Below, piece after piece: positions 1 through 64,000 of a DNA stretch of 64,000 nt. The notes below the pieces were generated by a model, which saw only the letters and a list, made by a program, of their open reading frames with translations, was not told the origin of the DNA and ran no database searches. The DNA is taken from contig NZ_NBDP01000019.1 in assembly GCF_004123845.1 (NCBI RefSeq), positions 372,001 through 436,000 of the forward strand. The letters are read 5' to 3'. A program made the translations under genes and the position numbers. Numbering within the stretch: the first letter of the stretch is position 1; every line of letters begins with the position of its first letter. This DNA is from Allobosea sp. Tri-44 (GTDB lineage Bacteria; Pseudomonadota; Alphaproteobacteria; Rhizobiales; Beijerinckiaceae).

Positions 1-40
1 CGTCCTGCGCGTAACGGCGCGATGGAGTCGCCTTTCGCGA

Positions 41-83
41 TTGAAGCCTGGCCGCGCGTCTTCGAAACGCGGCTAGGCTTCAA
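41..83. repeat. strong hairpin, intergenic
   Basis: Bases 41-56 are the reverse complement of 68-83 with one mismatch, around an 11-base loop. It lies downstream of the leftward glycosyltransferase gene and could end its transcript or that of a gene outside the window. There is no clear T-run, so terminator function is not proven. Confidence 0.5.
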
Positions 84-95
84 CTCCTTATTCAT

Positions 96-143
96 CGCAT
101 TTTCTTCACGCGAACCGGTGCCCACTTCGCTCGAAAATGCTCT
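96..143 (-). repeat. Rhizobiales-type intergenic palindromic repeat
   Basis: The inverted repeat has arms at 97-104 and 133-140 and begins right at the stop codon of the glycosyltransferase gene. Read on the minus strand it starts GAGCATTTTCGAGCGAAGTG, which I recognise as a very common dispersed repeat in Rhizobiales genomes. It probably forms the 3' end of the leftward transcript. Confidence 0.55.
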
Positions 144-1422
144 AGCCGGCAGCCGCGTTCTGCGCCAGCGCCCGGCCGCGGACCGGCAGAGAGAGATCGT
201 TGGCGAGCATGCGGTTGATCGCGGGGAGGCCGTCGAGCAGATCCGGCAGGAAGGCCTGCGAGGGCGGCATGCGCTTGGGCAGCGCATGCAGCGCCTTGGC
301 CATCTGCCACGGGTCGCGCGTGCTCGCCCCCGTTTGGGTCGGGTCGAGCAGCACGTCGATCAGGCGCAGATTGTCGGCGCGTTCGGCCCGGATCGCCTGC
401 TCCAGCCGCGGCCGGACGCGCGGCACGATCAGCGCCGGTTTGTCGAAGGAGAGGATCTCGCAGAACGTGTTGTAGCCGCCCATGGCGACGACGCAGTGGG
501 CCCGGTTCATCAGGAGTTCGAGGCGCGGCTCGAAGCCGATGCTTTCCAGCTTGGGCAGCTTCGCAATGCGTTCGGTGAACTCCTTGCGCTTCTCGCGCGA
601 CAGGAACGGGCCGAAGGCGATCAGCGACGGCAATTCGATGGTCGGATCGGTCTCATAGGCCGAGATCACCCAGTCGATCACGCCGGCGCCGTCGCCGCCG
701 CCACCGGGCGTCACCAGGATGAACGGGCCCTTGGTGATGCGCGGATGCCGGTTCGGCGGCATCGGCGAGGGCACTGCGCGCTTGAGATAGCCGGTATAGC
801 GGATCTTGTCGGCGAAGAGCGGCTGGTTCGGCAGCCCGTCGAGCGGCCGGTAGATGCTCTCCAGTCCGTAAACCCAGATGTCGTCGTAGGTATTGGCGAG
901 CACGTCGAGCGCGCCGCTCTGGCGCCATTCCTCGTGCAGCTTGGCCGGCTCGTCGAGCACGTCGCGCAAGCCGAGCACGATACGGGCGCCGCGGCGGCGC
1001 AGGATTTCGAGCGAGGGGATGAGCTCGCCGCGCAGGCCGATCGGCTCCTTGTCGACGATGACGATGTCCGGGTCGAAGGACAGCACCGTCTGCTTGATCA
1101 GGTCGGTGCGCAGGCGGATCGTGTCGGCGAGCTCGAGATTGAGATGATGCGGCAGATAGCGGCCGTCGCTCTGCTTCTCGATGCCGGGGATGCGGACATA
1201 GTCGACGCCGTCGCCGAACTGGAAGCTCGAGATCATCGACGAGCCGGAGACGATGATCACTGATATATGAGGGTAGCTCGCGACCAGCGAATTGGCGATC
1301 GCGCGGCAACGGCGGATATGGCCGAGACCGAACGTGTCGTGGCTATAGATCAGGACGCGCGGTGCATGCGGGCTGCATGGCGGACGCCGCGCCCCGCTAT
1401 CGTCGATCAGACTGAGGCCCAT
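142..1422 (-). CDS. MurG-like (GT28-type) glycosyltransferase
   Basis: The 426-residue protein looks like a cytoplasmic GT-B glycosyltransferase related to the MurG/GT28 C-terminal family. An N-terminal glycine-rich acceptor loop (FGLGHIRR, about residues 31-38) follows a first beta strand. A PGGGGDG loop near residue 240 and MGGYNTFCEIL at 314-324 match the nucleotide-sugar site of the second domain. It is the last gene of the leftward cluster, 93 bases after the deacetylase gene. It resembles the glycosyltransferase at 16,789, which ends the rightward cluster, so the locus has one such enzyme at each end. Donor and acceptor sugars cannot be read from the sequence. An envelope or exported glycan is inferred from the neighbours. 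Confidence 0.82.
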   Translation of the reverse strand: MGLSLIDDSGARRPPCSPHAPRVLIYSHDTFGLGHIRRCRAIANSLVASYPHISVIIVSGSSMISSFQFGDGVDYVRIPGIEKQSDGRYLPHHLNLELADTIRLRTDLIKQTVLSFDPDIVIVDKEPIGLRGELIPSLEILRRRGARIVLGLRDVLDEPAKLHEEWRQSGALDVLANTYDDIWVYGLESIYRPLDGLPNQPLFADKIRYTGYLKRAVPSPMPPNRHPRITKGPFILVTPGGGGDGAGVIDWVISAYETDPTIELPSLIAFGPFLSREKRKEFTERIAKLPKLESIGFEPRLELLMNRAHCVVAMGGYNTFCEILSFDKPALIVPRVRPRLEQAIRAERADNLRLIDVLLDPTQTGASTRDPWQMAKALHALPKRMPPSQAFLPDLLDGLPAINRMLANDLSLPVRGRALAQNAAAG

Positions 1423-1515
1423 GCGAGCGTCGCGTCCTCTGCTTGAAGGTCAGATGGCCTTCGGGGGACGCCAGAACGCACCCGAACTGCCCGGAACCAT
1501 AGCGCTGCCGGCGCG

Positions 1516-2307
1516 TCAATCCAAGTCCGTTGCCAGGTAGGTTGCCGCGCCGAAGAACGCATCGGGCCCGGAGAATGCGACGGCCGCATGACCGGACAGC
1601 CGAGCCAGCAGATTCGTGAGGACGTCCCACGCCACGCTGTCATGATCGTGATGGTGCAGCAGCAGTCCAAAGGGTTGGTTCGGTTTGGGGTCCAGGCGGC
1701 GAATGGCAAGCAGCTTGACCATCTCGGTCAGGAGCTCGCCGGACTGCCGGCCGACGCGGCCGCCATGCCAGTCGATCAGGTCGAGGTCGGTGTTGACGAG
1801 ACGCGGGCCGCCGGAAGGTCCGAGCGCGAAATTGCGGAAGCAGGACAGGCCGGCGAAGCCGAGTTGAGGTAGTTCTGCTGCGACGTCCGGATGGATGCGG
1901 TTCCAGGGTGGCACGAAGACCGGGAGGAAGGAGCTGCCGAAGAGCTCTCGCAGGCGCTGCTGGCCGGCAGCGATCTCAGTGAGAAGCTCGGGATGCGGCC
2001 GGTGCAGGCCAAACTCACTCTTCTTCTCGCCGGCCATGGCATGGTTGCGGTGCCAGGTCCCGTGCTGGCAGGGGCGCAGCAGCGGCGCGGTCTCCAGCCG
2101 CCTTGCCAGGGTCTCCTGCGCCACCATTGGGATCGAGGCCAGCAGCACCGGAATCGCGAAGCGCTCGGAGAGGGCGGCGAGCCGGTCGAGTTGGTCGCTG
2201 GGCACGGTCGCATCGTCGTCGCGCAGCCAGAGAACGAGGCGCTTGCCGGCGGCGGCCCAGCGGTCGAGCTCGGAGAAGAGGGCGGACCAGGCCGCATCCT
2301 CGGTCAC
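1516..2307 (-). CDS. polysaccharide deacetylase family protein
   Basis: The 263-residue protein is a divergent NodB-fold carbohydrate esterase, resembling the WbmS-like branch. Three aspartates at 30-32 (LRDDD), a histidine cluster HGTWHRNH (82-89) and a C-terminal HHHDHD stretch are plausible metal ligands. There is no signal peptide, so it should act in the cytoplasm, perhaps on a nucleotide- or lipid-linked sugar. The GTG start overlaps the TGA stop of the preceding glycosyltransferase gene (GTGA), so the two are translationally coupled. Removing an acetyl group from a sugar during glycan assembly is the likely role. The substrate is unknown. Confidence 0.75.
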   Translation of the reverse strand: MTEDAAWSALFSELDRWAAAGKRLVLWLRDDDATVPSDQLDRLAALSERFAIPVLLASIPMVAQETLARRLETAPLLRPCQHGTWHRNHAMAGEKKSEFGLHRPHPELLTEIAAGQQRLRELFGSSFLPVFVPPWNRIHPDVAAELPQLGFAGLSCFRNFALGPSGGPRLVNTDLDLIDWHGGRVGRQSGELLTEMVKLLAIRRLDPKPNQPFGLLLHHHDHDSVAWDVLTNLLARLSGHAAVAFSGPDAFFGAATYLATDLD

Positions 2308-3443
2308 GGCACGGTCTCCAGGGCCCTGCGGCCATGCCGGGCGATGGCAGTATCCAGCGCGCCGGCGAGGATGCTGCGGGCGCTGTCACCATTGCGTTCC
2401 TGGCGTGCGAACACTTGCGCCGCTGTGCCCATGCGGGCGCGCAGTGCCGCATCGCCGATCAGTCTTGCGATCGTAGCGGCCAGTTCGGCTTCGTCGCCAT
2501 GCGGCGCGAGCAAAGCGGTGCGGTCACGCGCGACGACGGCGGGCACGCCGCCGCTGTCGAGCGCGGCCACGGGAAGCCCCGCGGCCTGCGCTTCGAGATA
2601 GACCACACCATAAGCCTCGTTCAGGCCGGGCCAGACGAAGAGGTCATGCGTCGTCAGCTCGGCGAGAATCTCGGCGGGCTTACAGCGCCCGAGGAAGCGG
2701 ATGCGCCTGGGTGGGAAGCCAGCGAAGGCGGCCTCAATGGCAGCGCGCTCGGGCCCGTCGCCAATCAGGGTCAGGGTCCAGGGCAGGTCGGTGATCCGGG
2801 CGAGCGTGCGAGCGAGGAAGAGGTAACAGGCGGCCTTGTTGCCCTGTCGCATCATCGCGACAGCGATCAGCCGGACTGGCTCGTTCTCCGCATGCGGTAC
2901 GACAACACGCTCGGGCATATCGGCGAACTTCAACAAGAAGGGCGGTAGCTCGATCAGGCGCTCCGGCTCGGGGATGAGTCGGCTCAGGCCCTCGTGGTCG
3001 CGCGCCGTCATGCACAGATGCAGGTCGGCGCGCAGGATCGCGTGGCGAGCGAGCGCTGCCGCCTCCGCCCACGGGCCGTCGAAGCGTTTTTGCGCATTGC
3101 TGGCCTCGGTGACGAGATAGGGCAGGGCGAAGTGCTCGACCAAGGCTGGGCCGATCAGGTCCGGGGCGCGATAATGGCAGTGATAGGTGAAGATGAGGTC
3201 GGGCCGGGCGTCCGGCGCCTGCCAACGCTCAGTCAGCGCCGCGATCACGCCCTGCGCGGCTTTTTTGTGAGCGGCGAGCAGCGCCGGGTCGGACTCGCGC
3301 ATGAAGCTGCGCTCGGCCGGCACGATCTCGACGGCGTGGCCAAGATTCTCCAACAGCGTCACTAGTTGGACCGCCATCAGCCGGTCGCCTGAGGGGGCGC
3401 CGTCGCCATAGCGGTTCAGCGGCGTATGAAAAGCGATCTTCAC
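2304..3443 (-). CDS. GT4-family glycosyltransferase
   Basis: I start this gene at the GTG at 3443, which gives 379 residues beginning with KIAFHTPL, a typical first strand of a GT-B fold. An ATG further upstream would run through the permease gene. The C-terminal domain has the GT4 signature: GLNEAYGVVYLEAQ near residue 275, with the two glutamates of the EX7E motif, followed by a glycine-rich strand. It sits 29 bases after the ABC permease and overlaps the deacetylase start by four bases. It probably transfers a sugar from a nucleotide donor in the same pathway as its neighbours. The acceptor is unknown. Confidence 0.85.
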   Translation of the reverse strand: MKIAFHTPLNRYGDGAPSGDRLMAVQLVTLLENLGHAVEIVPAERSFMRESDPALLAAHKKAAQGVIAALTERWQAPDARPDLIFTYHCHYRAPDLIGPALVEHFALPYLVTEASNAQKRFDGPWAEAAALARHAILRADLHLCMTARDHEGLSRLIPEPERLIELPPFLLKFADMPERVVVPHAENEPVRLIAVAMMRQGNKAACYLFLARTLARITDLPWTLTLIGDGPERAAIEAAFAGFPPRRIRFLGRCKPAEILAELTTHDLFVWPGLNEAYGVVYLEAQAAGLPVAALDSGGVPAVVARDRTALLAPHGDEAELAATIARLIGDAALRARMGTAAQVFARQERNGDSARSILAGALDTAIARHGRRALETVP

Positions 3444-3472
3444 GATTGGTCTTGCGATGGCGCGAACTGGCT

Positions 3473-4651
3473 TCAGCGATACGGGTCGGCCGCATCGCGC
3501 AGGCCGTCGCCGAGGAAGTTGAAGGCGAGGATGATGACGATCACCGGGACGCACGGATAGAGCAGCCAGGGATAGAGCGCGACGACATTGATGTTCTGCG
3601 CCTCGTTCAGCATCACGCCCCAGCTGGTGATCGGTGGCCTGAGGCCGAGGCCGAGGAAGGAGAGCGCGGTCTCGCCCAGAATGGTCTTGGGAATGGTGAT
3701 CGTCGCGGCGGCGATCAGATGGCTCATGAAGCCGGGCACGAGATGCAGGCCGATGATGCGGGCGGGCTTGGCGCCCATCAACTGGGCGGCGACGACATAA
3801 TCCTCCTCGCGCAGGGCCAGCAGCTTCGAGCGGACGGCACGCGCCAGCCCGGTCCAGTCCATCAGACCGAGGATCACGGTGATGCCGAAATAGACCAGCA
3901 GCGGGCTCCAGGAGGGCGGCATGATCGCGCCGAGCGCCAGCCAGAGCGGGATATGCGGCAGCGACTGCACGATCTCGATGACGCGCTGGACGACGAGGTC
4001 GACCTTGCCGCCATAGTAGCCGGCGATGCCGCCGATGATGATGCCAAGCACGAAGGAGACGCTGACGCCGAGCAGGCCAATGGTCAGCGAGATCCGCCCG
4101 CCATAGAGGATGCGCGAGAACATGTCGCGCCCGAGCCGGTCGGTGCCGAGCAGATAGAGCGTGCCGTCCTTGGGCGGGCAGATCAGGTGGAGATTGCCGG
4201 GAATGAGGCTCCAGAACTCGTAAGCGTCGGCGCGGCAGAAGAAGCGGAGCTTCTGCGGCTTGCTTTCGTCGACGTCGTATTCGCGCTTCAGGTTCTCCAT
4301 GTTGAGGCGCTGGACATACGGATAGACGAAGGGGCCGACAAAGCTGCCCTCGTGGAAGAAGTTGACCTCCTGACGGGGGGCGCGAATGAAATCGGTGTTG
4401 CGCGTCGTGTAGTGATAGGGCGCGAGGAACTCGCAGATCGCGACCGAGAGATACATCAGCAGGATGACGACGCCGGAGATCACCGCGAGCCTGTGCTTGC
4501 GGAACTTCCACCACATCAGCTTCCATTGCGGAGCGAGATAGACGCGCTCCTGCTCGGGCGACATCTTCTCGATCGCATAGGGCTCGAACGGCGCGGTCGA
4601 CCAGCGATGCGGCAGCGGCTCCGAAGCCTGCGGGGCGGGAGGCGTCGTCAC
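3473..4651 (-). CDS. ABC transporter permease, DppC/AgpC type
   Basis: The start is the GTG at 4651, overlapping the stop of the first permease (GTGA), giving 392 residues. It is an inner-membrane permease of the peptide/nickel ABC family. Between the first and second helices it has a large extracytoplasmic insert (about residues 60-140). The EAA loop (EEDYVVAAQLMGAKP) lies near residue 280. From memory, the long insert is typical of a sub-branch that includes the rhizobial AgpC alpha-galactoside permeases rather than classic dipeptide permeases. The substrate may therefore be an oligosaccharide, which would fit the glycosyltransferase and deacetylase genes that follow. Confidence 0.88.
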   Translation of the reverse strand: MTTPPAPQASEPLPHRWSTAPFEPYAIEKMSPEQERVYLAPQWKLMWWKFRKHRLAVISGVVILLMYLSVAICEFLAPYHYTTRNTDFIRAPRQEVNFFHEGSFVGPFVYPYVQRLNMENLKREYDVDESKPQKLRFFCRADAYEFWSLIPGNLHLICPPKDGTLYLLGTDRLGRDMFSRILYGGRISLTIGLLGVSVSFVLGIIIGGIAGYYGGKVDLVVQRVIEIVQSLPHIPLWLALGAIMPPSWSPLLVYFGITVILGLMDWTGLARAVRSKLLALREEDYVVAAQLMGAKPARIIGLHLVPGFMSHLIAAATITIPKTILGETALSFLGLGLRPPITSWGVMLNEAQNINVVALYPWLLYPCVPVIVIILAFNFLGDGLRDAADPYR

Positions 4652-5649
4652 TTGGTCGCCGTCCCCTGCAGGCGGATGCGCGGATCGAGGATGGCGAGCG
4701 CGATGTCGGAGATCAGCACACCGATCACGGTCAGGAAGGAGAGGAACATCAGGAAGGAGCCGGCAAGATACATGTCCTGGCTCTGCAGCGCCCGGATCAG
4801 CAGTGGGCCGGTGGTCTGCAGCGAGAGCACGATCGCGACGATCTCGGCGCCGGAGACGATCGAAGGCAGGATGTCGCCGATATCCGAGATGAAGAAGTTG
4901 AGCGCCATGCGCAGCGGATATTTGCGCAGCGCCTTGCCCGGTGGCAGGCCCTTGGCCCGGGCGGTGACGTAGTATTGCTTCTGCAATTCGTCGAGCAGGT
5001 TGGCGCGCAGCTTGCGGATCATGCCGGCGGTGCCGCCGGCGCCGATGATGATCACCGGGATCCAGAGGTGCTCCAGCACCGATTTGAACTTGGCCCAGCT
5101 CATCGGCTGGTTGAGATATTGCGGGTCGACGAGGCCGCCGATCGAGGTGCCGAACCAGACGTTGGCGAAATAGAGGAAGATCAGCGCCAGCAGGAAATGC
5201 GGTATGGCGAGGCCGAGCATGCCGATGAAGGTGAGGCCGTAATCGCCCCAGCTGTATTGATGCGTCGCCGAGTAGATGCCGATCGGAAAGGCGACGATCC
5301 AGGTGAAGATGATGGTGAAGAACGAGACCACCATGGTCAGCAGCAGGCGGTCGCCGACGATGTCGCGTACCGGCAGCTGGTACTCGAAGGAGTAGCCCAT
5401 GTCGCCGCGCAGGAGGCCGGTGACCCACCAGAAATAGCGTTCGGCCGGCGGCTTGTCGAAGCCGTATTCCTTCTTCAGGAACTCGACGCGGCTCATGTCC
5501 GCTTTCTCGCCCTGGGCCTGCATCTCGGCGACCATGGTCTCGAAATAGTCGCCCTCGGGGAGGTTGATCACGGTGAAGATCAGGACGCTGGTGACGAACA
5601 GCGTTGGGATCATCACCAGGATGCGCTTGAAGATGTACTTCAGCAGCAC
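4648..5649 (-). CDS. ABC transporter permease, DppB/OppB type
   Basis: The 333-residue protein starts at GTG and begins with the family's usual N-terminal helix (LKYIFKRILVMIPTLF). About six transmembrane helices follow, with an EAA loop (YYVTARAKGLPPGKAL) near residues 220-240 that contacts the ATPase. It pairs with the second permease to form the channel of an importer. The gene starts two bases after the stop of the binding-protein gene and overlaps the next permease by four bases, so all components are expected to be made together. Confidence 0.9.
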   Translation of the reverse strand: MLLKYIFKRILVMIPTLFVTSVLIFTVINLPEGDYFETMVAEMQAQGEKADMSRVEFLKKEYGFDKPPAERYFWWVTGLLRGDMGYSFEYQLPVRDIVGDRLLLTMVVSFFTIIFTWIVAFPIGIYSATHQYSWGDYGLTFIGMLGLAIPHFLLALIFLYFANVWFGTSIGGLVDPQYLNQPMSWAKFKSVLEHLWIPVIIIGAGGTAGMIRKLRANLLDELQKQYYVTARAKGLPPGKALRKYPLRMALNFFISDIGDILPSIVSGAEIVAIVLSLQTTGPLLIRALQSQDMYLAGSFLMFLSFLTVIGVLISDIALAILDPRIRLQGTATK

Positions 5650-5651
5650 GG

Positions 5652-7565
5652 CTACTTCCCCTCGAACCAGAACGTGTCCGGCATGTAGCGGCCGAAGAAG
5701 GCGCCCGGCTCGAAGCTGTAGAGGCCGTTCTCAGGCAGGTTGCGCAGCGCCTTGGCAACCACGACCGGCTGCAGCGTGGCATTGACCACGCCGATCGTGA
5801 ACAATTGCTCGGCGTTGATCTTCAGCATCGTCTGCCAGATTCCCCGGCGCTCCTCATGGGTCGCTGAATGCCGCCAGGCCTTGTAAAGCGCAACGAGCTC
5901 CTTTGCCTCCGGACTGTCGGGCGCCTCGCCCTCGCGCCCGCCGCTCTCGAAATACTGGCCCCAGCGCGGCCAGTTGAACTGGGCGGGTGAGGTCGGCGCC
6001 AGCGCGTCGGGCTCCATTTCGGCCGCGACCAGCGCGTTGTCCATGCCGGTCCAGCCCGACATGATCGTTTGGCCGGCGAGGATGCGGCGGCGGAAGACGT
6101 CGAGCTGGCTCGAGCGCGGGTGGATCTTGATGCCGATCGCGATGAAGTCCTGCTTGATCAGGTCGAGGATGTCGGTCTCCTCGGTCGAGGCGCCGGCGGT
6201 CTCGATGGTGAACTCCAGGCGCCGCCCATCCGGAAACACGCGGATCTTCTCGCCGTCACGCTTGGAAAGGCCGATCTCGTCGAGCAGGCGGTTGGCCTCG
6301 GCGAGGTCCGGCGTCATGTTGAGCTGCGCCAGCGCCGCATCATAAAGCGGGCTCTCGGGCAAAGCGGTGTTGCCGCTCTCCTTGGCGAGCCCGAAATAGA
6401 TGACGCGGTTAATGTCGCGGCGATTGATCGCCAGCGAGAGCGCGCGGCGATAACGCACATCGCGGTTGAGATCGCGCCAGGTCGGATCGATCGCGTTCAA
6501 ATTGGGCATCAGCGCGAACGAGGCACCTTCGGCCCGTTTCCAGAGCTTGACCTCGAAGTTCATCCGCTTCGCAGCGCCCTTGAGGAAGGTATAATCCTCG
6601 AAGCGCAAATAGCGGGCCTGCAGGTCGGCGTCGCCGGCAGCGGTCTTGGCCGGGATCAGCGCCGAGCTGCCGATCGTCAGCGTGACCTCGTCGACATAGG
6701 GCAGTTGCCGGCCGTTCTCGTCGATCCGGTGAAAATACGGGTTGCGAACGAAGGTGAAGCGCTCGGCCGGGATCGATGTGGTGTTGCGCCACGGATCGAG
6801 CGTCGGCAGGTCGGGGTTCTCCGGCCGATACTGGCGTGAGAAGCGCTCGTGCAGCGAGCCCCAGTCCTTGACGCGTGCGCTCTTGATCTTCTGTTCGAGC
6901 TCTTCCTTGCTGGCATAGCGCTGGTGGAACTGCTTCAGATAATGCGCTGGCATGGCGATGTAGAGCGGCTGGGCGCCAGCGAGAGCCGGCAGGAAGACCG
7001 GGTTCGGCTCCGCCCAGCTGTAACGCAGCGTGAGGTCGTCGAGGACCTCGAAGCGGCAAGGCTGACCAGAGATCAGCATCGCCTGCGGTGGCCCGCCCGG
7101 GGAGAGCCGCTTGTTGTTGGCAACGTCCTCCCACCAGTAGCGGAAATCCTCGGCGGTGAGGGGATGGCCGTCCGACCAGCGGTGGCCGGCGCGCAGCCGC
7201 AAGGTGAAGATACGGCCACGCTCGACCTCGAAACTCTCGAGCACATCGGGCGCGAGCTCGAGCTTGTCATCGTAGACGACGAGGCGCGTGTAGCCGTAGA
7301 TCGTCATCATGCGGATGTCGCGCTGGTCGCCCATCAGCATGCGCATGGTGCCGCCATGCCTGCCGGGTGCTCGCCCCATGGCCGCCACCTCGATCAATCG
7401 CGGCGATTTCGGCAGGCGCTCGGCGAGCGGTGGTAGTCCACCGGCAGAGACCTTGGCGGCGAGCGCCGGGCTGTCGATAAGGGTCTCGACCCCGGCAAAG
7501 GCCAGCCGCGGCGCGACGAGGGCGGCGCCGGTTCCGAGAAGAAAGCTCCTGCGCGCGATCCGCAT
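5652..7565 (-). CDS. ABC transporter substrate-binding protein, family 5
   Basis: The 637-residue solute-binding protein of the extracellular family 5 group has a Tat-type signal (RRSFLLGTGAALVAP) and an alanine-rich cleavage region ending near residue 25. It should fold before export and work in the periplasm. It is about 100 residues longer than typical DppA/OppA and closer in size to YejA or AgpA, which bind larger peptides or alpha-galactosides. The start codon touches the ATPase stop codon. The ligand cannot be told from sequence; the gene order suggests an oligosaccharide or a glycopeptide. Confidence 0.9.
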   Translation of the reverse strand: MRIARRSFLLGTGAALVAPRLAFAGVETLIDSPALAAKVSAGGLPPLAERLPKSPRLIEVAAMGRAPGRHGGTMRMLMGDQRDIRMMTIYGYTRLVVYDDKLELAPDVLESFEVERGRIFTLRLRAGHRWSDGHPLTAEDFRYWWEDVANNKRLSPGGPPQAMLISGQPCRFEVLDDLTLRYSWAEPNPVFLPALAGAQPLYIAMPAHYLKQFHQRYASKEELEQKIKSARVKDWGSLHERFSRQYRPENPDLPTLDPWRNTTSIPAERFTFVRNPYFHRIDENGRQLPYVDEVTLTIGSSALIPAKTAAGDADLQARYLRFEDYTFLKGAAKRMNFEVKLWKRAEGASFALMPNLNAIDPTWRDLNRDVRYRRALSLAINRRDINRVIYFGLAKESGNTALPESPLYDAALAQLNMTPDLAEANRLLDEIGLSKRDGEKIRVFPDGRRLEFTIETAGASTEETDILDLIKQDFIAIGIKIHPRSSQLDVFRRRILAGQTIMSGWTGMDNALVAAEMEPDALAPTSPAQFNWPRWGQYFESGGREGEAPDSPEAKELVALYKAWRHSATHEERRGIWQTMLKINAEQLFTIGVVNATLQPVVVAKALRNLPENGLYSFEPGAFFGRYMPDTFWFEGK

Positions 7566-9448
7566 CAGGCGAGCTCCCTGACATTGGCGCCGGGCTTGGC
7601 GAGGACGAGATGGCCGGCGCCGAGATCAAGATGGGCGAGCGGCTCGCCATCCGGGTCGGGCTTGAAGCCCGCCGGCCAGTGGCGGGTGTCGGAGGCGCCG
7701 CCGGGAGCCGCGAGCTTGAAGTCGAGCTTGCGGTCGAGATCGGCGAAGGGCACCGATTTCAGCAGCGCCTTGGTATAGGGGTGGACCGGTGCGGTGAAGA
7801 GGGTGTGGCGCGGCGCAAGCTCGACGATGCGGCCATTCGCCATCACCGCGATGCGGTCGGCCATGTAGTTCACCACCGCGAGATTATGCGAGATGAACAG
7901 GAAGGTGAGGCCGCGCTCGGCCTGCAGGTCTTTGAGAAGATTGAGGATCTGCGCCTGCACGGAGACGTCGAGCGCCGAGACCGGTTCGTCGCAGATGATC
8001 AGCTCGGGATCGAGCGCGAGTGCCCGGGCGATGCCGATGCGCTGGCGCTGGCCGCCGGAGAAGGAATGCGGATAGCGCGACAGGAAACGCTGATCGAGCC
8101 CGACATCATCCATCAGCGCCTTGACCCGCGCCTTCTGCTGCGCGCCGTCGCCACGCTCGTGGATCACGAGCGGCTCGCGCAGGAGATTCATCACGGTCAT
8201 GCGAGGCGACAGCGATGAGACCGGGTCCTGGAAGATCATCTGCAGCTTCGGCCGGAAGTTGCGCAGCGCCTCGCCCTGCAGCGACAGGAGGTCGATGCAG
8301 TCCTTGCCGTCGTCGAAGCGGATTTCGCCTGAGTCCGGTGTCAGCGCCCGCATGATCAGCTTGCTGAGGGTGGTCTTGCCGCAGCCGCTCTCGCCGACCA
8401 GCCCGAGGCATTCGCCCCGCTCGATATCGAAACTGACATCGTCGACGGCGACGACGCTCGAAGTCGTGCCCTTGCCGAAGAAGCGGCTGGAATTGGTCGT
8501 GTAGGTCTTGCGCAGATGGCGCGCGGCAAGGAGCGGCGGCCGCTGCTCAACCGCCTGCTGCGCAGGGGCGGGCTTCGGCGTCGCCGGGGCGCGTGGGCGA
8601 GCCTCGCGCAGGGCGACCAGCCGCTCGCCCTCCTGCATGTCGAAATGCGGCGAGGCCTTGAGCAGCGCCTTGAGATAGGGGTGCTGCGGGCGGCGGAAGA
8701 TGTCCTCGGCCGGGCCGCTCTCCATGATCTCGCCATGGTAGATCACCACGACCTCGTCGGCCATGTTGGCGACGACGCCGAGATCGTGGGTGATCAGCAG
8801 GATCGCCATGCCCATCTCGGCCTGGAGATCGCGCATCAGGTCGAGCACCTGGGCCTGGATGGTGACGTCGAGCGCCGTCGTCGGCTCGTCGGCGATCAGC
8901 AGCGCTGGCTGGCAGATCAGAGCCATGGCGAGCATGGCGCGCTGGCGCAGGCCACCGGAGAGCTCGAAGGAATAGAAGTCGAAAGCGCGGACGGGATCCT
9001 TGAAGCCGACCCGCTTCAGCATCGCCTCGATCAGGGCACGTGCTTCCGGCTTCGGCACCGGCCGGTGCAATTGCAGCGCTTCCTCGATCTGGTTACCGAT
9101 GGTGTGCACCGGCGAGAGCGAGGACATCGGCTCCTGGAAGATCATGCCGATCCGCCCGCCGCGCAGGTCGCGAATCTCCTTGCCCTCGGCGGGCAGGCCG
9201 GCGATGTCGATCACGGCATCGGGCATCTGCGGGTCACGAAACAGGATGCTCCCGCCGGTGATGGCGCCGGCCCGCGGCAGGAGGCCCATGATCGCCTGCG
9301 AGATCACCGATTTGCCCGAGCCGGACTCGCCGACGAGCGCGACCGTCTTGCCGGCGGGAATGCGGAAGTCGACGCCCTTCACGACATCGCGAGCGAAGCC
9401 GTGAACGGTGAAGCCGATCCTCAGGTCGTTGATCTCGAGAATATTCAT
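7565..9448 (-). CDS. fused ABC transporter ATPase (DppD-DppF type)
   Basis: Two complete ATPase domains lie in one 627-residue chain. The first has Walker A GESGSGKS (about 38-45) and signature LSGGLRQR. The second has GESGCGKT (about 352-359) and FSGGQRQR, and each has a DEP Walker B. A C-terminal oligopeptide-transporter motif follows each domain. It powers import through the two permeases downstream. I prefer the ATG at 9448 because the conserved fold ([12 protein letters not shown]) starts there; an alternative start at 9481 would add 11 unmatched residues. It is the first gene of the leftward cluster. Confidence 0.92.
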
Positions 9449-9768
9449 CTGCGGCTGATGCCGTCGTCCCCTGATGTCCATGTTGCCGGAGGCACGATCT
9501 GCGCCGTCATCCGGATCGATTTGCCGCTGAAGCCGCCTTGCCCACTACGGTGCGGTTCTTTCTCCTTCCGTCCCCGTCGTCCTTGTCTCCAATCAATGAC
9601 GACCGCGTAACATGGCGGCGTTCCCGCCCGCGCCGCCTGCCTCGACCGAACTTGAAATCGCCGGACTTGTCGAGTCCCGGCGCATGTTGCGCCGCGTCGT
9701 GAACTGCCCACATATGGGGACAAGCCGGCGGAGTTTCCGCTCTTCCGGATGCGGGATGGGAAAGCCCC
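9449..9768. promoter_or_regulatory. divergent promoter region between the two glycan gene sets
   Basis: This 320-base gene-free stretch separates the leftward importer/glycosyltransferase set from the rightward ABC-like/cyclase set, so both promoters must lie here or just inside the genes. A possible rightward pair is TTGCGC near 9686 and CATATG near 9710, about 18 bases apart, but the match is weak. I see no clear CRP-type palindrome. No other structure is evident. Confidence 0.45.
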
Positions 9769-12507
9769 TTGGAGAGAAGCCTCTTCCGTTACGTCTGGCA
9801 GAAGAGCCGCCGGGAACAGATCATCGTTCTGCTGGTGATCCTCGTCTCGATCCCGTTCAACTGGTTGTCCTTCGATGTGCCCAAGCGCATCGTCAACGAC
9901 GCGATCCAGGGCGGCGCCTTCAAGGACGGCAAGACGACGGCGACGGTGTTCGACTGGGCGCTTCACCTGCCGGAATTCCTCGGTGGCGGCAGCTTCCAGA
10001 TCTCCGAAGGCTTCAAGGTCGGCCAGCTCGGCTTGCTGCTGACGCTGAGCTTTTATTTCCTTGTGCTCGTCCTGATCAACGGCGGCTTCAAATACATCGT
10101 CAACCTGCAAAAGGGCGTGCTCGGCGAGCGCATGCTCAGGCGCATGCGCTACGACCTGTTCAGCCAGTTGATGCGCTTTCGGCCGGAGGATATCCGCGCG
10201 GTCAAGCCGGCCGAAGCCGCGAGCATGATCAAGGACGAGGTCGAGCCGATCGGCAGCTTCGTCGGCGATGCCTTCATCCAGCCGGCCTTCCTGCTCAGCC
10301 AGGCTTTGACTGCGCTCGCCTTCATCATGATGCAGAGCGTCTGGCTCGGCTCGATCGCGCTGGTCATCGTGCTGATGCAGGCGGTGATCATCCCGATCCT
10401 GCGCAAGGAACAGCTCCGCCTCGGCCGCGAGCGCCAGATCGTCTCGCGCCAGCTCGCGGGGCGGATCGGCGAGATCGTCGATGCCGGACCGACCATTCAG
10501 GGAAATGGCGCAACCTCCTATATCCAGTCGGACATCGCCGGGCGTCTGGGGACGCTGTTCGACATCCGCTATGCGCTCTACAAGCGCAAATTCGCCGTCA
10601 AGTTCCTGAATAACTTGCTGGCGCAGGTCACACCCTTCTTTTTCTATGCGATTGGCGGCTTCTTCGCCCTGCAGGGCAGGCTCGATATCGGCCAGCTGGT
10701 CGCGGTGATCGCGGCCTATCGCGACCTGCCTCCGCCGATCAAGGAGCTGATCGACTGGGAGCAGCAGCGCAACGACGTCACCATCAAATACGAGCAGGTG
10801 ATCGCGCAGTTCAGCCCGACCGAGGTGGTCACGCTGGAGGAAAAGGGCGAGATCGCGCGGCTGCCGTCCCGCGGCGAGATCCGGCTCGACAAGGTCGAGA
10901 TGGTCGACAATCGCGGTCAGCCGCTCCTGGCGCCGTTGAGCCTGACCCTGCACCGGCCCGGGGCGGTAGCGCTGATCGGGGGCGCCGGCGGCGGCCGCGA
11001 CACGCTCGGGCGCATCCTCGGCCGGCAGACCATGAGCTATGCCGGCCGCGTCATGATCGACAAGGAGCCGCTCTCCGCGATCAGCGTCGAACGCGCGAGC
11101 CACTTCATCGGCTATGCCGGCGCCGAGGTCGAAATTATCAACGGCTCCCTGCGTGACAACATCCTGCTGCCGCTGAAGCGCAGGCGCCCGGTCGTGAAGC
11201 TGGACGAGGTCGTCGATCAGGAGGAGCATCGCCGCTTCATCGAGTCGCTGCGCGCGGGGAACACGCCGCTGTCCTTCGCCGCGGACTGGAACGACTATGA
11301 CGGCGCCGGTCTCGACGGAGAGGAGGCGCTCGAGCAGCGTCTCCTGTCGATCCTCGACACGCTCGGCTGCGCGGATGAGATCTACGAGCTCGGTCTCGAT
11401 GCGAAGGTGATCGCCCCGCTCCCGGAAGGCGCGGCCGAGCGCATCATCGAAGCGCGCGAGGTGGTGGCGGCCGAACTGACCAAGACCAAGCTCGCCGGGC
11501 TGATCGAAACCTTCGATCTCGAGCGCTACAACGCCAATGCGACGATCGCGGAGAACCTCGTCTTCGGCGCCATGCGCAATGGCCGTCAGCCGGCCGAATT
11601 CCTGCTCGAAGACGCTTACGCCCGCTCGGTGCTGCAAGCGGAGGCGCTGGAAGAGCCGCTGGCCGAGATCGGCGGACGCATCGCTTCGACACTAGTCGAG
11701 ATCTTCGCCGGCCTGCCGCAGGGCCATGTCCTGTTCGAGCGCTATGCCTTCGGCGGTGAGGTCGATCTGGAGAAGCTCGGCGAACTGGCCGAGGCCCTGC
11801 GTCGGCACGATCGCCGCAGCCCGCTCGACCCGACGGTGCAGCGCGAACTGGTCGCGCTCGCGCTCGGCTATGTCGAGCCAAAGCACCGGCTCAACCTGCT
11901 CGACATCGCCCTGCGGCGGCGCGTGCTGCGCGCCCGGCACAGCTTCAAGACCTATCTGCCCGGCGAGAAGGCCGACGAGATCGAATTCTACGATCCGGCT
12001 GACGTGATCCATGGCGCAAGCGTGCGCGACAACCTGCTGTTCGGGCGCATCGGCTTCGGCGTTCCCGATGCCGGGCGCAAGGTGGCGGAGATCGCCCGGG
12101 CGGCGCTGTCACGCGCCGGGCTCGACTCGGCGGCTTATCGCCTCGGGCTCAACACCGATGTCGGCCTGCGCGGCCGGCTGCTGCCGCTGCGCCTGCGCCT
12201 GATGGTGCCGTTGGCCCAGGCGCTGATCAAACAGCCGGACATCCTGGTGCTCGATCTCGACGCCTTTGCCATCACCTGCGCTGATCCTCGCGGCCTGATC
12301 CGCCGGATCGGCAGCTATTGCGAGGACAAGACTGTGTTCCTGCTCTTGACCGACCAGGGGTTGGCTGCCGATATCCCTGAGAAGATCGTATTTAACGGAG
12401 CTGTGGCCCGGGTGAGTAACAAGGGCGGAGCCGTCGACGAGGCGGACGAACTGCAGGACGAGATCCTGCCCCCCAACGGGGCGGTTCCGATCGAGGCAAG
12501 GACATGA
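9769..12507 (+). CDS. ABC exporter-like membrane protein with degenerate nucleotide-binding motifs
   Basis: This 912-residue protein has a TTG start. An exporter-type membrane domain spans about residues 1-330, with helices near 20-38, 85-105, 165-205 and 280-320. The rest resembles an ABC ATPase but is altered. The Walker A position (404-412) reads GGAGGGRDT, with arginine for the essential lysine. Walker B at 825-831 is ILVLDLD, with leucine where the catalytic glutamate should be. No LSGGQ signature is visible. The post-Q-loop element recurs three times (NGSLRDNI ~459, ATIAENLVFG 591-600, ASVRDNLLFG 750-759), so the ATPase region is expanded. The next gene overlaps its stop (ATGA). It may be a nucleotide-independent or regulated transporter, or a scaffold. 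Confidence 0.8.
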   Translation: MERSLFRYVWQKSRREQIIVLLVILVSIPFNWLSFDVPKRIVNDAIQGGAFKDGKTTATVFDWALHLPEFLGGGSFQISEGFKVGQLGLLLTLSFYFLVLVLINGGFKYIVNLQKGVLGERMLRRMRYDLFSQLMRFRPEDIRAVKPAEAASMIKDEVEPIGSFVGDAFIQPAFLLSQALTALAFIMMQSVWLGSIALVIVLMQAVIIPILRKEQLRLGRERQIVSRQLAGRIGEIVDAGPTIQGNGATSYIQSDIAGRLGTLFDIRYALYKRKFAVKFLNNLLAQVTPFFFYAIGGFFALQGRLDIGQLVAVIAAYRDLPPPIKELIDWEQQRNDVTIKYEQVIAQFSPTEVVTLEEKGEIARLPSRGEIRLDKVEMVDNRGQPLLAPLSLTLHRPGAVALIGGAGGGRDTLGRILGRQTMSYAGRVMIDKEPLSAISVERASHFIGYAGAEVEIINGSLRDNILLPLKRRRPVVKLDEVVDQEEHRRFIESLRAGNTPLSFAADWNDYDGAGLDGEEALEQRLLSILDTLGCADEIYELGLDAKVIAPLPEGAAERIIEAREVVAAELTKTKLAGLIETFDLERYNANATIAENLVFGAMRNGRQPAEFLLEDAYARSVLQAEALEEPLAEIGGRIASTLVEIFAGLPQGHVLFERYAFGGEVDLEKLGELAEALRRHDRRSPLDPTVQRELVALALGYVEPKHRLNLLDIALRRRVLRARHSFKTYLPGEKADEIEFYDPADVIHGASVRDNLLFGRIGFGVPDAGRKVAEIARAALSRAGLDSAAYRLGLNTDVGLRGRLLPLRLRLMVPLAQALIKQPDILVLDLDAFAITCADPRGLIRRIGSYCEDKTVFLLLTDQGLAADIPEKIVFNGAVARVSNKGGAVDEADELQDEILPPNGAVPIEART

Positions 12508-12953
12508 CACTCGAGAGCGATATCGGCTGCCTGAAATCGATCCCCCTGTTCCGCGGATTGCCGGGGCCACGGCTGAAGCTGCTCGCCCTGATGGGTGAAC
12601 GGCTCTATTTTCCGGCTGGGACGGTGATCACCGAGGAAGGTGCGAAGCCCGAGGAGGTCTACTGCATCCTGGAAGGGGAGGTCGAGCTCTCGCACGATTT
12701 CTCCGACGGACGGCAGAAGAGCTTCCGGCTCGCGACCGGCAGCATCATCGGCGATGTGCCGCTGCTCTGCAACCAGACCAATGCTGCGCGGTCTGCCGCC
12801 AAGACCGACGTGGTGGCGCTGCGGCTGCCGCGGGCGCTGTTCTTCGAGCTGCTCGACAATATTCCGGAATTCTCCGTCGCGCTGTCGCGCGATCTGGCCG
12901 GGCGGCTCTATCGGCTGGCGGATTCCGTCCTGCACGGCGAGAAGACACATTGA
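12504..12953 (+). CDS. stand-alone cyclic-nucleotide-binding domain protein
   Basis: The 149-residue protein is almost entirely one Crp-type beta-roll. GTVITEEG (39-46) and the phosphate-binding cassette near 79-100 are present: GSIIGDVPLL and the arginine R96 in ARSAA that would hold the cyclic phosphate. The usual glutamate of FGE is an aspartate here (D84). No helix-turn-helix follows, so it is not a DNA-binding regulator of the Crp class. Its position between the ABC-like protein and a cyclase-domain protein, with four bases overlapping the former, suggests that it passes a nucleotide signal to the transporter. Confidence 0.85.
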   Translation: MTLESDIGCLKSIPLFRGLPGPRLKLLALMGERLYFPAGTVITEEGAKPEEVYCILEGEVELSHDFSDGRQKSFRLATGSIIGDVPLLCNQTNAARSAAKTDVVALRLPRALFFELLDNIPEFSVALSRDLAGRLYRLADSVLHGEKTH

Positions 12954-12969
12954 AGCGCCGGGTGCGCCG

Positions 12970-14769
12970 ATGACAGCGGTTCCGAGCACGCCAACCGGGG
13001 GCAGGCCCGTCGCGTCTGGCTTCGACCAGATGTCGTCCTTGAGCCGCGACGTGCGCTTCGCCTCCGGCTGCATCCTGATGGTCTTCGCGACCACGCATTT
13101 CCTCAATCACGCGCTCGGCATTTTTGGCGTCGCGACGATGGAGGCGGTGCAGGACTGGCGCTACTGGTTCTGGCACAGCTGGATCGGCACGGTCGCGCTC
13201 TACGGGGCGCTCATCATCCACCCGATCTTCGCCCTGCTGCGCGTGGCGCAGCGGCGCACCTTTCGCATGCCGGCGCGCGAAGTAATCCAGATCATTCTCG
13301 GCGTCGCGATCCCGATCTTCCTGATCGACCATATCGTCGGCACCCGGGTGCAGGGCTCGTTATTCGGCCAGGACGAGAGCTACCATGCCGTCCTGCGCAG
13401 ACTCTGGCCTGGTCTCGCCCTGTCGCAGAGCCTGCTGCTGCTGCTGGTCTGGACGCATGGCGTGATCGGCCTGCATTTCACCTTCCGGGCGCGTGACGCC
13501 TATGTGCGCTGGCGCGATCCGTTCCTGCTGGTGGCGATCCTGGTGCCGCTGCTGGCCATCATCGGCTTCTCGGTGGCTGGACGGGAGGCGCAGATGATGG
13601 CGCTGCCGCCGGAGCTCTATACCGAGATCCAGATCGATACCTTCAACCGCTCGGTCACCTGGGCGAAGCGCGCCTTCTTCGGCCTGATTGGCGGGTTCGC
13701 CGGCTTCGTCGTGCTGCGCGAGCTTCGGGCGCGGGCGCTCGGTGCGATCGCGGTGCGCTTCATCGGGCATGGCGTGCGCCGTGTCGTTCCCGGCCCGACG
13801 CTGCTCGAGATCTTCCGTCGCTTCGGCATCCCACACGCCGCGCTCTGCGGCGGGCGGGCGCGCTGCGCCACCTGCCGCGTGCTGGTACTCGACGGTGCTG
13901 ATGATCTGCCGCCGCCCGGCCCGAACGAGGCGCGACTCCTGCGCCGGATTTCGGCCGGCGATCATGTCCGACTGGCCTGCCAGATCCGGCCGAAGCGCGA
14001 CCTCCAGGTCCAGATCCTGCTCGCCGCCAAGCAGCGCGGTGCCGGTCCCACCGGCGCTCTCGATTCCGATGATCGTATCGGCAAGAAGGGGCTGACGGTG
14101 ATGGTCGCGGATCTCAGAGCCTTCACTGCGCTCTCCGAGCGGCAATTGCCGCATGAGCTGATGAGCCTGCTCAACCGCTTCTATGACGAGATGTCGCAGG
14201 CGATCGCGGCGCATGGCGGGCGGATCGAGGCGATCTATGGCGACGGGCTGATGGCGGTGTTCGGGCTGGAGGCAACGCCGGCGCGCGCAGGTGCGGCGGC
14301 GATCGCGGCTGCCGGCGACATGGTCCGCGCCGTCGAGGCGCTCAATCGCGAATACGCCAACGCCCTGCCATTGCCGCTGCGCATCGGCATCGGCATCCAT
14401 GGCGGTCAAACGATTGTCGGAGCGGTCGAGAACGAAAGCATGGGGCGGCGCGAGATCACGGTCGGCGAAACGGTGATGATCGCGAGCCAACTCGAGGCGG
14501 CGACCCGGCGCCTTTTGTCCGACATCGTCGTCTCCGCCGAGACGGTGAGCGCGACAGGACGCAGCTACCGCGACACCGTCCCGCACAAGATCGCGGTCAA
14601 GGGGCGCGACAAGCCGATGCAGGTCTACGGCTTCGGCAGCACGCCGGCCGGCGAGCCCAGGCCGGACGGAGATCAGGACGCCAAGGCCACGCCGCAAAAA
14701 GCTGAAGGCGCGCTCCCAGTGGCGAAAGAGAAGACTCCGACAGCCACAGATGGGAGCAGCTCCGGCTAA
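12970..14769 (+). CDS. six-helix membrane protein with [2Fe-2S] ferredoxin and class III cyclase-like domains
   Basis: The start is the ATG at 12970 (599 residues). Six predicted helices in the first ~260 residues carry several histidines (TTHF, NHAL, WHSW, IHP, DHIV, THGVIGLH), recalling the haem-binding anchors of succinate dehydrogenase. A ferredoxin domain follows with C293-x5-C299-x2-C302 and C337. The C-terminal third is a class III nucleotidyl cyclase fold with both metal aspartates (D381, D425). However, the substrate lysine position is A421 and the transition-state Asn and Arg are M503 and Q507. It is therefore probably inactive or altered. The tail beyond ~555 is low complexity. A redox-sensing role is inferred from the cofactors. 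Confidence 0.85.
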   Translation: MTAVPSTPTGGRPVASGFDQMSSLSRDVRFASGCILMVFATTHFLNHALGIFGVATMEAVQDWRYWFWHSWIGTVALYGALIIHPIFALLRVAQRRTFRMPAREVIQIILGVAIPIFLIDHIVGTRVQGSLFGQDESYHAVLRRLWPGLALSQSLLLLLVWTHGVIGLHFTFRARDAYVRWRDPFLLVAILVPLLAIIGFSVAGREAQMMALPPELYTEIQIDTFNRSVTWAKRAFFGLIGGFAGFVVLRELRARALGAIAVRFIGHGVRRVVPGPTLLEIFRRFGIPHAALCGGRARCATCRVLVLDGADDLPPPGPNEARLLRRISAGDHVRLACQIRPKRDLQVQILLAAKQRGAGPTGALDSDDRIGKKGLTVMVADLRAFTALSERQLPHELMSLLNRFYDEMSQAIAAHGGRIEAIYGDGLMAVFGLEATPARAGAAAIAAAGDMVRAVEALNREYANALPLPLRIGIGIHGGQTIVGAVENESMGRREITVGETVMIASQLEAATRRLLSDIVVSAETVSATGRSYRDTVPHKIAVKGRDKPMQVYGFGSTPAGEPRPDGDQDAKATPQKAEGALPVAKEKTPTATDGSSSG

Positions 14770-14858
14770 CCAGGCGCCGCGCGCCGGCGCTGGCAATTGC
14801 CAGGGCTCCTGCCTATGGTCCGGCCGCTTCACAATCTGCCTGACAGCCCAGAGCTTCG

Positions 14859-15524
14859 ATGACCGACGAGATTTCCCGCGAGGCGCTGCACGACATCCTG
14901 CGCGGCGTCGCGGCGCTGACCGGCGATGCGATTGTCGCCGACCTCGCCCGGTTGGTCGGCAAGGGCGTCCGGGCCGACATCTCGATCGCCTTCAATCCCA
15001 AGCAGATCGCCTCCAAGCGCTGGCTGGTCGAGACACTTGCCGAGGTCCTGCCGAAGCCGGATCGGGCTGTCTGGGTGCTCGGCGCTTGGCATGGTGTGCT
15101 TGGCGCCATGCTCCTGGCCGATGACCGGCTGACGATTCCGCAGCTGGTCAGCCTCGACATCGACCCGGACTGCGCGCCGGTGGCGGAGATGTTGAACCAT
15201 CGCCATGTCGCGACCGGCCGCTTTCGGGCGGCGACGGCTGACATGCTGAGCCTCGACTTCGAGCGTGTCGAAGGCGGGCTTCCGGGGCTGGTGATCAACA
15301 CCAGCTGCGAGCATCTCGACGATGTGCCCGGCTGGATCGCCAGCCTTCCCGAGGGGTTGCCGCTGCTCCTGCAATCGAACGACTATTTCCGCGAGCCGGA
15401 CCATCGCAGCTGCGTGCCCTCGCTCGAGGCCTTCAGGGCGCAGGCCGAGCTGTCGGAGCTGTGGTTCGCTGGCGCGCTGCCGACGAAGAACTATACCCGT
15501 TTCATGCTGATCGGCCGCAGATGA
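14859..15524 (+). CDS. SAM-dependent methyltransferase-like protein
   Basis: This 221-residue Rossmann-type protein has VLGAWHG at 73-79 in the SAM glycine-loop position, SLDIDPDC at 98-105 as the acidic strand, and INTSCEH at 146-152. From memory, the same INTSCEH, QSNDYF and YTRFMLIG blocks occur in a poorly characterised class I methyltransferase group found in bacteria and phages, with distant likeness to nicotianamine synthase. The stop overlaps the next glycosyltransferase start (ATGA). It may methylate or aminopropylate a sugar or carrier in this pathway. The substrate is unknown. Confidence 0.65.
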   Translation: MTDEISREALHDILRGVAALTGDAIVADLARLVGKGVRADISIAFNPKQIASKRWLVETLAEVLPKPDRAVWVLGAWHGVLGAMLLADDRLTIPQLVSLDIDPDCAPVAEMLNHRHVATGRFRAATADMLSLDFERVEGGLPGLVINTSCEHLDDVPGWIASLPEGLPLLLQSNDYFREPDHRSCVPSLEAFRAQAELSELWFAGALPTKNYTRFMLIGRR

Positions 15525-16792
15525 GCACGGGTGAGCCCACCGGGCCGGCGGTTGCGATCGCGATGAAGGGCTATCCGCGCCTGTCGGAGACCTTCATCGC
15601 TCAGGAACTGCTCGGCCTGCAGCGGCTCGGCCTGTCCTTCGCGATCTGGTCGCTGCGCCATCCGACCGATGGTGCGCGGCACCTGATGCATCGCGAGATC
15701 ATCGCGCCGCTGCACTATCTGCCGGAATACCTGCATGACGACTGGCCGCGCGTCGTGCGCGGCATCGTCCGCGCTTTTGCGCGACCGAGTATTGCCCGCC
15801 TGCTCGGCGTCTTCCTGCGCGACCTCGCCCGCGACCGCACGCGCAACCGGCTGCGCCGCTTGGGCCAGGCCTGCGTGATGGCTCGTGAACTGCCGGCTGG
15901 AACCCGGCATCTCCATGTCCATTACCTGCACACGCCGGCTTCGGTGATCCGCTATGCGGCGCTGAGCCGGGGCCTAAGCTGGTCGTTCTCCGCCCATGCC
16001 AAGGACATCTGGACGACGCCCGACTGGGAGAAGCGCGAGAAGATCGGCGATGCGCGCTGGGGCGTGACCTGTACCCGCGACGGCCATGCCGAGCTCGCGC
16101 GTCTCGCCGACCGGCCGGATAAGGTCGCGCTACTCTATCACGGGCTCGACCTCTCGCGCTTCCCGGCGCCGCCCGAAGCCCGTCCATCGCACGATGGTTC
16201 TGATCCGGTCGACCCGGTATGCTTCCTCACCATCGGGCGGGCGGTGGCGAAGAAGGGTTTCGACGATCTGCTCGCGGCGCTGGCGATCTTGCCGGCGGAT
16301 CTGAACTGGCGGCTCGTCCATATCGGTGGCGGCGAGATGCTTGCGGCACTGAAGGCGCAGGCCGAGGCGCTTGGTATCGCGGCGCGGATCGAGTGGCGTG
16401 GGGCGCAGGCGCAGGACGCGGTGGTCGCCGCGCTACGCGAGGCCGATCTTTTTGTGCTGCCGTCAAAGCAGGCGGAGAATGGCGACCGCGACGGCTTGCC
16501 GAACGTGGTGATGGAGGCGGCGAGCCAGGCCCTGCCGATCGTCGCGACCGATTTCGCCGGCATCCCGGAATTCGTCCAGCATGGCCGCGAGGGGCTGCTG
16601 CTGCGGCCGGGCGATGTCTCGGCCTTGGCCAAGGCGCTGGAGGGGTTGAGCCGCGATCCGCAATGGCGCGGGAAGCTGGGAGCGGCGGCTTTCGCCCGGC
16701 TCGGGACCGAGTTCTCGACGCAGGCCGGTCTGGAGCGGGTCCACCGGGCATTGCTGGCGGCCGTCGCGGGCAGGGACGATGGCGCGCCATGA
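15521..16792 (+). CDS. GT4-family glycosyltransferase
   Basis: The start is the ATG at 15521, inside the stop of the methyltransferase-like gene, giving 423 residues. It begins with the family's KGYPRLSETFI motif, as in colanic-acid and exopolysaccharide transferases. Its C-terminal half has GRAVAKKGFDDLL, then a nucleotide-sugar site with an EX7E-like element (ENGDRDGLPNVVMEA). It is a cytoplasmic GT-B retaining-type enzyme. A four-base overlap joins it to the following glycosyltransferase. Part of the same putative glycan pathway; sugar specificity is not visible. Confidence 0.88.
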   Translation: MSTGEPTGPAVAIAMKGYPRLSETFIAQELLGLQRLGLSFAIWSLRHPTDGARHLMHREIIAPLHYLPEYLHDDWPRVVRGIVRAFARPSIARLLGVFLRDLARDRTRNRLRRLGQACVMARELPAGTRHLHVHYLHTPASVIRYAALSRGLSWSFSAHAKDIWTTPDWEKREKIGDARWGVTCTRDGHAELARLADRPDKVALLYHGLDLSRFPAPPEARPSHDGSDPVDPVCFLTIGRAVAKKGFDDLLAALAILPADLNWRLVHIGGGEMLAALKAQAEALGIAARIEWRGAQAQDAVVAALREADLFVLPSKQAENGDRDGLPNVVMEAASQALPIVATDFAGIPEFVQHGREGLLLRPGDVSALAKALEGLSRDPQWRGKLGAAAFARLGTEFSTQAGLERVHRALLAAVAGRDDGAP

Positions 16793-18036
16793 GCGCACGC
16801 ATCCTGATCGCGGTCACGCATCTGCTCGGCATCGGCCATCTCGTGCGGGCACGGCAGTTGGCACGGGCGCTGGCCGGGGCGGGACATGAGGTTACGCTCG
16901 CCAGCGGCGGCATGCCGGACGGCAAGGCGCCGACGGATTATCGCTTCGTGCAATTGCCGCCGGTGCGCACCGAAGGCACGGATTTCCGCAATCTGTTCGA
17001 CGAGCGCGGCCAGGCCGCAACGCCGGAGCGACTTGCCGCGCGGCGGAAACAACTCGCAGCTCTGGCGCAGGAGCTTTCGCCCGACATCGTCGTGACCGAG
17101 CATTTCCCCTTCGGCCGGCGCCAGCTTGCGGGCGAGTTCCTGGCGCTGCTCGAGGCGGCAAAGGTGGTCAATCCGCAAGCGCTCGTGCTGTCGTCGATCC
17201 GCGATGTGCTGGTCGCACCGCAGCGGCTGGACCGGCTCGCCGAGGTAGCCGAGCGGATCGCGACGCAGTTCGACGCGGTGCTCGTGCATGGCGATCCGCG
17301 CGTTCTGCCGCTCAAAGCCTCCTGGCCGATGACGCCGGAGATCGCCGGCAAGCTGGTCTATACCGGCTACCTGGCGGCATCAGCACACGGCCCTCATCCT
17401 GAGGAGCCGCGCAGCGGCGTCTCGAAGGATGCTCCAGTTGGTTTCGGAGCCTCCTGGAGCATCCTTCGAGACGCCATCTCTGACGAGATGGCTCCTCAGG
17501 ATGAGGGCTCAAAGGGGAAGGCTGGTACAATCCTCGTCTCCGGCGGGGGCTCGGCGGCAGCCTTGCCGCTGTTCGAGGCGGTGCTCGCGGCGGCGCGACT
17601 TCTGCCGGCACGACCCTTCCACCTCCTGGTCGGCCGCGGCGTCGCCGAGACCGATTTCGCCAGGCTGCGACAATCGGCTCCGGCCAATGCCGTCATCGAA
17701 CGGGCACGGCCGGATTTCCCGGCGCTGCTCGCCGGCTGCGCACTTTCTGTCAGCCAGGCAGGCTACAATACGGTGCTCGACCTGTTGCAGGCCGGGCGGC
17801 CGGCATTGTTTATCCCCTTCGATGCAGGCAACGAGACCGAGCAGGCCTTGCGTGCTGCGGCGCTGGAACGGGCTGGGCTGGCGCGCGTCGTGACCCTTGC
17901 CGAAGGTCCGCAGGCTTTGGCTGCTGCGATCGAAACGGCGCTGGCGCGAGGGGCTCCACCGGCCGCGAGGATCGATCTCGACGGCGCGGCGGGCACCGTC
18001 GCAGCGATAGCAAGACTGCTCGCAAGCCGCTCCTGA
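16789..18036 (+). CDS. MurG-like glycosyltransferase carrying an in-frame palindromic repeat
   Basis: The start is the ATG at 16789 (415 residues). The N-terminal loop [11 protein letters not shown] (about 13-23) and C-terminal [13 protein letters not shown] plus [13 protein letters not shown] match the GT28/MurG fold and the glycosyltransferase at 142-1422. Residues 202-240 are encoded by a 117-base palindromic repeat at 17,391-17,507. They fall between the two domains, just after the LVYTGYL strand, where a loop could tolerate an insert. Because 117 is a multiple of three, the frame is kept. The protein may still be functional. It is the last gene of the rightward cluster. Confidence 0.85.
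17391..17507. repeat. 117-base palindromic repeat inserted in a coding region
   Basis: Outer arms 17,391-17,407 and 17,491-17,507 are perfect reverse complements, as are inner arms 17,416-17,437 and 17,454-17,475 (22 bases each). The outer arm reads CCCTCATCCTGAGGAGC, which I recognise as a dispersed intergenic repeat of Rhizobiales. Here it lies wholly inside a glycosyltransferase gene and is translated through as 39 codons. Confidence 0.9.
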
Positions 18037-18049
18037 GCCGTGCGCGAAT

Positions 18050-18074
18050 GCATGCCGGCGAAGGGTCGGCATGC
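18050..18074 (+). terminator. possible terminator hairpin after the glycosyltransferase set
   Basis: GCATGCCG at 18,050-18,057 pairs perfectly with CGGCATGC at 18,067-18,074, 14 bases after the stop codon. The following bases (CTCTTG) give only a poor T-run, so the call is tentative. Confidence 0.4.
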
Positions 18075-18193
18075 CTCTTGCGAATTGCCGCTCCGCCGCT
18101 TTCGATCTAAGGAAGTTCCACACGCCTCCCTTTCGGTCGGCTCCAGGACACCGGATCTTCTGCCGGCCCCTGTCCTGCGCCCGGAGAAGAACG

Positions 18194-19183
18194 ATGACAA
18201 CGACGACTGCCTCCGCCCCCGGAATGCCGGACATGAAGTTGTCCGTGCGTCAGGTCTTCGGGATCGACAGCGATCTGGAGGTGCCGGCCTATTCCAAGCC
18301 CGAGGCGCATGTTCCCGACTTCGATTCGGATTACCGTTTCGACCGCGACACCACGATCGCGATCCTCGCCGGCTTCGCCCATAACCGCCGCGTGATGATC
18401 TCGGGCTATCACGGCACAGGCAAGTCGACCCATATCGAGCAGGTCGCGGCCCGGTTGAACTGGCCCTGCGTCCGCGTCAATCTCGACAGCCATGTCTCGC
18501 GGCTCGACCTCGTCGGCAAGGATGCGATCGTGCTGAAGGAGGGCAAGCAGATCACCGAGTTCCAGGACGGCATCCTGCCCTGGGCGCTGCAGAACAACAT
18601 CGCGCTCGTCTTCGACGAATACGATGCCGGCCGCCCGGACGTGATGTTCGTGATCCAGCGCGTGCTCGAGCAGTCGGGCAAGCTGACGCTGCTCGACCAG
18701 AAGCGCGTCATCCGCCCGCACCCCGCTTTCAGGCTCTTCGCCACCGCCAACACGGTTGGCCTCGGCGACACCTCGGGCCTCTATCACGGCACCCAGCAGA
18801 TCAACCAGGGCCAGATGGACCGCTGGTCGATCGTCACCACGCTGAACTACCTGCCTCACGACAACGAGGTCGCGATCGTGCTCGCCAAGTCGAAGCACTA
18901 TCAGGCCTCGCCGGAGGGCAAGGACATCGTCAACAAGATGGTCCGCGTCGCCGACCTGACCCGCAACGCCTTCATGAACGGCGATCTCTCGACCGTGATG
19001 AGCCCGCGTACCGTGATCACCTGGGCCGAGAACGCGGCGATCTTCGGCGACATCGGCTTCGCCTTCCGCGTCACCTTCCTCAACAAGTGCGACGAGATGG
19101 AGCGCACGCTGGTGGCGGAGTTCTTCCAGCGCTCCTTCGGCAAGGAGCTGCCGGAGAGCGCGGTCAACGTCGTTCTGAGCTGA
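18194..19183 (+). CDS. cobS: cobaltochelatase subunit CobS
   Basis: The 329-residue AAA+ ATPase of the aerobic CobNST cobaltochelatase helps insert Co2+ into hydrogenobyrinic acid a,c-diamide in vitamin B12 synthesis. Walker A is GYHGTGKST (71-79) and Walker B is ALVFDEYD near 140; the length matches the family. The start at 18,194 is supported by a GGAGAAG ribosome site at 18,183-18,189. Its partner cobT lies downstream, separated by two short genes on the same strand. The large subunit cobN is not in the window. Confidence 0.97.
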
Positions 19184-19188
19184 AGCAT

Positions 19189-19225
19189 GTTCCGCAAAAG
19201 TGGATCCCACTTTTGCGATCGGAAC
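19189..19225. repeat. palindromic repeat after cobS
   Basis: CGCAAAAGTGG at 19,193-19,203 pairs with CCACTTTTGCG at 19,207-19,217, flanked by GTTCC and GGAAC. It starts five bases after the cobS stop. It resembles the short dispersed Rhizobiales repeats and may lower read-through into the next gene. Confidence 0.6.
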
Positions 19226-19251
19226 GCGCTCAACTAATTGGGAGACCGGCC

Positions 19252-19602
19252 ATGGCGCAGTACGAAGGGTCCTGTCATTGCGGACGGGTCGCCTATGAGG
19301 TCGAGGCCGACCTTGCCAAGACGATCACCTGCAACTGCTCCTATTGCCAGCGCCGCGGCTCGGTGCTGGCCTTCGCCCCAGCGACGAACTTCACCCTGAC
19401 CAAGGGCGAGGATGCGCTGACCGAGTACCGCTTCAACTCGCAGAAAATCCAACATCTGTTCTGCGAGGCCTGCGGTATCGAATCCTTTGCCCGCGCCAAC
19501 GCGCCGGACGGCACGCCGACCATCGCGATCAACGTGCGTTGCCTTGCCGGCGTCGAGCCGACCGAGCTCACGTCGATCCAATATGACGGACGGGCGCGCT
19601 GA
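19252..19602 (+). CDS. GFA (glutathione-dependent formaldehyde-activating)-family protein
   Basis: The 116-residue protein has the zinc-binding cysteine pattern of the GFA/CENP-V fold: CHCG near residue 9, CNCSYC near 29-34 and a third pair, CEACG, near 75. Family members bind zinc and some bind glutathione adducts, but few have proven reactions. The start ATG follows an AATTGGGAGACC ribosome site. It lies between cobS and the GNAT gene on the same strand, an odd place for it, and nothing links it to cobalamin synthesis. Confidence 0.88.
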   Translation: MAQYEGSCHCGRVAYEVEADLAKTITCNCSYCQRRGSVLAFAPATNFTLTKGEDALTEYRFNSQKIQHLFCEACGIESFARANAPDGTPTIAINVRCLAGVEPTELTSIQYDGRAR

Positions 19603-19614
19603 GGGAGCCCGCCG

Positions 19615-20055
19615 GTGAGCATCGCCGCCGAGAGCAAGCGAGCCACGATCCAGCGCGAAGCGGATTTTGCCGCGACGCGTGAGGTCGTCCTGCGCGGTCT
19701 TGCCGCGCATAACGAGTCCAGGGTCGGGCCGCGGAATGCGCAGCCATTGGCGTTGAGCTTGCGCGATGAGAGCGGCGCCATGGTCGGCGGTCTCGTCGGC
19801 GAGCTCAAATGGCAGTGGCTCTATGTCGATCTGTTCTGGATCGACGAGGGCCATCGCGGCGCCGGCCATGGCGAGGCGCTGCTGGCAATGGCCGAGCAGG
19901 CGGCGCGCGACTACGGCGCACGCGGCGTCTATCTCGGCACGATGAGCATCCAGGCGCCGGGCTTCTATCCCCGCATGGGCTATCGCGAATGCGGTCGCAT
20001 GGACGACTATCCGGTCGCCGGCCAGACGTTCCATCATTTCATGAAGGCGCTATGA
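19615..20055 (+). CDS. GNAT-family N-acetyltransferase
   Basis: The 146-residue GTG-started protein has a strong GAGGGAG site 8-14 bases upstream. The GNAT core is clear: the beta4 strand LYVDLFWID, then the acetyl-CoA loop [11 protein letters not shown] and a C-terminal [10 protein letters not shown] strand. It should acetylate an amino group of a small molecule or protein; the substrate is unknown. Its stop overlaps the cobT start (ATGA), so it is made together with CobT. Confidence 0.85.
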
Positions 20056-21950
20056 GCATCTCCAACCGCAAGCCCGGAACCCCGAAGGAAGCGCCGGCCG
20101 AGCCGCTGAAGCGGGCGGTTTCGGGCGCGATGAAGGCGATCGCGCGCAAGCCGGAGATGGAGATCGTCTTCGCCGCCGACAAACCTTCGCTGGTCGGCGA
20201 GCGCGCCCGCCTGCCGGAGCCGCCGCGCAAACTCACGGCTGGCGATATCGCGATCCTGCGTGGCCATGCCGATTCGATGGCGCTGCGCCTCGCCTGCCAT
20301 GATGCTGCGGTCCACCGCCGGGCCGCGCCCGAAGGCGATGCGGCCCGGGCGGTGTTCGACGCGGTCGAGCAGTCACGGGTCGAATGCGTCGGTTCTCGTC
20401 GGATGAGCGGCATGGCCGGCAATATCTCGGCGATGCTGGAGGACCGCTATCATCGCGGCGGCCGCTATGAGGAGATCACTGACCGGGCCGATGCGCCGCT
20501 CGAGGATGCGCTCGCCCTGATGGTGCGCGAGCGCCTGACCGGCCTGAAACCGCCGAAGGCTGCCGAGAAGCTGGTCGAACTCTGGCGCGAGCAGATCGAG
20601 GCCAAGGCCGGTGGCGATCTCGACCGGCTGGCCAAGGCGATCGAGGACCAGCGTGCCTTCGCCCGTACCGTGCGCGACATGCTGGTCTCGCTCGATATGG
20701 CCGAGCAGAGCAGTCAGGGCGACGAGTCCGATGAGGATGAGGACGACCAGGACCAGTCCTCCGAGGAGCAGCAGCAGGAAGAAGGCGAAGCCGAGCAGCA
20801 GAGCCAGGGCGAGCGCTCCGAGACCGAGACCAGCGAGGACGCTGCCGAGGAGCTGCAGGAGGGCGCCTCCGAGGCTGCCGACGCGCCGGCCGGGGACTGG
20901 GACGAGGAAGACGAGAACTCCGAGGCCGAGGAGGCCGGCGAGGCGCCGCGTCCGCGCGACAGCCGCGCCAACGACCGGCCGCAGACCGACTACAAGCCTT
21001 ACACCCAGAAGTTCGACGAGATCGTCACGGCGGAAGAGCTCTGCGACGCCGAGGAGCTGACGCGCCTGCGCGCCTATCTCGACAAGCAATTGGCGCATCT
21101 GCAGGGCGTCGTCGCCCGGCTGGCGAACCGCCTGCAACGCCGGCTGATGGCGCAGCAGAACCGCTCCTGGCAGTTCGATCTGGAGGAGGGTGCTCTCGAT
21201 CCCTCGCGCCTGCCGCGCATCATCATCGACCCGTTCCAGCCGCTCTCCTTCAGGCAGGAATCGGACACGAATTTCCGCGACACGGTGGTGACGCTGCTGA
21301 TCGACAATTCCGGCTCGATGCGCGGCCGGCCGATCACGGTCGCGGCGACCTGCGCCGACATCCTGGCGCGGACGCTGGAGCGCTGCGGCGTCAAGGTCGA
21401 GCTGCTCGGCTTCACCACCCGCGCCTGGAAGGGCGGGCTGTCGCGCGAGAGCTGGCTGCAATCGGGCAAGCCGGCCAATCCCGGCCGCCTCAACGATCTC
21501 CGGCACATCATCTACAAGGCGGCAGATGCCCCGTGGCGGCGGGCGCGCAAGAATCTCGGCCTGATGATGCGCGAGGGGCTGCTCAAGGAGAACATCGACG
21601 GCGAGGCGCTCGACTGGGCGCATAAGCGCCTGCTCGGCCGGCCGGAGCAGCGCAAGATCCTGATGGTGATCTCGGACGGCGCGCCGGTCGACGATTCAAC
21701 GCTCTCGGTCAATGCCGGCAGCTATCTCGAGCGGCATCTGCGCCACATCATCGCCGAGATCGAGACGCGCTCGCCGGTCGAACTGATCGCGATCGGCATC
21801 GGCCACGACGTCACGCGCTATTATCGCCGCGCCGTCACCATCGTCGATGCCGAGGAGCTCGGCGGCGTGATGACCGAGAAGCTGGCGGAGCTGTTCGAGG
21901 AGGACGCTGCCGCCGGATCGGGCTCGCGAGGCTCGCGCCGCCTGCAATGA
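20052..21950 (+). CDS. cobT: cobaltochelatase subunit CobT
   Basis: The 632-residue partner of CobS starts at 20,052. It has the typical layout: an N-terminal helical domain, a long acidic Glu/Asp/Gln-rich linker (about 215-325), and a C-terminal von Willebrand A domain. The metal-ion site is D418-N-S420-G-S422 and a later SDGAP loop completes it. CobT and CobS form a two-ring ATPase that drives cobalt insertion by CobN. Translation is coupled to the GNAT gene before it and the phytase-like gene after it (ATGA at both ends). Confidence 0.97.
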
Positions 21951-22957
21951 GTCTGAGCCGCCGCAGCATCATCGCCGGCCTCGGCGCGGCGGCTCTCAGC
22001 CTGCCCGCGCGGGCGCAGAGCCTCGAGCCGGCGCGCGTCCCGGTCAGTATCTCTGCGCGGCCGATCGTGAGCTTCGAGCCCGGCAATGCCGCGAAGACCC
22101 GCTTCGGGCAGCTGATCTTCCGCGGCGGGCTTCAGCTTTCGGGCAGTCATCCCCGCTTCGGCGGCTTCTCGGGGCTGTGGCGCTCGCCCGATGGGGCGCG
22201 GATCGTCGCCATCACCGACAACGGCTTCTGGCTGACGGCCAAGCTCGCACGCAGCGCCGGCAAGCTCAGCGGGCTGGAGGAGGCCGAGCTCGCGCCGATC
22301 CTCGGAGCGTCCGGGAAGCCGCTGCATCGCTCGCGCTATTACGACACCGAATCGCTCGCTATGCAGGGTGGCATCGCCTTCATCGGCGTCGAGCGTGCCC
22401 ATGACATCCTGCGCTTTGATTTCGCCCGCCATGGCGTCGAGGCGCGGGCGCAACTCGTGCCGACGCCGCCGGCGCTGAAGCGTCTGCCGAGCAATCGTGG
22501 GCTGGAGGCGCTCGGTGTGCTGCCGGTCGGCCATGCGCTCGCCGGGGCGCTGATCGCGATTTCGGAGCGCTCCGGCCGCGAGGACGAGCCGACCACGGGC
22601 TTCATCATCGGCGGGCGCCAGCCGGGGACGCTGCAGGTGATCCGCCGCGACGGCTACGACATCACGGATCTCGCCTTCCTTCCGGGCGGCGACATGCTGC
22701 TGCTGGAGCGCTGGTACAAGCCGCTGCGCGGCGTCGGCATGCGCATCCGCCGCATTACTGGCGGTACGATCCGGGCAGGCGCGCAGCTGGACGGACCGCT
22801 GCTGATCGAGGCCGATCTCGGCCAGGAGATCGACAATATGGAGGGGATGGCCGTCCACCAAGAGAACGGGCGGACGATCGTCACTCTGATCTCGGACGAT
22901 AATTTCTCGACTTTCCTGCAGCGGACGGTGCTGCTGGAGTTCGAGCTGGCGCAGTAA
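21947..22957 (+). CDS. secreted esterase-like (phytase-type propeller) protein
   Basis: The 336-residue protein has a Tat-type signal ([14 protein letters not shown]) and an alanine-rich cleavage site after residue ~23. The rest matches the 'esterase-like activity of phytase' beta-propeller family: [20 protein letters not shown] and DNMEGMAV blocks. It is probably a periplasmic phosphodiesterase-like or binding protein; activity is unproven in the family. Its start overlaps the cobT stop by four bases, an arrangement I recall from other Rhizobiales. Confidence 0.82.
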
Positions 22958-22992
22958 CAGCGCACGTCATGCTTGAGCGGGATGAGGCTCAA

Positions 22993-23087
22993 CCGTCATG
23001 CTCGCCCTTGCGGCGAGCATCCACGTCTTGACCACCGCATTGCAGGAAGGAAGACGTGGATGGTCGGGACAAGCCCGACCATGACGG
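22993..23087. repeat. 95-base intergenic palindromic repeat
   Basis: CCGTCATG at 22,993 pairs with CATGACGG ending at 23,087. CCACGTCTT (23,021-23,029) pairs with AAGACGTGG (23,051-23,059), and two small internal hairpins flank these. A separate short hairpin (TTGAGC/GCTCAA, 22,973-22,992) precedes it. It belongs to a dispersed Rhizobiales repeat type and lies between convergent genes. Confidence 0.7.
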
Positions 23088-23100
23088 AAGAGCCCAAACG

Positions 23101-23123
23101 AAAAAAGCGGCCTTGCGGCCGCT
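23101..23123 (-). terminator. intrinsic terminator of rpmB
   Basis: On the minus strand AGCGGCC, a GCAA loop and GGCCGCT are followed by a run of six T residues (A-run at 23,101-23,106 on the plus strand). It lies 28 bases beyond the rpmB stop codon. Confidence 0.88.
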
Positions 23124-23150
23124 TCGTTCAATCCCGAGGGGAAAGCCCGC

Positions 23151-23438
23151 TCAGTTGGCGGCGAGCTTCTTCTCGATGTCGCGCTTCAGCGTCAGCGCGC
23201 CCGGCGAGAGCTCACCGGCCGGAGCCTTGACGAGGAAGGCGTCGAGGCCGCCGCGATGGTCGACGGTGCGCAGCGCGTTCGCCGAGACGCGCAGGCGGAC
23301 CGAGCGGCCGAGCGCATCGGACTGCAGCGTGACGTTGACCAAGTTCGGCCGGAAGACCGTCTTGGTCTTGCGGTTCGAGTGGCTGACGAGGTGGCCGGTC
23401 TGGGTGGCTTTCCCGGTCAGTTCGCAACGGCGGGCCAT
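23151..23438 (-). CDS. rpmB: 50S ribosomal protein L28
   Basis: The 95-residue basic protein has the L28 N-terminus ([20 protein letters not shown]), then the conserved [12 protein letters not shown] segment and a C-terminal lysine-rich helix. It is a structural part of the large ribosomal subunit. It is a single-gene unit with its own terminator and is divergent from the DUF3108 gene, a pairing I recall in several Rhizobiales. The CXnC zinc pairs of some L28 proteins are absent (one cysteine only). Confidence 0.97.
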
Positions 23439-23691
23439 GATCGTGTTCCCAAAATCTCCGAATGCTCAACGCAAATTGCCGACACGCGACGTGCCGGCAG
23501 GCAAGCACCGGAAGTCAAATTGAAGTGGCGGGTCTATAGCCGCCGGCTGGCGGGCCGTCAAGGCACGTGCGCGGAAACGCCTGCGGAAACATCTCGGTAA
23601 CCATTATCCCGCCAAGCTGGCGCGAGCCAGTCACGATTCGGACCGAATCTCAGTGCATGCGACGCCCTTGGTCGCGCCCGGAGCCTGCGCA

Positions 23692-24522
23692 ATGAAGCTC
23701 GCTTTGCCGTCTGCCAGCAGCGCCCGCCTCGCGGCGCTGATGCTTGCATTGTCGGCGCCGGCCGCGCAGGCGGCCTCGCTCGACGCGACCTATGACGTCT
23801 CGCTGCTCGGCCTGTCTCTCGGCAAGGCCAACCTGTCCGGTGGTATCGACGGCGGCAGCTACAAGCTCGACGCCAATGCGAAGCTGACCGGGCTCGTCGG
23901 CAGCTTCACCGGCGGGCGCGGCTCGGGCGCGGCGACCGGCAACCTCAATGGTGGCAGGCTCTCGCCGGCGACCTTTGCCGTTTCCTCGGCCAATTCCAGC
24001 GAAAGCCGCACCGTGCGCATGGCGCTCGACCGCAACGCCGTGCAGGCGCTGGCGATCGAGCCGCCGATCGATGCCAAGCCCGATCGCGTCCCGCTCAAGG
24101 ACGAGCACCAGCGCAACATCATGGACCCGCTCAGCGCCTTCCTGATGCCGGTCGAGGTCTCGGGCCGCGGCAGCGGCGCGGCTGCCTGCAATCGCACGCT
24201 GGCGATCTTCGACGGCGCGGCGCGCTACGACATCAAGCTGAGCTATTCCGGCACGCGCGAGATCAAGATCGACGGCTATAGCGGCCCGGTCTCGGTCTGC
24301 CAGGCGCGCTATGTTCCGATCGCCGGACACCGCACCTTGCGGCCCTCGACCAAGTTCATGGCCGAGAACAAGGAAATCTCGACCTGGCTCGCTCCCGTCG
24401 CCGGGACGAACATGATGCTGCCGGTGCGCATCTCGGTGAAGACGATGATCGGCACCGCGGTGATCGAGGCCTCGATCTTCAAGGTCGATCCGGGCGTGAC
24501 GGCGACGACGACGCGGAACTGA
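23692..24522 (+). CDS. DUF3108 periplasmic protein
   Basis: The 276-residue protein starts at ATG 23,692, supported by a GGAG site 10 bases upstream and by the signal peptide that begins there (alanine-rich, cleaved near AAQAASLD). The mature part is a beta-rich DUF3108 domain with four cysteines, two of them likely paired. The family is periplasmic and of unknown function. The last 44 bases overlap, on the opposite strand, the end of the putative immunity gene. Confidence 0.85.
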   Translation: MKLALPSASSARLAALMLALSAPAAQAASLDATYDVSLLGLSLGKANLSGGIDGGSYKLDANAKLTGLVGSFTGGRGSGAATGNLNGGRLSPATFAVSSANSSESRTVRMALDRNAVQALAIEPPIDAKPDRVPLKDEHQRNIMDPLSAFLMPVEVSGRGSGAAACNRTLAIFDGAARYDIKLSYSGTREIKIDGYSGPVSVCQARYVPIAGHRTLRPSTKFMAENKEISTWLAPVAGTNMMLPVRISVKTMIGTAVIEASIFKVDPGVTATTTRN

Positions 24523-25177
24523 TTTCGAGCGGGAAGGGCGTCGGTTCGTAATACGCTTCGAGACCGAGCCTCGTGATCAGCTCGCGCTCCCATTCGTGTA
24601 GCAGAGCGATCAGTGCCGGCCTGTCGCCGGCTTCGAGCAGGGGGTCGGCGCGGTCGGTGGTCTTCCGCCAGATGCGTCCCCAGTAGGATTCAGGGTCGCG
24701 AGCGCAGCGCTCATGCAGCGCGCGGCATTTCATCCGAGCTGTGTCCAGATCGCCGCGGGCGATGTCGATGCGGATGTCGGTGTCGACATGATCGGCCAGT
24801 CGGCTTGTGATGAAATCTGCCTCTGTGACCAGTCGCACGAAATCGTCGAGAGTTTGTGTGTCTCGGATGCACGGTAAAATTTGCTCATTGACGCAAGCGA
24901 TGAACCTTTCGTCAATGTCGGGTCTGGACCAGAACCAGAATTGATGTGTTCCTGGTACAAACCATTTTTCCCATTCGAGAGTGAATCCTGTGCTAAAAGT
25001 AGGGCAAAACTTCCAGATCACTCGAAAATGATCTGCTTCTGATGTACGCAATACATCGATACGATTGATGACGTGCTGGATCGTGCGGTGGAAAGTTTGC
25101 CATTCTTTCTGAACAAATTCATTTTGCGGCCCAGTCAGCGGTCTCACAAGTCTGTTGATCTGACGGATCGTCGTCAT
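24479..25177 (-). CDS. putative immunity protein of a nuclease toxin
   Basis: The 232-residue protein is not recognised by sequence. It is soluble, acidic and tryptophan-rich, with no signal peptide or helix-turn-helix. Its coding sequence is visibly poorer in GC than the genes around it. The ATG overlaps the TGA of the toxin-like gene upstream (ATGA), the standard layout for a toxin followed by its antidote. The last ~14 codons are antisense to the end of the DUF3108 gene and give a Ser/Pro/Arg tail that looks acquired. Immunity function is inferred from position and base composition only. Confidence 0.6.
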   Translation of the reverse strand: MTTIRQINRLVRPLTGPQNEFVQKEWQTFHRTIQHVINRIDVLRTSEADHFRVIWKFCPTFSTGFTLEWEKWFVPGTHQFWFWSRPDIDERFIACVNEQILPCIRDTQTLDDFVRLVTEADFITSRLADHVDTDIRIDIARGDLDTARMKCRALHERCARDPESYWGRIWRKTTDRADPLLEAGDRPALIALLHEWERELITRLGLEAYYEPTPFPLEISSASSSPSRPDRP

Positions 25178-26367
25178 CGCGTTGGCCTGATTTCAGTTAC
25201 GACAATGCGACGGACGCCAGTGAATCGCTTGTAGACAGTTCCTGCAATTTCGGCCGCACGCTCCGGAGACAGGCCAGCTTTGCCGGTCTTGATATCATAG
25301 ACGCACACGATTCCGTTGTGGCGCTTCTCGTAGACATCGATGCGGAGCGAATTCAGTGATCCATAGGGGGCTTCATCCGGCTTTCCCTCGTACTGGCTCT
25401 TAAGAAAGGAACGCTCTGCCCGAAAATTCGGATCGCCGAGGTTTTCGACCTGCCATTTCAAGTTGGAATGAACCGCTGTTCCGAATTCTGCTGCTGAACG
25501 GTAGCTGTTGCGCGGGCCGACTGCATCGACGGCCGCATCGGTTCGGCTGCGCACTTCTTGGAAGCGTGGGCAGGCGCGATCGACCTCGTCCTCTCGAAGT
25601 TGGCCGACGAAGCTCAGATCGATTGCGTCGGGGCTGGGGGCATAGTCCCCGGCATTGAAGCCCAATACCGCCTGCAGACCGTCGAGTTTGTTGCGAGCCG
25701 AGAGCCAGTTGAACAGGGTCAGGGCGGATGTGATCGTGGTTTCGGCGAGAGCCGGCCCGCCGGGGCGTGATGGGTTCCGCGCCTCTTGTACCGTCGCCTC
25801 ACGCTCCGGCCCCCGCTCGGACCAGGTCGAGCGGGACACCACTTGGCCATTAGGCCGGCCGTCTCGGATCGTCTGGCTGCGATCGGAGGTCTCGAAGGTG
25901 GTCTTGCCGCCTTCGGGCAAAGTGACGGTGTGGCGCTCGTCCCAATCGCTGCGGCGGCCGGGTTCGGCAAATTCGGACTGGATGGTCGAGCCGTCGCGAT
26001 TGACGATAGCGCGTTCGGCCAGCGAGCCGTCCGGGCGCGCCGCATCCTGATAGAAGGCCCAGTTCTCCTCGCTGCTCGTATCGGCGACGACGTCGCTGAA
26101 GCTCAGTGCGGTCGCCAGGGCATTGCCGAGATCACCCAGCCAGTCGGTGCCCGTCAGCGTCGGATCGCCGCCGCCTCCGCCGCTGGTCCATTGCCCGCCA
26201 CCTGCGCTGCCGGCCGGCACGCGTGGCTGGTCGGGATTGTATTTGCGGGCGAGCTCGTGCCGGAGCAGCCGCGTCTGCGCCTTCAGCGAAACGAGTTTGC
26301 GGCGCAGAAGAACGATCTCGCGCCAATGTGCGTTGTCACTGGCTGAACGATGTAGCTGGTCCGGCAT
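25174..26367 (-). CDS. putative polymorphic toxin with PD-(D/E)XK-type nuclease end
   Basis: The 397-residue protein has three parts. A basic, probably coiled-coil N-terminus (about 15-42) is followed by the block NPDQPRVPAG...GGQWTSGG (44-64), a delivery-linked motif I have seen in Rhizobiales toxins and phage head-associated proteins. The middle is low complexity. The end resembles a restriction-endonuclease fold: E318, R342-x-D344 and D358-I-K360-T-G. No signal peptide or secretion gene is nearby. The immunity-like gene overlaps its stop. Nuclease activity is inferred from the motif spacing; other fold families are possible. Confidence 0.62.
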   Translation of the reverse strand: MPDQLHRSASDNAHWREIVLLRRKLVSLKAQTRLLRHELARKYNPDQPRVPAGSAGGGQWTSGGGGGDPTLTGTDWLGDLGNALATALSFSDVVADTSSEENWAFYQDAARPDGSLAERAIVNRDGSTIQSEFAEPGRRSDWDERHTVTLPEGGKTTFETSDRSQTIRDGRPNGQVVSRSTWSERGPEREATVQEARNPSRPGGPALAETTITSALTLFNWLSARNKLDGLQAVLGFNAGDYAPSPDAIDLSFVGQLREDEVDRACPRFQEVRSRTDAAVDAVGPRNSYRSAAEFGTAVHSNLKWQVENLGDPNFRAERSFLKSQYEGKPDEAPYGSLNSLRIDVYEKRHNGIVCVYDIKTGKAGLSPERAAEIAGTVYKRFTGVRRIVVTEIRPTR

Positions 26368-26557
26368 GGCGTGCTCCCTGGTCTGGAGCGCGCCATTCTG
26401 AGGCCGCCGGAACCGCCGGGGATAAGATCGTCTTCTATCCCCGCCTGCGTTTCAGCCACGGTCCGACCAGCACTGCATGGAGGCTTTGCCGTTCGACGAA
26501 TTGCGGGAGGTCCGGGTGAGGGGATAGCCTTTCCGGCGATTCGCATTCGGAGCCGTC

Positions 26558-27448
26558 ATGTCCAGCGATTTCGCCTTGCCGCCCGACCTCAGGCATCGCC
26601 AGGTCGTCGTGCGCGACACCGTTTTGCATGTCGCCGAGGTCGGCGATGGGCCGGCGGTGCTTCTGCTGCACGGCTGGCCGGAATTCTGGATGAGCTGGCT
26701 GCCGCTGATGAACCGGCTGCATGGTGAATTCCGGCTGATCGCGCCTGATCTGCGCGGCTTCGGCGACAGCGGGAAATCGGTGGGGCCGCGCAGCGATGTC
26801 GGCGCCAACAGTCATGCCGACGACATGGCGGCGCTGCTGGAGGGGCTCGGCCTTAGCCGGGTCGGCGTCGTCGGCCATGATGTCGGCGCCTATGTCGCGC
26901 AGGGACTGGCGCGGCGCCATCCGCAGCGGGTCGAGAAGCTCTTGTTCTTCAACTGCCCGACACCGAGCGTCGGCTCGGCCTGGGTCCGCGACGGCCATGT
27001 CAACGAGATCTGGTACCAGTCCTTCCAGCAATTGCCGCTGGCCGAGCAGTTGATCGGCTCCAGTCGCGAGGCCTGCGCCCTCTATCTCGGGCACTTCCTG
27101 ACGCATTGGTGCCATCGCAAGGATGCCTTCGCGCCGGTCTTCGACCTTTGGGTCGAGAATTTCATGAAACCCGGCAATCTGCGCGGCGGTTTCGACTGGT
27201 ATCGCAGCCAGAACGCGGCGCGGATCGCCGCGATCGACGGCCATCCGGCGCCGTCCGTGCCGATCCATCAGCGCACAAGGGTGCATTGGGGCCGGCACGA
27301 CCCAATCCTGAAGGCCGACTGGTCCACCTTCCTGTCGCATTATTTCGACGATGTGGAAGTGAGCTTCTGCGAGAGCGCCGGCCATTTCGTCCATATCGAG
27401 GCGCCCGACGAGGCGGCGCAGGTCTTGGGCGAGGTCTTTGGGGACTGA
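26558..27448 (+). CDS. alpha/beta hydrolase, epoxide hydrolase-like
   Basis: The 296-residue alpha/beta hydrolase has [10 protein letters not shown] for the oxyanion HGxP motif (around residue 39), nucleophile elbow GHDVGAYV with an aspartate nucleophile near 108, and a catalytic histidine in SAGHFVHIE near the end. An aspartate nucleophile fits epoxide hydrolases and fluoroacetate or haloalkane dehalogenases rather than serine esterases. It has no signal peptide. It is divergent from the toxin gene across a 190-base gap. The substrate is unknown. Confidence 0.82.
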
Positions 27449-27753
27449 TGGCAGGTCACTTGCGGCAATCGTCGCCGATCCCTCTCGTCTTCCCGCGTGG
27501 CGCGCCTACATAGGCGAGAGCGGCCTCGCGCGCGTAAGTCGGCGAAGGATGGTCAATGAGGGCGATTCAAAATCTTGTGGTTTTTGAATCGCTTGCCGCA
27601 ATATCTCGCCGTGAACGAAACCTGATTCTGTGGGAGTCAGCGATTCGACCCCGCTTCGTTCCGGACTCGTTCTGTTCACGAATCGGGTTGCTTTTACGCC
27701 GCCCGACTCGATAGGGCTCGCGGCCGCCCAGACTGCAGGAAAGCTCCAGCGTC
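27449..27753. other. gene-free stretch before the helicase
   Basis: This 305-base gap holds no convincing gene. It is richer in A/T than its surroundings and contains the inverted repeat at 27,562-27,592. The helicase promoter should lie in its right half. Confidence 0.5.
27562..27592. repeat. perfect 11-base inverted repeat
   Basis: GCGATTCAAAA (27,562-27,572) and its exact reverse complement (27,582-27,592) flank a 9-base loop. It could be a hairpin ending the hydrolase transcript or an operator for the helicase. No neighbouring regulator gene favours the latter. Confidence 0.55.
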
Positions 27754-30700
27754 TTGATCCAACCTCGTTCCCTTCCGCCTTCGCTCCGCGCCCGCGGTGT
27801 CACGGCGGTGCTCGGCCCGACCAATACCGGCAAGACCCATCTCGCCATCGAGCGGATGGTCGCGCATCCGACTGGGATGATCGGCTTGCCGCTGCGCCTG
27901 CTGGCGCGCGAGGTCTACAGCCGAGTGGTCGACAAGGTCGGCCCGCAGGCGGTCGCGCTGATCACCGGCGAGGAGAAGATCAAGCCGGAGCGGCCGAGCT
28001 TCTGGGTCTGCACGGTCGAGGCGATGCCGCGCGACCTCGCGGTCGATTTCGTCGCCATCGACGAAATCCAGCTCGCAGCCGATCTCGACCGTGGCCATGT
28101 CTTCGCCGATCGCCTCCTCAATCATCGCGGTCGCGAAGAGACGATGCTGATCGGCGCCGGCACGATGAGGCCGCTGATCGAGCAGCTGATCCCCGGCGTC
28201 AACGTCGTCTCGCGTCCGCGCCTGTCGAACCTCTCCTTCGCCGGTGACCGCAAGATCACCCGCCTGCCGCGGCGTTCGGCGATCGTCGCCTTCTCGGCCG
28301 AGGAGGTCTATGCCATCGCCGAGTTGATCCGGCGGCAGAAGGGCGGCGCGGCGGTGGTGCTGGGGGCGCTCTCGCCGCGCACGCGCAATGCCCAGGTCGA
28401 GATCTACCAGTCGGGCGATGTCGACTATCTCGTCGCCACCGACGCGATCGGCATGGGGCTCAACCTTGATGTCGACCACATCGCCTTTGCCGGCGACAGC
28501 AAGTTCGACGGCCATCATTATCGCAAGCTCAACCCGGCCGAGTTCGGCCAGATCGCCGGGCGAGCCGGCCGGCATCTGCGCGATGGCACTTTCGGTACGA
28601 CCGGACGCTCGCCGCCCTTCGAGCAGGAACTGGTCGAGGCGATCGAGGACCATCGCTTCGAATCGATCCGGCAAGTGCAATGGCGCAATTCCGATCTCGA
28701 TCTGCGTTCGGTTCCCGGCCTGATCGACAGCCTCAACCTCCAGCCGCAGGAGCAGGGGCTGACCCGCGCCCTGATCGCCGAGGATATGACGACGCTGGAA
28801 ATCCTGGCACGCGATCAGGATGTCGCGCGGCTGGCGCAAGGCAAGCCGGCCGTGACACGGCTCTGGGAGGTCTGCGGCCTGCCCGATTACCGTAAGATCG
28901 CACCGATGCAGCATGCCGAGCTGGCGACAACTTTGTATCTGCGCCTGATGCGACATGGCCGGCTCGATCCGGACTGGTATGCTGGCCAATTGGCCGCCCT
29001 CGACCGCGTCGATGGCGAGATCGACACGCTCTCGGCCCGCATCTCCCAGGTCCGAACCTGGACCTATGTTGCCAACCGGCCGGACTGGTTGCTCGATCCA
29101 GAGCATTGGCAGGGGGTGGCGCGTCTTGTAGAGGACAGGCTGTCGGACGCTTTGCACGAACGGCTTGCCAGCCGATTCGTCGATCGGCGTACGAGCGTGT
29201 TGATGCGTCGCCTGCGGGAGAATGCAATGTTGGAGGCCGAAGTCACCGCGACCGGCGATGTCCTGGTCGAGGGTCAGCATGTCGGATTGCTGCAGGGCTT
29301 CCGTTTCACGGCCGACCCGAAGGCGGGTGGGCCGGAAGCGAAGGCTCTGAATGCTGCGGCGCTGAAAGCGCTGGCCGGCGAGCTCGAGGCACGCGCCTCG
29401 CGCGTCGTGCTGGCCGGCGACGATGCCTTCGTGCTGTCGCATGATGGGTTGGTCCGCTGGATCGGCGAGCCTGTGGCGCGCCTGACCGCCGGCGAGAAGG
29501 TGCTGGAGCCGCGCCTGCGCCTGATGGTCGACGACCATCTGCCGGCACAGGCCCGCGAGCAGATCGAGAATAGGCTGTCGGCCTGGCTCAAGCATCACGT
29601 CACCAAGCTGCTCGGCCCGCTCCAGATCCTCGAGAATGCCGAGAGCGCCGCCGGCATTGCTCGCGGCATCGCCTATCAGACGGCCGAGGCGCTCGGCGTG
29701 CTCGAGCGCGCCAAGGTCGCCGAGGAGATGAAGACGCTCGACCAGGAAGGTCGTGCGGCGCTGCGCCAGCTCGGCATCCGCTTCGGCGCTTTCCACCTTT
29801 ATGTCCCGGCCCTGCTGAAGCCGGCGCCGCGGGCGCTCGCCGCCCAGCTCTGGGCGCTGAAGCACGGCAATCCCGAGGCGGCCGGGCTCGACGACATCTC
29901 TCATCTTGCATCGTCGGGACGAACTTCGTTTCCGGCTAACAAGGACATCCCGAAAGGTCTCTACCGCGCTGCGGGCTACCGCGTCTGCGGCGAGCGGGCG
30001 GTGCGCGTCGACATTCTGGAGCGGCTGGCGGATCTGATCCGGCCCGCGATTGCCTATCGTCCGGGCCTGACGCTCGGCCAGCCGCCGGTGGGCGCTGCCG
30101 ATCAGGACGGTTTTGTCGCCACCGGCGCGATGACCTCGCTCGTCGGCTGCGCCGGCGAGGATTTCGCCTCGATCCTGCGCTCGCTCGGCTATGTGTCGGT
30201 GAAGCGTCCGGGGCCGGCGATCACGGTCGCGCTCGCGGCTGCGCCGGCCCCTGTCGCCGCCTCGGCGTTGGAAGTTGAGGCGCCGGCGGCTGACACGGCC
30301 CTGGCGACCGAGCAGGTCGACGCGTTGAACGAAGAGCCCTTGTCCGATGGCGAGGTCGCGACCGAAAGTTCCGACAACGCGGCACCGGCGGGCGAGACGG
30401 CTGATGCCCCGATCCTGACCGATGCGGAAATCGCTGCCGCTCCGGCCGAGGAGGAGGCAGCCAGCCCGGTCGAGCCCGTACCAGCCGATGCGATGTCGAT
30501 GCTGGTGCTGCCGAGCGACGAGCCGGCGCTGGAAGCCACGGCTCAGGCCGAGGCCGAGACAGCGGCGGCCGAGCCTGCAGCAGTTGTCGAGGTGGCCCCG
30601 CCGGCCGAGCCGGAGCTGATCGAGGTCTGGCGCCCGCACCGCCATCAGGGCGGGCGGCGTCCCGAGCAGGGACAGCGTGGCCGCCGGCCCGACCGTCGCC

Positions 30701-31092
30701 CCGGCGCTGCCGAGGCCACTCCCGCTGCGGAAGGCGGCGAGGGCAAGCCCGGCGGGCAGCGTCCGAACCGGAATCGCTGGCGCGAAGGGGGCTGGAACGG
30801 CCCGCGTCCGGCTGGTGGCGAGGCTAAGCCCGCGGCACAGGAGGGGGCTGGCCGCAGTGCCCAGCAGGGCCGCGACGGACGCCCGGACCGTGGCCCGCGG
30901 CCGGAGTTCAAGCGCGATGGCGGCCGCCCCGGCGGCGGTCCGCGTCGCGACGAGCGCGGCGGCAAGGAGCAGCGCTTCCAGCAGCCGGCCCGGCCGCGCC
31001 CGGCCGAGCGCCAGCCCGATCCGGATTCGCCCTTCGCCAAGCTCCTGGCCCTGAAGGCCCAGCTCGAGGGCAATGACGGGCGCAAGAGCTGA
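27754..31092 (+). CDS. Suv3-like DEAD/DExH RNA helicase with low-complexity tail
   Basis: The 1,112-residue protein has a TTG start preceded by AGGAAAGC. The helicase core fits the mitochondrial Suv3 family: GPTNTGKT Walker A (21-28), IDEIQ (102-106), DAIGMGLN and QIAGRAGR (266-273). Next comes the Suv3 C-terminal helical region. After ~800 the chain is repetitive, Ala/Glu/Pro-rich, then Arg/Gly-rich up to the end, a typical unstructured RNA-binding tail. In bacteria this helicase is probably part of RNA turnover, but the partner nuclease is not visible here. The stop overlaps the S4-domain gene by 20 bases. Confidence 0.93.
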   Translation: MIQPRSLPPSLRARGVTAVLGPTNTGKTHLAIERMVAHPTGMIGLPLRLLAREVYSRVVDKVGPQAVALITGEEKIKPERPSFWVCTVEAMPRDLAVDFVAIDEIQLAADLDRGHVFADRLLNHRGREETMLIGAGTMRPLIEQLIPGVNVVSRPRLSNLSFAGDRKITRLPRRSAIVAFSAEEVYAIAELIRRQKGGAAVVLGALSPRTRNAQVEIYQSGDVDYLVATDAIGMGLNLDVDHIAFAGDSKFDGHHYRKLNPAEFGQIAGRAGRHLRDGTFGTTGRSPPFEQELVEAIEDHRFESIRQVQWRNSDLDLRSVPGLIDSLNLQPQEQGLTRALIAEDMTTLEILARDQDVARLAQGKPAVTRLWEVCGLPDYRKIAPMQHAELATTLYLRLMRHGRLDPDWYAGQLAALDRVDGEIDTLSARISQVRTWTYVANRPDWLLDPEHWQGVARLVEDRLSDALHERLASRFVDRRTSVLMRRLRENAMLEAEVTATGDVLVEGQHVGLLQGFRFTADPKAGGPEAKALNAAALKALAGELEARASRVVLAGDDAFVLSHDGLVRWIGEPVARLTAGEKVLEPRLRLMVDDHLPAQAREQIENRLSAWLKHHVTKLLGPLQILENAESAAGIARGIAYQTAEALGVLERAKVAEEMKTLDQEGRAALRQLGIRFGAFHLYVPALLKPAPRALAAQLWALKHGNPEAAGLDDISHLASSGRTSFPANKDIPKGLYRAAGYRVCGERAVRVDILERLADLIRPAIAYRPGLTLGQPPVGAADQDGFVATGAMTSLVGCAGEDFASILRSLGYVSVKRPGPAITVALAAAPAPVAASALEVEAPAADTALATEQVDALNEEPLSDGEVATESSDNAAPAGETADAPILTDAEIAAAPAEEEAASPVEPVPADAMSMLVLPSDEPALEATAQAEAETAAAEPAAVVEVAPPAEPELIEVWRPHRHQGGRRPEQGQRGRRPDRRPGAAEATPAAEGGEGKPGGQRPNRNRWREGGWNGPRPAGGEAKPAAQEGAGRSAQQGRDGRPDRGPRPEFKRDGGRPGGGPRRDERGGKEQRFQQPARPRPAERQPDPDSPFAKLLALKAQLEGNDGRKS

Positions 31093-31429
31093 GGTCCAGC
31101 TAGCTCCGGGGTATCGCTTGCGGGACGACCGGCAACGCCTCGACAAATGGCTCTGGTTCGCGCGTTTCGCGCGAACCAGGCCTGCTGCCGTGCAGCTGGT
31201 GGAGGAGGGGCATGTCCGGGTTGCAAGCAAGCGCGTCGCGAACCCGGCGCTCGGCCTCAAGCCGGGCGATGTGCTGACGCTCGCTTTGCCGCACGCAACG
31301 CTGGTGGTGCGTGTGACCGCGTTTGCCGCCCGGCGTGGTTCCTATGAGCAGGCGCAAACGCTATATGAGGTCCTGAGCGGCCCCGAGCGCGGCGATGCGC
31401 CGCTTGCGCCGGACGAGCCTGCGGGATAG
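31073..31429 (+). CDS. S4-domain RNA-binding protein (Hsp15-like)
   Basis: The 118-residue basic protein has an S4 fold (QRLDKWLWFARFARTR, VEEGHVRVASKRV, PGDVLTLAL), as in heat-shock protein Hsp15, which binds stalled 50S subunits carrying peptidyl-tRNA. It overlaps the 3' end of the helicase gene by 20 bases, so the two are probably made together and act on RNA. The first ~19 residues have no homology that I can see, and a start a few codons later is possible. Confidence 0.85.
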   Translation: MTGARAEVQLAPGYRLRDDRQRLDKWLWFARFARTRPAAVQLVEEGHVRVASKRVANPALGLKPGDVLTLALPHATLVVRVTAFAARRGSYEQAQTLYEVLSGPERGDAPLAPDEPAG

Positions 31430-31588
31430 AGCGCGTGACAGATGTGGCGAGCGCTGGCACGCCCGCGAAAAATCTTCTCGAAACGCTCGTTTCGATGGAA
31501 GTTCGATTTCGTTTCCGGTCGTGACAGGGCCTTGAAACATTCTCTCGACCGGCTCTAAAAAGCGCCGGCCGATCGGAAGGACAGCGTC

Positions 31589-31924
<336 letters not shown>

Positions 31925-32317
31925 ATCTTACCCTACGTCAGGCGGCGATTGCAATTAGCCATGGCCGGCCGCGATGCGGCCCGGCAGCGTTTGCATTCCG
32001 TTTACCTTTGATTCGGCGCGATATTTGTGGTATCCACAAGCTACAGTCGAGTTCGTTCCGCCTGCCCCTGCGAGGTCACACAAACGGGGCACCCCCTGAG
32101 ACGACAGCAACGCAACACCGGTCAGAATGCCCGGCGTGTCGTTGTCTTCGTGTCTGGTGGTCCGCAAGAAACAATCGGCTGAGGGAGCGTGTTGCGCTGG
32201 GAGAGAGGCCAGAAGGCTTTCCCCTTCGTTTCAGGCAGAGAGCCGCCGGTCATCCCGGCCAGCGGCTGAAAGTCGCGTCTCCGCATCTTGCGGAGAGTTA
32301 TCAGGAGTCGAAACGGC
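31925..32317 (+). promoter_or_regulatory. long leader upstream of carD
   Basis: This 393-base gap holds no gene. After an imperfect GC-rich stem (about 31,962-31,985) there is a possible promoter: TTGATT at 32,008-32,013 and TATCCA at 32,031-32,036, spaced by 17 bases. That would leave a 5' leader of about 275 bases before the carD start, long for a housekeeping gene and possibly regulatory. The promoter match is moderate. Confidence 0.35.
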
Positions 32318-32914
32318 ATGTCCACTGCGAAGAAGGCTGTTGTGCGCCATGGTTTCAAGACGGGCGAGTTCGTCGTCTACCCGTCTCATGGCGTCGGTCA
32401 GATCACGGCGATCGAGGAGCAGGAAGTCGCCGGCTTCAAGCTCGAGCTGTTCGTCGTCAGCTTCGCCAAGGACAAGATGACCCTCCGCGTTCCCACCGCC
32501 AAGGCGGCGAGCGTCGGCCTGCGCAAGCTCGCCGATGGCGAGATCGTCGGCAAGGCGTTGTCGACCTTGACTGGCCGCGCCCGCGTCAAGCGCACCATGT
32601 GGTCGCGCCGGGCCCAGGAATACGAAGCCAAGATCAATTCGGGCGATCTCGTCGCCATCGCCGAGGTCGTGCGCGATCTCTATCGCTCCGAGGCGCAGCC
32701 CGAGCAGTCCTATTCCGAGCGCCAGCTCTACGAGGCGGCGATCGATCGGATGACCCGCGAGATCGCGGTGGTCGAGGAGATCACCGAGACCGAAGCACTG
32801 AAGAAGATCGAGGGCCAGCTCGCCAAGTCGCCACGCCGCGCCGGCAAGGGTGAGGCCGCTGAGGCGGCCGAAGCCGAAGAGGGCGACGAGGACCTGCAGG
32901 AAGAGGCCGCCTGA
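32318..32914 (+). CDS. carD: CarD/CdnL-family transcription regulator
   Basis: The 198-residue protein starts at ATG 32,318, with AGGAG 10-14 bases upstream. The N-terminal Tudor-like RNA-polymerase-interacting domain (FVVYPSHGVGQI) and the helical DNA-contact domain with KRTMWSRRAQEYEAKI are clear. The acidic Ala/Glu tail after ~180 is usual in Alphaproteobacteria. CarD proteins bind the polymerase beta subunit and stabilise open complexes, notably at rRNA promoters. It is followed by a strong terminator. Confidence 0.95.
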   Translation: MSTAKKAVVRHGFKTGEFVVYPSHGVGQITAIEEQEVAGFKLELFVVSFAKDKMTLRVPTAKAASVGLRKLADGEIVGKALSTLTGRARVKRTMWSRRAQEYEAKINSGDLVAIAEVVRDLYRSEAQPEQSYSERQLYEAAIDRMTREIAVVEEITETEALKKIEGQLAKSPRRAGKGEAAEAAEAEEGDEDLQEEAA

Positions 32915-32940
32915 GGGCAGCCTTTCCGACACTGGCTACA

Positions 32941-32973
32941 AAAAGCCCGGCGGATCGCTCCGCCGGGCTTTTT
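32941..32973. terminator. bidirectional intrinsic terminator
   Basis: AAAAGCCCGGCGGA pairs with TCCGCCGGGCTTTT around TCGC, giving a 14-base perfect stem with T-runs on both strands. It lies between the carD stop and the convergent dienelactone hydrolase gene and serves both. Confidence 0.93.
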
Positions 32974-32977
32974 CGTG

Positions 32978-33847
32978 TCAGGTGGCGCCGGTCTCGGTGG
33001 CGAGGAAAGCCACTGTCCGTTCCCAGGCGAGCTTGGCCGCCGCTGCATTGTAGCGCTCGGCGCTGGTGTCGTTGAGGAAGGCGTGATCGACATCCGGGTA
33101 GACGATGGCTTGATAGCTCACACCGGCCGCCTTCAGCGCAGTCTCATAGGCCGGCAGGCCCTCGACCAGGCGGGTGTCGCGGGCGGCGTGCTGGATCAGC
33201 AGCCGCGCCTTGATCTGCGGGACTTTGGCGAGGTCGGGAGAGCGGCCGTAGAAGACGACGCCGGCATTGAGCTCCGGCGCGTTGACGGCGAGGTCGTTGA
33301 CTGTGCCACCGCCCCAGCAGAAGCCGACAGCGCCGACCTTGCCGGTCGCGTCCGACCGCGCCTTGAGAAATGCGAGAGCGGCGCGCCCCTGCGCGATGAC
33401 ATCTTCGGGCTTGAGTTGCGGGAACAGGGCGCGGGCGGCGTCGGCATCGGCCGGCGTGCCGCCGAGCGGGGTGAGGAAATCGACCCCGAGCGCGCTGAAC
33501 CCTGCCAGCGCTGCGCGCCGGGTGACGTCTTCGATATGCGGGTTCAAGCCCCGGTTCTCGTGGACGACCAGGACACCGCCGCGCCTGGCCTGCGCCTTCG
33601 GCGTGACGAGATAGCCCTTGAGCTTCACGCCGCCGATGGTTTCGTCGATGCGCTTGCCTTCGATGCGGGCATCGTCCGCCGTGACCTGCTGGGCCTGGGC
33701 GTAGTTGGGCTCCAGTAGCGTAAGAGCCGCCTCGGCCGCCGCCGCGGAACCGGCGATGGCGATCAGCCGGTTCATGAAGCTGCGCCGGTCGAGCGGCTTG
33801 TGGGTGTACTCGTCGTAGAGTTCGACGATGCGGCGATCGAGCGCCAT
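32978..33847 (-). CDS. dienelactone hydrolase family protein
   Basis: The 289-residue protein has an N-terminal twin-arginine signal (DRRSFMNRLIAIAGSAAAA) preceded by a short cytoplasmic stretch, then an alpha/beta hydrolase domain. The catalytic triad is visible: cysteine nucleophile in GFCWGGG (~175), aspartate in AARDTR and histidine in DVDHAF. Exported dienelactone-hydrolase-like proteins with this layout are common, but their substrates are mostly unknown. It is a single gene with no pathway partner beside it. Confidence 0.87.
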   Translation of the reverse strand: MALDRRIVELYDEYTHKPLDRRSFMNRLIAIAGSAAAAEAALTLLEPNYAQAQQVTADDARIEGKRIDETIGGVKLKGYLVTPKAQARRGGVLVVHENRGLNPHIEDVTRRAALAGFSALGVDFLTPLGGTPADADAARALFPQLKPEDVIAQGRAALAFLKARSDATGKVGAVGFCWGGGTVNDLAVNAPELNAGVVFYGRSPDLAKVPQIKARLLIQHAARDTRLVEGLPAYETALKAAGVSYQAIVYPDVDHAFLNDTSAERYNAAAAKLAWERTVAFLATETGAT

Positions 33848-33916
33848 GGCTGCCTCCCTGTCCTGACGAACCGGGGGGAGGCTAGCACAAGGCGATAAGA
33901 AAAAGCGGCAGGCGAG

Positions 33917-35392
33917 CTATTCGCTCACGATCTTGTAACGCTGGCCGGGCGTCAGCTTGCTGCTGCGCTCCAGCCCGTTCAGGATCAGGAACTGCTCGAG
34001 CGGCCGATCGGTTGAAGCCATCCGCTCGGCGAGGCTGACGGGGGTGTCGCCGGCGTTGGCGGTGACGAGCCTGATCCGCAGCGGGCTGACCGATTGCGCG
34101 TCGCTGGCGCTGAGATTGCGGAAGCTGTCGAGCAGAGCACGCATGGCACGCTCGGGATCGTTCTGACCCTTGGCGGCGAGGATGAAGCGATAGACGCGCG
34201 GCCCGGCCTGGATCGCGGCGAGGCGGAAGGTCCAGTCGGCGCCCTTGCCCGAGGTCACCGCCGCCGGCAGGTCGCCGACCGTAAGCGACTGGACCTCGGC
34301 GGTGGCGACGCCGTCGATCCAGCCTGAGGCGACATAGGATTCGAGCGTCTGGCCAGCCTTCAGCGCGACCGAGTCGAAGCGCAGCGCCTGCGTGCCGTCA
34401 TTGCTGACGCCGACCACCATTTCACGCGCCGCCTCGAGCTCGAAGCCATCGGGCGCGGTGAAGGCAATGCGCAACGCGCTGTTGAGATAGCGGCGGCCAC
34501 GCACCACACCGTCGGCCGGATCGTCTCCGAAGGCGATGCCGTCGATCGCGGCGAGCCAGCGCGGCGCCTCGCGTTCGCCGATACCGGGCGCGCCGATCTG
34601 GCGGGCGCCATTGGTGACGGCGGCGACGCGCTCCGGTGTCGAGGGATGGCTGGAGAGGATGTCGAGCTTCTTGTCGCCGCCGCCCTGGCGGCCGGCACGG
34701 AAGCTCGTATTGCGGCCGAGCGAGACCAGGAAGCGGCCGGCACCATAGGGGTCGTAGCCGGCGCGGGCGATGTTGCGCACGCTGATCTGGTCGGCGGTCA
34801 GCTCCTGCTGCCGCGAGAAGCGGGCGAGCGAGAGCTTCGAACTCTGCTGCACCGCCGCCCCGGTGGTCGGGTCGTTCAGCACCTGCGCCACGACCTGGCT
34901 GACCAGCGCCGATTCCGCCTCCATCTCGGCGCGCTCGACGGCATGGCGTGCGGTGACATGGGCAATCTCGTGCGCCATCACCGAGGCGATCTCGGACGAG
35001 TCGTTCGCAAGGGCGAGCAGGCCGCGCGTGACGTAGAGCCGTCCCGTCGGCAAGGCGAAGGCGTTGACGATCGGCGAGTTCAGGATCGTCACCTCATAGT
35101 TGCCGATCTGGCCCTCGCCGGCCTTGGCGAGGCGGGCAATGATCTCCTCCAGCAGGGCCTTGACCTGCGGTGCGCGGTATTCGCCGCCGAACGCCGAAAG
35201 CAGGCGCTGGTGCTCGCGGTCGGTGCCGCGCTGCTGACTGGCGACGCGCGGCGCCGGTTCGCCGCCGGGCTGGTTGAGCGGCGCCAACACGGAGTTCTGG
35301 TCGCCAAAGCAGGCCGCCAGCAACAGGGCCGGCAGCACCACGGCGGCCAGACGGCCCCGGAACGGCTGACGATGTCGCTGAAATCTCCGCAT
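33917..35392 (-). CDS. M48-family zinc metalloprotease lipoprotein
   Basis: The 491-residue protein has a lipobox (LLAAC) near residue 28, so it should be anchored in the periplasm. The zinc site HEIAH is near residues 140-144, with a downstream ELTAD glutamate as third ligand, as in BepA/LoiP. The C-terminal ~55 residues look like a LysM-type repeat (AGDTPVSLAERM ... LNGL ... PGQRYKIV), which would bind peptidoglycan. It lies six bases after the thermonuclease-like gene, so the pair is probably one operon. A role in envelope protein quality control is inferred from the family. Confidence 0.9.
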   Translation of the reverse strand: MRRFQRHRQPFRGRLAAVVLPALLLAACFGDQNSVLAPLNQPGGEPAPRVASQQRGTDREHQRLLSAFGGEYRAPQVKALLEEIIARLAKAGEGQIGNYEVTILNSPIVNAFALPTGRLYVTRGLLALANDSSEIASVMAHEIAHVTARHAVERAEMEAESALVSQVVAQVLNDPTTGAAVQQSSKLSLARFSRQQELTADQISVRNIARAGYDPYGAGRFLVSLGRNTSFRAGRQGGGDKKLDILSSHPSTPERVAAVTNGARQIGAPGIGEREAPRWLAAIDGIAFGDDPADGVVRGRRYLNSALRIAFTAPDGFELEAAREMVVGVSNDGTQALRFDSVALKAGQTLESYVASGWIDGVATAEVQSLTVGDLPAAVTSGKGADWTFRLAAIQAGPRVYRFILAAKGQNDPERAMRALLDSFRNLSASDAQSVSPLRIRLVTANAGDTPVSLAERMASTDRPLEQFLILNGLERSSKLTPGQRYKIVSE

Positions 35393-35398
35393 CGGCCC

Positions 35399-36229
35399 CT
35401 AGTCGATCAATTCCAGTGCGCTGCGCGTCTCGGCTTCGATCAGGAGGCTATCGCGCCCCTCGACCACGCCGCGTACGCGCACGCGTTTACCCGTCAGCGT
35501 CGCGGCGGTCCAGCCGCTGCGCTGCAATTCACGCCACAGCGCGCGCGACAATACGATGCTGCCGCCGGCGCCGCGTCGCCGCTCGAAATTGAGATAAGTT
35601 CGCTGCGCCCGCTCTCCGACGGCAGCGATACGCCCCTCGACCACGACGATCCGGCCCGCCTGCGCTTTCATCGCGGCAGCATCATGACCGTCGATGGCCG
35701 GGAAAGCCACTGCGGCAAAACCTCCCTGCGCGCTGGCCGGCGAACGATTCTGGGGGCCGGCCGCTATCGGTCGTGGTTCAGCCTTCCGCCAGAGTTCGTT
35801 GCAAGCGGCGAGGCCCGGTTCGGCAAGGCGCAGTGCGGCGCCTCCGGCGAGGAGGGCAGCGGTCAGGTCGGGCTGGCCTGCGAATGGATCGGTAGCGCCC
35901 TCGGTGGCGAGGAGACGAGCTGGAAGGCGGCCCCAGCGATCCGCACCACCAAGCGGCACCAAACGGAAAGCCTGACCCTGCCAACGCGTCAGCTGCGCGG
36001 TGAAACGCTCGCGCTCGGCATCGTTTTGCCGTGGCGCGAGGCCGACGAGCCTGACGGTCCTGCCGTCGGCGAGGAGCAAGTCCCCATGCCGATCGAGACC
36101 AGCGAGGCTGACCGCTTCAGTTGGCTCCGGCGTCGCGCAAATGCCATCCGCGGCCCATGTCACAGCGATCGATGCCGTCATGCTGCCGAGGACCAACAAG
36201 ATCGCTGCAAAGGAAGGCTTCACCCGCAT
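35399..36229 (-). CDS. degenerate thermonuclease-like secreted protein
   Basis: The 276-residue protein has a signal peptide (cleaved near TWAADGI). The first domain resembles a staphylococcal-nuclease OB fold: VRLVGLAP and DRWGRLPARL keep two of the expected arginines, but the usual DxPE/ET element with the catalytic glutamate is replaced by APRQND. Nuclease activity is therefore doubtful. The C-terminal half (~185-270) looks like a second OB fold that could bind nucleic acid. It forms a probable operon with the M48 protease. Confidence 0.68.
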   Translation of the reverse strand: MRVKPSFAAILLVLGSMTASIAVTWAADGICATPEPTEAVSLAGLDRHGDLLLADGRTVRLVGLAPRQNDAERERFTAQLTRWQGQAFRLVPLGGADRWGRLPARLLATEGATDPFAGQPDLTAALLAGGAALRLAEPGLAACNELWRKAEPRPIAAGPQNRSPASAQGGFAAVAFPAIDGHDAAAMKAQAGRIVVVEGRIAAVGERAQRTYLNFERRRGAGGSIVLSRALWRELQRSGWTAATLTGKRVRVRGVVEGRDSLLIEAETRSALELID

Positions 36230-36257
36230 CGGCTTTATGCTAAACGCAAGAACGTGC

Positions 36258-36334
<77 letters not shown>

Positions 36335-36416
36335 GTTTTCCTCATTCTGCCACAGGCGCCGACAGCCCGACCGACGGAGGGGGGCCGCTTCCGCCGATGT
36401 CGAGGTCGATCTTGCC

Positions 36417-36935
36417 ATGACGGTAGTGCCGACAATTCGGACCGAGCGCCTGATCCTGCGGGCGCCGGTCATGGCCGATTTTCCTGCCTATGCCGATTTC
36501 CTGGGCTCGTCGCGGGCGCAGTATATGGGCGGTCCCTATGATCAGCGCGGCGCCTGGGGGGTGTTCTGCCATGACGTGGCGGTGTGGGCGTTGTTCGGCC
36601 ACGGTGCCCTGATGATCGATCTGCCCGGCGGTGTCTGCATCGGGCAGGTCGGCATCAATCACGGACCGCTCTTTCCCGAGAAGGAGCTGGGCTGGCTGAT
36701 CTATGCCGGACATGAGGGGCAGGGCTATGCGAGCGAAGCTGCGGCCGCCCTGCGCGACTGGGCTTTCGAGCAGCTCGGCTTGGAGACGCTCGTCAGCTAT
36801 GTCGACCCGCGCAACAAGCGCTCGATTGCTGTCGCGGAGAGGCTCGGTGCTCAACTCGACGCCGGCGCCGCCAGGACAGATCCCGAGGATCTGGTCTACC
36901 GGTATCGTGGTGCGGGAACCGGGCACGCCTCATAG
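36417..36935 (+). CDS. GNAT-family acetyltransferase, RimJ/RimL type
   Basis: The 172-residue protein begins IRTERLILRAP, the usual first strand of the RimJ/RimL group, followed by the GQVGIN and LGWLIYAGHEGQGYASEAA acetyl-CoA-binding region and a VDPRNKRSIAVAERLG helix. It may acetylate a protein N-terminus or small molecule; the target is unknown. It stands alone after the tRNA gene, with no clear ribosome site just before the ATG. Confidence 0.87.
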   Translation: MTVVPTIRTERLILRAPVMADFPAYADFLGSSRAQYMGGPYDQRGAWGVFCHDVAVWALFGHGALMIDLPGGVCIGQVGINHGPLFPEKELGWLIYAGHEGQGYASEAAAALRDWAFEQLGLETLVSYVDPRNKRSIAVAERLGAQLDAGAARTDPEDLVYRYRGAGTGHAS

Positions 36936-36954
36936 AGAGGCGCAGGCGCCTTCC

Positions 36955-37143
36955 TCAATGCTTCGCCACATGTTCGGGCTTGCCCTTGCGCTTGGTCGAG
37001 GCCAACTCGTCGAGTTCCTTCTCGGTCATCGACTTGGCCATGGATTTCGAGGCGCCCTTGAGCTCGCTCTTGGGGATGTCTCCGCGCTTGGCCGCGAGGG
37101 CTGCTCCGGCCGCCTTTTGCTGCGCTTTTGATTTGGCTGGCAT
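36955..37143 (-). CDS. small lysine-rich DUF3008 protein
   Basis: The 62-residue, highly basic protein (PAKSKAQQKAAGAALAAKRG at the start, ending KGKPEHVAKH) matches the DUF3008 family of small, probably DNA- or RNA-associated proteins with unknown function. It is convergent with the acetyltransferase gene. The base pattern and amino-acid bias support real coding despite the small size. Confidence 0.8.
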   Translation of the reverse strand: MPAKSKAQQKAAGAALAAKRGDIPKSELKGASKSMAKSMTEKELDELASTKRKGKPEHVAKH

Positions 37144-37373
37144 CGTTCATACTCCGATTGGGCTCGGTTAAGCGTGCAACACTAACGCGGCGTGATGGTT
37201 CCAGCCGTGGCAACTGGAGGACGTTGCGAAGCCGGCTCTCTTCGCGTGGCGATCATGCGAAAGATGTGGGTCGTTTGCCCTTGCCGCGGAGAGGCGGGCA
37301 CGGCAAAGCTCGTCGACGCAGCCCCGAGCCACTGACCTCGGGCGGTCGCCAATTCTCGCCTGTCGGATTCATC

Positions 37374-38117
37374 TTGCGCATCCTCGTCCTCAATCCGAAC
37401 ACCAGTTCCGAGATGACCGAGCTGGTCCTGCGCGTTCTGGCGCCGCTGACGCCTGCCGGCGTGACGCTGAAGCCGGCGACCGGCCGCTTCGGGGCGCGTT
37501 ACATCTCCAGCCGCAGTGCAGGTGCCATTGCGGGCCATGCGGCGCTCGACGCCTTCGCCGAGCACGGCGCCGATTGCGATGCGGTCTATCTCGCCTGCTT
37601 TGGCGATCCCGGGCTGATGGCCCTGAAGGAGCTCGCCGGCGTGCCAGTCATCGGGATGGCGGAGGCTGCCTGCCAACAGGCGGCGTCGCAAGGCGGGCGC
37701 TTTTCGATCGTGACCGGGGGCGAGCGCTGGGGAGCGATCCTGACCGAGTTTGTTGCCGCGCTTGGGCTGGATGGTAGGCTTGCCGCCGTCGAGACGGTGG
37801 CGCCGACAGGCGGGGACATCGCCGCCGATCCCGATGGCTCGATTGCGCTGCTGGCGGAAGCCTGCCGGCTGACGGCCGAGCGCGATGGGGCGCAGGCCGT
37901 GATCCTGGGCGGAGCCGGGCTTGCCGGGCTGGCGACGCGGGTCCAGCCCCATGTCGGCGTGCCGGTGATCTGCTCGACGCAAGTCGGCTTCGCCGCCGTG
38001 CTGGAAGCGGCGCGCAAGCCATCACCAAAACCCATCCAAGGTGATCTTGCTCTGCCGGCGGCGGTGCCGAATATCGGACTCTCGGCCAGTCTGGCGCGCC
38101 TGCTGGGGCAGCGTTAG
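37374..38117 (+). CDS. Asp/Glu/hydantoin racemase family protein
   Basis: I start at TTG 37,374, giving 247 residues opening with RILVLNPNTSS, the usual N-terminus of this family. The two-cysteine racemase mechanism fits C at AVYLACFGDPG (~82) and the second cysteine in VPVICSTQVGF (~203); ILGGAGLAG lies between. The earlier in-frame ATG would add 82 unsupported residues. Related enzymes racemise hydantoins, allantoin or aspartate. Its stop overlaps the convergent spermidine-synthase-like gene by four bases. Confidence 0.85.
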   Translation: MRILVLNPNTSSEMTELVLRVLAPLTPAGVTLKPATGRFGARYISSRSAGAIAGHAALDAFAEHGADCDAVYLACFGDPGLMALKELAGVPVIGMAEAACQQAASQGGRFSIVTGGERWGAILTEFVAALGLDGRLAAVETVAPTGGDIAADPDGSIALLAEACRLTAERDGAQAVILGGAGLAGLATRVQPHVGVPVICSTQVGFAAVLEAARKPSPKPIQGDLALPAAVPNIGLSASLARLLGQR

Positions 38118-38836
38118 CGCCGCCGCCTCGGCTGCTGCTGCGCAGGCCGCGCGGCTGAAGTGGAGCCTGCTGCTTCGGCCAGCCAGATCATATGCTTGGC
38201 GCCGCCCGCTCCGGCGCGGGCGCGCACCGTCTTCTCCTCGACCGCGAAGCCGGCCTGGCGCAGGCGCTGGGTGAAGTTGCGGTCAGGCCCCGCCGACCAG
38301 ATGGCGAGCACGCCGCCCGATCTTAAGGACGCTTTTGCCTGGCCCAAGCCGGCCAAATCGTAGAGCCGGTCATTGGCCTCGACCATCAGCCCGCCCGGCC
38401 CGTTGTCGACGTCGAGCAGGATGGCGTCGTAGTGGTCGGACGCTTCACGAATGACCGAAGCGACGTCGGCTTCCCGCACGCTGACCCGTGGATCGTCGAG
38501 GCAGCCGGCGAAGATCGCGGCGAGCGGGCCGCGCGCCCAGGCGACCACCGCCGGGATCAGCTCGGCGACGACGATCTCGGCGTCAGGCGGCAGGGCAGCG
38601 AGCGCGGCCCGGAGCGTGAAGCCCATGCCGAGCCCGCCGATCAGCAGGCGCGGCCTTGGGTTGCTAATCCTGTCGATCGCGAGCGTCGCCAGCGCCTCCT
38701 CCGAGCCCTTGAGGCGCGAGTTCATCAGCTCGTTATGGCCGAGCGTGATCGAGAACTCGTCCTCGCCGCGGCGCATGAGCTTGAGCGTGCCGCCGCCGGG
38801 GATCGATGCGACGTCGAGCTGCGTCCACGGCTTCAT
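38114..38836 (-). CDS. spermidine synthase-like Rossmann protein
   Basis: The 240-residue protein has a Rossmann core as in SpeE: LLIGGLGMGFTLRAAL glycine loop, VVAELIPAVVAWAR, and DAILLDVDNGPGG with an aspartate in the catalytic place. It lacks the N-terminal beta-barrel of full polyamine synthases. It may be a methyltransferase or aminopropyltransferase with another substrate. It starts seven bases before the amidohydrolase stop region on the same strand and is the last gene of a three-gene set. Confidence 0.78.
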   Translation of the reverse strand: MKPWTQLDVASIPGGGTLKLMRRGEDEFSITLGHNELMNSRLKGSEEALATLAIDRISNPRPRLLIGGLGMGFTLRAALAALPPDAEIVVAELIPAVVAWARGPLAAIFAGCLDDPRVSVREADVASVIREASDHYDAILLDVDNGPGGLMVEANDRLYDLAGLGQAKASLRSGGVLAIWSAGPDRNFTQRLRQAGFAVEEKTVRARAGAGGAKHMIWLAEAAGSTSAARPAQQQPRRRR

Positions 38837-38843
38837 CGACGTG

Positions 38844-40079
38844 TCAGTCCAGCCGGGCGCGCTTGATGAAGGCGCCGGCCTTCATGATGACAGGCATGTG
38901 CTTGCCCTGGCGGGTCAGCAGCGCCAGATCCTTCAGTGGGTCGCCGTCGACGACGATCAGGTCGGCATGGGCGCCGGGCACGACCGCACCGATCTTGCCG
39001 TCGAGCTTCAGGAGCTTGGCCGCGACATGGGTGGCGGCGCCGATCACCTCATGCGCCGGCAGGGCCCGGCCGCGGATGACGAACTCTTCAGACTGATGGC
39101 GATGCATCTCGCCGAGCAGGTCGCTGCCATAGGCCATTGCGAGTCCGGCCTTCTTCATGATCGCGAGTGATTCCATGCCGGCGGCGCGGACATATTCGAC
39201 CTTGGCGACGGAATCGGGCGGGAAGCCGAGCCTGCCGCCTTCGCTGGCGAGCTTGTCATAGGTGACAAGCGTCGGCACGGCGACGGCGCCGTTCTTGGCC
39301 GCGAGCTTGGCGGTCTCGGCCTGGATCAGGTTGCAATGCTCCAGCGAATGGACACCGGCCTCGACGCAGCGCCGGATCGCTTCGTCGGTGTAGACATGGG
39401 CGGAGACATAGGTTCCGGCCATGCGTGCCTCCTCGACCACCGCCTGCAATTCGCCGACGGAGAAGCCGAGGAAATGGATCGGATCGGTCGGCGAGGCGCA
39501 GCCGCCATTGGCCATGATCTTGATGAAGTCGGCGCCGCCCTTCAGCTCCTCGCGGGCGGCGCGGCGTACCTCGGCCTCGCCGTCGCAGATGCGGCCGAGC
39601 GCGCCGAGGCGATGGCGGGTCGTCGGCGCGAGCCTGTCCTCATAGCGCCCGCGGAAATCGGCGTGGCCGCCGGTCTGGCTCAAGGCCTTGCCGGAGATGA
39701 CGAGGCGGGGCGTCGGGAAGTCGTTCTCCTGCGTCGCCTGCTTCAGGCCGAAATCGGCACCGCCGACATCGCGCACCGTGGTGAAGCCGCGCAGCAGCAT
39801 CTCGCGCATGATCACCAGCGAACGCACGGTGACGAGCGAGTCGGGCAAGGCAGCGTTGCGGCCAAGATCGGCGAGGCCGGCGATGACGTGAACATGGGCG
39901 TCGATCAGCCCGGGCATCAGCGTGCGGCCCTTGAGGTCGATCACCCTGGCCTTGTCGGAGCGCAGGCTCTTGCCGACTTCGCGGATCAACCCACCTTCGA
40001 CCACCACGGAGACCGGCGCTGCGCGCTCGGGCACAGTGCCGTCGACGATACGGGCATTGTGGAAGAGGGTCGCGGCCAT
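38844..40079 (-). CDS. amidohydrolase family metal-dependent hydrolase
   Basis: The 411-residue TIM-barrel protein has the DAHVHV metal motif (~61-66), a probable bridging lysine in GADFIKIMANGG, histidines at VSAHVY and LEHCNL, and a catalytic aspartate in AYGSDLLGE. This pattern is typical of the imidazolonepropionase/prolidase-like branch of amidohydrolases. No signal peptide. The substrate is unknown. It is flanked by DUF2938 upstream and the SpeE-like gene downstream on the same strand. Confidence 0.88.
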   Translation of the reverse strand: MAATLFHNARIVDGTVPERAAPVSVVVEGGLIREVGKSLRSDKARVIDLKGRTLMPGLIDAHVHVIAGLADLGRNAALPDSLVTVRSLVIMREMLLRGFTTVRDVGGADFGLKQATQENDFPTPRLVISGKALSQTGGHADFRGRYEDRLAPTTRHRLGALGRICDGEAEVRRAAREELKGGADFIKIMANGGCASPTDPIHFLGFSVGELQAVVEEARMAGTYVSAHVYTDEAIRRCVEAGVHSLEHCNLIQAETAKLAAKNGAVAVPTLVTYDKLASEGGRLGFPPDSVAKVEYVRAAGMESLAIMKKAGLAMAYGSDLLGEMHRHQSEEFVIRGRALPAHEVIGAATHVAAKLLKLDGKIGAVVPGAHADLIVVDGDPLKDLALLTRQGKHMPVIMKAGAFIKRARLD

Positions 40080-40118
40080 GGCTTTCGTCCTTGCGTATGA
40101 AGTCTCGGTCGGTGGCGT

Positions 40119-40598
40119 TCAGCGCGTCAGGAACGCTGTGAGCCAGAGGCCGAAGCCGAAGACGATGTGGTTGATCAGGCCGATCAGCCGGACCTGGTTG
40201 GCGTTGGGCCGCTTGCTCGCGGCGAGGCCGAAACCCATGCCGGGCTGCAGGATGAACCAGCCGCAGCCGACCGTGACGATGCCGACGATCAATGCGGGGA
40301 GCAGCGTCGGATAGCGAGCCCAGTCCAGGCCCCAGAACAGCAGCACGATCGCGGCGAAGAGGACGCCGATGAGGTAGTGCATGATCCAGCCGATGGCGAG
40401 TTCGCCTTGCACCGGCGGCGTCTCGGCGATGGTGTCGTGCGCGAAGCGGCCGCGCGGCAGATAGGCGAACCAGCGCCCGACCGCGGCCCAGTTCGCGAGC
40501 GGGATGCCGAAGGCGCGATTGAGGAACAGCGCCCAGAGGTCGAGCAGCGCGGTTGCGCCGATGCCGATCATGAGCGAGCGGCCGATCACTTCGAGCAT
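40119..40598 (-). CDS. DUF2938 membrane protein
   Basis: The 159-residue protein starts at ATG 40,598 after a G-rich site. It has four predicted membrane helices with the DUF2938 pattern (TALLDLWALFLNRAFGIP, WIMHYLIGVLFA, NQVRLIGLINHIVFGFGLW). The function of the family is unknown. It sits 39 bases before the amidohydrolase gene and may share its transcript. Confidence 0.82.
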   Translation of the reverse strand: MLEVIGRSLMIGIGATALLDLWALFLNRAFGIPLANWAAVGRWFAYLPRGRFAHDTIAETPPVQGELAIGWIMHYLIGVLFAAIVLLFWGLDWARYPTLLPALIVGIVTVGCGWFILQPGMGFGLAASKRPNANQVRLIGLINHIVFGFGLWLTAFLTR

Positions 40599-40779
40599 AG
40601 GTAACCCCCCGGCCGCGAACCGACCGCCAGCTATGGAGGCGGAACGGCCCGGCGCGGTCAATCGCCAGCAGGTTGAATTTGCCTGCCCGCAGCGCAGGCG
40701 GGGCATGCGGCGGTGCGGCGCAGGAACCCTCGGCGTGCCTGCTCGTTCTCTTCGCGTGTTTCAAGGCGGGGGTGAAGCG

Positions 40780-41892
40780 ATGGCAGTGGCGACGGCGAGC
40801 AAGGCGAGCGCGAACGGACCGCATGGGGCGCAGGAGCTGCCCTCGGTTATCGTCACCAGCTACAATCTCGAGATCCGCGATGCCGATGGTTTCCTCGGCG
40901 ACAAGGCGAGCCGCGGCGCCTTCATGGATCATCTCGCCGAACTGCGCGGCCATCTCGCCGAGGCGGGAGAGGATCCGCTGGCGGAGGCCGGCAAGACACC
41001 GAGCAAGTCGGAGCTCGACAAGCTCATCACCGAGGGAACGGCCCGTGAGGCGGCGCTGGTGCTCTCGGCAGTGGAGCGCTTCGCCCAGTCGCTCGCTTTC
41101 GTCATCCGCCGCTTCCTGCGCCAGAAGGCCTGGAGCCCGGTCGAGCGCATCGTCGTCGGCGGCGGCTTCCGGCAGAGCCGGATCGGCGAGCTGGCGATCG
41201 CGCGCGCCGGCATCATCCTGCAGACAGAAGGCTTTTCGATCGAGCTCGTGCCGGTGCGCCATCACTCGGACGAAGCCGGGCTGGTCGGCAGCGCCCATCT
41301 CGCGCCGAAATGGATCTTCGAGGCCTATGACAGCCTGGTGGCGGTCGATATCGGCGGCTCGAACATTCGCGCCGGCATCGTCGAATTGCGCCAGGACAAG
41401 GCGCCCGATCTCAGCAAGGCCCGCGTCTGGGAAACCGAGCTCTGGCGCCATGCCGACGAGGAGACGAGCCGCGAGGAGGCCGTGAAGCGGCTTGGCAAGA
41501 TGCTGCGCGAGCAAATCGGGCACGCCGAAAAGGAGGGTCTGCGGGTCGCGCCTTTCATCGGTGTCGGCTGCCCGGGCCTGATCGAGCCTCATGGCGCGAT
41601 CGACCGCGGCGCCCAGAACCTGCCCGGCAACTGGTCGAGCAGCCGCTTCAACCTGGTCGAGAGCATCCGCGAGATGGCGCCGGAGATCGGCGAGCACGAG
41701 ACCGTCGTCACCATGCACAACGACGCCGTCGTGCAGGGCCTGAGCGAGCTGCCCTTCATGCAGGATGTCGAACATTGGGCGGTGCTGACGATCGGTACCG
41801 GGCTCGGCAATGCGAGCTTCCACAATCGCGCCAGGCCCAAGGGTCGGGACAAGGACAAGCCGAAGGACGGCAAGGGCAAGAAAGAATCATAG
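40780..41892 (+). CDS. ROK-family protein with N-terminal extension and no C-terminal lobe
   Basis: The start is the ATG at 40,780 (370 residues). The ROK sugar-kinase core begins only at residue ~185: VDIGGSNIRAG (188-198) for phosphate binding, VGCPGLIEPHG, HNDAV with the catalytic aspartate and LTIGTGLGNASF. The second lobe with the family's cysteine-rich zinc motif is missing, and the chain ends in a lysine-rich tail. The first ~185 residues resemble no kinase part and contain a GGGFRQSRIGELA stretch. It could be a regulator or altered kinase rather than a sugar kinase. Confidence 0.7.
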   Translation: MAVATASKASANGPHGAQELPSVIVTSYNLEIRDADGFLGDKASRGAFMDHLAELRGHLAEAGEDPLAEAGKTPSKSELDKLITEGTAREAALVLSAVERFAQSLAFVIRRFLRQKAWSPVERIVVGGGFRQSRIGELAIARAGIILQTEGFSIELVPVRHHSDEAGLVGSAHLAPKWIFEAYDSLVAVDIGGSNIRAGIVELRQDKAPDLSKARVWETELWRHADEETSREEAVKRLGKMLREQIGHAEKEGLRVAPFIGVGCPGLIEPHGAIDRGAQNLPGNWSSSRFNLVESIREMAPEIGEHETVVTMHNDAVVQGLSELPFMQDVEHWAVLTIGTGLGNASFHNRARPKGRDKDKPKDGKGKKES

Positions 41893-41908
41893 GCGCTGGG
41901 GCTCTCGC

Positions 41909-41996
41909 CGTCATTGTGAGCGCAGCGAAGCAATCCAGGGCGGCAGAGCTCTATGTTCCCCTGGATTGCTTCGTCGCTCCGCTCCTCGCAATGACG
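41909..41996. repeat. 88-base intergenic palindromic repeat
   Basis: CGTCATTG at 41,909 pairs with CAATGACG at 41,989-41,996, and GAAGCAATCCAGG pairs with CCTGGATTGCTTC inside. This is another dispersed Rhizobiales repeat type. It fills the gap between the convergent ROK and esterase genes and ends four bases from the latter's stop. Confidence 0.8.
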
Positions 41997-42000
41997 AACG

Positions 42001-42936
42001 TCAGTCCCGTCTGGCCGGCAACGCCCAGAGCAGCCCGCGCGTCACGATCGCCGGGAAGACGGTGAGGTGGTCCTCGCCTGGAATGATCTCGGTCGAGAGC
42101 TTGAGGCCGGGATAACTGCGCGAGCGCAGCGCCTGCTCGAACTCCCTGAGATCGGCGATCATGTCGGTCTTGCCGTTGTAGCGCGGATCGCCCGAGGCCT
42201 TGTCGATCGTCTCATAGGAGGCGATCGCCATCAGCACGTTCGCTTTCAGCTCCCTGTTGGCTTCAGCATAGGTGCGCTCGCGCTGGAGCAGCACCTTCTG
42301 GTCGAACCAGAGCGACGGGCTGCCGATGATGTAGTGCTGGAACAGCTTCGGCTCGGTCAGCAGGACATAGAGGCCGAACAATCCGCCATAGGAGTGGCCG
42401 GCATAGATGCTGCGGGTGGTGTCGGTGCGGTAGGTCGCAGCGACGAAGGGCATCAATTCCTCGGAGAGGAAGCGGCGATAGCCTTCCGCTTCGCCGAAGA
42501 CCGGCGGTTTGCCCGATGGGTCTTTCGTCTTCTCGCCGTTCGGCGTCGGCGTGTAGTCGCGCCGGCGGCTGTATTCGGGCGTGTCGCCGACTGAATAGGA
42601 CAGGCCGACCAGGATGAATTCCTCCAGCCCCTTGGCCCGGTTGCCGACCCGCCGCGCGATGCTGCGCACCAGCGGAAAGGCATAGTCGGCATCGGTGACG
42701 AACAGCACCGGGAAGCGCCGCCGCGGCTGGCTCTGATAGGATTCCGGCAGGCTGACGAAGATCTCGTAGTCACGCTGCAGCGCCTTGGCCCGAATCGTCC
42801 TGACCTCGGTGCCCTTGAGCACGAAGGGCGGCGGCGTGGTCGCGCTGGCAGCGGAGGCCGATGGCTCGGCATCGGGCTGGGCGATGGCGGCAGTGGCGAT
42901 CAGCAGCGCGGCGACGAGGGCAGGCAGGCGAAGCAT
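42001..42936 (-). CDS. secreted esterase, EstD/enterochelin-esterase type
   Basis: The 311-residue protein has a cleavable signal (cleaved after AAIAQ) and an alpha/beta hydrolase fold of the esterase D / IroE-like group: FPVLFVTDADYAF, nucleophile elbow GHSYGGLFG with a serine, and a histidine in GEDHLTVFP. It should act in the periplasm on an ester, possibly a siderophore or acyl ester. No siderophore genes are nearby, so the substrate is open. It lies on the same strand as the sox set but after a 62-base gap. Confidence 0.85.
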   Translation of the reverse strand: MLRLPALVAALLIATAAIAQPDAEPSASAASATTPPPFVLKGTEVRTIRAKALQRDYEIFVSLPESYQSQPRRRFPVLFVTDADYAFPLVRSIARRVGNRAKGLEEFILVGLSYSVGDTPEYSRRRDYTPTPNGEKTKDPSGKPPVFGEAEGYRRFLSEELMPFVAATYRTDTTRSIYAGHSYGGLFGLYVLLTEPKLFQHYIIGSPSLWFDQKVLLQRERTYAEANRELKANVLMAIASYETIDKASGDPRYNGKTDMIADLREFEQALRSRSYPGLKLSTEIIPGEDHLTVFPAIVTRGLLWALPARRD

Positions 42937-42998
42937 CCAAGACGTCTCCGACAGGACTGTGCCGGGATCGTGACGGCTCGCGCGACTGTCGCCAAGGC

Positions 42999-43760
42999 CT
43001 ATCGTCGCAGACCGGGGGCCTCCAGCGCGAGCCCCTTGGCCCGCACGGCGAGATAGAGCTCAAGCGCGAGATAGTCGTCGGAGCCGTAATCGAATTGCGT
43101 CGCCCTGACGCCGAGCGAGCAGGCGCGCAATCGCCGGTGCAGCGAGCCCACGCCGTTCCATTCGAGACGGTAGGCAGGATAGCCGGTGCCGACGCCGTGG
43201 CTGATGGTGTCGCCGCGCAGCTTCTGGCCGACGAGATCGTCATGGCACTGCGTGCAGGCGAGGTTGAGCTGACCCTGCCGGCGTTCGTAGAAGGCCTTGC
43301 CAGCCTCGTAAAACGGCTTTGCCGCACCGTCGGCCGAGACCGACAGCGGTACGCTCTTCGACAGCGAGGCGACATAGGCAGTGAGGCCGAGCAGGTCCTG
43401 GCTCTCATAGCCGAAGGCCGGCTGCTTCTGGCGTTCGACCCGGCACTGCTCGATACGCCCCTCGAGGTTGATCAGCTTGCCGCTGGCGCGGTCGACCTGC
43501 GGGTAACGAGCTGCCGCCCCGCGCAGGCTCTGCCCGGGATCGGCATGGCAGGAGATGCAGGTCGGGGACACACTCTCGCGGCGGCTGAACAATTCCTCGC
43601 CCTGCTCGACCCAGAGATAGCCGGGATTGCGGCCCTGATCCTCCTGCTGCCGCTGCATCTCCGGCGAAAGGAAGGCGCTGCCCGGCTTGATCTCGTCGGC
43701 GAAGGCTGGGCTCGCCAGCGCGAGCAGGGCTGCCGCGAGCGCGCGGCCGGCGGCGCTCAT
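42999..43760 (-). CDS. soxA: SoxA, dihaem cytochrome subunit of L-cysteine S-thiosulfotransferase
   Basis: I start at ATG 43,760, where a signal peptide begins, giving 253 residues. Two haem motifs, CISCH and CTQCH, and a C-terminal RACSLGVRA with the active-site cysteine are present, as in dihaem SoxA. With SoxX it forms the periplasmic enzyme that joins thiosulfate to the SoxY cysteine. The start overlaps the soxZ stop by four bases. It is the last gene of the molybdenum hydroxylase/sox set. Confidence 0.93.
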   Translation of the reverse strand: MSAAGRALAAALLALASPAFADEIKPGSAFLSPEMQRQQEDQGRNPGYLWVEQGEELFSRRESVSPTCISCHADPGQSLRGAAARYPQVDRASGKLINLEGRIEQCRVERQKQPAFGYESQDLLGLTAYVASLSKSVPLSVSADGAAKPFYEAGKAFYERRQGQLNLACTQCHDDLVGQKLRGDTISHGVGTGYPAYRLEWNGVGSLHRRLRACSLGVRATQFDYGSDDYLALELYLAVRAKGLALEAPGLRR

Positions 43761-44083
43761 GTCACGACGAGACGGGCGGTGCGGGTGAAGGTCGCCCCGC
43801 CATCCTCGCGCCATTCGAAGGTCAGCTCCCCGGTCTCGACGGCGCGGGTGGTGAAGCTGACGAACGGGTTAGCGGAGACGCCGGTGTGCATGTCGTAGCG
43901 GAACACCGGCTCGCCGGCGTAGGTCACGGTCAGGCGGTTGAGGATCTTGCGCGGCACGACGCGGCCTTCGGCGTCGACCTGGCCGCCGCGATCCATCGGA
44001 TGGCGGACGAGGACGCGGACCTCGACGATCTCGCCGGCCTTGGCCTCGGCCGGCATGGTGATGCGGGCGTTGAACGATGCCAT
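43757..44083 (-). CDS. soxZ: SoxZ, sulfur-carrier subunit
   Basis: The 108-residue protein has an all-beta fold (PAEAKAGEIVEVRVLVRHPM, FRYDMHTGVSANPF) typical of SoxZ, the partner of SoxY in the periplasmic sulfur carrier. It has no signal peptide and should be exported bound to SoxY, which has one. It starts three bases after the soxY stop and overlaps soxA. Confidence 0.95.
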   Translation of the reverse strand: MASFNARITMPAEAKAGEIVEVRVLVRHPMDRGGQVDAEGRVVPRKILNRLTVTYAGEPVFRYDMHTGVSANPFVSFTTRAVETGELTFEWREDGGATFTRTARLVVT

Positions 44084-44086
44084 CGG

Positions 44087-44581
44087 TCAGCCTCCGTCAA
44101 TGCAGGCGCTCAGCGTCACCACGATGTCGGCATCGGCGATGACGTAGCCGCCGCCGCTCAGCGCGGCGATCGCCGCGACCTTCTGCGAGGTGGCGAGGCG
44201 CAAGGTGGCGCGGATATCGGCCCGGCCGCTGCGCGGGGAAAGATGGAAGCGCGCCACGTCGGGGAACGGATTCTTCTCGGCGACGATATGGATCCAGCGG
44301 ACATGGTCGGCATCAGTCATGGGAGACTCGACCTGGATCGCGACATCGACCGAGTTGCCGTTCTCGACCAGCTGGGGAATGTCGAAAGTGATCCGGCCGC
44401 GCTCCGGCACCGCGCCTTCGGTGATGCGCGCGATCAGCTCGGTGAGCGCCGGTGGCGCCGCTGCGCGAGCCGGCGCAGGCAAGGCTGCGAGCGCAAGGCC
44501 CGCGGCGCCGATTGCCATGACCTCGCGGCGCGAGAGCGCCGGTTCAGGGTGTGCGCAGGCTGGCGAGATAGGTGACGACAT
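44087..44581 (-). CDS. soxY: SoxY sulfur-carrier protein with variant C-terminus
   Basis: I use the ATG at 44,581 (164 residues); it precedes the Tat-type signal SRREVMAIGAAGLALAA. The body fits SoxY. The carrier cysteine normally sits in a C-terminal GGCGG arm, but here the end reads SACIDGG: cysteine fifth from the end, without the two glycines before it. Sulfur loading could still occur, or the arm may serve a different substrate. The start lies inside the 3' end of soxX. Confidence 0.88.
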   Translation of the reverse strand: MSSPISPACAHPEPALSRREVMAIGAAGLALAALPAPARAAAPPALTELIARITEGAVPERGRITFDIPQLVENGNSVDVAIQVESPMTDADHVRWIHIVAEKNPFPDVARFHLSPRSGRADIRATLRLATSQKVAAIAALSGGGYVIADADIVVTLSACIDGG

Positions 44582-44990
44582 CCTCGATCTCCTGGGCGGT
44601 GAGCGCCGGCCGATCGCGAAAGGCCGGAGCAACGTCTCGCAATCCTTCGATGCGAAAATAAGGCGGCATCACCGTCTGCGGGTTGAGCAGGCCGGCATCG
44701 ATGAGACGCAGGCGCAGCTGCCCGGAATCGAGCCGGGCGCCGACCCCGGCGAGCCCCGGACCGATCGTGCCCTGGAAGGGCTCGTTTGGCTCCGGCACAT
44801 GGTGGCAGATCAGGCAATTGCCCTGGGTGCGGTCGAGGACGAGCGCCCGCCCGCGCAAGGCATCGCCGATCCGGCCGCCGAGCGGCGCGGGGATCGCGTC
44901 GCCGACGACGGTGTAGGCTTCGAGCGCGCTTGCCGGCGCACTCGCGAGCGCCAGCATGATCAGCGCGATCCGGATCGCCGCAAGCTTCAC
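44544..44990 (-). CDS. soxX: SoxX-like monohaem cytochrome c
   Basis: The GTG start at 44,990 gives 148 residues and overlaps the stop of the molybdopterin-subunit gene (GTGA). A signal peptide is followed by one haem motif, CLICH, and a likely methionine ligand in TVMPPYF. It resembles SoxX, the electron-accepting partner of SoxA. The close coupling with the molybdenum hydroxylase suggests it might also take electrons from that enzyme. The gene end overlaps soxY by 38 bases. Confidence 0.9.
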   Translation of the reverse strand: MKLAAIRIALIMLALASAPASALEAYTVVGDAIPAPLGGRIGDALRGRALVLDRTQGNCLICHHVPEPNEPFQGTIGPGLAGVGARLDSGQLRLRLIDAGLLNPQTVMPPYFRIEGLRDVAPAFRDRPALTAQEIEDVVTYLASLRTP

Positions 44991-47176
44991 GCCTTGCGCA
45001 GATCCGTGTTCTTGAGCGGCAGGTTGCGGACGCGCTTGCCAGTGGCGGCGAAAATCGCGTTCAGCACTGCCGGCGCCGCGACCGCGATGGTCGGCTCGCC
45101 GACGCCGCCCCAGAAGCCGCCGGAGGGCACGATCACCGTCTCGACCGCCGGCATCTCGTCCATGCGCATCACCTGGTAGCTGTCGAAATTCTCCTCGACC
45201 ATGCGTCCGTCCTTGACCGTGCACTCGCCATAGAGCGCGGCGGAGAGGCCGTAGACGAAGGAGCCCTCGACCTGGCGTTCGATCTGGGCCGGGTTGACCG
45301 CATGGCCGGGATCGGTCGCGGCGACGATGCGGTGGATCTTGAGCTTGCCGCCGGCATCGACCGAAACCTCGGCGACGGCGGCGACATAGGAGCCGAAGCC
45401 CATGGTCTGGCAGATGCCGCGATAGACGCCTTCTGGCGCCTTCGTACCCCAGCCGGCCTTTTCAGCGGCGGCATTGAGCACCGCGAGGTGCTTGGGGTGG
45501 TCTTTCATCAGCGCCCGGCGGAAGCCGAGCGGATCCTTGCCAGCCGCGTGGGCGAGCTCGTCGATGAAGCATTCGAGATAGATGGCATTCTGGTTGAGAT
45601 TGACCCCGCGCCAGAAGCCCGGCGGCACATGCGGGTTGCGCATGGCGTGGTCTATCAAGAGGTTCGGCACGGTGTAGCCGATCGAGGCCTCCGGCCCCGG
45701 CGGGTTGAGGCCCTGGAACACGACCGGGTCGCGTCCGTTCTGGATGTTCTGCGGGAAAATGCCGGCGACGATCGACTGGCCGGAGATGCGCATATGCAAA
45801 CCGGTCAGATTGCCGTCCTTGTCGAGCGCGCCGGTGAGCTTGCATTGCGTCACCGGGTGGAAGCGCCCGTGCAGCATGTCCTCCTCGCGCGACCAGATCA
45901 GCTTGACCGGTGTGCCGGGGATCTGCTTGGCGATGGCCACGACCTGGCGCACCCAGTCATGCACCGCGCCGCGCCGGCCGAAGCCGCCACCGAGGTCGAT
46001 CTTGTAGGCCTCGCATTTCGCCAGCGGCAGGCCGGAGGCTTCGGCTGCGGCCGCGAGCGCCGCCTCGCCGTTCTGCGTGGGTGTCCAGACCTCGCAGCGT
46101 TCGGCGGTGTAGAGCGCAGTCGCGTTCATCACCTCCATGCAGGCATGGTTCTGGAACGGGTAGGAATAGACCTGCTCGATGACGCGGGCGGCATTGGCGA
46201 TGGCGCCTTTGACGTCACCGTTCTGGTTGCCGACCGCCGCCTGTGGCGCATCGAGCCCTTCCTTCAGCCAGGCGGCGATGCTCTCGCTCGAGACCTTGGC
46301 GTGCTCGCCCTCGTCCCAGGTGATCGGCAGCGCGTCGAGCGCGGTCTTGGCGTGCCACCAGCTGTCGGCGACGACCGCGATCGCGCTGTCGCCGACCGGC
46401 AGGACGTGCTTCACGCCCGGCATGTCCTTGATCTTGGCCGCGTCGAAGCTCTTCACCTTGCCGCCGAAGACCGGGCAGTCCTTGATCGCGGCGTTCAGCA
46501 TCCCCGGCAGTTTGAAGTCCATGCCGTAGACCTTCTTGCCGGTGGTCTTGTCGGCGGTGTCGAGCCGCTTCAGCGGCTTGCCGGCGATGATCCAGTCTTT
46601 CGGGTCCTTGAGCGGGACATTGGCCGGGGGCTGGAGCTTGGATGCTGCGGCCGCGACCTCGCCGTAGCGGATCGAACGGCCGGAAGCCTTGTGGGTGATC
46701 ACGCCCTTGGCGACGCTGCATTCGGCCGCTGGGACCTGCCAGCCATCGGCCGCGGCCTGGACCATCATCATCCGGGCCGCTGCGCCGCCCTTGCGGACGT
46801 ACTCGTTGGATTCTCGGATGCCCCGGCTGCCGCCGGTCGAGAAATTGCCCCAGACGCGGTTGCGGGCGAGGTTCTGGCCGGGCGTCGGGTATTCGGTGGT
46901 GACCTTGGCCCAGTCGCAATCGAGCTCCTCGGCGACGAGCTGGGCGAGGCCGGTCAGTGTGCCCTGGCCCATTTCCGAGCGGGCGATGCGGATCACCACC
47001 TTGTCGTCGGGATGGATCACGACCCAGGCGTTGACTTCCGGCACCGCGCCTTGCGCCTGTGCTTCATCGGCGAAGGGGATGGCAAAGCCGAAGCTGAAAG
47101 CGCCGGCGGCTGCGGCCGAGCCCTTGAGGATGCTGCGGCGGGAGAGCTTGGTATCGGTCACAGAGGCTAGACTCAT
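44987..47176 (-). CDS. molybdopterin subunit of a xanthine-dehydrogenase-family hydroxylase (IorB-type)
   Basis: The 729-residue protein has a Tat signal (LSRRSILKGSAAAAGAF), so it is periplasmic. Sequence blocks match the molybdenum hydroxylase large subunit of isoquinoline-oxidoreductase type: GQGTLTGLAQLVAEEL, GGGFGRRGAVHDWV and the late GGVGEPT motif with the catalytic glutamate. It binds molybdenum cytosine or related dinucleotide cofactor and oxidises aldehydes or N-heterocycles in known members. The substrate is unknown. An AGGAGGAC site supports the start. It follows the iron-sulfur gene after a 78-base gap and precedes soxX with a four-base overlap. Confidence 0.93.
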   Translation of the reverse strand: MSLASVTDTKLSRRSILKGSAAAAGAFSFGFAIPFADEAQAQGAVPEVNAWVVIHPDDKVVIRIARSEMGQGTLTGLAQLVAEELDCDWAKVTTEYPTPGQNLARNRVWGNFSTGGSRGIRESNEYVRKGGAAARMMMVQAAADGWQVPAAECSVAKGVITHKASGRSIRYGEVAAAASKLQPPANVPLKDPKDWIIAGKPLKRLDTADKTTGKKVYGMDFKLPGMLNAAIKDCPVFGGKVKSFDAAKIKDMPGVKHVLPVGDSAIAVVADSWWHAKTALDALPITWDEGEHAKVSSESIAAWLKEGLDAPQAAVGNQNGDVKGAIANAARVIEQVYSYPFQNHACMEVMNATALYTAERCEVWTPTQNGEAALAAAAEASGLPLAKCEAYKIDLGGGFGRRGAVHDWVRQVVAIAKQIPGTPVKLIWSREEDMLHGRFHPVTQCKLTGALDKDGNLTGLHMRISGQSIVAGIFPQNIQNGRDPVVFQGLNPPGPEASIGYTVPNLLIDHAMRNPHVPPGFWRGVNLNQNAIYLECFIDELAHAAGKDPLGFRRALMKDHPKHLAVLNAAAEKAGWGTKAPEGVYRGICQTMGFGSYVAAVAEVSVDAGGKLKIHRIVAATDPGHAVNPAQIERQVEGSFVYGLSAALYGECTVKDGRMVEENFDSYQVMRMDEMPAVETVIVPSGGFWGGVGEPTIAVAAPAVLNAIFAATGKRVRNLPLKNTDLRKA

Positions 47177-47254
47177 GGCGTCCTCCTGATGCGGATGGCG
47201 CTGCGGCGAGGCGGTTGCGCTCGAGCCGTGCGCTTGGGAAACGGGAAAATCGGA

Positions 47255-47722
47255 TCAGCCGCGGCCGAGTTGGCCGCCGGCGGCGACGTCCTTGATCGCG
47301 GCCTTGACGCGGTTATAGGTGCCGCACCGGCAGATATTGGTCATCTCGGCGGCGATGTCGGCATCGCTCGGCTTGGGATTGGCCTGGAGCAGGGCGGCCG
47401 CGGCCATGATCATGCCGCTCTGGCAGAAGCCGCATTGCGGCACGTCGTGCTCGATCCAGGCCTTCTGGATCGGGTGATTGCCGTCGGGCGAGAGGCCCTC
47501 GATGGTGACGATCTTCTGCTCGGCGGTGAGAGCGCTCACCGGCATGGTGCAGGAGCGGGTGGCGACGCCGTCGATATGGACCGTGCAGGCGCCGCATTGG
47601 GCGACGCCGCAACCGTATTTCGTTCCCGTCAGGCCGATCTGCTCGCGGATGACCCAGAGCAGCGGCGTGTCGTCTTCGACCGCCACGTCAATCGTCTTGC
47701 CATTAATGCTGAGCTTAGCCAC
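47255..47722 (-). CDS. [2Fe-2S] subunit of the molybdenum hydroxylase (IorA-type)
   Basis: The 155-residue protein binds two [2Fe-2S] clusters: a plant-type [12 protein letters not shown] motif (~38-50) with a later cysteine, and the helical CGFCQSGM and CRCGTY motifs. It relays electrons out of the molybdopterin subunit. It has no signal and should be exported with its partner. The GTG start is supported by a strong GGGAGG site six bases upstream. It is the first gene of the operon. Confidence 0.95.
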
Positions 47723-48165
47723 CGCAACCTCCCGGTTTCGATTCCAAGGTCGGCGAGAGAGCCAGCGCGCCTCGCCGTTCGATCAGGCCGGCCCGTCAGA
47801 GGCCAGAGATGTTCCTTGGAGGAATTCAAACCCAGAAGCGCGGCTACCGCCAGAGGTTGTGCGGTCACCACTGATCACGGTCGCGTTGGGCCGTTGAGCG
47901 GACAATCGGGGCCGTCAGGGCCGTGCGAGGCCAGTTTCGACATCGCCGCCATGATGCTGACCGGTTTCCTGCCGAAGAACGCAGCGTCAGGCGTGCCGGA
48001 AACGGCGCTCTCTCACAGGAATGTGATGCTCTTGCACGATCTTCGTCCGCCGGCGCGGCCAAGCCACGAAACCGGCCGTACCGCCGTCTCGTCAGACATG
48101 CTTGCTTTCGCCCCGCTGCAATGGCGAGGCTGCGCGACGATGCGAATCAGCATGGCAGGGCAACG
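47723..48165. promoter_or_regulatory. divergent promoter region
   Basis: A 443-base gap between the leftward molybdenum hydroxylase/sox operon and the rightward mechanosensitive channel gene. Open frames here are poor matches to proteins. I found no convincing promoter or operator, although both promoters must be here. Confidence 0.4.
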
Positions 48166-50757
48166 ATGCCGATGATCTCCCGCTTGCGGCGAGCCTTCCA
48201 TCAGTCCGGCAGTGCCGCGCTGCTCGCATTGGCACTGCTCCTCTTGCCCCTCGCGGCGCTGGCGCAGCCGGTCGCCGACCCAGCCAGCGCCCGCGCCCGC
48301 CTGGACTCGATCCGCGGCGAACTCACACAGATCGAGGGCTCGCTCACCAATCCGAACGTCTCGGACGATGAGTTGCAGCGTCAGCGTTTGCGGCTGCAGC
48401 CCTTGCTCGACCAGTTGCGCATCCTCACTGATGAGCAGGGGCCACGCACCGAGCAGGCCAAGCTCAGGCTCGACCAACTCGGGGCAAAGCCGGACGCCAA
48501 TGCGCCGTCCGAGACGCCGGACGTGGCGCGCGAGCGCGAGACCCGGACCAAAACCTTCGCGGAAGCCGACGAGACGCTCAAGATCGGGCGCGCGACGCTG
48601 CTGCAGGGAGAGCAACTGCAGGGCTCGATCGCCGATCTCAGACGCGACCGCTTCGCCAAGGCGCTGTTCGCGGCCGGTCCCTCGATCCTCAATCCCGAAG
48701 TCTGGTCGACAACGCTGACGGCCTTTCCCTCCGATCTGCGTGCCTCGCAACTGATCTTCGGCGACTGGCTCTCGGTCTTCACTTCGGCACTGTTCAGCCC
48801 CCGCGGTGTCCTCGTCGCGCTCGCCTTCCTCGGTGCGATCACGCTCTATGTCGCGCGCGCCCGCTATATGCCGCGGCTGACGGCACGGCTGGCGGCAAGT
48901 GTCGATTCGAGCGATCGCCATATCCTCTATGCGGCGCTCATCCGTATTGTCGCGCGGACGGCGCCACCGGCACTGGCAAGCTGGCTGATCTATGCCGGGT
49001 TGAACACCGCCGGCCTGCTGCCGCCGCGGATTCAGCCGGTGATTCTCGCAGCGGTGTTCGGGCTCGCGCTCTTTGCCTTTGTCCAGGCGCTGGCCGATGC
49101 GCTGTTCGCCCCCGGCGAGCCGCAGCGGCGCCTTGCCAGCGTGATGGAATCGACAGCGCGGACGGTCGCCTGGCTCGCCGGTTCGCTCGCCATCGTCATG
49201 GCGATCGGCAAGGTGTTCGAAGCCTGGCTGCAGGCGATCGCCGCCGGCCTCACCTTGTCGATCATCGTGCGCGGTGTCTTCGCCACCGTTTTCGCGATCA
49301 TCCTGATCGCCGGGCTGTATCGTCTGCGCGACAATCAGGAGATCGAGGAGGAGGCCTGTCTTGGCCCCTATGTGCCGGTCGATGGCGCAAGCCTCGGCCC
49401 GGTGCGGATTCTCGGCTGGATCGTCGGCGTCGCCGTCATCCTCTCGGTCCTGCTCGGCTATGTCGTGCTGGCGACCTTCCTGACCGAGCAGGTGATCTGG
49501 CTCGGCATCCTCGCAGCCGTCTTCGTGCTGCTGATGCAGCTGATCGAGCTCGGCATCGCCAGCCAGCTCACCGGCGAGGGACGCTTTGCGCTGACGCTGC
49601 GCGCCGGGATCGGCCTGCGCGCGGCGACACTGCAGAAAATCGCCGTCGTGCTGTCCGGTGCGCTCAAGATCGCGCTGATCGTCGTCACGATCATGCTGGC
49701 GCTGGCGCCGTGGGGGCTGGAATCGACGGACTTCCTGACCTCGCTGCGCGCCGCCTTCTTCGGCTTCCAGGTCGGCGGGGTCACGGTCTCGCTCTCCTCG
49801 ATCGTCGTCGCGATCCTGCTCTTTGCGCTCGGGCTTGCGGCGACGCGCTCGCTGCAGGGTTGGCTCGACGGCAAGTTCCTGCCGACGACCGCGCTCGACC
49901 CCGGCCTGCGCAACTCGATCACCACGGCGGCCGGCTATGTCGGCTATGTCGCCGCGGCCGCGATAGCCTTCTCCTCGCTGGGGCTCAGCCTGGAGCGGCT
50001 GACGCTCGTCGCCTCGGCGCTGTCGGTCGGTATCGGTTTTGGCCTGCAGTCGGTGGTGTCGAACTTCGTCTCGGGGCTGATCCTGCTCTGGGAGCGGCCG
50101 ATCCGGGTCGGCGACCAGGTGGTGGTCGGCGACGCCGAGGGCATCGTCAAGCGCATCAATGTCCGCTCGACCGAGATCGAGACCTTCGATCGCTCCTCGG
50201 TGATCGTGCCGAACTCGAACCTGGTCTCGGGCGTGGTGCGCAACCGCGTCCGTTCCGACCGGACGGGCCGGGTAATGATCTCGATCAGCGTGCCGCGCCG
50301 GCTCAACCCGACGGACGTCCGCGCCATGCTGCTCGAGGCTGGCGAGGCGCATGGCGACGTGCTGAAGAAGCCGGCGCCAGCGGTGATGTTCAAGAAGCTC
50401 GGCACGGCGACGATGGATTTCGACCTGATCTGCGTCGTCGGCGAGGTCGACATCGTCGGACGCGTCACCAGCGATCTCAACTACGTCATCCACAAGCGCC
50501 TGACCGAGCTGGAGACCCCGGTCGCGACCGAGCTCACGGTCAAGGGTCTGGAGGGGGTCGAGCATTCGCTCGGCGAGATCGCCGCCGCCGTCTCGCGGGA
50601 GGTCGGTCGCCGCGCCAAGCCGGCGGCCGGACGCGTCACCGTGAAGCGTTCGGCGCCTCCACCCGAGGCCGAGGAAGAACCGGAGGAGGCCCCGGCCTCG
50701 CCGCCCGCCAAGCCTGAACCAGCCGCGACGGGCGGCAAGGACGAGACCAAGGATTGA
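48166..50757 (+). CDS. large MscS-family mechanosensitive channel (DUF3772 type)
   Basis: I start at ATG 48,166 (863 residues), after an AGGG site; the signal peptide begins there and is cleaved after ALAQP. A periplasmic DUF3772 domain (about 30-180) is followed by around ten membrane helices and the MscS core: SVGIGFGLQSVVSNFVSG pore helix, WERPIRVGDQVVVG and IVPNSNL. The tail is Pro/Glu/Ala-rich. It should release solutes on osmotic downshock. The CAP lipoprotein gene starts five bases later, so both may be co-transcribed. Confidence 0.92.
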   Translation: MPMISRLRRAFHQSGSAALLALALLLLPLAALAQPVADPASARARLDSIRGELTQIEGSLTNPNVSDDELQRQRLRLQPLLDQLRILTDEQGPRTEQAKLRLDQLGAKPDANAPSETPDVARERETRTKTFAEADETLKIGRATLLQGEQLQGSIADLRRDRFAKALFAAGPSILNPEVWSTTLTAFPSDLRASQLIFGDWLSVFTSALFSPRGVLVALAFLGAITLYVARARYMPRLTARLAASVDSSDRHILYAALIRIVARTAPPALASWLIYAGLNTAGLLPPRIQPVILAAVFGLALFAFVQALADALFAPGEPQRRLASVMESTARTVAWLAGSLAIVMAIGKVFEAWLQAIAAGLTLSIIVRGVFATVFAIILIAGLYRLRDNQEIEEEACLGPYVPVDGASLGPVRILGWIVGVAVILSVLLGYVVLATFLTEQVIWLGILAAVFVLLMQLIELGIASQLTGEGRFALTLRAGIGLRAATLQKIAVVLSGALKIALIVVTIMLALAPWGLESTDFLTSLRAAFFGFQVGGVTVSLSSIVVAILLFALGLAATRSLQGWLDGKFLPTTALDPGLRNSITTAAGYVGYVAAAAIAFSSLGLSLERLTLVASALSVGIGFGLQSVVSNFVSGLILLWERPIRVGDQVVVGDAEGIVKRINVRSTEIETFDRSSVIVPNSNLVSGVVRNRVRSDRTGRVMISISVPRRLNPTDVRAMLLEAGEAHGDVLKKPAPAVMFKKLGTATMDFDLICVVGEVDIVGRVTSDLNYVIHKRLTELETPVATELTVKGLEGVEHSLGEIAAAVSREVGRRAKPAAGRVTVKRSAPPPEAEEEPEEAPASPPAKPEPAATGGKDETKD

Positions 50758-50761
50758 TGCG

Positions 50762-51292
50762 ATGCGCCTTTTCCCCGCGTTTTCCACGCGCCCGCAGCGG
50801 TGGCGCGCGATGAGCTGTCCCGCCGCTCTCGCTGCCGCGCTCTCGCTCCTCAATCTCGCCGGTTGCACCGAGCCGGTCAGGACACAGCCCGCTTTCTATC
50901 GCGATCTCGGCTCGCCCTCTGCGAGGGTCGATGCGGAAGCGGCGCGGGCGACCATCTCGGCCTACCGGCTGAATGCCGGCCTCGGCGCGTTGAAGCTTGA
51001 TCCGGAGCTGATGCAGGCGGCCGAGCAGGAGGCCGCCGCCATGGCAGCCGCCGACAAGCCGGCCCAGGCCGAGGCGGTGAAGGTCAGGCTCGCGCGGGCT
51101 GGCCAAGCCGGCGCAGAGGCCAATCTCTCGGCCGGTTATCGGCGCCTGGCCGAGGCCTTCTCCGGCTGGCGCGACTCGCCGCAGCACGACCGGGTGATGA
51201 AGGCGCCGAATGCGACGCGCATGGGCATCGCCTCGGCCTATGCGGCGGGCTCGAAATATCAGGTCTATTGGGCGCTGGTCGTCGCGCCTTGA
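50762..51292 (+). CDS. CAP-domain lipoprotein
   Basis: The 176-residue protein has a signal with lipobox LAGC near 32-35, so it should be an envelope lipoprotein. The body is a CAP/SCP-like fold: INAYR-like ISAYRLNAGL, LDPELMQAAEQEAAAMA and W in FSGWRDSPQHDRVM, with a late MGIASAY. Function of bacterial CAP proteins is mostly unknown, some bind lipid or peptidoglycan. It follows the channel gene by five bases and is convergent with the dipeptidase. Confidence 0.85.
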   Translation: MRLFPAFSTRPQRWRAMSCPAALAAALSLLNLAGCTEPVRTQPAFYRDLGSPSARVDAEAARATISAYRLNAGLGALKLDPELMQAAEQEAAAMAAADKPAQAEAVKVRLARAGQAGAEANLSAGYRRLAEAFSGWRDSPQHDRVMKAPNATRMGIASAYAAGSKYQVYWALVVAP

Positions 51293-51311
51293 GCAGGCGC
51301 CGCCGAAAAGG

Positions 51312-52064
51312 TCATTCGATCGCGAAATCGAACGGCGTCTTCGGGAATGGCTCTTTCGCCAGCGTGAAGTGCCACCATTCCTTGCCGTAGCCGCGGAAGC
51401 CCTCGGCGCTCATCGCGGCGGCGAGGGTGGCGCGGTTACGGCGAGCCTCGGCCGTGATCCCTGAATGGCCGAGCGCGCTTTTCTCCGAGAAGCAGTCGAA
51501 GCTCGTGCCGAGATCGAGGCTGGATTCGCGTGGACGCGTTGCAATCGGACCGTCGCAGGGGCCGGCATCCAAGGGCGTTGGCGATGCGGCTTCGCTAGCG
51601 CGGACGAGGCCGACATCGATGGTGGAGCCGCGCGAATGGCTCGAATTGCCGGCGATGTAGCCTCTGGTGACGAGATCGCCCCGGGCGATGCCGGGATGGA
51701 AGATGCGGCCGAGGTCGGGCGCGCCGGGCCGCTTCACCCAGTCGTTGAAAGCGGCGACGGCGCGTGCCGGCCGGTAGCAGTCGAACAGCTTCAGCCCGTA
51801 GCCCTGCCCGGCGAGCCGCTTCTCGGCGCGGATCAGGGCGTCGGCAGCCGCGCGCGTCAGCACGCATTCGCTCCGGCCATAGCCAGGCACCACCGCGCCG
51901 GTGAAGTTGAACGGCGTCGCGTAGCGAATGTCCTGGGCGATCGCGGGTGCGAGTTCACGCAGCCGCACGAAACCGGACGGCAGCGGCTCGGCGTTGGCCG
52001 GGTTCAAGCCCGATACGAGCAGGGTGGTGGCCAAAGCGAGGCTGCCGGTCGTCCCATGCAGCAT
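51312..52064 (-). CDS. D-alanyl-D-alanine dipeptidase, M15D (VanX-like)
   Basis: The 250-residue protein has a signal peptide and all zinc-site motifs of the VanX/DdpX family: CYRP near 115, SSHSRGSTIDVGL (SxHxxGxAxD pattern) and EWWHF at the end. It should cleave D-Ala-D-Ala in the periplasm, releasing D-alanine from peptidoglycan turnover, rather than causing glycopeptide resistance. It lies nine bases after the MotB-like gene on the same strand, probably one operon with the stator pair. Confidence 0.9.
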   Translation of the reverse strand: MLHGTTGSLALATTLLVSGLNPANAEPLPSGFVRLRELAPAIAQDIRYATPFNFTGAVVPGYGRSECVLTRAAADALIRAEKRLAGQGYGLKLFDCYRPARAVAAFNDWVKRPGAPDLGRIFHPGIARGDLVTRGYIAGNSSHSRGSTIDVGLVRASEAASPTPLDAGPCDGPIATRPRESSLDLGTSFDCFSEKSALGHSGITAEARRNRATLAAAMSAEGFRGYGKEWWHFTLAKEPFPKTPFDFAIE

Positions 52065-52072
52065 GCCGCGGC

Positions 52073-52897
52073 TCAGGGCTTGGCGCCGACCGGCAGCGGC
52101 GGCGCATCCGCCTTCAGGACAATTCCGACCCGGCGGTTGAAGGCGAGGTAGGGGTTGTCCTTGACCAGCGGGTCAGTGTCGGCCTTGCCGGTGACGGAGC
52201 TGAAGCGCTCATCGGGGACGCCGGCATTGCCGAGGATCTCACGCACTGCCGAGGCGCGGCCGACCGAGAGCGCCCAGGGATTGCCAGGAGCGATCGTGCC
52301 TGGCCGCTGCACGGCGGTATGGCCGGTGATGGCGATCTTGTTGGGCATGCGGCGCAGCGTCGGCGCGATCGCAGCGAGCAGCTTGCGCATGCGCTCGTTC
52401 GGCTGGGTCGAGCCTTCGGCGAACATGGCGCGGCCGTCCTGGTCGACCAGCTGGATGTCGATGCCCTGCTCGGAGACCTCGATCAGGATGTTGCGCGAGA
52501 GCTCGCCGATCTCCGGCATCTCGCGCAGCGCCTGGCGCAGCGAGGCGGCGGCAAGCGCAAAGCCGCGATCGTGGGTCGCCGAGACCAGCCCATCTTCCTT
52601 CTGCTGGTTGTGGTTCGGCGCGGTGTTGTCGGAAGCGTCCTCGAGCGGGCGGACATAGGCGTTCTTGATGTGCGTCTTGGTCGGGATGCCGTCGACCTCG
52701 ACGATGCCGGCAAGCTTGAAGTCGCGCTGCGTGCCGAAGGCCTCGCGCATCGAGCCGGCGACGATCTGGAGCTTCTGCTTGTCCTGGCTGGAATAGGCGG
52801 CAACCATGACGAAGAACGCCATGAGCAGGGCCATGAGATCGGCGAAGGTCACGAACCAGCCGTGACCGCCATGCCCGCCTCGCTTCTTCTTGGCCAT
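52073..52897 (-). CDS. MotB/OmpA-type stator protein
   Basis: The 274-residue protein has one N-terminal membrane helix, WFVTFADLMALLMAFFVMVAA, whose aspartate would carry the proton (or ion) as in MotB/PomB. The C-terminal OmpA-like domain (TGHTA, NPWALSVGRASAVREIL, NRRVGIVL) should bind peptidoglycan. It follows the MotA-like gene by 13 bases. No flagellar gene is in the window, so it may drive a flagellar motor encoded elsewhere or another envelope machine. Confidence 0.88.
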   Translation of the reverse strand: MAKKKRGGHGGHGWFVTFADLMALLMAFFVMVAAYSSQDKQKLQIVAGSMREAFGTQRDFKLAGIVEVDGIPTKTHIKNAYVRPLEDASDNTAPNHNQQKEDGLVSATHDRGFALAAASLRQALREMPEIGELSRNILIEVSEQGIDIQLVDQDGRAMFAEGSTQPNERMRKLLAAIAPTLRRMPNKIAITGHTAVQRPGTIAPGNPWALSVGRASAVREILGNAGVPDERFSSVTGKADTDPLVKDNPYLAFNRRVGIVLKADAPPLPVGAKP

Positions 52898-52910
52898 TGC
52901 TCAGGTCCGC

Positions 52911-53681
52911 TCAGGTGGCTTCGGCCATCTCGGCCCTGTGATGGTCCGGCAGATAGGCAAGGAGCATTTCTCGCACCAGGGTCGGGCTCTTGGCGTCGCG
53001 CATCTGCAGGATGCCGTCGATGATCAGCGTGCGCGAGATCTCCTCTTCCTCGAGCTTGATGTGCAGCTTGTCGGCAATCGGCAGGGTGAACATGTTGGCG
53101 ACCATGGCGCCGTAGAGCGTCGCCAGCAGCGCTGTCGCCATGGCCGGGCCGAGCTTGGAAGGGTCGGACATGTTGGCGAACATCGTCACCATGCCGAGAA
53201 TCGTGCCGATCATGCCCCAGGCCGGGGCGCAGTCACCGATGGCGCGGTAGACCTTGGAGCCCTCGTCGAGCCGTTGCAGAAAATTGTCGCGGTCGCGCTC
53301 CATCGTGTCGCGGATGAAGTCCTTGTCATAGCCGTCGGCGATGTAGCGCAGGCCCTGGGCGAGGAAAGGGTCGGAGACCTCGACGTTCTCGAGCGCGACC
53401 GGGCCACTCTTGCGGTTGATTTCGGCGACGCGGGTGATCTCATCGATCAGCTCGCGCGGATGGATCGAGCGCATGGTGAAGGCGAAGCGGATGCCCATCG
53501 GCAGGCCGTGTGCGATCACCGAGAAGGGAAAGCGCAGCATGGTCGCGGCCGAGGCGCCGCCGAAGATGATGATCACGGCGTGCTTGTCATAGTAGGCGGC
53601 GAAGTTGCCACCATCGATCATGATCAGCGCGACGATCGTCGCGATGCCGCCGATAATGCCTGCGCCGGTTGCGATATCCAT
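52911..53681 (-). CDS. MotA/TolQ/ExbB-type proton channel protein
   Basis: I start at ATG 53,681, which has a GAGGTGG site just upstream, giving 256 residues. It has four predicted helices and the MotA-family segments: GGASAATMLRFP, the cytoplasmic loop with charged residues, and the late PAWGMIGTILGMVTMFANM and ALLATLYGAMVANM channel helices. It pairs with the MotB-like protein downstream. It resembles PomA (sodium type) and MotA alike; ion choice cannot be settled from sequence. Confidence 0.9.
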   Translation of the reverse strand: MDIATGAGIIGGIATIVALIMIDGGNFAAYYDKHAVIIIFGGASAATMLRFPFSVIAHGLPMGIRFAFTMRSIHPRELIDEITRVAEINRKSGPVALENVEVSDPFLAQGLRYIADGYDKDFIRDTMERDRDNFLQRLDEGSKVYRAIGDCAPAWGMIGTILGMVTMFANMSDPSKLGPAMATALLATLYGAMVANMFTLPIADKLHIKLEEEEISRTLIIDGILQMRDAKSPTLVREMLLAYLPDHHRAEMAEAT

Positions 53682-53823
53682 GAGCCACCTCAAACCGGCC
53701 TACGCAGCCGCAACGCCAACGCCACGCTTTCGCTGTTGCGGTAACCATAGGGAGCAGCGGTTGAAGGAAGCGTTAAGGTTGAGGACTTGCTCACGCCGCG
53801 TCGTCGTCTAAAGCTGCTGCGTA

Positions 53824-55635
53824 ATGTCTCTATTTGCGATCTACGCCCGCGTCCTCGGCGAGCTCGGCCCGGAACGGCGCCTCGGGCTCATCTTGGCATT
53901 CGCCAACATCGCGCTGGCGGGCGCCGCCTTCGCCGAGCCGATGCTGTTCGGCGCGCTGATCGACAAGCTGACCAGCCTGCAGATCAGCGGTACCCGCCCG
54001 AGCTGGGCCGATATCAGCGTCTTGCTCGGCGCCTGGGTCGGCTTCGGCCTGTTCAACATCGCCGCCGGCGTTTTCGTCGCGCTGTTCGCCGACCGTCTGG
54101 CGCATCGGCGTCGGCTCGCAGTGATGGCGAACTATTTCGAGCACGCGCTGACGCTGCCGCTCGCCTATCACACGCAGACCCATTCCGGCCGCGTGCTCAA
54201 GGTGATGCTGGAGGGGACCAGCGGCATGTGGGCGCTCTGGCTCTCCTTCTTCCGCGAGCATTGCGCCAGCTTTGTCGCGCTCTTCATCCTGCTGCCCTTC
54301 ACGCTGTGGAAGAACTGGCAGCTCGGCCTGGTGCTGATCTTCCTCGTCGTGCTGTTCGGGACGCTTACGGCCTTCGTGCTGCGCAAGACCGACAAGCTGC
54401 AGAGCAATGTCGAGGCCTATCATTCGAGCCTCGCCGAGCGGGCTTCGGATGCACTCGGCAACGTGCCGGTGATCCAGAGCTTCACCCGGATCGAGGCCGA
54501 AGTCCGTGGCCTGCGCAACACCATCACCAGTCTGCTCGCAGCGCAGATCCCGGTCCTGACCTGGTGGGCGGTCGCCACCGTTGCGACCCGCGCCTCGGCG
54601 ACGCTGACCGTGCTTTCGATCTTCGTCGTCGGAACCTGGCTCTTGATGCAGGGGCTGACCACGGTCGGCGAGATCGTCACCTTCATGGGCTTCGCCACCA
54701 TGCTGGTCGGCCGGCTCGAGCAGATCGTCTCCTTCGTGAACTTCATCTTCATGCAGGCGCCGAAGATGCGCGAGTTCTTCGAGGTGATCGATACGCTCCC
54801 AGCGGTGCGCGACCAGCCCGGCGCACCCGATGCCGGCCGGCTCGAAGGCCGCATCGCCTTTGACAACGTCTCCTTCTCCTATGACGGCAAGCGTGCCGCC
54901 GTCGCCGACGTCTCCTTCGAGGTGAAGGCTGGCGAGACCATCGCTATCGTCGGCTCGACCGGCTCAGGCAAGTCAACCACGCTCGGCCTGCTGCACCGTG
55001 CCTTCGACCCGCAATCGGGGCGCATCCTGGCGGACGGGCGCGACATCCGCGAGATCTCGCTGCTCTCGCTTCGGCGCAATATCGGTGTCGTCTTCCAGGA
55101 GCCGATGCTGTTCGCCCGTTCGATCCGCGAGAACCTGACCGTCGGCAAGCCGGACGCGACCGATGCCGAGATGATGGAAGCCCTCGACCGGGCTCAGGCC
55201 ACCGAGGTGATGGCGCGCCAGAGCGACGGGCTCGACACCATCGTCGGCGAACGTGGCCGCACGCTCTCCGGCGGCGAGCGCCAGCGCCTGTCGATTGCGC
55301 GGGCGCTGCTGAAGAACCCGCCGATCCTGATCCTCGACGAGGCGACCTCGGCGCTCGATGCCGCGACCGAAGTGAAACTGCAAAAAGCCCTCGACGAGGT
55401 GATGAAGGGTCGCACCACCTTCGTCATCGCCCACCGCCTCGCCACCATCCGCAACGCCGACCGCATCCTGGTGTTCGAGCAGGGGCAGGTGATCGAGATG
55501 GGCTCCTTCGAGGAACTCGTCGCCAAGGGCGGGCGCTTCGCGGCGCTGGCGCGGGCGCAGTATCTGGTCACCGACAAGCCGGTGGTTGCTGCGGAGCCCT
55601 CTTCGCTCGCCGCCAAGGGCATAGTCGAGGGCTGA
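53824..55635 (+). CDS. ndvA: cyclic beta-1,2-glucan ABC exporter (NdvA/ChvA)
   Basis: The 603-residue half-exporter has six helices in the first ~320 residues and an intact ATPase: Walker [11 protein letters not shown]-loop [15 protein letters not shown], signature LSGGERQR and Walker [13 protein letters not shown]. The membrane part matches NdvA, which moves cyclic beta-1,2-glucan to the periplasm for osmotic adaptation. The usual glucan synthase ndvB is not in the window. A clean contrast to the degenerate exporter-like protein at 9,769. Confidence 0.94.
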
Positions 55636-55737
55636 GCGCCGCTTCCTTGCTACCTCGGAGGTAATCGACTGGCCGCCGCTCAGGTCGCATGGTCCCCGGC
55701 ATCGCGGGTGTAGTCCCGCTCCAAAGGGGATACGCCC

Positions 55738-56067
55738 ATGACCGCCTACGCAATCGCCCATCTTCGCGACGTCGACCTGAACGCCGAGATCGCCGACTAC
55801 ATCCGCCTGATCGACGAGACCCTTACGCCTTTCGGTGGTCGCTTCCTGATCCATGGCGTGACGCCGGAAGTCATGGAGGGGCCCTGGGAGGGCGATCTCG
55901 TCGTCATCGCCTTCCCGGATCTCGCAGCCGCCCATGGCTGGTACGCTTCGCCGGCCTATCAGGCGATCCTGCCGCTCAGGACGCGCAATTCGCGCAGCGC
56001 CGCGACCATCGTCGAGGGCGTGCCGGAGAGCTATCGGGCGACCGATTTCCTGGCGAAGCTGGGCTGA
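55738..56067 (+). CDS. DUF1330 protein
   Basis: The 109-residue protein is a ferredoxin-like (dimeric alpha+beta barrel) DUF1330 member: AYAIAHLRDVDL, GGRFLIHG and FPDLAAAHGWYASPAYQAIL are the family blocks. Its function is unknown; relatives are small stand-alone dimers. An AAAGGGGATA site precedes the ATG. No operon partner is apparent. Confidence 0.9.
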   Translation: MTAYAIAHLRDVDLNAEIADYIRLIDETLTPFGGRFLIHGVTPEVMEGPWEGDLVVIAFPDLAAAHGWYASPAYQAILPLRTRNSRSAATIVEGVPESYRATDFLAKLG

Positions 56068-56204
56068 GCTGCCGGCAACTGCTTCGTTTTCCCGAGAACC
56101 GACGAGAGCGAGGGCAACAATCGCGTGTCACGGCCGTGCCGTTGTGAGATCATTTTCGGCGTGTACTCCCCGGTATCCTTTCAACGACGGACCTATTGCC
56201 AGAC

Positions 56205-57377
56205 ATGATGATTGCCCGCCTCGCCTGCGCCTGGGCTTCGGTCTTAGCCTTTCAGTTCTTCGGTGGCGCCCTGCTTGGGCAGCTTGGCGCTCCAATTCCG
56301 TCGCTGCTCGTCTTCGCCTGGCTGCTCGGCGTCATCGTCTGGTCGGCCTTCGGCGTGGTGCATGAGGCCGAGGAGCTGGCGCACCGGCTCGGCGAGCCCT
56401 ACGGCACGCTGATCCTGACGCTTTCGATCGTGATCATCGAGGTGGCGCTGATCTCAGCCGTCATGCTGGGTGCCAAGGGCGCGCCGACGCTCGGCCGTGA
56501 CACGATGTTCGCCGTGCTGATGATCGTGCTCAACGGTGTCGTCGGCATCGGCTTGCTGATCGGTGGCCTCAGGCACTTCTCGCAAGGCTACAATCTCAAG
56601 GGCGCCTCGGCCTATCTCGCGGTGATCATTCCGCTGACCCTGATCCCGCTGGTGCTGCCGAACTTCACGACCTCGACTGCCGACGGCACGCTGACGACCT
56701 TCCAGTCCGTCGCGTTCTCGCTCTTCACGCTGCTGCTCTATGGCGCCTTCCTCATCCTGCAGACGGGCCGACATAGCGTCTTCTTCCAGGAGCCGGCGGG
56801 CGAATCCAACATGCCCTACGGGGCCGCTTATGTCCGGGCGAGGGTGCAGCCCGAGCTCGACGCGACCTCGGGGCCCGCTCCCATTCCCGAGGCGGTGGAC
56901 GCGGAGCCGCCCGCGACATCGGGAGGCTCGACCCGGTCCCATGTCGTGCTTTTGCTCCTGAACATTCTGCCGATCGTGATCCTGGCGAAAAGTCTTGCGA
57001 CCGTGCTGGATTTCGGGATCGCGCGCCTCGGCGCCCCGGTCGCGCTCGGCGGCATCCTGATCGCGATGGTGGTGTTCACGCCGGAATGCATCGCGGCGCT
57101 GCGCGCCATCACCACCAACCAGCTGCAGCGGGCGATCAATCTCTGCCTTGGCGCCGCCGCCTCGACGCTCGGGCTGACGGTGCCGGCGGTCCTCGTGATC
57201 GGCCTGGTCACCGGCCAGCCAGTGGTGCTCGGCCTGTCCGGGACCAATATGGTCATCCTGTCGATGACGCTCCTGCTCTCGACGCTGACCTTCACCGGCA
57301 CGCGCACCACCATGTTGGAGGGCGCGGTGCACCTTTCGGTGTTCTTCGTCTTCCTGGTGCTGGTCTTCAGCCCCTGA
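56205..57377 (+). CDS. calcium/proton antiporter (CaCA family, ChaA-like)
   Basis: I choose ATG 56,205 (390 residues); a TTG at 56,196 would add three residues. About eleven helices and two copies of the CaCA alpha repeat are seen: the first with VVHEAEELAHRLGEPYGTLILTLS and EVALI, the second with FTPECIAALRAI. These contain the conserved glutamates for Ca2+. It should export Ca2+ or other cations in exchange for protons. The gene end overlaps the convergent CorC-type gene by 11 bases. Confidence 0.88.
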   Translation: MMIARLACAWASVLAFQFFGGALLGQLGAPIPSLLVFAWLLGVIVWSAFGVVHEAEELAHRLGEPYGTLILTLSIVIIEVALISAVMLGAKGAPTLGRDTMFAVLMIVLNGVVGIGLLIGGLRHFSQGYNLKGASAYLAVIIPLTLIPLVLPNFTTSTADGTLTTFQSVAFSLFTLLLYGAFLILQTGRHSVFFQEPAGESNMPYGAAYVRARVQPELDATSGPAPIPEAVDAEPPATSGGSTRSHVVLLLLNILPIVILAKSLATVLDFGIARLGAPVALGGILIAMVVFTPECIAALRAITTNQLQRAINLCLGAAASTLGLTVPAVLVIGLVTGQPVVLGLSGTNMVILSMTLLLSTLTFTGTRTTMLEGAVHLSVFFVFLVLVFSP

Positions 57378-58695
57378 CCGGGGCGGGCTGGGCCGCTTCC
57401 GGTTCGGCCGGCGCGCCGTTGCCTGCCGGGGCGATCCGGAGTGCGGTCAACCGGTTGCGGCTCTTGCGCATCACCTCGAAGCGGAAGCCGTGGAAGGTGA
57501 AGGCCTGGCCGGCATCGGGGATGGCGCGCGCCTCATGGATGACGAGGCCGGCGATGGTCGTCGCCTCCGCATCCGGCAATTGCCAGTCCATCGCCCGGTT
57601 GAGGTCGCGGATCGGCACGCCGCCATCGACGATGACCGCGCCGTCGGGCTGCTGGCGCAGGCCGGGAACGGCGACGTCGTGCTCGTCGCGGATGTCGCCG
57701 ACGATCTCCTCGAGGATGTCCTCGAGGGTGACCAGCCCCATCACCTCGCCATATTCGTCGACCACCAGCGCAAAATGCGTCTTGCGGGCGAGGAAGGCCT
57801 TGAGCTGCTCGGGCAGCGGCGTGTTCACCGGCACGAACCAGGACTCAAGCGCGATAGTCGCGACATCGAGCTTGCAGGCGTCGCCGCCAGCGGCATCGAG
57901 CGCGCGCAGCAGATCCTTGGCGTGCAGGACGCCGACGATGTTCTCCGGCTTGTCGCGCCAGAGCGGCATGCGGGTATAGGGCGAGGCCAGGACCTCGCGC
58001 ACAATCGTCTCCGGGCCGAGATCGAGATTGATCGTGCGCATCTTGGTGCGGTGGATCATCACGTCGGCGACTGCGAGCTGCTTCAGGTCGAGCAGCCCGC
58101 TGACCATGTCGCCATCGGCCTTCTCGACCATGCCGCCCTGGCGCATCAGCTCGATCTGGTCGCGCAGAATCTCGTCGATCGCCAGCACCGGGCGCTGCGA
58201 GTCGATCCGCAGGCCGAACAGGCCGAGCGCGCGGCGGGCGAACCATTGCATCAACCGCACCGGCGGGCCGAACAGAGCGAGCAGCCGAGCCACCGGCCGC
58301 ACCAGCTTGAGCGCCACGCGTTCGGGGTCGGCGACGGCCGCCATGCGCGGCGCCAATTCTCCGAGCACGACGATGATCAGCGCGACCGCGATCGCGAGGC
58401 CGGCCGCGCCGCTGGCGCCGAAGGAGGCCAGCGCCGCATAGGCGGCAAAGCTCGCCGTCGCGGTCTTCACCAAGGTGCGCGCCAGCAGGAAGACGCCGCT
58501 CAGGCGTTCGCGGTCGTCGAGGACGCGCAGCGCAATGGCGGCGCGGCGACTGCCCGCTTTCTCCTGGGCAGCGAGCCTGGCACGGGAAATCGCATGGAGC
58601 GCCGCATCGGCAGCGGCCAGGAAGCCGGTCAGCAGCACGCCGAGCGCGACGACGGCGAGGGCGAGCCAGGGATCGAGATGCGGAATGGCGACCAT
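57367..58695 (-). CDS. HlyC/CorC-family (DUF21-CBS) membrane protein
   Basis: The 442-residue protein has four N-terminal helices of the DUF21 (CNNM) type, then two CBS domains (RMPLWRDKPENIVGVLH and HFALVVDEYGEVMGLVTLEDILEEIVGDI) and a C-terminal CorC/HlyC domain. CNNM-type proteins are linked to Mg2+ or Co2+ efflux. It starts 12 bases after the aroB stop, making the third gene of the aroK-aroB-corC set, an arrangement I recall as common in Alphaproteobacteria. Confidence 0.93.
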   Translation of the reverse strand: MVAIPHLDPWLALAVVALGVLLTGFLAAADAALHAISRARLAAQEKAGSRRAAIALRVLDDRERLSGVFLLARTLVKTATASFAAYAALASFGASGAAGLAIAVALIIVVLGELAPRMAAVADPERVALKLVRPVARLLALFGPPVRLMQWFARRALGLFGLRIDSQRPVLAIDEILRDQIELMRQGGMVEKADGDMVSGLLDLKQLAVADVMIHRTKMRTINLDLGPETIVREVLASPYTRMPLWRDKPENIVGVLHAKDLLRALDAAGGDACKLDVATIALESWFVPVNTPLPEQLKAFLARKTHFALVVDEYGEVMGLVTLEDILEEIVGDIRDEHDVAVPGLRQQPDGAVIVDGGVPIRDLNRAMDWQLPDAEATTIAGLVIHEARAIPDAGQAFTFHGFRFEVMRKSRNRLTALRIAPAGNGAPAEPEAAQPAPVRG

Positions 58696-58707
58696 GGAAG
58701 GAAGCGC

Positions 58708-59856
58708 TCAGGTCCCCGCGAGTTCGCTCTCGATGAAGTCCCCCACCGTCTCGGCGGTGACGCCGGGTGCGATGAAGCTGCGGCCGATGCCATGCGCCAG
58801 GATGAAGGTCAGCGCGCCGCGCTTGACCTTCTTGTCCTGCGTCATCGCCTCGACGATCTCGCCGGCCGTGCCGGTACCGCCGGGCACGTCCTGAAGCCTA
58901 GTCGGCAGGCCGACGGCCGTGAGGTGAGCGGCGACGCGGCCGACATCCTGCCCGGGGCAGAGGCCGAGCCGCTGCGAGAAGCGGAAGGCGAGGCAGAGCC
59001 CGATCGCGACGGCTTCGCCATGGACGAGCCGGGTGGAATCGTAACGGGTCAGGCGTTCCAGCGCATGGGCGAAGGTATGACCGAGATTGAGCAGCGCCCG
59101 ATCGCCATCCTCGCGCTCATCGCGCGCCACGACCGCGGCCTTGGCCCGGCACGCGGTTGCAACCGCATGGTCGCGTTCGGGACCGCCAGCCATGACGCGG
59201 CGCCAGTTGACCTCGCACCAGTCGAAGAAGCCGGCATCGTCGATCAGCCCGTATTTCACGACCTCGGCATAGCCGGCCTTGAATTCGCGCTCGCTCAAAG
59301 TGTCGAGCAAAGCGGTGTCGCAGATCACCAGCGCCGGCTGGTGAAAGGCGCCGATCAGGTTCTTGCCGTGACTGGAGTTGATCCCGGTCTTGCCGCCGAC
59401 CGAGGAATCGACCTGGGCGAGCAGGCTGGTCGGGATCTGGACGAGGCGGACGCCGCGGCGCAGCACCGAGGCGGCGAAGCCCGAGAGATCGCCGACGACG
59501 CCGCCACCGAGCGCGATGACGAGGTCGTTGCGCTCGATCTTGGCGGCAAGCAACCCGTCGCAGAGCTCGATGAAGCGGGCATAGGACTTGGACGCCTCGC
59601 CCGGCGGAATGGTCAGGCGCGTCGTCGCGACACCGGCCTGGTGCAGGCAGGTTTCGAGCGCCGGCGCGTGCAGGGCGGCGAGGTTCTCGTCGGTGACGAT
59701 GGCGGCGCGGGCACCGGGGCTCAAGGCAGCGATCATCCCGGCTGCCTCGCAGAGCTGATGGCGGCCGATCAGGATGTCGTAGGAGCGCTCGGCCAGCGCG
59801 ACCGGCACGACGATACGCGCCGCAGCAGCGGCTTCAGAGACCTTCGGGGCGCTCAT
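58708..59856 (-). CDS. aroB: 3-dehydroquinate synthase
   Basis: The 382-residue enzyme of the shikimate pathway converts DAHP to 3-dehydroquinate using NAD and a metal. NAD-binding GGGVVGDLSGFAASVL, the metal glutamate in GYAEVVKYG, and histidines in GHTFAHALE and LVHGEAVAIG are all present. It overlaps the aroK stop (ATGA). Confidence 0.98.
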   Translation of the reverse strand: MSAPKVSEAAAAARIVVPVALAERSYDILIGRHQLCEAAGMIAALSPGARAAIVTDENLAALHAPALETCLHQAGVATTRLTIPPGEASKSYARFIELCDGLLAAKIERNDLVIALGGGVVGDLSGFAASVLRRGVRLVQIPTSLLAQVDSSVGGKTGINSSHGKNLIGAFHQPALVICDTALLDTLSEREFKAGYAEVVKYGLIDDAGFFDWCEVNWRRVMAGGPERDHAVATACRAKAAVVARDEREDGDRALLNLGHTFAHALERLTRYDSTRLVHGEAVAIGLCLAFRFSQRLGLCPGQDVGRVAAHLTAVGLPTRLQDVPGGTGTAGEIVEAMTQDKKVKRGALTFILAHGIGRSFIAPGVTAETVGDFIESELAGT

Positions 59857-60443
59857 CGCGTGCCCTCCTCGCGCAGCCGGCGGTCGAGCGCAGCCATCGC
59901 ATCCTCGACGACGACTTCGTGCGGATCGTCGCGGGAGATCAGTGTGATGTCAGCAAGCGCATAGACCGGCTCACGCTCGGCCAGCATCCGGTGCATGGTC
60001 GCCTCCGGATCGGTGGTCTGGAGCAAGGGACGGTTGCTGCGCTTGCGGACGCGCCGCATCAGCACGTCGAACTCGGCCTTGAGCCAGATCGAGACGCCGA
60101 GCTCGGTGATGCGGGCGCGGGTGTCGGCGTTCATGAAGGCGCCGCCGCCGGTCGCCAGCACGAGCGGGGCGCGTGTCGCCAGAATGCGGGAGATGACCCG
60201 GCGCTCGCCGTCGCGGAATTCGCTTTCGCCGCGCTGAGCGAAAATCTCCGGGATCGTCATGCCGGCGGCGGTCTCGATCTCGGTGTCGGCGTCGACAAAG
60301 GGCAGGCCGAGGCGGGCACCGAGGCGCTTGCCGACCGAGCTCTTGCCTGAGCCCATCATGCCCACCAGCACCACCGCCCGCGCCCCAAGCGCCGCGCGCA
60401 GGGCGATCCGGTCCACCTGTTCGATCGTTTCCGCCATCGTCAT
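59853..60443 (-). CDS. aroK: shikimate kinase
   Basis: The 196-residue kinase converts shikimate to shikimate 3-phosphate. I start at ATG 60,443, which has a strong GGGAGGA site 10 bases upstream. Walker A GMMGSGKSS, shikimate-binding DADTEIE, GGGAF and the lid arginine in RSNRPLL are visible. It is the first gene of the set with aroB and the CorC-like gene. Confidence 0.97.
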   Translation of the reverse strand: MTMAETIEQVDRIALRAALGARAVVLVGMMGSGKSSVGKRLGARLGLPFVDADTEIETAAGMTIPEIFAQRGESEFRDGERRVISRILATRAPLVLATGGGAFMNADTRARITELGVSIWLKAEFDVLMRRVRKRSNRPLLQTTDPEATMHRMLAEREPVYALADITLISRDDPHEVVVEDAMAALDRRLREEGTR

Positions 60444-60555
60444 CGAAAGAATTCCTCCCGCTCGCTCTAGCATGAGGATCGCAGCGCCGCCACGCCCCGT
60501 GCGGCGCGGTTGACCGGGGCTCTCAAGCCGGGCTTGTAGCGCGGCGACGAGGGTG

Positions 60556-62400
60556 ATGGGGCACATGATGCCAGGGGCCGAAGCGGATTGCGGGATCGCC
60601 GGATTGCGGCCGCCCTTCGTGTTGCTGGAGAACCGTACCGGCGCGGGGCAGGCGCAGCTCTTCGCCGATCCCGTGGAGATCGTGCAGGCTACCGAGCCGT
60701 CGGGGATCGCCGACGCTTTCGCTCGTATCGAGGCCGGATTGGCGCGGGGACTCTACGCGGCCGGCTTCTTCTCCTACGAGCTGGGCTATGCCTTCGAGCC
60801 AAGACTGGCCGGGCTTTTGCCACGCGAGCGCGCTTTGCCGCTGCTCTGGTTCGGCCTGTTCGAGGCGCCGCGCAGCATCGCGCCGGCAGCGCTCGATCAG
60901 GGTTTCGCGGGGCTGTGCCCCCCGCCGCTCGAGGAGCTGACCTTCGGCCTGGACGAATCCGGTCATGCGGCGGCCGTGCAGCGCGTGCTCGACTATCTCC
61001 ACGCCGGCGACGCCTATCAGGTCAACCTGACCTTCCCCATCCGCTTCCGTTACCAAGGCGATCCGCTGGCGCTCTATGGGGCGCTTCGCGCGAGCCAGCC
61101 GGTCGCGCATGGCGGCGTGGTCGCGACGGGCGAGGCGAGCATCCTGTCGGTCTCGCCCGAGTTGTTCATCGAGACATCGGGCGGGCGCGCCATCACCCGG
61201 CCGATGAAGGGGACGGCGGCGCGCGGCGTCGATGCCGAAGCCGACGAGGCAGCGAAGGCGGCTTTGCGTGCCGATCCGAAGCAGCAGGCCGAGAACCTGA
61301 TGATCGTCGACCTCCTGCGCAACGATCTGAGCCGGGTCAGCGAAACCGGTTCCGTCGCGGTGCCGGCCCTGTTCAGCGTCGAGACCTATCCGGGTTTCCA
61401 CACGCTGACCTCGACGGTGACGAGCCAGCTGCGGCCGGGCCTGTCGCTGTTCGAGCAGATGCGGGCGCTGTTCCCCTGCGGCTCGATCACCGGTGCGCCG
61501 AAGCTGCGGGCGATGGAGATCATCCGCGAGCTCGAAGCTGCGCCGCGCGACATCTATACCGGCTCGATCGGGATGATCGCGCCGAATGGCGATCTCAATT
61601 CCAATGTCGCGATCCGGACCGCGACGCTGCTGCCGGGCGGTGAGGGCGTCTACGGCGTCGGCGGTGGCATCGTCGTCGATTCGAAACCGGCAGCGGAATA
61701 TGCCGAGTGTCGGCTGAAAGCACGGGTGCTGACCGATCTCGCCGGAGATTACGGTCTGATCGAGACGCTACGCTGGTCGGGCGACTATGTCCGGCTGCCC
61801 TTGCATATCGAGCGTCTGGCCACTTCCGCAGCGACGCTGGGCTTCCGGTTCGATCGGGAGCGGGCGCTCGGGCAGCTGAGCGAGGTTGAGGCATCATTCC
61901 CCGCCGGGGAAGACCGGCGGGTGCGCTGCGAACTGCGCCGCGACGGCACGTTCCAGATCACGACGGCGCCGATGCCGCCTGCGGCGAACGATGCGGTCCG
62001 TATCGCCATTGCCGGGCATCGGGTGGATGCGGGCGACCCCTTCCTGCGCCACAAGACGACGCGGCGGGCGGTCTATGAGCAGGCCTTCGCCGAGGCGGCG
62101 GCTGATGGCTGCGACGATGCGCTCCTGCTCAATCGGCAGAGCTTTGTCACTGAGACCAGCCGCAGCAACATCTTCGTCGAGCGCGATGGCCTGTTGCTGA
62201 CGCCACCGCTGGAGCATGGCCTGCTGCCCGGCGTGCTGCGCCGCGAACTCATCGAAACCGGCGCTGCCCGCGAGATGCCATTGCGCCTCGAAGACCTGAA
62301 GCAGGCGGAGCGCTGGTTCGTCGGAAACAGCCTGCGCGGGCTCCAGATCGCGCGGCTTGCGGCTTCTTCGCTTGCGTCCCGCCCCACCGATCAGGAATAA
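60556..62400 (+). CDS. pabB: fused aminodeoxychorismate synthase component I and aminodeoxychorismate lyase
   Basis: The ~614-residue two-domain protein supplies p-aminobenzoate for folate. The first ~390 residues are PabB (chorismate-binding): FSYELGYAFE, RPMKGTAARG, PCGSITGAPK. The last ~215 are class IV aminotransferase PabC: HKTTRRAVYEQA with the lysine, and TETSRSNIFV. The fusion is found in many bacteria. The ATG at 60,556 or another at 60,565 may be the start. It is divergent from aroK. Confidence 0.94.
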   Translation: MGHMMPGAEADCGIAGLRPPFVLLENRTGAGQAQLFADPVEIVQATEPSGIADAFARIEAGLARGLYAAGFFSYELGYAFEPRLAGLLPRERALPLLWFGLFEAPRSIAPAALDQGFAGLCPPPLEELTFGLDESGHAAAVQRVLDYLHAGDAYQVNLTFPIRFRYQGDPLALYGALRASQPVAHGGVVATGEASILSVSPELFIETSGGRAITRPMKGTAARGVDAEADEAAKAALRADPKQQAENLMIVDLLRNDLSRVSETGSVAVPALFSVETYPGFHTLTSTVTSQLRPGLSLFEQMRALFPCGSITGAPKLRAMEIIRELEAAPRDIYTGSIGMIAPNGDLNSNVAIRTATLLPGGEGVYGVGGGIVVDSKPAAEYAECRLKARVLTDLAGDYGLIETLRWSGDYVRLPLHIERLATSAATLGFRFDRERALGQLSEVEASFPAGEDRRVRCELRRDGTFQITTAPMPPAANDAVRIAIAGHRVDAGDPFLRHKTTRRAVYEQAFAEAAADGCDDALLLNRQSFVTETSRSNIFVERDGLLLTPPLEHGLLPGVLRRELIETGAAREMPLRLEDLKQAERWFVGNSLRGLQIARLAASSLASRPTDQE

Positions 62401-62430
62401 CCGGGTGGGGTGCAGGGGGAATCGCCGGCC

Positions 62431-62574
62431 GTGCCGACGCTGTTCAAGTTCCTGACGTTTCTCGCGGTGATCGCGGGGGTGATCTATGGCGGCATGATCG
62501 CACTGGTCACCTTCGTGCAGCCGGAGCCGCGCGAGATGGTCGAGGTGGTGCCGCCCTCGAAGCTGCAGAAATGA
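62431..62574 (+). CDS. 47-residue single-helix membrane protein upstream of xerD
   Basis: GTG at 62,431 encodes MPTLFKFLTFLAVIAGVIYG, then [26 protein letters not shown]. The first ~30 residues make one membrane helix with a short charged tail outside or inside. The stop overlaps the xerD start (ATGA), so it is coupled to xerD. I recall very similar small genes before xerD in other Rhizobiales, sometimes mislabelled as histidine kinase, so it is probably real and conserved. Function unknown. Confidence 0.75.
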   Translation: MPTLFKFLTFLAVIAGVIYGGMIALVTFVQPEPREMVEVVPPSKLQK

Positions 62575-63506
62575 GCAAGCAGGCGCGCGCCTGGCTGAAC
62601 GGTTTCCTCGATATGCTGGCGGCCGAGCGCGGCGCGGCCAAGAACACGCTCGAAGCCTATGAGCGCGATCTCGACGACTATCTCGGCTTCGCTGCGAGCC
62701 AGGGCGGGCCGGCCGCGATCACGGCGGACGATGTCCGCGCTTACCTCGTCGAACTGTCGGAGCGCGGGCTCAAAGCCTCCTCGGCGGCGCGGCGGCTCTC
62801 TGCGGTCCGGCAATTTCACCGCTTCCTCTACACGGAGGGGTTGGCGGGGGGCGATCCGACCGCGGCGATCGAGGGACCGCGGCTCGGCCGGCCGCTGCCG
62901 AAGGTGCTCAGCGTCGCCGAAGTCGACCGGCTGATCGGCACGGCGCAGCAGATGGCGGAACAGGCGGAGCAATCGCCGGCGGCGCGGGCCCGCAGCGTCA
63001 GGATGCGCTGCCTGATCGAGATGCTCTACGCCACCGGCCTGCGCGTTTCGGAATTGATCGCGCTACCGCTCTCGGCCGCGACCACGCGCGAACGTTTTCT
63101 CGTCGTGCGCGGCAAGGGCGACAAGGACCGGCTGGTGCCGTTGAACGAGGCGGCGCGCGTTGCAGCCTCGGTGCATCTCGCCCTGTTGCGCGAGCAAGGC
63201 GCTGCGGACGGACGCTGGCTCTTTCCCTCCGACGGCGAGAGCGGGCACCTGACCCGCCAGGCCTTCGGGCGCGATCTCAAATCGCTTGCCGCGGCGGCGG
63301 GGCTATCGCCGGCCAAGGTCTCGCCGCACGTGCTGCGCCACGCCTTCGCGAGCCATCTCCTGCAGAACGGCGCCGATCTGCGCGTCGTGCAGGAGCTGCT
63401 CGGCCATGCCGATATCGCGACAACGCAGATCTACACCCACATCCTCGACGAGCGGCTGAAGAGCATGGTGCGCGACCTGCATCCGCTGATGGACGAGGAC
63501 GGCTAG
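62571..63506 (+). CDS. xerD: site-specific tyrosine recombinase XerD
   Basis: The 311-residue enzyme resolves chromosome dimers at dif with XerC. A core-binding SAM-like domain (~1-95) precedes the catalytic domain. R158 in ATGLRVSEL, the KGDKDR lysine, [27 protein letters not shown] (nucleophile tyrosine) are all present. Translationally coupled to the 47-codon gene before it. Confidence 0.96.
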
Positions 63507-63513
63507 CCCGGGC

Positions 63514-64000
63514 TCAGGCCGCTGTCGGGGCCGGCTCCTCGCCCTTCCTGCCGCAGAGCGCCAGCATGGCGCGGGCGATTTCGGCCTCGCCCATGATGGT
63601 GCGGCTGGCGCCGCATTCCCTGAGATGCTCGACCTCGGCGACGGAATGCGCCCGGGCGATGATCGGCAGGCCTGGATTCTGCTTGCGCGCCTGCTCGCAG
63701 ACCTGGCCGGCTTCGAAGCTGCCGGGAATGGCGACGAAGAGGCGCTTTGCTTGCGCGAGGCCGGCGGCGGCGAGCACCTCCGGATCGGCGGCATTGCCGA
63801 CGAGCACCTCGGCGCCGTCGCGCCGGGCTGCGGCGATGCCATCATCCTGGTCCTCGATCACCAGCAGCTTCTCGCCCAAGGCCGAGAGGCCGGCGCCGAG
63901 CAACGAGCCGACGCGGCCATAGCCGACGACGACGATATGGTCGGTGAGCGCAGTCGGCGCGATATCGCGCTCGGGGGCAGGCGCAGGCTCCGGCTCCGGT
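63514..64000 (-). CDS. C-terminal part of a Kef/YbaL-type cation:proton antiporter (partial)
   Basis: The gene runs in from beyond the right edge; only its last ~162 codons are here. They encode a Pro/Glu/Ala linker, then a TrkA-N (RCK) nucleotide-binding domain: [15 protein letters not shown] at the dinucleotide loop, VIEDQD and IIARAH. This C-terminal layout is typical of YbaL/KefB proteins that are gated by NAD(H) or another ligand. The membrane part lies outside the window. Confidence 0.85.

Follow-up and report, generated by a model that had tools for sequence, protein, structure and literature searches.

Organization of the locus

The window analysed here, a stretch of 64,000 nucleotides from Allobosea sp. 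Tri-44, carries three closely packed genes on its forward (+) strand, to which all coordinates below refer. The first (9769–12507) encodes an exporter-like ABC protein of 912 residues (PF00664, partial PF00005) with degenerate Walker A, signature and Walker B motifs, the second (12504–12953) a stand-alone cyclic-nucleotide-binding (CNB) protein (PF00027) and the third (12970–14769) a 599-residue protein combining a membrane anchor, a ferredoxin domain and a class III cyclase domain, which we regard as a probable pseudo-cyclase. The ABC gene runs 4 bases into the CNB gene, and 16 bases separate the stop codon of the CNB gene from the start of the cyclase-like gene. A preliminary description of this DNA dealt with the third gene; the operon brings in the neighbouring ABC and CNB genes and, for the Bosea group, a CNB protein that has lost an arginine.

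The anchor, ferredoxin and class III cyclase fold assigned in that description are confirmed by Pfam matches and alignment. The membrane anchor (residues 25–255; 13042–13734) is defined by conservation, by the modelled helices and by a weak match of residues 104–176 to the SdhC b558 cytochrome family of NCBIfam (E = 2e-5, under the family cut-off). Its four histidines, H43, H84, H121 and H163, occur in all 11 non-redundant members of the clade defined below, in 99–100% of 82 canonical relatives and in all 49 other copies from the same genus, and by homology to CyaC (see below) they are the likely ligands of two b haems. The [2Fe-2S] ferredoxin domain (residues 272–349; 13783–14016) is recognized by both Pfam and NCBIfam (PF00111 at residues 272–342, E = 1.4e-7), and its cysteine quartet (C293, C299, C302 and C337) is kept in each of 125 related sequences. 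The class III cyclase domain (residues 372–555; 14083–14634) matches PF00211 at residues 375–550 (E = 7.3e-16), and alignments show that it lacks substrate and transition-state residues. A structure model of the whole chain had a mean pLDDT of 55.6, the anchor being usable and the soluble parts mostly unusable; a fold search with this model returned class III cyclases with low TM-scores.

The cyclase active site

The Lys and the Asp/Thr of class III cyclases read the base, a role that agrees with the CyaC mutants considered below. Active-site columns were set by aligning the window protein with 60 homologous sequences and the solved cyclases 2w01, 6fht, 3r5g and 1wc0. The preliminary description had held that both metal aspartates remain while the Lys, Asn and Arg are replaced, and had proposed an alignment with ferredoxin-containing cyclases as a check; the losses stand in that alignment, which adds a fourth. 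D381 (codon 14110–14112) and D425 (14242–14244), the first and second metal aspartates, are retained. A421 (14230–14232), M503 (14476–14478) and Q507 (14488–14490) fall on the Lys/Glu, Asn and Arg columns of the four solved cyclases and so replace the substrate Lys, the ribose-binding Asn and the transition-state Arg. The additional loss is that of the substrate Thr, replaced by I496 (14455–14457) in a column that holds Thr in 81 of 82 canonical relatives and Ser in the remaining one. Among the residue pairs expected of an active cyclase, the metal aspartates are thus present and the Lys with Asp/Thr and Asn with Arg pairs absent. In class III enzymes the metal aspartates come from one chain, and its partner brings the ribose Asn together with the phosphate Arg and Lys (PMC9223806, covered in part); one side of the composite site is kept here and the other is lost.

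The same division runs through the 22 sequences of the clade. D381, R383, F385 and D425 are invariant (22/22); Lys421 and Asn503 are found in none, Thr496 in one and Arg507 in six, the last figure counting against the mechanism inferred below. The lost positions have since drifted, Lys being replaced by A, S, I, M, N, Q or T and Asn by M, T, A, S or V, and a Lys/Arg near position 544 has also gone in part of the clade. Such drift beside an unchanged metal side is the strongest indication that this side remains important. Arg471, considered as a counterpart of Arg484 in mammalian C1, is invariant in the clade but lies two residues out of register and was rejected.

Mutants of the adenylate cyclase CyaC from Sinorhizobium meliloti bear directly on these losses. 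According to the portions of PMC10463352 covered here, the double mutants K410A/T484A and N491A/R495A were designed to abolish activity and both were silent in a reporter strain in vivo, the N491A/R495A result being given as data not shown. Matched by motif order rather than by sequence alignment, K410/T484 correspond to A421/I496 and N491/R495 to M503/Q507 of the window protein. Given the loss of Lys, Thr, Asn and Arg together with these mutant data, cAMP synthesis at a useful rate is not expected, and the cyclase domain is very probably that of a pseudo-cyclase, as the preliminary description had suggested; the purifying selection described below also supports that suggestion.

Loss of Lys421 by itself proved unsuitable as a diagnostic of inactivity, since 18 of 84 free-standing ferredoxin cyclases replace this Lys and retain Asn and Arg. 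In these proteins (L106, L108, L110–L114, L116–L118, L180, L181, L183, L185, L186, L188, L099 and L178) the Lys has become Q, S, N, G or T, and a changed substrate is possible. In a lone ferredoxin cyclase outside the clade (L168:6439–8241) the first metal Asp has become Asn, while Arg and Glu stand at the Asn and Arg positions, respectively; it is a separate degenerate case.

Distribution and selection

Relatives were sought in 99 genomes of the family and 397 of the order, and 120 stretches were taken from the best matches together with ten added loci, mostly from Bosea and 70–97% identical to the window; the relatives therefore represent the best-matching part of a sample from one order. 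These stretches contain 125 open reading frames with anchor, ferredoxin and cyclase. A CNB gene lies within 2.5 kb upstream on the same strand in 41 of the 125, and an ABC gene, complete or truncated at a contig edge, is seen in 40 of these 41, the stretch of L064 being too short. Asn503 and Lys421 are lost and both metal aspartates kept in 23 of the 41 CNB-linked sequences (a count that includes two genomes twice, as L071/L084 and L072/L083), and the other 18 keep the Lys, Asn and Arg. Loss of the Asn with retention of both aspartates was found in none of the 84 sequences outside this arrangement: 82 keep Asn and Arg (18 of them with the Lys replaced), L168 is degenerate and L169 could not be scored. 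Once near-copies are removed, the Asn is lost in 13 of 31 operon sequences and in 1 of 83 others; the Asn-lost sequences are related and form one clade, so this association amounts to one event and not thirteen. A tandem pair of canonical ferredoxin cyclase genes was seen at L143:6341–10021.

The clade was recovered without recourse to the cyclase domain itself. In a tree of anchor and ferredoxin, built by a quick method from 124 sequences, the 22 sequences form one group (support 84), and with the ABC protein added (40 operon sequences) support for the clade is 100/98. Its sister is the canonical operon L094, which is a long branch. Members of the clade come from seven genera in four families.

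In five Bosea pairs the cyclase domain has dN/dS values of 0.010, 0.045, 0.094, 0.104 and 0.101, set against 0.124–0.255 for the anchor and 0.012–0.093 for the ferredoxin part; the C-terminal tail gives 0.31–0.45 in the three pairs for which it could be computed. The cyclase domain is under strong purifying selection. A match at E = 1e-30 or better is present in 54 of 61 genomes of the genus. In 49 of 49 copies besides that of the window (48 scored and the cyclase residues of L311 assigned by eye, with G530, G535, G511 and G521, the last only 41% identical, left out) both aspartates, the four histidines and the four cysteines are kept and the Lys, Asn and Arg are absent, so the losses in the window protein are not a sequencing error. 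The ABC and CNB genes are also present at all 49 of these loci.

The CNB and ABC proteins

The Glu and Arg of the CNB phosphate-binding cassette are the residues that we take to serve the phosphate site for cAMP. In the window protein motif comparison places Asp at the Glu position and Asn at that of the Arg. All 18 canonical operons carry the Arg, and 16 of them the Glu, the other two having Asp. In the Bosea group all 50 CNB proteins have Asp instead of the Glu and one of Y, F, N, T and A instead of the Arg. Among the 11 remaining clade members the Arg is retained by all but L066 (Y) and the Glu by all but L070 (V), so cAMP binding may persist there. Degeneration of the CNB site throughout the clade had seemed indicated by a search for the motif R[ST]A, which occurs in 0 of 22, but was rejected on the column count; in the CNB proteins of the clade outside Bosea it is the residues following the Arg that differ from the canonical Ser/Thr-Ala. 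Judged by these residues, loss of the CNB site accompanies the predicted pseudo-cyclase in the Bosea group and L066 and is not clade-wide. An R-S-A placed three residues downstream in the window CNB protein was considered as a shifted site; the length of this stretch, which aligns without gaps, argues against it. The protein resembles the CNB domains of CRP/Fnr regulators in its PF00027 fold match, but differs from those regulators in having no DNA-binding domain within its 149 residues and, in the Bosea group, in the replacement of the cassette Glu and Arg.

The ABC protein shares with exporters such as MsbA and CydCD the exporter membrane domain and part of the ATPase domain, but departs from them in its degenerate Walker A and B motifs and in a long insertion in the ATPase domain. 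The Walker A Lys is present in only 2 of 39 scorable operon sequences (L088 and L094), without the following Ser/Thr, and the Walker B Glu in 0 of 41. Twenty ABC loci from elsewhere, picked from matches in 60 of 150 genomes of the order, have the Walker A Lys in 0 of 20 and the Walker B Glu in 3 of 20, and a search of the same loci for GxxxxGK[ST] and LSGG[QER] found neither motif in any of the 20. These motifs suggest that the ABC protein of the window does not hydrolyse ATP; the Walker B Glu in three relatives outside the operon means that the family may not be inert everywhere. By eye, the long insertion contains further ENLxFG-like stretches, as though the domain had been repeated in part. 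A structure model of this protein was unusable (score 37.5).

A CNB gene adjoins the ABC gene in 18 of these 20 loci and the two form one chain in the remaining loci, L218 and L219, so the constant unit is ABC plus CNB and the cyclase is the variable part. The R[ST]A motif is present in the CNB portion of 19 of the 20 (17 by pattern, L218 and L219 by eye) and is lacking in L232. The two fusions (L218:4994–8080 and L219:5572–8874) lie near class III cyclases of other architecture.

Surrounding genes

Downstream of the operon proper lie genes for a GT4-type glycosyltransferase (15461–16792) and a GT28-type glycosyltransferase (16789–18036, start approximate), both with linkage to ABC–CNB in many genomes. 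Genes related to them occur at 47 of 60 ABC-bearing loci and at 1 of 90 others, or, with a single Bosea locus kept, at 36 of 49 and 1 of 90; in L067 and L068 the GT4 gene is 8–9 kb off. A small gene at 14859–15524, conserved beside the operon in ten loci that are mostly from Bosea, has no Pfam or NCBIfam match, and its product is methyltransferase-like by eye. The glycosyltransferase genes are followed by cobS- and cobT-type cobaltochelatase genes at 18071–21950.

Several loci encode anchor–ferredoxin proteins with no cyclase match (L120–L124, L062:1–849 and L063:1–1330). That of L124 stands beside GT4/GT28 genes; those of L062 and L063 are near the operon of the predicted pseudo-cyclase and may be truncated where the stretch ends. 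A hidden cyclase was considered for the gap of 1.6–2.2 kb between the CNB and cyclase genes in L061–L063 and rejected, the gap being occupied, by eye, by an aminotransferase-like reading frame in L062 and L063 and a regulator-like one in L061.

Functional implications

CyaC provides the closest functional comparison. In the portions of PMC10463352 covered here, it is described as carrying two b haems in a six-helix domain and a [2Fe-2S] cluster, with an activity that tracks the redox state of quinone. The window protein has the same order of anchor, ferredoxin and class III cyclase and the conserved histidines and cysteines, and just as CyaC contacts a CRP-like CNB protein, the window gene sits beside a CNB gene. 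The differences are that CyaC is active with Lys410, Thr484, Asn491 and Arg495 in place and that the gene upstream of it encodes a TetR regulator, whereas the predicted pseudo-cyclase follows ABC–CNB. PMC4821796 describes a wider set of 30 class IIIb cyclases, each containing a ferredoxin and four histidines at precise spacings, and predicts two haems for them. Its cluster typified by Rhodopseudomonas palustris Q132R4 shares the six-helix anchor, the four spaced histidines, the ferredoxin and the cyclase with the window protein; these proteins are called adenylate cyclases, and the portions of that paper covered make no mention of missing catalytic residues. The suggestion in the preliminary description that a haem- or quinone-linked anchor would make this protein a redox sensor gains support by homology, from the four invariant histidines and from the two haems found in CyaC or predicted in the family.

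Two further observations on CyaC bear on how a cyclase-like protein might signal without its product. Both double mutants still contacted CycR and the CRP-like protein Clr in two-hybrid assays, N491A/R495A again as data not shown, and in vitro the binding of CyaC to Clr was ATP-dependent and was lost or weakened in K410A/T484A (PMC10463352, in the portions covered). In the mechanism that we infer, the anchor, with its two predicted b haems, and the ferredoxin cluster would respond to the redox poise of the quinone pool or of a related couple, as in CyaC. The cyclase domain would keep its metal side (D381, D425 and the DLR-F loop) and have no useful cAMP output; instead, redox changes, perhaps with Mg-NTP also required, would alter its shape or contacts, and the small CNB protein would receive this signal directly and relay it to the exporter-like ABC protein encoded in the operon, the likely target being the production or export of a glycan. 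That a CyaC-type redox sensor signals by contact to CNB and ABC proteins, perhaps controlling glycan production, is a reading to which we give slightly less than even chances, lowered from even because most CNB proteins of the clade outside Bosea keep both Arg and Glu. Moreover, as the contact between CyaC and Clr needs ATP and is weakened in K410A/T484A, a protein that lacks this pocket may have a weaker hold on its CNB partner.

Retention of the metal half alone resembles the C1 half of mammalian cyclases, in which the metal aspartates are present and the Asn, Arg and Lys of the partner half are absent (PMC9223806, covered in part), and a C2-like partner is the obvious rival. The window protein would then lend its metal aspartates to a site for which another class III chain supplies the Lys, Thr, Asn and Arg, and cAMP would be made only in the mixed dimer. 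The invariance of the metal side in 22 of 22 clade members beside a variable partner side fits such an arrangement, and in Rv1625c-type chimaeras co-expressed metal-site and Arg mutants are described, in the source as covered, as restoring each other. The genome of the window has two more class III domains, one with K, N and R and one with H, N and R, so the cell may both make cAMP and supply a partner. A second class III gene also stands between the CNB and ferredoxin cyclase genes in four loci, the ferredoxin cyclase being canonical in each; these genes (L077:10398–12077, L078:10111–11565, L092:8252–9745 and L093:8188–9624) encode a membrane class III cyclase with the Asn kept and, in the sequences inspected, Lys for Arg. 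However, mammalian C1 has its C2 partner in the same chain, and in 18 of the 61 genomes of the genus no partner is visible, the single PF00211 match (E up to 0.001) being the cyclase-like gene itself; a catalytic class III partner was rejected as a general answer on this count. In one such genome, G011, a profile made from nine domain sequences gave no second match better than E = 0.58, a search that would miss a very divergent partner. A half-site role of this kind is quite unlikely. Among other cyclase types, class I was found in none of three Bosea genomes searched, and each of the three has one CYTH domain, which we would guess to be a triphosphatase.

The metal side could also be read as a sensor in its own right, in which a metal–triphosphate half-site binds Mg-NTP with weak choice of base, and the nucleotide, not redox alone, sets the state of the protein. 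Such a sensor would account for the invariance of D381, R383, F385 and D425 amid the loss of the base and ribose residues, and for the ATP dependence of the CyaC–Clr contact in vitro (PMC10463352, in part). Since the grip on the triphosphate is itself largely gone (the Arg and, in some clade members, the Lys/Arg near 544), we consider it unlikely, while recognizing that it overlaps with the contact relay. The alternative in the preliminary description of a pseudo-cyclase that only binds a nucleotide may also hold, the metal side being invariant in the clade. Persisting catalysis, either weak or with another substrate or product, is highly improbable. Its appeal lies in the intact metal site and in the 18 of 84 free-standing relatives that bear Asn and Arg with the Lys replaced and may be active with another specificity, yet the window protein has lost the Asn and Arg as well, and CyaC N491A/R495A was silent in vivo, although as data not shown (PMC10463352, in part). 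The cyclase with a different product entertained in the preliminary description is not supported, because the Asn and Arg act on the ribose and phosphates and not on the choice of base. The loss of several catalytic residues might also mark a decaying relic of a cyclase gene, an explanation with scarcely any credibility in view of domain dN/dS values of no more than 0.104 in five pairs, an intact frame and the conservation of aspartates, histidines and cysteines throughout the genus.

Within Bosea the contact relay can be taken further. There, a cAMP pathway may have given way to a relay without a messenger, in which a dead redox cyclase, a cAMP-blind CNB protein and a non-hydrolysing ABC protein would form a standing membrane complex linking respiratory redox to surface glycan. 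This extension, which would cover species such as G011 in which neither a class I cyclase nor another class III domain was detected, is offered as a tentative proposal, more probably wrong than right; the confinement of the CNB loss to the Bosea group and L066 counted marginally against it.

Pseudoenzymes are, to our knowledge, well studied among kinases and little studied among nucleotide cyclases. Inactive class III homologues exist in mycobacteria; in the openly licensed literature we found nothing on a bacterial pseudo-cyclase or on an ABC–CNB–cyclase gene set. In the present clade the metal half of the cyclase site is fixed and the other free, next to an ABC protein with a degenerate ATPase, and in one genus the predicted pseudo-cyclase also adjoins a CNB protein without its phosphate-site Arg. 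This offers a case, open to direct test, in which contact signalling may have replaced a second-messenger pathway, and raises the question of what role a cyclase domain that makes no cAMP would have. As the predicted pseudo-cyclase is the sole class III match in those 18 genomes, a class III match in Bosea need not mean that cAMP is made.
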